Source of the DNA: Anaerolineales bacterium | Lineage (GTDB): Bacteria > Chloroflexota > Anaerolineae > 4572-78 > NAK82 | Reading direction: 5' to 3' | NCBI GenBank assembly: GCA_024643945.1 | Contig: JAHELX010000160.1 | Coordinates: 1-6,086 of the forward strand | DNA: 6,086 bases | Shown here: one piece after another, positions 1 to 6,086 of the stretch | How positions within the stretch are numbered: the stretch's first letter is position 1 | Layout of the letters: each line of letters starts with the position of its first letter | Notes under the pieces: model-generated | Seen by the model: only the letters and a program-made list of their open reading frames with translations | What the model was told of the DNA's origin: nothing | The model's database searches: none | Made by a program: the position numbers and the translations under genes

Positions 1-386
1 CTGTCTTTCTTGCCCCCCAGGGCGTGCCTGGCACCCCAGTAGAACCCCCCACGGGCGGGTAGGACGCCCACCCAGACGCCATCCTCCAGATGGGGGGCGA
101 TAGCGCGCAGCGTCGACTCGTGGGCGAAAGCCGGGAGGGCTAACAGCACCAACCGGGAGCCGGGTATCACTGCAGCCGGATCTGCGCTGACCCGGTGGGG
201 TCGCCCCGTCAAAGTGCCGTCCGGGGTAATGACGGTGATGCCGCCCTGGGCAGAGATGCCCTGCTGCCATTGCCGAACCTCGTCACTGAAGGGAGTATAC
301 ACATTTACCCTTAGCTCTTGCCGGGCAGCCATCAGGCCGGCCAACGTATGGGCTGCGTTTCCGCCGCCACAGATAGTGATCTGCAT
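1..386 (-). CDS. opine (octopine/nopaline)-type NAD(P)-dependent dehydrogenase, 5' part only
   Basis: This gene starts at the ATG at 386-384 and runs off the left edge, leaving 128 codons with no stop. Seen: the N-terminus MQITICGGGNAAH is a Rossmann nucleotide-binding loop (residues 1-13). Further on are LLALPAFAHE (81-90) and VLPARGGFYWGAR (108-120). Known: the glycine-rich loop, a 'PAFAH' segment and a 'P-x-x-GGF' segment in this order mark the NAD/NADP octopine/nopaline dehydrogenase family. Its members reductively condense an amino acid with a 2-oxo acid, or run that reaction backwards. The C-terminal substrate domain is missing, so the substrate cannot be told. Its start lies 2 bases after the stop of the upstream RpiR-type regulator. 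GGAGTGA just before the ATG, inside the regulator's last codons, serves as ribosome site, which suggests translational coupling and shared transcription. The main alternative is another member of the 6-phosphogluconate/glycerol-3-phosphate dehydrogenase superfold. Confidence 0.8.
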   Translation of the reverse strand, partial: MQITICGGGNAAHTLAGLMAARQELRVNVYTPFSDEVRQWQQGISAQGGITVITPDGTLTGRPHRVSADPAAVIPGSRLVLLALPAFAHESTLRAIAPHLEDGVWVGVLPARGGFYWGARHALGGKKD

Positions 387-388
387 CT

Positions 389-1252
389 TCACTCCGTGAG
401 CAACAAGTTATTATGGCGATACGCGGCGTCCACCTGGCGTAGAGATTCCATGACCTGTTCCGGCACCCGATAGGACAGGGCCGCGATGAACACGTTTAGA
501 AGCGAGATAACGGCTGTGGGTGAGAGGCTGTGAGCTGTGCCATCTGTGGCCACCTCGAAGGCATAGTCCGCGATCTGGGCCAGGGGTGAGACGATCGTGT
601 CTGTAATGGCGATGACTCGTGCTCCTCGACGCCGGGCGGCCTGCGCTGCCTCCATTGTGGATCGTGCATAGCGCCACAGATCAATGGCGATGACGAGTGT
701 ATCCGGTCGCAGTTGAGCCATGTCCGTTGCCAGAGATATCCCCGCGTCACTGTCCATCTGGGCACTGAAACCAATGACTTTGAGGGAATGAGTCAGGAAC
801 AACGCTGGCGCCGCCGAAAGCCCACAACCAACAACCAGAATGCGACTGGCCTGCACGATCTCATCCACGGCGGCTTCGATCTGAGGCATCGACAGACTGT
901 TTGCCGTGCGTTCTATGTTCTTGATGTCGGTGTGAAATACTTGTTGGGGGATGTTGTCCGGAGAGGGAGGCGCAGCCAGCGACTTCTCGATGCGCTCTAC
1001 CGCGGTCAAGTAGGTAGGTAACTCCTCGCGGATGGCAGCCTGCAACTCGGAGAAGCCGGCATACCCTAAGCTTTGAGCAAAGCGAACGACGGTGGCGGCA
1101 CTGGCCCCAACTTTCTCACCTACCTGGCTGGCTGAGGCGAAGGACACAAGATACCGGTTGTCCAGCATGAAACGCGCGAGCTGTTTCTGCTTGGGGCTGA
1201 ACCGGGCCAGGGCGGCGGTGATCCGGGCTTCCAGGCCGTCTGCTGGAGTCAT
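389..1252 (-). CDS. RpiR-family transcriptional regulator (HTH + SIS domain)
   Basis: The product is a cytoplasmic DNA-binding regulator of 287 residues, the usual family length. Seen: an N-terminal helix-turn-helix domain (about 1-80), with the family-typical run ASASQVGEKVGASAATVVRF at 40-58 followed by LGYAGFSEL. A linker (80-125) leads to a SIS sugar-phosphate-binding domain (about 126-260), with ILVVGCGLSAAPALFL at 138-153 and VIAITDTIVSPLA at 213-225. Known: RpiR proteins sense phosphorylated sugars or related metabolites through SIS and often control the adjacent catabolic genes. The ATG at 1252-1250 is supported by GGGGAGAGG just upstream. It is the first gene of a likely two-or-more-gene operon with the opine-type dehydrogenase, only 2 bp downstream. 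A strong promoter lies about 70 bp upstream, with an inverted repeat next to its -35 box, so autoregulation is plausible (inference). The effector is unknown. The dehydrogenase neighbour hints at an amino-acid or amino-sugar derivative in place of a simple sugar. Confidence 0.95.
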   Translation of the reverse strand: MTPADGLEARITAALARFSPKQKQLARFMLDNRYLVSFASASQVGEKVGASAATVVRFAQSLGYAGFSELQAAIREELPTYLTAVERIEKSLAAPPSPDNIPQQVFHTDIKNIERTANSLSMPQIEAAVDEIVQASRILVVGCGLSAAPALFLTHSLKVIGFSAQMDSDAGISLATDMAQLRPDTLVIAIDLWRYARSTMEAAQAARRRGARVIAITDTIVSPLAQIADYAFEVATDGTAHSLSPTAVISLLNVFIAALSYRVPEQVMESLRQVDAAYRHNNLLLTE

Positions 1253-1322
1253 AGGCCTCTCCCCCCTGAGAGCCTAAGGTGCTCTAACACTTTCTCGGAC
1301 AAGCTCTCAGTCTTCAAGAGGC

Positions 1323-1351
1323 ATTATAGCATAAAACGATTCGAAATGCAA
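1323..1351 (-). promoter_or_regulatory. extended -10 sigma70-type promoter of the RpiR gene
   Basis: Read on the minus strand, TTGCAT (1351-1346) is separated by exactly 17 bp from a perfect TATAAT (1328-1323). The -10 box is preceded by TGC, giving an extended -10 (TGnTATAAT). The expected transcription start is near 1316, leaving a leader of about 63 nt before the RpiR ATG at 1252. The -35 matches consensus only in its TTG half, but the perfect extended -10 compensates. It lies between birA's hairpin and the regulator, so it should drive the regulator and the dehydrogenase. Confidence 0.75.
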
Positions 1352-1366
1352 TGCTTGTTTCAAGCA
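1352..1366. promoter_or_regulatory. inverted repeat abutting the -35 box, candidate operator
   Basis: TGCTTG-TTT-CAAGCA is a perfect 6-bp inverted repeat with a 3-bp centre, starting at the base next to the -35 hexamer. A second, wider symmetry, GAAA (1343-1346) with TTTC (1358-1361), overlaps it and the -35 box. RpiR regulators bind palindromes near their own promoters, so this is a reasonable operator candidate. No published consensus match is claimed, and a short palindrome can occur by chance. Confidence 0.4.
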
Positions 1367-1402
1367 ATCTTAATGTGAAACATCCGTTGCGTAAACACAT
1401 TC

Positions 1403-1442
1403 GGCCCCGCCCCGGCATCTGCTGATATTGATGGGCGGGGCC
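1403..1442 (-). terminator. GC-rich hairpin after birA, probable transcription terminator
   Basis: GGCCCCGCCC (1403-1412) pairs perfectly with GGGCGGGGCC (1433-1442), giving a 10-bp stem around a 20-nt loop, 28 bp beyond the birA stop. On the minus strand the stem is followed by GAATGTGTTTAC, a weak T-rich tail, so it is not a textbook intrinsic terminator. Position, stem strength and the separate promoter just downstream for the RpiR gene all fit an end of the birA transcript. Confidence 0.5.
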
Positions 1443-1470
1443 AGGACGTGTGATAGCGTGAGCCCTCGCC

Positions 1471-2271
1471 TCATGCTCGCAGCGTCACGTCTCCGGTCAG
1501 GATACGTACTGCCTCTCCGTTGGTTTGGCGCAACAAGAGCGCGCCCGTCTCGTCCACTCCCTCGGCCACACCCTCGTAGACAGCCTCGGGCGCGCTGATG
1601 GTCACCCGCTGTCCCAACGTCGCTAACCGCGCCACCCATTCCTGGTGGGGGCTATGGCCAGCCCGCAACGCATCGTAGCGCGCTTCGACGCCGGCCAGGT
1701 AGCTTTGCAACAGTTGCAGTCGCGAGACCGGTTGTCTCATGGACAGCGCCAGGCTGGTGGCTGTGTCGCTTAGATCAGGCCAATCGTTGCGGAGGGCCTC
1801 CGACGCAAAATCAACGTTCACGTTGAGTCCCAATCCAACCACGACCCACGCCAATTGTCCCCCAAACCCAAGCTCCGTCAATATGCCTGCCAGTTTCTTG
1901 CCATCTAAGAGCAGATCGTTGGGCCACTTCAGGGCGGGCCGCAAACCGGTGACCTCTCGCACCGCGTCGGCAGCAGCCAGCGAACAGATCATTGTGAGTT
2001 GCTGTGCCTGGGTTGGAGCCAGGAAGGTCGGGCGGAAAAGCAGGGACGTCAACAGGCTGGTGCCAGCCGGCGCGATCCACCTGCGCTTCAACCGACCCCG
2101 GCCGGCCAACTGTTCGTCGGTAATGGCCAGGGTGCCTTCCGGCACTCCCTCATCTGCGAGACGCTTTAGCTCGTCGTTAGTGGAGCCTATCGCCGGCCAA
2201 TAGTAAATCGTCTGACCTATGTATTGTGTTCGCAATCCAGCACGGATTGCTCCTGGCGAGAGATTATCCAT
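1471..2271 (-). CDS. birA: biotin--[acetyl-CoA-carboxylase] ligase (biotin protein ligase)
   Basis: This enzyme makes biotinyl-5'-AMP from biotin and ATP and transfers biotin to the lysine of biotin carboxyl carrier domains, as in acetyl-CoA carboxylase. The protein has 266 residues. Seen: STND (30-33), the adenylate-binding glycine-rich loop GRGRLKRRW (57-65), LKWPNDLLLDGKKLAGILTE (114-133) with the KWPND motif and catalytic lysine region, VVVGLGLNVN (143-152), and a small C-terminal beta domain (about 218-266). There is no N-terminal winged-helix, so this is a class I, enzyme-only ligase that should not repress biotin genes itself. The start is the ATG at 2271-2269, with AGGAG six bases upstream. 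The frame stays open to 2352, but that extension is encoded by the palindromic repeat and lacks family similarity. The gene stands alone, with a hairpin after its stop and the 169-bp repeat element directly upstream. Confidence 0.97.
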   Translation of the reverse strand: MDNLSPGAIRAGLRTQYIGQTIYYWPAIGSTNDELKRLADEGVPEGTLAITDEQLAGRGRLKRRWIAPAGTSLLTSLLFRPTFLAPTQAQQLTMICSLAAADAVREVTGLRPALKWPNDLLLDGKKLAGILTELGFGGQLAWVVVGLGLNVNVDFASEALRNDWPDLSDTATSLALSMRQPVSRLQLLQSYLAGVEARYDALRAGHSPHQEWVARLATLGQRVTISAPEAVYEGVAEGVDETGALLLRQTNGEAVRILTGDVTLRA

Positions 2272-2289
2272 CTTAAGCTCCTGGAAGCT

Positions 2290-2458
2290 GTCTGAAAGGT
2301 CGTGGGGCAGGCTTTCTAGCCTGCCCTGGGCAGCCTGGAAAGGCTGCCCCACTGGTGGGCTTTCTAGCCTAATTGGGCAGCCTGGAAAGGCTGCCCCACT
2401 GGTGGGCTTTCTAGCCTAATTGGGCAGCCTGGAAAGGCTGCCCCACGACTTTTCAGAC
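2290..2458. repeat. 169-bp palindromic element with 21-bp terminal inverted repeats
   Basis: The left end (2290-2310) and the reverse complement of the right end (2438-2458) match at 20 of 21 bases; both begin GTCTGAAA and end GTCGTGGGGCAG. The interior alternates hairpins. One is type B (2305-2326), with 9-bp arms GGGCAGGCT and AGCCTGCCC and loop TTCT. Three are type A (2328-2349, 2375-2396, 2422-2443), with arms GGGCAGCCT and AGGCTGCCC and loop GGAA. Two decayed B copies are centred at 2358-2369 and 2405-2416. There is no coding capacity and no clear target-site duplication. It resembles a REP/BIME-type intergenic repeat or a MITE-like element. It sits 18 bp upstream of the birA start codon, so it may be transcribed in birA's leader. 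Confidence 0.85.
2328..2446. repeat. 47-bp tandem repeat, about 2.5 identical copies
   Basis: Units begin at 2328, 2375 and 2422, at an exact 47-bp period. The first two full units are identical, and the third is truncated after 25 bp (2422-2446). Each unit is a 9-bp-stem hairpin with a GGAA loop followed by a decayed hairpin core, GGCTTTCTAGCC. Identity between copies points to recent duplication or slippage inside the palindromic element. Confidence 0.92.
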
Positions 2459-2481
2459 GCATTCTTAGCCTCAATTGACTA

Positions 2482-2510
2482 TTGTGGTAACAGCTCGAAC
2501 GTGATATGAT
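2482..2510 (+). promoter_or_regulatory. extended -10 promoter of the membrane-anchored protein gene
   Basis: TTGTGG (2482-2487), a 17-bp spacer, then TATGAT (2505-2510) preceded by TGA, which gives an extended -10 box. The predicted start is near 2517, about 50 nt before the ATG at 2567. The -35 is weak beyond its TTG. A better-looking TTGACT at 2475 is 24 bp from the -10 and therefore unlikely to pair with it. A minus-strand TAGAAT (2514-2509) overlaps this -10 and could be part of a divergent birA promoter, but I find no convincing -35 for it. Confidence 0.55.
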
Positions 2511-2566
2511 TCTAGTAGTTTGGCCGGCACCTTAACTTTGCCCAACATTTGTGGGGAGCGACTGCT

Positions 2567-3394
2567 ATGACAGAAGAGGTAAGATTCGCCCTTCAACTCG
2601 GCCTCAACCTGGCTGCTGTCCTGCTCGCCGGCTGGTTGGCAGGACGTTATGCCGCTCGTCAGGTGCAGAAGATATTGGAGGCTGAACGGCGACGCGCTCA
2701 AGCGGCACGCCAGCAGGTTCAGGCTGAGGTCGTAGCAAACCTGCCTCCCATCCCGCCGGAATTGGAGCAAATGGTCGAGATAGAACGTTGGGTGTTGGCG
2801 GCTCGTGACTTGCAACTTCTTTTGACGTCTCTCTGCACGCTGATCAGAATAGGCCTGCGGGCGGATGAGACAGGCCGACGGGGAGTGTTGACAGAAATTG
2901 ACCGGTCGCTGCAATTCATGGGGCGACAGGAGAATAAGTGGCTCAATGCCTCGTTGCCGGTCGTTGCTTATGTCCGCCACCTTGATCCTGCCAAGGGGAA
3001 GTCGCCGGAGCAATCTCTGGAGACCTGGGTCTCCCGCCTCAATCGAGCGCACGTGCAAGCAGCCCAGTCTTTACGTCGGGCAGCCAGCTTGTGTCATCCT
3101 GACCAGGATGAAGAATACGGTAACACCCTGGCCAACGTTTACCTGACCGAGGCCGATCGGGCGACATCCGACATGGCCGGCGTTATCGCCTCGACATTGG
3201 ACCGGGTTGCATATCTTCAGAAACAACTTCCTGAGCTTCAGGCACAGCAAGTTGCCGCTGCTGTTGCCGGGCCTTCAATTGGTGACTACCAATTCCCCGC
3301 CGAAGATGACGAATATAAGTTGAAGGGTCCCCCTGCGGTCTCTTCTGATCCGCACGCGGATGTAGCGACATCCGCAAGCCACATGGCCCGTTGA
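2567..3394 (+). CDS. hypothetical single-pass membrane protein with coiled-coil stalk
   Basis: I do not recognise a family; the product has 275 residues. Seen: a short acidic N-terminus (MTEE), one hydrophobic membrane segment (about 8-26), then a basic, Arg/Gln/Glu-rich helix (27-56) with coiled-coil character, a Pro-rich break at LPPIPPELE (59-67), a mostly helical middle (68-225) and a disordered, acidic tail (about 235-275; AEDDEY at 245-250). The basic residues straight after the membrane segment suggest that the bulk lies in the cytoplasm (inference from the positive-inside rule). No catalytic motif is visible. The start is the ATG at 2567, with GGGGAG 8 bases upstream. A TTG codon at 2549 in frame precedes that ribosome site and is rejected. 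It is monocistronic, divergent from birA and convergent with the transporter, with 12 bp between stops. It may scaffold or interact at the membrane, but no function is claimed. Confidence 0.85.
   Translation: MTEEVRFALQLGLNLAAVLLAGWLAGRYAARQVQKILEAERRRAQAARQQVQAEVVANLPPIPPELEQMVEIERWVLAARDLQLLLTSLCTLIRIGLRADETGRRGVLTEIDRSLQFMGRQENKWLNASLPVVAYVRHLDPAKGKSPEQSLETWVSRLNRAHVQAAQSLRRAASLCHPDQDEEYGNTLANVYLTEADRATSDMAGVIASTLDRVAYLQKQLPELQAQQVAAAVAGPSIGDYQFPAEDDEYKLKGPPAVSSDPHADVATSASHMAR
3277..3294 (+). repeat. perfect 7-bp hairpin inside the 3' part of the hypothetical gene
   Basis: AATTGGT (3277-3283) and ACCAATT (3288-3294) form a perfect stem around the 4-nt loop GACT. It lies in the codons joining the helical part to the acidic tail, about 100 bp before the stop. 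No poly-T follows, so it is not an obvious terminator. Confidence 0.5.
3356..3375 (+). repeat. perfect 8-bp hairpin near the stop of the hypothetical gene
   Basis: GCGGATGT (3356-3363) and ACATCCGC (3368-3375) form a perfect stem with the 4-nt loop AGCG, ending 16 bp before the TGA. It encodes part of the low-complexity tail. It may stabilise the 3' end of the message, but no U-tract follows. Confidence 0.55.
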
Positions 3395-3426
3395 AGCATA
3401 GGCAGACTACCCCGCTGATGCTTCAA
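3391..3426. terminator. inverted repeat spanning both convergent stop codons, possible bidirectional terminator
   Basis: TTGAAGCAT (3391-3399) pairs perfectly with ATGCTTCAA (3418-3426). Inside, CAG (3403-3405) can pair with CTG (3415-3417), extending the stem past a bulge. The left arm contains the TGA of the plus-strand gene. The TAG of the minus-strand transporter (3407-3409) is in the loop region, and the right arm falls in that gene's last codons. A run rich in T (GCATTTTCC) follows on the plus strand; nothing comparable follows on the minus strand. Confidence 0.45.
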
Positions 3427-4756
3427 GTGCTGCATTTTCCTCCCTGGACACGCGGATACCCTCCTTTTCGTCCACGCGTGTGAGCAGGAAGGCACCAGCG
3501 ATAAAAAAGATCACCAGTGACACGATACTCAAGCGGCTTGAGCCGGCCAACATCCCCACCACGCCAAACAGAGCCGGGCCAATAATCCCCGCAAATTTCG
3601 AGCTCACGTCGTAGAATCCGAAAAATTCAGACGCTTTGGCCTTGGGAGACATCGCACCATACAGAGATCGGCTAAGGGCCTGGCTACCCCCCTGGACTGT
3701 CGCCACCAGCAGGGCCAGAATCCAGAAGTGGAGAGCGGTTTGCATTAAGTATCCGCCGATGGCGATGAGGGTATAGACTCCCAGCGCCAGCAGGATCGAG
3801 CGCTTGGCTCCCAATCGCCGCGCCAGCCAACCAAAGGCTATCGAGAAGGGAATGCCCACGAACTGCACCATCAGGATCGCGCCGATGAGATCAGCCTCCT
3901 TCACGCCAATCTCGGCGCCAAAGATGACGGCCATGATGATAATGGTGCCAATTCCATCGTTGTAGAGCCAGAAGGCGATCAGGAACTTAAATAGCTCGCG
4001 ATAGCGACGGATGCTGTGGAAGGTATGCTGCAGCCGCTGGAAACCGGCCCGGACGGGGTTGGGGCTCTCGCCGGACGCGACCACGGCCGAAGGTTCTGGC
4101 ACCCAGCGGAAGAGGGGGAGAGAGAAAATCGCCCACCAGATGGCAACTGTCAGAAAGGACAATCGGGATCCCCACTCGGCATTGGGAATGCCCGGAAAGG
4201 ATTTCAGGCCAACCAGGCCAGGCTGAATCATAATCAGGTTGATGGCCAGGAGCAACCCCCCGCCCAGGTAGCCTACTGCGTAGCCCCTGGTAGATACCTG
4301 GTCGATGTCTTCGGGACGGGCGACGTGGGGCAGCAGAGAATCGTAAAAGATGTTGGCGCCGGCAAATCCGATGCGGCCCAGGATGTAGAGGCCTGAAGCC
4401 ATAAGCCAGTCGCCGCTGCTGATGAAAATCATCAGGGCGGTGAATGTAATTCCCACACCAGCAAAGCTGCCCAGGAAGCGCTTGCGGGCCCCGGTGTGGT
4501 CGGCAATGGCTCCCAGGATCGGTGCCGAAATGGCCACCAGTAACATCGCGCAGGTATTGGTGTAGCCCCAATAGCTGCTGGCTTGAACCGGCGATAGAGT
4601 GGCTCCCGCCACCGAGCTGTAAAAGGCGGGCAGCACGGCTGCCATAATCGTCGTGGCAAAGGCTGAATTGGCCCAGTCATACATAGCCCACGAGTTGATG
4701 ATTTTGCGATGCATCCGGTCTGGTATCTCGGGGAGTGAGGTCGCAACAGTTGCCAT
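3407..4756 (-). CDS. UMF1/Atg22-like major facilitator superfamily transporter
   Basis: The product is a 449-residue inner-membrane transporter with about 12 hydrophobic segments, roughly at 28-48, 65-85, 98-115, 119-138, 156-178, 198-218, 257-280, 288-308, 318-338, 342-362, 382-402 and 408-427. Seen: the N-terminal signature SWAMYDWANSAFATTI (22-37), an MFS loop motif DHTGARKRFLG (86-96), FWLYNDGIGTI (262-272), QGGSQALSRSLYG (355-367) and EFFGFYDVSSKFAGIIGP (377-394). Known: these segments mark the UMF1 family of the MFS, relatives of the fungal vacuolar effluxer Atg22, for which most bacterial substrates are undetermined. An amino acid or other small-molecule exporter is possible, but the sequence does not say. 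The start is the ATG at 4756-4754, with AAGGAG 8 bases upstream. The frame stays open to a TTG at 4870, but without a ribosome site. A promoter with a leader of about 185 nt precedes it. Confidence 0.93.
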   Translation of the reverse strand: MATVATSLPEIPDRMHRKIINSWAMYDWANSAFATTIMAAVLPAFYSSVAGATLSPVQASSYWGYTNTCAMLLVAISAPILGAIADHTGARKRFLGSFAGVGITFTALMIFISSGDWLMASGLYILGRIGFAGANIFYDSLLPHVARPEDIDQVSTRGYAVGYLGGGLLLAINLIMIQPGLVGLKSFPGIPNAEWGSRLSFLTVAIWWAIFSLPLFRWVPEPSAVVASGESPNPVRAGFQRLQHTFHSIRRYRELFKFLIAFWLYNDGIGTIIIMAVIFGAEIGVKEADLIGAILMVQFVGIPFSIAFGWLARRLGAKRSILLALGVYTLIAIGGYLMQTALHFWILALLVATVQGGSQALSRSLYGAMSPKAKASEFFGFYDVSSKFAGIIGPALFGVVGMLAGSSRLSIVSLVIFFIAGAFLLTRVDEKEGIRVSREENAALEASAG

Positions 4757-4948
4757 TCTGGCTTCTCCTTCTATGCTCACGGGTTGGTGACACAACGCGG
4801 TTTTCAGGCGAAGAGTGAGGGAAACTCGTCTAAAGAACGGCTTTGGCATATGAAGGGGCGCTGCGAGCAACGGCCTCGGGTGTTGGCGACTCCACTAAGG
4901 GATGCCCGGCGCCTTGTCCGGCGGGACTGAGTAGCTTTGCGTCAAGCC

Positions 4949-4977
4949 ATTGTAACACGGACAGCAGGGGAACGCAA
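4949..4977 (-). promoter_or_regulatory. extended -10 promoter upstream of the transporter gene
   Basis: On the minus strand TTGCGT (4977-4972), a 17-bp spacer and TACAAT (4954-4949) preceded by TGT form an extended -10 promoter. The predicted transcript start is near 4942, giving an untranslated leader of about 185 nt before the ATG at 4756. The leader contains an imperfect GC hairpin around 4905-4925 but no riboswitch that I recognise. The promoter begins 17 bp after the stop of the upstream membrane-protein gene, so the transporter need not depend on readthrough. Confidence 0.6.
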
Positions 4978-4993
4978 TGCAATGATATTGGGG

Positions 4994-6076
4994 TCAAATG
5001 CCACCCCACAAATAGGGTGTTGGGGGCTCAGGGTTGACCCAGCCGATGGGCGCGCCGAAGATGCCAGCCCAGGCAATTGGCTCGACGAAACTCAGCAGTA
5101 GAACAGCCCAGCGTATCCAAGGCCGGCGGATGGGAATAGCTAAGATCGCGAACATCAGTAGATACCAGGATGTCGCCCAGGTGATGCTCTTATAGTAGAC
5201 GATGAAGGCCAACAAAGCCACATAAGTCAGCAATCGTTCGGGATTACGCCGATCCAGTGCCATGCCCGTCAAGACGACCAGCAATGCGCCATAGGTGGCT
5301 ACAGCATTAAAGATTAACTGCCACATAGGTGTGCCACAAGTCCTGGTGTCATCCGCGAAATTCCACACGAAGGCGTTACAGTTGGTGGCCATCACCTGGC
5401 TGCCCAGGATGTGGAAAATGTAATCACTGAAAAGGACAAAGAGTAGGCTGGGCACGAAGGCGATTACGAAAATCATCAGTGGGCGCAGTCGCCGTTCCTG
5501 GTTCAGGAAATAGGGCAGCAACAGGCCCGGCCAGTACTTGGCCTGGATGGCAAGTCCCAGCCAGCCATAGCTCCAGGCAGTGCGCAGGGTCAGGTGTAAC
5601 AGGGCCAATAAGGTGAAAAAAACGACCAACGATTCATATTGGCCTTCGCCAGAAATCCACCAGATGCTTACCGGGTTTAGAAAATAGAACAGCCCATAGA
5701 GTTTGTCACCCGTGATGCGGGTGATAAGCAAGCCGTTCGCCAGCTCGAGCAATGTCAGCACCAGCCGGGCGAAGAAAAGGCTGGGCCAGATGCCAGCCAC
5801 AGCGGCGAAGAAGAGCATTGACATCGCTGGATAGATGAATTGCAGGTCTGGCCACAGGTTGGAATAGGGTGTGTTGCCAAAATCCCGGGGTGTGTAGTTA
5901 TAAATCGCCAGGCCGTAGGTCCAAAACTCTTTTCCGAAGCCAATGTAGCGCAGCAAGTCGGTGGAATTGATGGGCGGTTGGGTGGTGAGGTAGAGGCGTC
6001 CGAGTAAGATCAATGCGTAGGCGCAAGCCAGCATATAGAAGGATCGAGTTTGCCCTTTTAGTTGCAAACTTCTCAT
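4994..6076 (-). CDS. polytopic membrane protein, GT-C-type glycosyltransferase-like (start uncertain)
   Basis: The product is 360 residues with about ten hydrophobic segments, the first at 16-32 and the last near 322-340. Seen: an acidic residue in the first loop, in INSTDLLRYIGFGKEFW (36-52), then IYNYTP (58-63), FIYPAMSMLF (80-89), LNPVSIWWISGEGQYESL (133-150) and AIQAKYWPGLLLPYFL (176-191). Known: a loop-1 Asp, a Y-P near membrane segment 2, an NP...GQ segment and a K..P..LLP segment recur in GT-C transferases, which use polyprenyl-phosphate sugars to glycosylate lipids or glycans on the outer face of the membrane. Asp40 would be the catalytic candidate (inference). Q-Y-E replaces the more usual Q-x-D. 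The ATG at 6076 has only a weak, badly spaced AGG, and the frame stays open to the right edge, so the true start may lie outside the window. The acceptor and sugar cannot be told. It could be another multi-pass protein with similar layout. Confidence 0.75.
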   Translation of the reverse strand: MRSLQLKGQTRSFYMLACAYALILLGRLYLTTQPPINSTDLLRYIGFGKEFWTYGLAIYNYTPRDFGNTPYSNLWPDLQFIYPAMSMLFFAAVAGIWPSLFFARLVLTLLELANGLLITRITGDKLYGLFYFLNPVSIWWISGEGQYESLVVFFTLLALLHLTLRTAWSYGWLGLAIQAKYWPGLLLPYFLNQERRLRPLMIFVIAFVPSLLFVLFSDYIFHILGSQVMATNCNAFVWNFADDTRTCGTPMWQLIFNAVATYGALLVVLTGMALDRRNPERLLTYVALLAFIVYYKSITWATSWYLLMFAILAIPIRRPWIRWAVLLLSFVEPIAWAGIFGAPIGWVNPEPPTPYLWGGI

Positions 6077-6086
6077 ACCTATCCGT

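Follow-up and report, generated by a model that had tools for sequence, protein, structure and literature searches.

What kind of element lies between a birA-type gene and a divergent 275-aa ORF in the 6,086-nucleotide stretch of Anaerolineales DNA analyzed here (the window), and why do two of its hairpins differ by the exchange of a single base pair? The palindromic cluster is intergenic and spans 2284-2464 (Table 1). A preliminary description, made from the letters alone, had noted inverted ends and two near-identical hairpins, had suggested a mobile or structural family (MITE or REP/BIME-like), and had read the paired exchange as a sign that the folded form was retained. We consider it likely that two non-autonomous mobile elements are nested at this locus as a composite, a REPIN array inside an IS5-family MITE-like shell.

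Anatomy of the locus

Hairpins A (2328-2349, plus strand) and B (2326-2305, minus strand) differ solely at positions 7 (C/G), 10 (G/A), and 16 (G/C). Positions 7 and 16 are stem partners, and the paired swap is real. Both hairpins adopt the fold first drawn, with 9 bp in the stem and 4 nt in the loop (-10.8 and -11.1 kcal/mol, DNA parameters). The 9-bp REP stem is GGGCAGSCT/AGSCTGCCC, with TTCT or TTCC as the loop and GTGG as the tag, and the cluster thus has the makeup of GTRG-tagged REPs, in which a GTRG tag stands immediately 5′ of a 6-13 bp stem with a short loop. Hairpin A occurs three times (starting at 2328, 2375, and 2422), as does the B core, GGCTTTCTAGCCT, which is found in one full REP and twice in a shortened REP. 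The REP/BIME-like label was correct: two inverted REPs with tags pointing outward (2302-2326, plus; 2328-2352, minus) form a REPIN/BIME arrangement that is followed by further 47-bp units. The core is a GTRG-type REPIN made of two inverted, non-identical REPs (2302-2352), which probably expanded in place as a REP-REP unit of 47 bp was duplicated in tandem.

The 21-bp ends that had been proposed, 2290-2310 and 2438-2458, do match at 20/21 positions; the chance expectation for such end pairs is about 1.6e-5 (6,086 bp, 180 distances, uniform base composition). Nine of the 21 bases, GTGGGGCAG, are REP sequence, so that the outer arm proper has 12 bp, 11/12 of which match. This arm extends outward by six weaker bases, giving a 14/18 match between 2284-2301 and 2447-2464.

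Table 1. Features of the palindromic cluster and its neighbors (window coordinates)
Feature	Position	Strand	Remarks
Biotin protein ligase gene (birA)	1471..2271	-	BPL_LplA_LipB and BPL_C domains
Left outer arm	2284..2301	+	GAAGCT + GTCTGAAAGGTC; MITE-like terminal inverted repeat
REP B	2302..2326	+	GTGG tag and 9-bp stem, loop TTCT; left half of first REPIN
47-bp tandem unit, copy 1	2327..2373	+	Copy 2, 2374-2420, is identical
REP A, copy 1	2328..2352	-	GTGG tag and 9-bp stem, loop TTCC (minus-strand reading); right half of first REPIN
Shortened B-type REP, first	2355..2369	+	GTGGGCTTTCTAGCC
REP A, copy 2	2375..2399	-	
Shortened B-type REP, second	2402..2416	+	
47-bp tandem unit, copy 3	2421..2446	+	Truncated after REP A
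REP A, copy 3	2422..2446	-	
Right outer arm	2447..2464	-	GACTTTTCAGAC + GCATTC
TTA at expected 3-bp TNA target duplication site	2465..2467	.	Left counterpart, 2281-2283, is CTG
275-aa ORF	2567..3394	+	No Pfam match; divergent from birA

The mechanical birA ORF (1471-2352) runs via a GTG into the REP array; ATG 2269-2271 is the likelier start codon. A search with the 275-aa ORF found 48 proteins (itself included, identity down to 55%); relatives P0002-P0005 are 90-97% identical to it, and the two proteins with NCBI names are both from Anaerolineae; a search of 33 genomes, run without a positive control, gave no match. The ORF sits between birA and an MFS gene. In two genomes, G334 and G253, birA and the MFS gene are adjacent, and their junction, which contains neither the element nor the neighboring ORF, is no clean empty site. 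Elsewhere in the window, a 360-aa ORF at 4994-6076 has no Pfam match and, by eye, abundant hydrophobic stretches.

Could the cluster be a transcribed structure, such as a stabilizer or attenuator of birA mRNA, that was retained for its function and is not mobile DNA? The 181 nt fold strongly (-71.1 kcal/mol, DNA parameters), and the element ends 12-18 bases from the likely birA start codon (12 to the arm at 2284, 18 to 2290). However, the genes on either side of the element are divergent, the birA locus leaves no space for such an element in either G334 or G253, and no Rfam family reaches its gathering score anywhere in the window. We regard this explanation as extremely improbable.

Copies in other genomes and the paired swap

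Are there other copies, and do their stems covary? At the DNA level, the genes of the window match best within the class (396 genomes) of Anaerolineae bacterium TGS_CHL14 (G001), which we take to be the class of the window. In G001 itself, scoring 40 of 78 candidates gave at least 11 matches with the element region. BLAST of 2288-2354 against the class (E ≤ 1e-4, two candidates scored per genome) found copies in 15/396 genomes, at 26 or more places. Beside one match, L170 in G167, GTAGGACAGGCTTTC REPINs form a tandem array. Plasmid records contained no match to the element, and viral contigs gave no hit to the arm pattern GTCTGAAARGTCGTGGGG and seven matches to the hairpin pattern.

When one genome per species was scanned with the pattern GTGGGGCAGNCTNNNNAGNCTGCCC, in which both partner columns of the swap were left free, at least 114 stretches were returned, from Acidobacteria, Kiritimatiellales, Desulfarculales, Anaerolineae, and others. 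Among the matches listed, the partner columns form Watson-Crick pairs in 127/135 REPs, compared with 75.5 expected if the columns were independent; the 135 REPs are not independent of one another, because many come from one acidobacterial genome, and perfectly palindromic sites are entered on both strands. The pairs in these matches are G-C (92), A-T (32), T-A (2), and C-G (1), with G-T in 3/135 and neither kind of pair in 5/135. In a second set, consisting of the window and 29 loci from G001 and the class search, 45/46 REPs are Watson-Crick paired (16.7 expected), although REPINs from related genomes are likewise not mutually independent. Complementary stem substitutions are therefore found among the copies, and the additional copies with paired substitutions that the preliminary description had named as support for its reading do exist in other genomes.

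Does the swap within the window then signify that folding was kept? Stems are indeed retained among the copies, but the swap has a second effect, which is to make the two REPs of a pair differ. All 25 parsed class REPINs, the window included, are heterodimers at the swap column (13 genomes counting the window; 5 of 30 REPIN rows were unparsed), where random pairing from the same pool would give one-third homodimers. Three of the 25 (L164, L179, and L172) differ through a broken pair. By eye, two of the unparsed rows are heterodimers (L167 and L175) and two have one broken REP each (L165 and L168); since the fifth, L174 in G094, looks homodimeric, the rule probably has at least one exception. 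The BLAST query is itself a heterodimer and may bias the class search toward heterodimers. It is not the sole cause of the excess, because the three further G001 dimers from a one-REP pattern scan (a fourth, L046, is the same site as L125) and 4/4 dimers beside a RAYT gene in another genome, G269, are also heterodimers.

Outside the class, the two dimers beside an acidobacterial RAYT gene are homodimers with long spacers, and in other phyla 10/27 parsed dimers are heterodimeric. Both pairs are Watson-Crick in just two of these 10, L022 and L108; each of the other eight contains a REP whose pair is G-T (1) or broken (7). Pattern-to-pattern spacers are 7 in L022 and L108 and 6 to 32 in 17 homodimers from other phyla, all but one at 9 or more, while class spacers are 4 to 12 (4 to 7 in 22/28), a comparison in which spacing is confounded with phylogeny.

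What could favor unlike partners? In our energy estimates, folding into one long hairpin would benefit a homodimer of either window REP by 9.1 or 10.5 kcal/mol (-32.5 or -33.9 versus -23.4), and the window heterodimer would gain nothing (-23.1 for the long hairpin versus -23.4 for the two-hairpin form). The two-hairpin form is at least as good in 11/14 REPINs, as judged by a simple ladder search for the long hairpin, not a full constrained fold, applied to 14 of the 25. By these estimates, the swap preserves each small hairpin and cancels the 9-10 kcal/mol advantage of the long one. Through the C-G/G-C exchange, each REP would keep its own hairpin while the long perfect palindrome was lost; perhaps REPs in perfect mirror symmetry would fold together as a single long palindrome and do harm, and this may be why heterodimers were favored. 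The accessible text of a 2013 survey reports heterodimers in many families, sees no obvious explanation for the preference, and suggests that they could be shielded from SbcCD or similar enzymes (Di Nocera et al., 2013; PMC3733652).

Outer arms and IS5-family ends

If the core is a REPIN, what are the arms? Many REPINs lie central to an outer inverted repeat, and this repeat varies among genomes and even inside G001. In a test of flanks that left out two single REPs (L182 and L183), the outer inverted repeat exceeded the 99% shuffled-flank level at 12/30 class REPIN loci, including the window. When the flanks were instead cross-paired, a control into which copies of one composite enter, 5/30 loci lay above the 99% level, and the window was not one of them. 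For the same REP type in other phyla, 0/26 dimers had an outer inverted repeat above the 99% shuffle level. The arms are not part of the REPIN; probably, an old MITE shell here encloses a REPIN array.

The arms of the window belong to a type, GTCTGAAARGTC, that surrounds other repeats in G015, G213, G269, and G280. The G269 shells hold GTAGTGAGGCACG-type repeats (GTCTGMAAARTCG at 11 sites versus 1 for the control), and those of G280 and G015 hold GTAG..CTAC dimers. Counts of TGTCTGAAAA, with those of the control in parentheses, are 189 (7) in G015, 29 (7) in G213, 22 (8) in G280, and 10 (1) in G269. Three G213 loci (L379-L381) combine the same shell type and TNA duplications with a non-REP TGTCATTTCGAG palindrome in place of REPs. 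The left arm of the window (2284-2299) equals the shell arm of one of them, L379, at 15/16 positions. With this match and arms that agree at 14/18 positions, the window has terminal inverted repeats of the IS5-family (IS1031-like) MITE kind. Across the class, closely paired GTCTGAAAR arms occur at 16 places in 12/396 genomes, compared with 15 places for a reversed control pattern, and thus the arm pattern alone proves nothing outside the enriched genomes, of which G015 (4 versus 0) and G280 (2 versus 0) stand out. Two short shells, L383 in G213 and L328 in G015, are nearly empty between their arms and could be REP-free forms; neither has equal flanking TNA.

The proposal that the 21-bp ends are the ends of a single MITE can be set aside, as at least five other arm types hold such REPINs (L123/L125, L128/L130/L131, L173/L184, L168/L172, and L180) and similar arms hold other repeats.

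Do arms and core move together? Left arm, core, and right arm are each 96% identical between L130 and the reverse of L131, with 33 and 17% outside; the corresponding values for L179 (G152) and L164 (G067) are 100, 88, and 91%, with 27 and 27% outside. For L123/L125 and L173/L184, core and left arm agree and the right arms are 64 and 45% alike in ungapped comparison; L130 and L128 are alike in core (94%) and right arm (75%), with no agreement in the left arm (33%). Because arms and core have been copied as a unit in other class genomes, REPINs appear to travel as MITE cargo.

The flanks of the shells are informative as well. TNA duplication has been reported for the IS1031 subgroup of IS5 (PMC12016507, accessible text). 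We examined 36 distinct frames fitting the arm pattern, drawn from the window, L123, L125, L314-L328, and L359-L391 (L162, which was also taken, L392-L398, and the G269 frames are not among the 36). In 21/36 frames, the two sides carry the same 3-mer at six bases outward of GTCTG, and 21/21 of these are TNA; at control offsets of 4, 5, 7, and 8 bases, identical 3-mers number 1, 1, 0, and 0. The duplicated frames come from G015 (15), G213 (3), G280 (2), and G064 (1). By eye, TTA stands on both sides of L162, and TNA in 6/7 G269 frames whose far end was found (11 frames in total), three of them with a shift of one base. In the window copy there is no intact 3-bp TNA duplication, since the flanks read CTG on the left and TTA on the right.

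IS5-family elements with similar ends exist. The complete element L415, from the class genome G151, has ends GAAAGTGTCTGAAAA, TAA on both sides, and a transpos_IS5_3 match of 234.8 bits; the profile match identifies the IS5 family, and we place the element in the IS1031 subgroup by inference. The arms of L123 and L125 in G001 (approximately CTAGGGTGTGTCTGCAAA) match the ends of an IS5-family element in G149, L414. Among the 29 IS loci L401-L429, L415 is the one with GTCTGAAAA ends and L414 the one with G001-type ends, and a PF13586 search of G015, G213, and G269 found none.

Might this instead be a plain REPIN/BIME cluster, inserted into a palindrome (a target hairpin) that was already there and now forms the 12-bp outer inverted repeat? 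REP dimers within palindromes are described in Anabaena variabilis, Thermomicrobium roseum, and Halothiobacillus neapolitanus (PMC3733652, accessible text), and the absence of a target duplication in the window copy fits this idea. Yet similar arms carry TNA duplications in other genomes, the arms resemble IS5-family ends, and arm types have been copied along with the core, all of which makes such a target hairpin unlikely. We favor the nested composite. The MITE label of the preliminary description is probably also correct, given that the locus resembles a REPIN nested in a MITE; the arms bear it out, and the missing intact duplication does not. We call the shell of the window MITE-like and not a proven MITE, since its arms are only 14/18 alike and no intact duplication is present.

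RAYT linkage and the spread of REPINs

Is a RAYT linked to these REPs? In an acidobacterial genome (BP6.bin107), a Y1_Tnp gene, L249, has GTRGGRCAGGCTTTCYAGCCTGYCC REPs of the window type on both sides, and its protein scores 79.7 bits against the NCBIfam REP_Tyr_transpos model (REP-associated tyrosine transposase; cut-off 80). The G269 RAYT (L205/L264) scores 87.8 bits and is flanked by a related REP pair; in the set of Y1_Tnp loci that included it, L205 alone had a REP related to those of the window. Relatives of this RAYT are encoded by 94/396 class genomes (E ≤ 1e-10). At the 30 such loci that were fetched, GTRG hairpins are present on both sides in 20 and on at least one side in 26, compared with 0 and 3 in a control with one shuffle per locus. 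G001, which is rich in copies, has no match to the G269 RAYT at E ≤ 1e-10; its two other Y1_Tnp matches have no adjoining GTRG hairpins.

It has also to be considered that the copies are a MITE family with a merely palindromic center, moved by a DDE transposase alone, to which the GTGG tag and the RAYT link would be incidental. The G213 shells with their non-REP TGTCATTTCGAG repeat, together with the lack of a G269-type RAYT in G001, would fit. But the same REP type occurs in other phyla, where none of the 26 tested dimers has an outer inverted repeat, and it flanks the RAYT gene L249, and so we find this account very unlikely.

In the nested composite that we favor, the REPIN core would be the kind of DNA that RAYT/TnpA_REP HUH tyrosine transposases recognize as single-strand hairpins with a 5′ GTRG tag; the shell, resembling the terminal inverted repeats of an IS5-family (IS1031-like) MITE, would have been moved by a DDE transposase that duplicates TNA. 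REPINs would then spread as MITE cargo and, presumably, by RAYT. The window copy itself may have moved in the manner of a MITE, and a RAYT or DDE transposase of the host may have acted on it. A more far-reaching and tentative idea is that, in Anaerolineae and relatives, REPINs have repeatedly become cargo of IS5-family MITEs and serve as a dual substrate, single-stranded for HUH and double-stranded for DDE enzymes. Only heterodimers might then persist, because the REPs abut nearly without a spacer, and the swap would keep the hairpin that RAYT reads while removing a palindrome that the cell would destroy.

How does the element compare with known systems, as their accessible texts describe them? 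GTAG-tagged REP families include GTAG-20 (Opitutus terrae) and GTAG-23 (T. roseum), whose ends are mostly GTGG, and GTAG repeats occur in Chloroflexi (PMC3733652). As described, these families resemble ours in having a GTAG-type tag at one end, 6-13 bp stems with short loops, stem residues that alternate in complementary fashion, and inverted dimers, both homo- and heterodimers, some of them within palindromes. A difference is that here the arms in other genomes can be linked to ends of the IS5 family that carry TNA duplications. REPINs of Pseudomonas fluorescens SBW25 share two inverted REPs, compensatory changes, tandem clusters, and a RAYT link (PMC3116915); there, however, compensatory changes flank one long hairpin, whereas here the change lies within one REP and opposes the long hairpin. 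E. coli BIMEs, mosaics of y-z1 or y-z2, likewise contain two inverted REP types and tandem copies, but the E. coli types are of unequal length (35, 29, and 37 nt; PMC8266576), and the two REPs here differ by one swapped pair and a loop base. TnpA_REP activity involves the REP palindrome and the tag (PMC8266576). The IS1031 subgroup and its MITEs (ISLrh ends, 5′-GAACCTGTCTAGTATCT-3′, with TNA duplication; PMC12016507) share GARNNTGTCTG-type ends and, in other class genomes, the TNA duplication; the shell described here differs in containing REPINs and, in the window copy, in having no intact duplication. A tandem repeat inside a different MITE has been described (PMC4596501).

REPs, REPINs, RAYTs, heterodimers, and REP dimers inside palindromes are already known, and compensatory changes in REPs have been published (PMC3116915). 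In our literature search, with subscription journals mostly outside it, no paper linked palindromes of this kind to IS5-family ends and TNA duplications. Bacteria commonly carry REPs as repeats, and their dissemination is called poorly understood (PMC8266576, accessible text), and a REPIN copied within a DDE-type MITE would be a second route of dissemination. If true, the proposal that heterodimers persist because REPs abut would answer why heterodimers prevail, which the accessible text of Di Nocera et al. (2013) leaves open. With heterodimers as the rule, a simple reason in energetics, and spacing as a possible factor, this question would become one that can be tested directly in a laboratory strain.
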